The notes under the pieces are model-generated. The model was not told the DNA's origin. It made no database searches and worked only from the letters and a program-made list of their open reading frames with translations. A stretch of DNA of 10,283 bases from Candidatus Thorarchaeota archaeon (GTDB taxonomy: Archaea > Asgardarchaeota > Thorarchaeia > Thorarchaeales > Thorarchaeaceae): positions 1-10,283 of the forward strand of contig JAEORI010000224.1 of assembly GCA_016840965.1 (NCBI GenBank), written 5' to 3'. Both the position numbers and the translations under genes were made by a program. Below, piece by piece: positions 1 through 10,283 of the stretch. The number at the start of each line of letters is the position of its first letter. Within the stretch, counting starts at the first letter, position 1.

Positions 1-3000
1 ATTCTCAGTACCCTCAGCTCCAACAACATGGAAGTTTACCATGTATGAGTCTGGAACTTGACGGGTGAAGCCACATGAGGCGTCCACTACGAGGATAGAA
101 CCTTGGTGAGCTGCGTACTCTGCCGCAGGATCAACATTCAGTGTTACATCAATACCGCTTACTGAGCCATCTGCTATCACGATGTCTCCATCGGTAGCCT
201 TCTCCCAGACAGTAATGGTCACTCTGAAGTCAATACCACCAGCAGCATCGAACTGAAGTGTTGGATCATAATTGAACACTCCTGTCATTGTGTCCGTACT
301 GCCAATCCTCATAGTCATGAGGTTACATGGGTCTGTGTAGCGAGACACATGTGCAAGGTAATCACCAGTTCCTTCAGTGACGTTCCAGTAGTTCAGATAG
401 GTATCTGCATTAAGGTCATCCCAGTCGAAGAGGCGAACCATTGGATAGCTTCCTGTCAGAGCTGCGTTATGAGTGACTTGGATTGTCACATAGTTAGCAG
501 CCCAGAAGTCGGCTTCCTCAGCTGGAGTCATATAGTCAGTGAGCACAAACCAACCGGGTCGATTAACAAATGGTCTGAAGTTACCATCAAAGTACCGGTA
601 GCTTGTCTCATCGAACACGATCTGACGCTGCATCCTGTAGTACCATGGATTTATGGTGTCAAAAGCAGCTGTGTCATAGGATGAACCTTGAAAATCTTCT
701 ACGTTAACGTTCACCGTGTATGAATCTCCACGTTCGACCGTACCGAAGAAGACACTGCTTGTCTCCAATCCGACAGGAGTTGTCCATGTGGGCTCGTAAT
801 AGATACCAAATGGATCCCAATCTGGAATCCAGTATGCCCAGGCTTCAGCAATCTGATCTCCGTAGTTGGCAAAGCTGTTAGATTCAAAGACGTATTCGTC
901 TGTTGCACCTGTTTCGATTGCTTCGCATGCTGCATCAGCGTTCACCAGACCATGACCTTGGGAGAATGGATCTGTTCCCATATCAGTCGCAGTAGAAAGG
1001 AGTAAGTCCTTAATCTGCTGTGGTGTTGGATCTACGCCATGAGCAGTATGGTAGGCTTCTACGATAAGGGCTGCAACTCCCGCGGCAACTGGACAAGCAA
1101 GACTTGTACCCTGCCACCAGAAGTAGGTAGCTCCAGTACCAACCCAAGCTTGTGGGAATGGTTGTGGACTAGCACCTCTGTAACCAGGAGCCATCACATC
1201 AGGCTTGACGATACCAGTGAAACCGGGACCGTGGGATGAGAAGTAAATCTCTTGGCCGTCAGGTTGCCATGGACTATAGGTACCAGTAGCTCCAGACCCT
1301 ATCCAGTATTGATTTGCTATGCTAGCACCTACTGATACGACAGAGAATGATGCTCCAGGGGAACCAGCAGTACCATAGTCAGCACCTTCGTTGCCTGCTG
1401 AGAAGATGAACAGTGTTCCGGGATAAGCTGGATCAAGTACGCCAGGTACTGATGCTATATCATAGACCATTGTGAAGTATCTTATTTGGAGGTACGCAGC
1501 ACCAGGACCCCAACCCCAAGAGTTGGAAACCATGTGTGCCTTGTGTGATGGACCATCACCAATGTACTCCCAATAGCCAGAAGTTTCATTGAGATGGAAT
1601 CCAGCTGCCCAAAAGTCGGCCATGATATAACCACCAGCGGAGAGACCCTTGGTGAAAATCAGGCTAGCACCAGTTGCGACACCTGGAAGCTTGAAGAGCG
1701 TTCCATTTCCATAGATGTTGTGGTCGAATACACCACGTGATGCAACAGCAGTTGATGTCCAGTGTCCATGGTTGTTATCATCAGGTGTTCCTCCTGTGAA
1801 CAGGACATTGAATGCAAGCCAGTCATCGGTGATGCAACTGAATAGTCCTGGGTCATCGTATCCTAAGTCGTCTAGGTATCCTAATTCGTCGCGCGCCCAG
1901 CTTAGTGAGCCCAGACCAAGGTCAACAGTACCGTCATCATCAATGTCTGCAACAAGTACATTGTTCGCGCCGTTGAAGACATAGCCTTCTGCAATGTCAT
2001 CGACGAAGCTCCAGTCCATCATAGCACTGATGTAGTTTCGATCAGCAGTGACATTAAGGTCTATTGACTCCCAATAGTAGGCTTCCATGAACATGGTTGT
2101 AAATGCAAGCGTACCATTCCAGTCGATAATTACATCTCCCTCATAGATCATTGCAGGAGCAAACAGCCTGGAGTATCCACCTGTGTAAGTGCATGAACGA
2201 CGTTCCTGTACCCAACCAAAGGTGTAGTTGTTTGCAGTAGGAGTAGGAATCTCCCAGTCATTCCATATGACGTTCTGTATAAACTCGGTGAAGTTGTTAA
2301 TTGAATAGAGACCGCCTAAGTAGTTCATCCACCAGAGAAGAGGAAGACCACCACCACCATTGTTTATGATGGGATCCCAACCAGAAATGTCGACATAATA
2401 TTTGCCGCCCATCTCATAGGTCAGGAGATTTCCAGCTTCGAGCCATGCAGTGACGTTTTCAACAGGTGTGCAATTTCCTATGACCATTGCTGTTAGACCA
2501 AAGCTTGAGGGGTCGTATGACATCGGAGTCGTACCGTTGTTATACTCTGCCCCAATAAGGTCAGGTTGACTGAAATCAACACCAGAGTCCATGACAGCAA
2601 CGATTGCACCAGAGCCATCATATTTACTGGCATATGTTCCGGTAGCACCTACTATGTCCCGGATATTGTACATATCTGGGGATGCAAACTCCTCTACAGC
2701 TTCGATAGGTGTTGGCTCAAGATACATGTCTGGCATGATATATAATACATCATTCCGAGCTTCAAGCATCTTAAGATCAAACTTAGATGTGACATCAATA
2801 GATGCAATCCTTACTATTTTAAGATCCATCTGCCAACGCAATTTTCCTATTTTTGCAATAGCACTTGCGTCCGCATCCGGTGAAATGTATAGTAAGAGCT
2901 TGATGGCACCATTTGCTGTAGTGACGACCTTATCATCTAATAGTCCTGTTTCAATATAGGACGCTAAGATGGGGTCCATCTTGCCGTTTGCAAAGTCGTT

Positions 3001-3165
3001 CATAAGACGGTCCGCCCATTTCTCTTCGAACATCGCCTCATAATCGACAGGGCTTGGTGCTACCTGGGAGTCAACCTTGGCTGATGGTGTGAATGGTGCA
3101 AACACCATGCTCATGAAGAACACACCACAAAGAAGTAAAACCGCAGTTTTTCTCAGGTTATTCAT
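1..3165 (-). CDS. Secreted pyrolysin-like subtilisin-family serine protease (S8), C-terminus cut by the window edge
   Basis: The frame is open for 1055 codons from ATG 3165 to the window edge; I translated it throughout and found no stop or frameshift. Residues 1-32 form a signal peptide with a hydrophobic core. Residues ~50-155 resemble an I9-type inhibitory prodomain. Catalytic Asp193 lies in AVMDSG, His466 in NNHGHW, the oxyanion Asn592 in SAGNEG and Ser688 in QGTSLACP; SNSWG (547-551) fits the substrate-binding strand. Asp and His are 273 residues apart, against roughly 30-60 in ordinary subtilisins. Pyrolysin and tripeptidyl-peptidase II are known to have long insertions here. The insert contains a D-x-D-x-DG-x-x-D loop (407-415), probably calcium binding. 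Residues ~755 onward are beta-rich and continue beyond the edge, so any membrane or surface anchor is unseen. A GAGGAG site lies 11 bases before ATG. Expected role: extracellular or cell-surface protein degradation. Family certain; substrate unknown. Confidence 0.93.
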   Translation of the reverse strand, partial: MNNLRKTAVLLLCGVFFMSMVFAPFTPSAKVDSQVAPSPVDYEAMFEEKWADRLMNDFANGKMDPILASYIETGLLDDKVVTTANGAIKLLLYISPDADASAIAKIGKLRWQMDLKIVRIASIDVTSKFDLKMLEARNDVLYIMPDMYLEPTPIEAVEEFASPDMYNIRDIVGATGTYASKYDGSGAIVAVMDSGVDFSQPDLIGAEYNNGTTPMSYDPSSFGLTAMVIGNCTPVENVTAWLEAGNLLTYEMGGKYYVDISGWDPIINNGGGGLPLLWWMNYLGGLYSINNFTEFIQNVIWNDWEIPTPTANNYTFGWVQERRSCTYTGGYSRLFAPAMIYEGDVIIDWNGTLAFTTMFMEAYYWESIDLNVTADRNYISAMMDWSFVDDIAEGYVFNGANNVLVADIDDDGTVDLGLGSLSWARDELGYLDDLGYDDPGLFSCITDDWLAFNVLFTGGTPDDNNHGHWTSTAVASRGVFDHNIYGNGTLFKLPGVATGASLIFTKGLSAGGYIMADFWAAGFHLNETSGYWEYIGDGPSHKAHMVSNSWGWGPGAAYLQIRYFTMVYDIASVPGVLDPAYPGTLFIFSAGNEGADYGTAGSPGASFSVVSVGASIANQYWIGSGATGTYSPWQPDGQEIYFSSHGPGFTGIVKPDVMAPGYRGASPQPFPQAWVGTGATYFWWQGTSLACPVAAGVAALIVEAYHTAHGVDPTPQQIKDLLLSTATDMGTDPFSQGHGLVNADAACEAIETGATDEYVFESNSFANYGDQIAEAWAYWIPDWDPFGIYYEPTWTTPVGLETSSVFFGTVERGDSYTVNVNVEDFQGSSYDTAAFDTINPWYYRMQRQIVFDETSYRYFDGNFRPFVNRPGWFVLTDYMTPAEEADFWAANYVTIQVTHNAALTGSYPMVRLFDWDDLNADTYLNYWNVTEGTGDYLAHVSRYTDPCNLMTMRIGSTDTMTGVFNYDPTLQFDAAGGIDFRVTITVWEKATDGDIVIADGSVSGIDVTLNVDPAAEYAAHQGSILVVDASCGFTRQVPDSYMVNFHVVGAEGTEN

Positions 3166-3257
3166 TTTTTATTTTTCTCCTCACGTTTTAAGTGGAGAAC
3201 AATAATATCTTGATTGAGATTCCATTTCCGCATCGATGGAATCTCCTCTAGACGCAT
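3162..3257 (-). CDS. Possible 31-codon upstream ORF coupled to the pyrolysin-like protease
   Basis: On the minus strand an ATG at 3257 follows a perfect GGAGG (3267-3263) by 5 bases. It opens a 31-codon frame that ends in TGA at 3164-3162, overlapping the protease start as ATGA. The peptide begins MRLEEIPSMRKW and ends HLKREEKNKK; it is charged and has no recognised domain. The strong ribosome site and the exact 4-base overlap are what translational coupling would look like, so this may be a leader peptide that controls entry of ribosomes at the protease start. An alternative overlapping frame (ATG 3280 to TGA 3183, 32 codons) has a poorer ribosome-site spacing. The peptide is short enough for the frame to be chance, and only conservation can decide. 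Confidence 0.33.
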   Translation of the reverse strand: MRLEEIPSMRKWNLNQDIIVLHLKREEKNKK

Positions 3258-3315
3258 AAAAACCTCCAAAACTAACCATGCGGTGGTCAGTTCTCTCCTC
3301 TAAAGCGTTCTCCAC
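3192..3315 (-). promoter_or_regulatory. Structured 5' leader of the pyrolysin-like protease gene (nested inverted repeats)
   Basis: Two perfect inverted repeats are nested in the leader. The outer arms GTGGAGAAC and GTTCTCCAC lie at 3192-3200 and 3307-3315. The inner arms GAGATTCCAT (3216-3225) and ATGGAATCTC (3236-3245) form a 10-bp stem with a 10-base loop. Read as RNA, the outer stem encloses the ribosome site and start of the possible upstream ORF, and the inner hairpin lies within that ORF. A 9-base direct repeat (minus strand TAGAGGAGA) recurs at 3242-3250 and 3294-3302. No known riboswitch class is recognised. It could be a leader RNA structure or a pair of protein-binding sites. Confidence 0.4.
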
Positions 3316-3610
3316 GGGTTTGTGATTGCTCATCGTCTGCAATAATGCCACTATTAAGCATTGTGCAAGAATTGTACTACAAAGAACCGTTCATTTCCCC
3401 CCAATACGTCTATATCAAGTTAGTATTCCGTAAACAAGTGTAAAAGGAAACCATAGGATTTATTATATTAAAAAAAGAGTTATGATGTTCGGAAATGACC
3501 TTTGTGTACTTATATACACCACATCGTCAAACGATTTTCGAAAAATTCTATTATTCCATATATTGACTGAAATTTCTTAATTTGATTTGAAGAATCCTAG
3601 TTCGGATTTT
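3316..3610. other. Gene-free stretch between the coiled-coil gene and the protease leader
   Basis: No reading frame of coding character is seen on either strand. The stretch is AT-rich, with an A7 run at 3470-3476, a C6 run at 3397-3402 and several TATA-like sequences. It serves as the 3' flank of the coiled-coil gene, where the minus strand has only short T runs that could end transcription (for example GAATTTTTC near 3547-3539). It is also the upstream region of the protease. No tRNA, snoRNA-like or other RNA gene was recognised. Confidence 0.5.
3509..3517 (-). promoter_or_regulatory. Candidate archaeal TATA box for the pyrolysin-like protease transcript
   Basis: The minus strand reads GTATATAAG, close to an archaeal TATA box, inside the inverted repeat GTGTA-N6-TACAC (3504-3519). 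Transcription from it would start near 3485 and give a leader of about 320 bases that includes the inverted repeats and the possible upstream ORF. Weaker alternatives are minus-strand CTTGATATAG (3419-3410) and an AATATAATA just after a T7 run (3476-3470). The choice between them cannot be made by eye. Confidence 0.3.
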
Positions 3611-4699
3611 TTAGCGAACCATTTTCTTTATCGAGTCAACGATTTCATTCACCATGATAATGGCTCCAATCATTTCGACTTTCGGTTCTTCTCCGTGAGA
3701 ATCACCTACTTCTCTAGCAACTCGAGTCATTGATCGACCTAAACTCTCAATCAATGTAACTAATGCTTGCTTTCCACCATCACTCTGATTGCTTGATTCA
3801 ACTTGAGAGATAAGTTCAACAAGATCAGAAATCACGCTATCAGAAACCTCAGCAGCAGTTTCAGCTCGCCGTCCCAAATCCTCCCATTTCATTTGGGCAT
3901 CTTTTAGTTTGCTTGACAACTCAACAACAATATTATCATCAGCAAAAGCAGCAGGGGATTTGGATGCTCCTTCTGCTGCAAGGCGCAAATCTGCGATTTC
4001 AGTTTCTAGAGATTCAATAAGAGCGTCCTTCATCTTCAACTTCTCAAGAAGACCTTCACTAGGTTTAGGAGCTGCAGCTGGGACTGTCTTAAGCTGTTCC
4101 TCCATTAATGCGAGTGACTTTTCACGCTCACCAACTTCAGCTTTGATTGTTTCAAGTTCTCCTTCAAGTGCAGTAAGTGAGTCTTCCTTTTCAGACAGGA
4201 ACTCGTTGAGTCGTTTATTCTCTGCCTCTAGCTTTTGGAAGGCATCTTTTGATGTCTTTGCTTCCTCCTTTATGCCTCTGAGCTCATCCTGTAGAGAGAC
4301 AAAATCAGGATCAGGTGGTGAGATAACATAGTAGCTAATGATTGAGATAATAACAATAAATGCAGCCACATATATGAGAGAGCTCCAAATAGAGCCAAAG
4401 AAGAAGTTAGTCAGGAGTTGCAGGAAATTTCTGAATGTGGTCGAAGAACCAAAACCTAATAGCTGACCAAATGTAGCATAAAGCACTGCAATCATTGCTA
4501 CTCCAAAGCTAAGGACTCCTATGAGAAGCATAATGTTGCGTTTCAAGGCGTTTTGAGGAAGGTGCCGCTGGTACAAGAACAACAAGACCGACAGCGTTAG
4601 TAAAGGAATAACGTAGGGCAAAGAAGCAACAACGTCATCCATGGGATTACTAAATGTAACAAGTACGCCATAACCTATGGATGTGATATAATCAGTCAT
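3611..4699 (-). CDS. Membrane protein with three N-terminal helices and a long cytoplasmic coiled coil, function unknown
   Basis: I start this 362-residue protein at ATG 4699, which has GGAGG (4711-4707) 7 bases upstream; an in-frame TTG at 4723 would add eight residues that include this ribosome site, so it is less likely. Membrane helices are predicted at ~24-43, ~55-76 and ~108-127. The basic loop after helix 1 (Q-R-H...K-R) and the acidic/basic segment after helix 3 put the C-terminal part inside the cell. Residues ~132-205 and ~217-245 are heptad-like, Glu/Lys/Leu-rich coiled coil, split by an Ala/Pro linker. The rest (~255-362) is helical and ends IVDSIKKMVR. The outside loop between helices 2 and 3 contains R90-N-F-L93. 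I do not recognise the family. It could be a scaffold, a sensor or a membrane-shaping protein. The gene stands between two protease genes, read in the same direction as the left one but 445 bases from it. Confidence 0.88.
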   Translation of the reverse strand: MTDYITSIGYGVLVTFSNPMDDVVASLPYVIPLLTLSVLLFLYQRHLPQNALKRNIMLLIGVLSFGVAMIAVLYATFGQLLGFGSSTTFRNFLQLLTNFFFGSIWSSLIYVAAFIVIISIISYYVISPPDPDFVSLQDELRGIKEEAKTSKDAFQKLEAENKRLNEFLSEKEDSLTALEGELETIKAEVGEREKSLALMEEQLKTVPAAAPKPSEGLLEKLKMKDALIESLETEIADLRLAAEGASKSPAAFADDNIVVELSSKLKDAQMKWEDLGRRAETAAEVSDSVISDLVELISQVESSNQSDGGKQALVTLIESLGRSMTRVAREVGDSHGEEPKVEMIGAIIMVNEIVDSIKKMVR

Positions 4700-4746
4700 A
4701 GAGAATCCTCCAGTGTGAAACAAGAACCTGAATCCTCTTGGAGGAT
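4700..4746 (-). promoter_or_regulatory. Leader with alternative pairings around the ribosome binding site of the coiled-coil gene
   Basis: The minus-strand leader reads, in order, ATCCTCC (4746-4740), AGAGGATTC (4738-4730) and GGAGGATTC (4711-4703), then ATG 4699. ATCCTC pairs perfectly with the nearby GAGGAT (6 bp, 3-base loop). ATCCTCC pairs perfectly with the ribosome site GGAGGAT (7 bp, 28-base loop). The two pairings exclude each other: one leaves the ribosome site free and the other hides it. This is the layout of a translational on/off switch, though the stems are short and the transcript start is not known. Confidence 0.35.
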
Positions 4747-4827
4747 AAAACTATTCTTTGTATTGCTTTACGAAGAAGAAGGATATGTCTGGCTACTCAG
4801 ACCCTTGCAGTGAGCCCAAGTAGCGTA

Positions 4828-5118
4828 TCACTTTCTCCATAGAGCAGCTTTTTCGACTTCATGGTCGGTTATCGCAATTTCAAGCGCTTTTAGAAATCTT
4901 GTTGCCTCATCGATTGAGAGAAGAAACGAACCCTTGACATTTCTATCTTCGCCTATCGACAGACGAATTTTTCCATCATTCACCCAGCCCTCAGAAGCCT
5001 GCTCTGGCATGCTTAATTGAAGCTCCAACCATGTTCTTCGGGTTTCCTTTGTTTCACGGTCCTCGAAGAAATGTTTTAGCTGAAGACGTCTCTCATATGA
5101 TTGCTGTTTTTCACCCAT
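4828..5118 (-). CDS. Small soluble protein of unknown function (96 aa)
   Basis: ATG 5118 is preceded by GGAGTG about 10 bases upstream, and the frame ends at TGA 4830-4828. The N-terminal ~27 residues are highly charged and probably helical. Then come three likely beta strands (WLELQLSM at 30-37, KIRLSI at 50-55, GSFLLSI at 63-69) and an amphipathic helix (~70-92, beginning IDEATRFLKALEIAI). There is no signal peptide, membrane segment or cysteine, so it acts in the cytoplasm. The strand-strand-strand-helix order is reminiscent of small nucleic-acid-binding or dimerising folds, but no family motif is present and I assign no function. It lies 128 bases upstream of the coiled-coil gene in the same direction, so the two could be co-transcribed, and it is divergent from the site-1-protease-like gene. 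Confidence 0.75.
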   Translation of the reverse strand: MGEKQQSYERRLQLKHFFEDRETKETRRTWLELQLSMPEQASEGWVNDGKIRLSIGEDRNVKGSFLLSIDEATRFLKALEIAITDHEVEKAALWRK

Positions 5119-5199
5119 TTCGTGTGTTCACTCCATTTCAGGAAGACTAATTGTCTGTCCTTCACTACAGTATTAACATGAACTAATTTACACACGTTT

Positions 5200-5214
5200 C
5201 TCGGATTTTCCGAG
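5200..5214. promoter_or_regulatory. Hairpin/palindrome CTCGGA-TTT-TCCGAG in the divergent promoter region
   Basis: A perfect 6-bp inverted repeat with a 3-base spacer lies midway between the starts of the divergent genes at 5118 (minus) and 5306 (plus), about 20 bases upstream of the plus-strand TATA-like box. Its symmetry and position suit an operator for a dimeric regulator that could control both genes. It could equally be chance; no known operator consensus is recognised. Confidence 0.35.
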
Positions 5215-5232
5215 CTAGACTACTCAGACGTA

Positions 5233-5241
5233 AGAATATAA
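5233..5241 (+). promoter_or_regulatory. Candidate TATA box for the site-1-protease-like gene
   Basis: The plus strand reads AGAATATAAG here, a fair archaeal TATA box. A start about 25 bases downstream would fall near 5262 and leave a leader of roughly 45 bases that includes both ribosome-site-like sequences before ATG 5306. Confidence 0.45.
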
Positions 5242-5274
5242 GAAAGCACTCAAGAAAACCCTTATCTTAGGTCT

Positions 5275-5299
5275 GGAGGTCGTTCGATGTGAAGGTCAT
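5275..5299 (+). promoter_or_regulatory. Two ribosome-site-like sequences, the first serving an ATG-TGA start-stop
   Basis: GGAGGT (5275-5280) is followed after 6 bases by ATG (5287-5289), which is followed at once by TGA (5290-5292). The second site, GAAGGTCAT (5291-5299), matches the archaeal GGAGGTGAT site at 7 of 9 positions and lies 6 bases before the true start ATG 5306. No in-frame ATG, GTG or TTG lies upstream of 5306 in the leader, so the stronger GGAGGT cannot serve the protease directly at the usual spacing. Confidence 0.45.
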
Positions 5300-5305
5300 T
5301 CTAAG

Positions 5306-8224
5306 ATGCCAACTATCAGCAAATCCTTGTATCGCCGTTTTGCAGCTATTCTGCTTCTGAGCTTGCTATTCACACCGATTGCCATCTTTGGAACAGGAAT
5401 GGAAGATGCTGTGGAATATCAAGCTGATAAAATTAGACCAGAATTATCTCAGGCATTGAGTAATATGAAATCTGACAGTTACATCTCAATCATTGTAGAA
5501 TTTCCAGATACATTTTCAGCTGACGAAATGTTAGAAAGCATACAACTTGCAGGTTTGGAAAGTGTCAGCATAAGATACGCATTTCACCTGATTCCAATGA
5601 TTTCATTATCCATCAGAGTTGATGAGATTAATGAACTTTCTAAAGTGAAGGATATTGAAGAAATTCACTTAAACCAGAAAAGGCAGTTGATTGAGAACTC
5701 TGTGCCGCAAGAAAATTATGTCTTGGCCGAAAATGGAAATGGATATGTTCATTTTGATTCGATTCTGAGTGCTGACCAGTTGTGGGCAGAGGGAATCAAT
5801 GGTACTGGTGTAACAATCGCAGTCTTGGATAGTGGTGTATGGGGAGAGCATCCAGATCTTCAAGACAGGTTAATTGGATTCAAGGATTTGATTAATGGAC
5901 AAGATGACATGAATCCAGCAAACGGGATAGATGCCTATGATGATAATGGACATGGAACAGCATGTGCGTGGAATGCAGCAGGTGATGGAACAGCAAGCAG
6001 CGGTGTCCTTAAAGGAATTGCACCTGGAGCTGACATATTAGCAATTAAGGTTCTTGATTCTGCTGGTGCCGGTGAGGATGCTACTATTGCGCAGGGCATT
6101 GAGTTTGCCATTGAACAGAATGTGGACGTCATAAGCCTCAGTCTTGGAGGAGAGTGGATGGAAAGCACTTTCCTAGTTGAAGCATCGGTAAGTGAGATTG
6201 AAAGTGCAATTTCCGCAGGAATTTCAGTAGCTGTGGCCGCAGGAAATTCAGGTCCAGCGGCATTTACAATAAACTCTCCTGGTATCGCTGAGAAAGCCAT
6301 AACTGTTGGATCGTCGTACGGTGATAGTGGTGTTGTGGCATTCAGTAGCGTTGGCCCAGTATTGAGAACGAGAACTGATCCAGCTGGCTATACTGTAAAA
6401 CCGGACATTGTTGCACCAGGATATCTTGTAGTTTCAGGAAGAGGAAATAACGTTAATCCAATAGAATACCCACCATATAACAGCAGTCAGTTTGGGTCAA
6501 GCTATACTCGCTGGTCTGGAACTTCAGCCTCTACTCCATTGGTGGCGGGCATGATTGCGCTTCTCATGCAAAAACATCTAGCTCTCGCCCCTATTGAAGC
6601 AAAAGCAGCTCTAATGAACTCGGCTACAGATCTTAAAGTAGATCCGATGATTCAAGGATGGGGATTAGCCAATGTTTCACGTGCATCGCAACTTCTCAAT
6701 AGCACATCACGGGATATTACAGTAATGGCTCCAAGGAGCATACCGACCCTCCCGTGGAGCAAACAAGTGCTTATTGTAGGTGATGACCGCCCGCCTCAGA
6801 ATGTAACTATCATCTCAACACAATCTGTTGGCATAGTCGATATTTCGATTTCTGGGAATGCAAGCCTATTCCTAGACACAAATATAGATCAAATTTGGGT
6901 ACCAACCGGTTACTCATATTTTGGGATTGAACTCAAGCTACCTGAAAACACTCCACTCTCATCTGCAGGGGTTTATGCAGGACAACTCAATCTAACTCAA
7001 AGTAGTAACGTTATAGCATCTATCGACATCAGATATTCAATCACAATCTTCGGTGGTAGATTGATGGTGGATATGGAACATCATTCTAGTGGTCCAAGTG
7101 GCGATGTAGATGATCCATCGTATTATGGTTACTTCACAGAATATCTTAGAGAGCAAGGAATGGTTGTATCAGAGTTTGGCGATGCTGAGGACCTTTCACG
7201 AAGTTATATCGATTTAAACACTATTTCGAGTGCTGATGTATTCATGATTATGGATACTGAAATCTCATACTACCAAAGCGAAGTAACAGCTTTACATACC
7301 TTTGTTGAAAATGGGGGAACATTACTAGTCTTCTCGGAATTCTACAATCAGGTTACTGATGAGGCATCATTTGCGTTTGATGACTATAATGCAATTCTTG
7401 AACCATTTGGAATACAATGTGAAAAACGTACAATTGGAGCAGGTATTGATAATACAGGAATAGTCTATGGAGCTGATCATGGTGGATTTGTCGAGAACGA
7501 TCCACTAATGAATGGCGTGAGCAACCTTTATGTTCTTCAGGGCAGTACCCTTCAAGTTAACCCTGAAGTGTCTAATGCAAGAGGCTTGTTCTGGGAAGAT
7601 GCTGAAAGAACACATGCAATTGTAGCCACTGCAGAGTATGGCCGCGGACATGTCTTTGTGATTTCAGATGGGTCGACCTTGTACGATGATGTTCTATATG
7701 ATGCAATAAATGCAGGTGCTGATAATCTACGGCTTCTAAGAAACTTAGCCACTGCAATCATACCGGAAGCCCCGAGAATTTATGATGTTGACTTAAGTGT
7801 GGGTGGTTTTGGTCAAGAGGCGAATGTGACCGCATTCATTTTTGATGAGGATCTTGAGGATGTTACAATAAGTGTGATTGGACCACGTGGAGAGAACCTC
7901 ACAGGAACAATTATTGAAGAGCTAGGTTACAAATTTTCGACCAACTTTATCTTTAATGGAGGTGGTTTCTTCTCAGTCCAAGTAAGGGCGACTGATTCGT
8001 TGGGAAATGTGAGACTCTTCCAGAAAACGATTTTAATTCCAGTTGATGCAGCTGATGATTTAGTAATAGTGTCAGTCATTTATGCACTCCTTGGTGTTGT
8101 AGGAATTGGTCTAGGATATGTCATTTTAATAAGAGTTAGGAGTCGACCAAAGAGACCTCAGCGACCAATAGAACCACGACAAGATGAAGATGAATGGGAA
8201 CTCCCACCACCATCTATCGAATAG
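5306..8224 (+). CDS. Membrane-anchored subtilase with the full domain order of eukaryotic site-1 protease (MBTPS1-like)
   Basis: This 972-residue protein has a signal peptide (1-30) and an I9-type prodomain (~55-128) ending at K125-R-Q-L128, a plausible self-cleavage site. The S8 catalytic domain (~158-450) has Asp175 (AVLDSG), His216 (GHGTA), oxyanion Asn314 (AAGNSG) and Ser407 (SGTSAS). A beta linker follows (~460-580), then a Rossmann/GATase-like domain (~583-820). From memory, that domain resembles human S1P: GGRLMVDMEHH, a Y-x-x-Y-L-R motif with YLREQG, DTEISYYQSEV and GGTLLVFSEFYN match the S1P segments around MYQHLRSMG, DSEEEYFPEE and GLSLVIFSDWYN. After a beta domain (~825-910) come one membrane helix (~919-943) and a 29-residue basic/proline-rich tail, giving a type I protein with its active site outside. 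S1P activates membrane-bound precursors by cleaving after R-x-x-L. Length is close to S1P (about 1050). Protease identity is certain; S1P kinship is strong; an S1P-like role is inferred. Confidence 0.95.
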   Translation: MPTISKSLYRRFAAILLLSLLFTPIAIFGTGMEDAVEYQADKIRPELSQALSNMKSDSYISIIVEFPDTFSADEMLESIQLAGLESVSIRYAFHLIPMISLSIRVDEINELSKVKDIEEIHLNQKRQLIENSVPQENYVLAENGNGYVHFDSILSADQLWAEGINGTGVTIAVLDSGVWGEHPDLQDRLIGFKDLINGQDDMNPANGIDAYDDNGHGTACAWNAAGDGTASSGVLKGIAPGADILAIKVLDSAGAGEDATIAQGIEFAIEQNVDVISLSLGGEWMESTFLVEASVSEIESAISAGISVAVAAGNSGPAAFTINSPGIAEKAITVGSSYGDSGVVAFSSVGPVLRTRTDPAGYTVKPDIVAPGYLVVSGRGNNVNPIEYPPYNSSQFGSSYTRWSGTSASTPLVAGMIALLMQKHLALAPIEAKAALMNSATDLKVDPMIQGWGLANVSRASQLLNSTSRDITVMAPRSIPTLPWSKQVLIVGDDRPPQNVTIISTQSVGIVDISISGNASLFLDTNIDQIWVPTGYSYFGIELKLPENTPLSSAGVYAGQLNLTQSSNVIASIDIRYSITIFGGRLMVDMEHHSSGPSGDVDDPSYYGYFTEYLREQGMVVSEFGDAEDLSRSYIDLNTISSADVFMIMDTEISYYQSEVTALHTFVENGGTLLVFSEFYNQVTDEASFAFDDYNAILEPFGIQCEKRTIGAGIDNTGIVYGADHGGFVENDPLMNGVSNLYVLQGSTLQVNPEVSNARGLFWEDAERTHAIVATAEYGRGHVFVISDGSTLYDDVLYDAINAGADNLRLLRNLATAIIPEAPRIYDVDLSVGGFGQEANVTAFIFDEDLEDVTISVIGPRGENLTGTIIEELGYKFSTNFIFNGGGFFSVQVRATDSLGNVRLFQKTILIPVDAADDLVIVSVIYALLGVVGIGLGYVILIRVRSRPKRPQRPIEPRQDEDEWELPPPSIE

Positions 8225-9494
8225 GACCAAAGGTTGATTCTAGATACTCGCGTAATCGTTCATGGCGAGGTTTGAGAAGAGGCTTTTCATCCAGAATAGC
8301 TCCAGACTCAACTCTTTCGAGTATCTCATAACCAAGACGAGCACCCATGCGGGACGATATCACTTGGCCTCCAATAAGACGACCATCTGCGGCTGTAACC
8401 AATGCCATCTTGGCAAATTCAGTAGGATCTTCCAAATAATGGACACTCGTTGTAAGAGCCATTTCTTTAGCAGTTGTTGTAGAATGTCCTATAACCACAA
8501 TATCTGTATCAAAGATTCTGTCATACTGGAAACGTCTTAGAGTGTCATTGTATAATTTAGTACCGCCAGCCGCAATTACTCCAGCTTGGCGACCAGCCCG
8601 CGCTGCAATACTGCCAATTGGCATGAGGAGAGGTTTTCCAGTCAATGAGTCTTTCATCTCCACGCAATCGCCAACTGCAAATACATCATTGGCTGAAGTC
8701 TTCATGGTTTCATCTACCACGATTCCGCCTAGCTGTCCAATCTTCACCCCTAGTTTTTTTGCGACCTCAGTGTTTGGTTTTACTCCAGTCATGAAGAGAA
8801 CCGCATCACAAACAATTGCATCATTACCTAAAGTAAGTCCTTCTACATGTTTATTACCAATAATGGAAGTTGGTGATTTCCCAACATGTACGTCAAGATC
8901 CTCTGGAAGTCTTGATTGAAGTTCGACACTCATTGGTTCTTCCAGTTGTTTTCTCATGAGTCGAGAACGTACAATCAGGTGAACGCTTTTACCAAGTGAA
9001 TGAAGTCTCTCAACAGTTTCAAGTCCACTGAAACCAGCACCGACGACTGCAATGGAATTCATTCTTGACAACTGTTGTCCGATCTTGCTTGTATCAGCTA
9101 GTGTCTGTATTGTATAGACCCCTACTAGCGTTTTACCTTGAATATCAGGTACAGCAGGAGTGCCCCCAGTCGCAATGATAAGACGATCATATTTGAGAGT
9201 GCTCGCCCCTTTGGGGCTATTAATCTGAATTTGCTTAGACTTAGTATCTCCATCGGTTACTTGAGCGCCTGTTATCAGGGATATACGCTTCTTGGAAAGG
9301 GCGTCAAAAGACCAATCTTCAATTCTGAGGTCAGAAGTATCAGGGAACTCAATTGCCATCGAAGCACCAGGTTTCTTATGAGATTCCAATGTTTCTTCAG
9401 TGATAATAGTGATTTCAGACTTGGTATTGAACATACGAGCAGCTAATGCTGCTGCAGCACCACCGGGACCATATCCAATGATTATAATTTTCAA
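8214..9494 (-). CDS. FAD/NAD(P)-dependent oxidoreductase of the CoA-disulfide reductase/NADH oxidase fold, lacking the redox cysteine
   Basis: The 426-residue protein has an FAD-binding GYGPGG (7-12), a second FAD motif ATGGTPAVP (108-116), the NAD(P)-binding GAGFSGLE (152-159), a third FAD motif AVGDC (273-277) and a C-terminal dimerisation domain (~315-426). That is the normal layout and length of the family. Arg residues just after the second nucleotide-binding strand (VRSRLMRK) suggest NADPH rather than NADH. The family's active-site Cys (about residue 43, in an S-F-x-x-C-x-x-P-Y context) is missing: here the stretch reads SHKKPGASM. The only cysteines are at ~230 and 277. It therefore cannot run a CoA-persulfide cycle and may reduce another acceptor through the flavin, or act as an oxidase. 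It starts with TTG 9494, set by GAGGTGA (9507-9501) 6 bases upstream, and overlaps the preceding gene's stop. Cytoplasmic. Confidence 0.92.
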   Translation of the reverse strand: MKIIIIGYGPGGAAAALAARMFNTKSEITIITEETLESHKKPGASMAIEFPDTSDLRIEDWSFDALSKKRISLITGAQVTDGDTKSKQIQINSPKGASTLKYDRLIIATGGTPAVPDIQGKTLVGVYTIQTLADTSKIGQQLSRMNSIAVVGAGFSGLETVERLHSLGKSVHLIVRSRLMRKQLEEPMSVELQSRLPEDLDVHVGKSPTSIIGNKHVEGLTLGNDAIVCDAVLFMTGVKPNTEVAKKLGVKIGQLGGIVVDETMKTSANDVFAVGDCVEMKDSLTGKPLLMPIGSIAARAGRQAGVIAAGGTKLYNDTLRRFQYDRIFDTDIVVIGHSTTTAKEMALTTSVHYLEDPTEFAKMALVTAADGRLIGGQVISSRMGARLGYEILERVESGAILDEKPLLKPRHERLREYLESTFGPIR

Positions 9495-9507
9495 CTAACC
9501 TCACCTC
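9491..9507 (-). promoter_or_regulatory. Coupled start: GAGGTGA ribosome site and TTGA stop/start overlap
   Basis: The ribosome site GAGGTGA (9507-9501) lies inside the last codons of the upstream gene. After 6 bases comes TTG (9494-9492), overlapped by the upstream stop TGA (9493-9491). The strong site and 4-base overlap fix the rare TTG as start codon and suggest that the oxidoreductase is translated by ribosomes finishing the membrane-protein gene. Confidence 0.75.
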
Positions 9508-10228
9508 TTCGACGTCGCATTATGAGTAGAAAGACGCAACCTGTAATAATGATTGCAGCTCCGACTATTATTACAGTGTTGTCCTGTACAATCGTAAGAG
9601 TTGCGAAATTCGACTCGGTTCCAGGAACTACCTGCCCTATAGCGATTGCGAATACCTCATGATTGCCAAGTTGGAAATGAGAAGGGGTTATTTCGAATTC
9701 ATAGACTCCAGTACTACTTGTAAGAGTGAAATTAAGCCATGGTCCAACTTCGGAATGAAATGCAACATAAACCCTTGATGCAAGATTATATCCTGCCAAA
9801 ACCAACTCACCGGATATTAGATCATTCATTAAGAATCCAACTCTAATAACAGTGCGATCAAGGATAGCACTTGTAAAAGCTAACTGTGGACCTATTTGTG
9901 TAGAGAGTAGAATCAGTGGTAAGTAGAGGACATAGCTTTCAGAGGTTATGTTTGAAGATATGCTGTTTAAAGACGTCGTGCCAATCAGTTCTTCCGGAAC
10001 TGTGATTATGAATTCTCTTTCACCAAGCACTGAAGAAGAGTTCAATTTTTCCAGTGGACCATTAACGACACTCCAAGCAGTTGTCTGAAGGTTCTTTGGT
10101 GTGTCACGATCATTTGTGTAAACATGAATCATCATCGAACCATCATTAAACTCCAGCCAAAGATTCTTCATAACTGGGAGTAACATATCTGTGAGAGTTC
10201 CGGAACCAGCCATATCAACATTCGACAT
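9491..10228 (-). CDS. C-terminally membrane-anchored beta-rich protein, function unknown (245 aa)
   Basis: The frame runs from ATG 10228 to TGA 9493-9491; an in-frame stop two codons before ATG rules out a longer product in this frame. Residues ~20-210 are mostly predicted beta strand with several N-x-S/T sequons (NSS, NIT, NFT). Residues 218-237 form one membrane helix, and the tail is RRRRGEVS. By the positive-inside rule the tail is cytoplasmic and the bulk outside, yet no N-terminal signal peptide is visible (it begins MSNVDMAGSGTL). Either export does not need one, the orientation is reversed as in tail-anchored proteins, or the N-terminus has been lost. A TATA-like box sits at the spacing for a leaderless mRNA starting at this ATG, which supports the start. 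It is the first gene of a two-gene operon with the oxidoreductase. Family not recognised; a structural or ligand-binding surface protein is possible. Confidence 0.8.
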   Translation of the reverse strand: MSNVDMAGSGTLTDMLLPVMKNLWLEFNDGSMMIHVYTNDRDTPKNLQTTAWSVVNGPLEKLNSSSVLGEREFIITVPEELIGTTSLNSISSNITSESYVLYLPLILLSTQIGPQLAFTSAILDRTVIRVGFLMNDLISGELVLAGYNLASRVYVAFHSEVGPWLNFTLTSSTGVYEFEITPSHFQLGNHEVFAIAIGQVVPGTESNFATLTIVQDNTVIIVGAAIIITGCVFLLIMRRRRGEVS

Positions 10229-10251
10229 AGTTCACTTATGCGAACATACTC

Positions 10252-10259
10252 AAAATATA
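10252..10259 (-). promoter_or_regulatory. TATA box of the membrane-protein/oxidoreductase operon, spaced for a leaderless mRNA
   Basis: The minus strand reads TATATTTT, centred about 27 bases before ATG 10228. Archaeal TATA boxes lie about 26-27 bases before the transcript start, so transcription would begin at or next to the ATG. The gene has only a poor ribosome-site match (AGTGAAC, directly next to the ATG), as expected for leaderless initiation. Confidence 0.5.
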
Positions 10260-10283
10260 CCGCGGGTTCCATGAAGAATACCC

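Follow-up and report, generated by a model that had tools for sequence, protein, structure and literature searches.

Does an Asgard archaeon encode a counterpart of site-1 protease (S1P, MBTPS1), the subtilase responsible in eukaryotes for the first of two cleavages that activate SREBP and ATF6? The substrates of S1P are transcription factors bound to membranes, cut at R-x-x-L-type sites ahead of S2P, and the enzyme works with SPRING. The question is raised by one gene in the window analyzed here, a stretch of 10,283 nucleotides of a Candidatus Thorarchaeota contig, which a preliminary description had presented as carrying a complete S1P architecture. We found no paper on Asgard archaea together with MBTPS1, site-1 protease or subtilase in the open-licence PMC literature. 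A large subtilase survey proposed that S1P (SBT7) arose in eukaryotes and, among the archaea it covered, found S8A genes in just two species (PMC6713707).

Our answer is that the protein has an S1P-like architecture which is widespread in Asgard archaea, and that it is not a demonstrated S1P. The open frame, the S8 domain, the catalytic triad, the GATase-like domain and the membrane helix first described all stand; the reading of the prodomain junction and of S1P-specificity does not, and that of the tail goes too far.

Architecture of the predicted protein

The gene is a single open frame of 972 amino acids, from ATG to stop, in a Thorarchaeota-type Asgard genome (Table 1). Its N-terminal hydrophobic helix is probably a signal peptide or an anchor. 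In the structure model (mean pLDDT 76.2, pTM 0.67) the N-terminus resembles a propeptide; the catalytic domain follows, then a beta domain, a GATase-like domain of alpha/beta type, another beta domain and, at the C-terminus, a helix. Neither beta domain, the one between S8 and the GATase-like domain or the one ahead of the membrane helix, was among the parts originally listed. The single C-terminal membrane helix is borne out by hydropathy and by the model alike. The tail behind it had been called basic, which is true of its start only; its end is a conserved acidic and proline motif, EDEWE-PPPSIE.

Table 1. Features of the S1P-like gene in the window
Feature	Positions	Strand	Basis
CDS, membrane-anchored S8 peptidase with C-terminal beta and GIFT (GATase-like) domains	5306..8224	+	ORF, Pfam
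N-terminal hydrophobic helix, residues 12-30	5339..5395	+	hydropathy; helix 6-22 in structure model
Propeptide region, residues 41-127	5426..5686	+	weak Tk-SP_N-pro match at 41-105; helix/strand pattern in model
Peptidase_S8 catalytic domain, residues 166-453	5801..6664	+	PF00082, E=3.1e-53, over cut-off
Catalytic Asp175 codon	5828..5830	+	invariant in 37-sequence alignment; role from S8 family
Catalytic His216 codon	5951..5953	+	invariant in 37-sequence alignment; role from S8 family
Oxyanion-hole Asn314 codon	6245..6247	+	invariant in 37-sequence alignment; role from S8 family
Catalytic Ser407 codon	6524..6526	+	invariant in 37-sequence alignment; role from S8 family
Beta domain, residues 471-582, about 110 residues, at the position of the S1P P-like subdomain	6716..7051	+	modelled strands; S1P-aligned stretch
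GATase-like (GIFT) domain, residues 583-823, invariant D589-x-x-H592	7052..7774	+	Pfam, alignment, structure and profile comparison
Second beta domain, residues 824-912, ahead of membrane helix	7775..8041	+	modelled strands
C-terminal membrane helix, residues 919-937	8060..8116	+	hydropathy; modelled helix 918-945
Predicted cytoplasmic tail, residues 938-972	8117..8221	+	family consensus; predicted sidedness

The defining features of peptidase family S8 are all present: the domain, the Asp/His/Ser triad and the oxyanion Asn. D175, H216, S407 and N314 are invariant across the alignment of 37 relatives, and the triad is thus intact, as first described. The GATase-like domain has both the GIFT fold and the sequence characters of that superfamily. 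The order known from S1P (S8, beta or P-like, GATase-like, one membrane helix) is likewise predicted for the window protein.

A catalytic half closest to Tk-SP

The sequence 'SADQLWAEGINGTG...AVLDSG' at the junction of prodomain and catalytic domain had been taken, with the triad, as a parallel to S1P. We discarded both as signs of kinship: they are generic subtilase sequence, and the archaeal enzyme Tk-SP also aligns at the junction. Tk-SP (3afg) is the best solved relative of the S8 domain, both by sequence and by VIA, and on the family profile it scores 279.8 bits versus 133.0 bits for S1P. The propeptide region of the window protein matches Tk-SP_N-pro at residues 41-105 (E=0.0059, under the Pfam cut-off), and 7 of the 37 family members match this family at E<=0.1. 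At the same threshold none of the 37 matches PF23001, the N-terminal Pfam family of S1P. These observations speak against the window protein being a true S1P orthologue.

Similarity to S1P outside the catalytic domain

Comparison of the structure model with solved human S1P, proposed as a check in the preliminary description, places human S1P (9csd) first in Foldseek (E=5.3e-36, 780 columns); the VIA alignment to 8uw8 covers 584 residues, at 147..820 of the window protein. Human S1P is again first when residues 470-828 are searched alone (E=1.1e-14). Sequence comparisons are significant as well: BLASTP with the C-terminal part of human S1P, S8 end included, aligns residues 450-681 at 24% identity (E=2e-6 as a single comparison), and profile-profile alignment with S1P yields 1.2e-5 for the Thor region 470-828 and 3.7e-14 for a 16-row Asgard profile. 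The S1P architecture claimed for this gene is thus confirmed as a layout.

As a decoy control, the beta and GIFT region of S1P was compared with 1,393 ORFs, near-duplicates kept, and with their reversals. At E<=0.001 it matched 14 of 141 Asgard ORFs with S8 and GIFT domains and one of four Asgard ORFs with GIFT only, the latter being a truncated copy of a protein that has both domains. At E<=0.01 the counts were 40/141 and 1/4, with two of 15 Bacillota GIFT-only ORFs (best 0.004). None of the 109 S8-only ORFs and none of the 1,393 reversed sequences matched at either threshold, and one reversed sequence did at E<=1. When the S1P query included its S8 end, one Asgard protein (L111) was collinear with it over 4-412 of 428 residues (E=1.3e-5; first reversed sequence at 0.16). 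The best BLAST matches of S1P in this ORF set are mostly S8+GIFT ORFs. Collinearity over nearly the whole C-terminal half and the prevalence of fused proteins among the best matches weigh against a separate assembly of the two architectures.

We then divided the region by domain. In a domain-split hhalign comparison with S1P, the GIFT part is strongly significant (E=1.8e-15; score 104.4 versus at most 22.3 in 40 shuffles). The beta part gives E=0.11 and a score of 13.8, against 14.0 for the reversed profile and a mean of 11.2 and maximum of 22.5 in 40 column shuffles; the beta region of S1P alone produces a single BLAST match in the ORF set, at E=0.44. With a score under that of the best column shuffle, we dropped homology of the beta domains by sequence. 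Their lack of sequence signal favors separate assembly and weighs against orthology. MBTPS1_3rd (PF23094), too, is over cut-off in none of the 227 genomes of the Asgard phylum and matches none of the 37 family members at E<=0.1.

Excerpts of a study of S1P describe a P-like subdomain (residues 479-616) between S8 and the GATase-like domain, needed for folding, and a mutation of human N515 that hinders maturation (PMC11231238). By analogy, the first beta domain of the window protein may also be needed for folding. The position of human N515 corresponds in the alignment to N499 of Thor, which is part of an N-x-T sequon. We treat this as a chance occurrence because, in the 16-row Asgard profile, a sequon stands at that column in only one of 12 non-Thor rows (L115) and is missing from one of the four Thor rows (L011).

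A GIFT match not specific to S1P

The GATase-like domain, at about residues 583-823, is present as described; the claim that it resembles S1P rather than generic extensions finds no backing in Pfam. The best Pfam family of this region is not MBTPS1_4th (PF23090; 2.1e-3, 18.0 bits versus a cut-off of 27): DUF4350 (residues 610-793, 2.5e-5) and ABC_transp_aux (3.2e-4), both under cut-off, rank above it, and IFT52_GIFT follows at 0.012, also under cut-off. In the Asgard-wide profile search IFT52 ranks above S1P, and with the S1P GIFT profile some Bacillota proteins reach 22.5 bits, inside the Asgard range (up to 27.7). Residues 583-820 alone therefore match widespread domains at least as well as S1P, which goes part of the way to an outcome that the preliminary description had named as adverse to its view. 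Structure and profile comparisons also place a GIFT-type domain in IFT52, OST48 and GH42 enzymes, a breadth that lends some weight to separate assembly.

PF23090 is over cut-off in 11 of the 227 Asgard-phylum genomes and in none of 14 controls, and it is listed for two Thor members (P0097 and P0099). This would favor orthology with S1P; however, a Bacillota GIFT protein without S8 also matches weakly, at 1.5e-4, and we dropped the PF23090 matches as S1P-specific evidence. Similarly, an Asgard protein (L116) reads VLWDQSH where human S1P has VLWDQYH, but the motif type is not unique, as Bacillota GIFT proteins have VLFDNTH; LFDxxH-type motifs in proteins without S8 are what separate assembly would lead one to expect. 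By our reading of sequence and alignment, the GIFT domain of the window protein has no cysteine at the position of the glutaminase nucleophile.

Distribution and gene neighborhood

A protein search with residues 480-840 returned 161 proteins at E<=0.001; among the best 120 of these, every protein with an organism name comes from Thorarchaeota, Promethearchaeota or, in a single case, Odinarchaeota. A scan of genome contigs kept 79 loci, of which, among the matches listed, 12 match over most of the length of the window protein or to a contig end (L001-L012; ten titled Thorarchaeota, one Lokiarchaeota and one only 'archaeon'). The other 67, again among the matches listed, are nearly all Bacillota-titled and match the S8 half only, no further than residue 490.

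Across 227 genomes of the Asgard phylum, the Thor C-terminal profile (A3) has matches in 126 at E<=1e-6, and a beta and GIFT profile built from 16 Asgard rows with S1P left out (A5) has matches in 221 at E<=1e-12. As a profile match alone does not show an S8 domain, we inspected 59 loci hand-picked from the match lists (20, 19 usable and 20 from L110-L129, L214-L233 and L264-L283). S8 lies in frame upstream of beta and GIFT in 58 of them, the remaining one (L120) being cut by the contig end. The 58 loci lie in 56 genomes by handle count; G004 and G191 carry Thor-type copies too. The simplest Asgard version (the L116, L117 and L119 group) consists of frames of 810-818 amino acids whose membrane helix is followed by a short basic end. 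A protein search started from an L116-type member retrieved eight proteins, and the only one named by organism is from Promethearchaeota.

Among 299 Bacillota genomes, A5 matches at 17 places in 13 genomes (E<=1e-8) and A3 in six genomes (E<=1e-5). None of the 19 complete GIFT ORFs at the 17 flanked places carries S8, an absence that argues against repeated assembly of the fusion. No relative of the window protein was found in viral contigs, plasmids gave no match to one Asgard beta and GIFT region, and a PADLOC scan returned generic subtilase and weak defence-protein matches only.

The gene belongs to a conserved neighborhood: a large second subtilase, an LMBR1-like gene, a 96-residue protein, the S1P-like gene, an FAD oxidoreductase and a surface protein. 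In a comparison of 11 loci (without L003, and with several ending short of neighbor positions), the LMBR1-like gene and the 96-residue protein occur in 11/11, the oxidoreductase in eight and the surface protein in seven. The second subtilase is present in nine although ten loci match, because the match in L007 overlaps the S1P-like gene itself.

Trees and clade tests

Only animal sequences represent S1P in our trees, and its branch is therefore very long (1.9-3.1 changes per column). In the S8 tree (62 rows) the backbone is without resolution, and S1P joins eight fused Asgard proteins with support of 55/77 on a branch of 1.9. Three fused rows are labelled unfused in the group table of this tree; all three carry GIFT domains. 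AU tests on S8 reject S1P and the Thor family as one clade (p=0.010) and do not reject S1P with bacterial and Tk-SP S8 domains (p=0.147); a clade of all fused proteins with S1P is borderline rejected (p-AU 0.046; 0.084 for fused proteins without S1P). The preliminary description would have been weakened by an S8 domain falling far from MBTPS1 in a well-supported tree: this tree lacks the resolution for such a placement, while the rejection of a clade of S1P and Thor goes in that direction.

For the GIFT domain (51 rows, bootstrap unsettled), the AU test does not reject S1P with the Asgard fused proteins (p=0.168), whereas S1P with Bacillota comes near rejection (p=0.056), a result that counts against an independent recruitment of the domain. 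In the joint tree from S8 to GIFT (31 rows) the S1P branch is 3.08 long and no Asgard group is favored. S1P falls inside no Asgard group in either the GIFT or the joint tree. Taken together, the three trees leave descent of S1P from the Asgard family neither demonstrated nor excluded.

Function and origin

The reading we favor, and to which we give somewhat better than even weight, is that the gene encodes a thorarchaeotal subtilase which activates itself and is anchored in the membrane at the cell surface, one branch of an Asgard family with the S1P order of S8, beta, GIFT and anchor. By analogy with other subtilases, the protein would be exported and its propeptide would chaperone folding before being removed by self-cleavage. 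The S8 domain would then cleave proteins outside the membrane. From its position and fold, the first beta domain may brace the catalytic one, a role proposed for the P-like subdomain of S1P. The GIFT domain, which lacks a glutaminase-type cysteine at the expected place, is for that reason likely to be non-catalytic and to dock substrates or partners. A single helix would hold the enzyme at the membrane, so its most likely task would be the processing or shedding of secreted and membrane proteins, not nutrition. Propeptide, membrane anchor and conserved cytoplasmic end together point most readily to a surface protease that processes or sheds other proteins.

The simplest explanation of the shared architecture, short of proof, is that the Asgard fusion and S1P go back to a common ancestor. 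We may tentatively hypothesize, at a little under even confidence, that S1P was inherited from the archaeal host: a widespread, perhaps near-universal Asgard membrane protease of the S8-beta-GIFT type would have become the Golgi S1P, and the GIFT domain of IFT52 may come from the same stock. If so, S1P would not be a eukaryotic invention, against the proposal made in the excerpted survey (PMC6713707). With a family of S1P layout present in Asgard archaea, the origin of S1P becomes testable, and the Asgard enzyme offers a simpler system for asking what the GATase-like domain does.

Alternatively, S1P and the Asgard family may have separately joined a subtilase to beta and GIFT domains. Both domains are common, so that their order could be shared by chance, and the long S1P branch without resolution in the S8, GIFT and joint trees is compatible with this. 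Given the absence of S8 from Bacillota GIFT ORFs, the fused nature of the best S1P matches and the GIFT clade tests, we consider convergence rather unlikely.

Similarly doubtful is the idea that the protein is just another Tk-SP-like subtilase of the archaeal cell surface, extended in a generic way, which digests external protein as food and whose likeness to S1P is functionally meaningless. Anchoring in the membrane and conservation of the cytoplasmic end would better suit a housekeeping role, and the conserved neighborhood and broad presence in the phylum also seem to fit such a role better than an expendable exoenzyme. That the window protein is the prokaryotic S1P, the same gene by descent and the same first cutter in intramembrane proteolysis, is very improbable and was not supported: the full architecture matches, but the clade of S1P and Thor is rejected, the trees leave S1P without a resolved placement, the catalytic domain is most like Tk-SP, and IFT52 and generic families fit the GIFT domain, taken by itself, no worse than S1P does.

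Comparison with known systems

S1P (MBTPS1/SKI-1, plant SBT7) and the window protein have in common the order propeptide, S8, beta, GATase-like domain, membrane helix and short tail, as well as the triad and oxyanion residues, and S1P is the best Foldseek match of the whole protein. The two differ in that the catalytic domain of the window protein is nearer to Tk-SP, that it matches neither PF23001 nor PF23094, that it has a second beta domain ahead of the membrane helix, and in their tails; identity is 24% within the aligned C-terminal part.

Tk-SP of Thermococcus kodakarensis has the same catalytic domain and provides the weak propeptide match, but it aligns to residues 40-486 only, and the aligned part contains neither a GIFT domain nor a membrane anchor. 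GIFT-type proteins (IFT52, OST48/WBP1, DUF4350, ABC_transp_aux and the GH42 domain) are known from contexts without a subtilase; the 19 Bacillota ORFs checked likewise have no S8, unlike the window protein. The other Asgard S8-beta-GIFT subtilases have the domain order of the window protein (58/59 loci) and, by hydropathy, a C-terminal membrane helix in 18 of 19 listed non-Thor proteins. Their beta and GIFT regions are 18-28% identical to that of one member (L112); two checked members end in a zinc ribbon, and others have a long insert ahead of the beta domain.

Conserved gene neighbourhood of the protease

Comparison of loci shows that the genes surrounding the protease gene (window 1-5118 and 8214-10228) are kept together in Thorarchaeota; the members of this neighbourhood are listed in the table. 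One of them, a protein of 96 residues for which a Pfam search returned no family, is well conserved: in 10 of the 11 loci compared it shows 59-86% identity across 95-96 residues, and in the remaining one, L004, the match spans 40 residues. Its gene and the protease gene are divergently transcribed.

Genes kept in the neighbourhood of the protease gene in Thorarchaeota
Product	Position in window	Strand
Large second subtilase	within 1-5118	
LMBR1-like coiled-coil membrane protein	within 1-5118	
96-residue protein	4828-5118	-
FAD oxidoreductase	within 8214-10228, downstream of protease	
Surface protein	within 8214-10228, downstream of protease	

C-terminal variation and other relatives

The predicted cytoplasmic end of the protease (window 8117-8221) carries the motif EDEWE-PPPSIE, which our alignment shows to be kept throughout the Thorarchaeota-type family; such conservation suggests an intracellular binding partner for this end. 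Elsewhere among the Asgard archaea, one group carries the same protease with a zinc ribbon as its C-terminus, past the membrane helix: PF13240 scores above cut-off in L112 and L114, and the C-termini of L111, L123 and L128 show Cys motifs resembling those of the L112 and L114 ribbon.

Five other Asgard loci (L113, L118, L124, L217 and L225) form a subgroup in which about 420-440 residues separate the S8 and beta domains; a text search of L113 found no GTS, which leaves its serine in doubt. A search with residues 480-840 of the window protein matched P0109, a 549-aa relative encoded on a 916-kb contig, whose listed families include the GATase-like DUF4350 and do not include S8.

Relationship of the GIFT domain to IFT52

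In a search with a profile of the Asgard beta and GIFT region (16 Asgard sequences, no S1P), the Asgard GIFT domain gives a stronger match to IFT52, a ciliary protein (E = 1.2e-17), than to S1P (E = 4.3e-11). The GIFT domain of IFT52 may also have originated near Asgard proteins.
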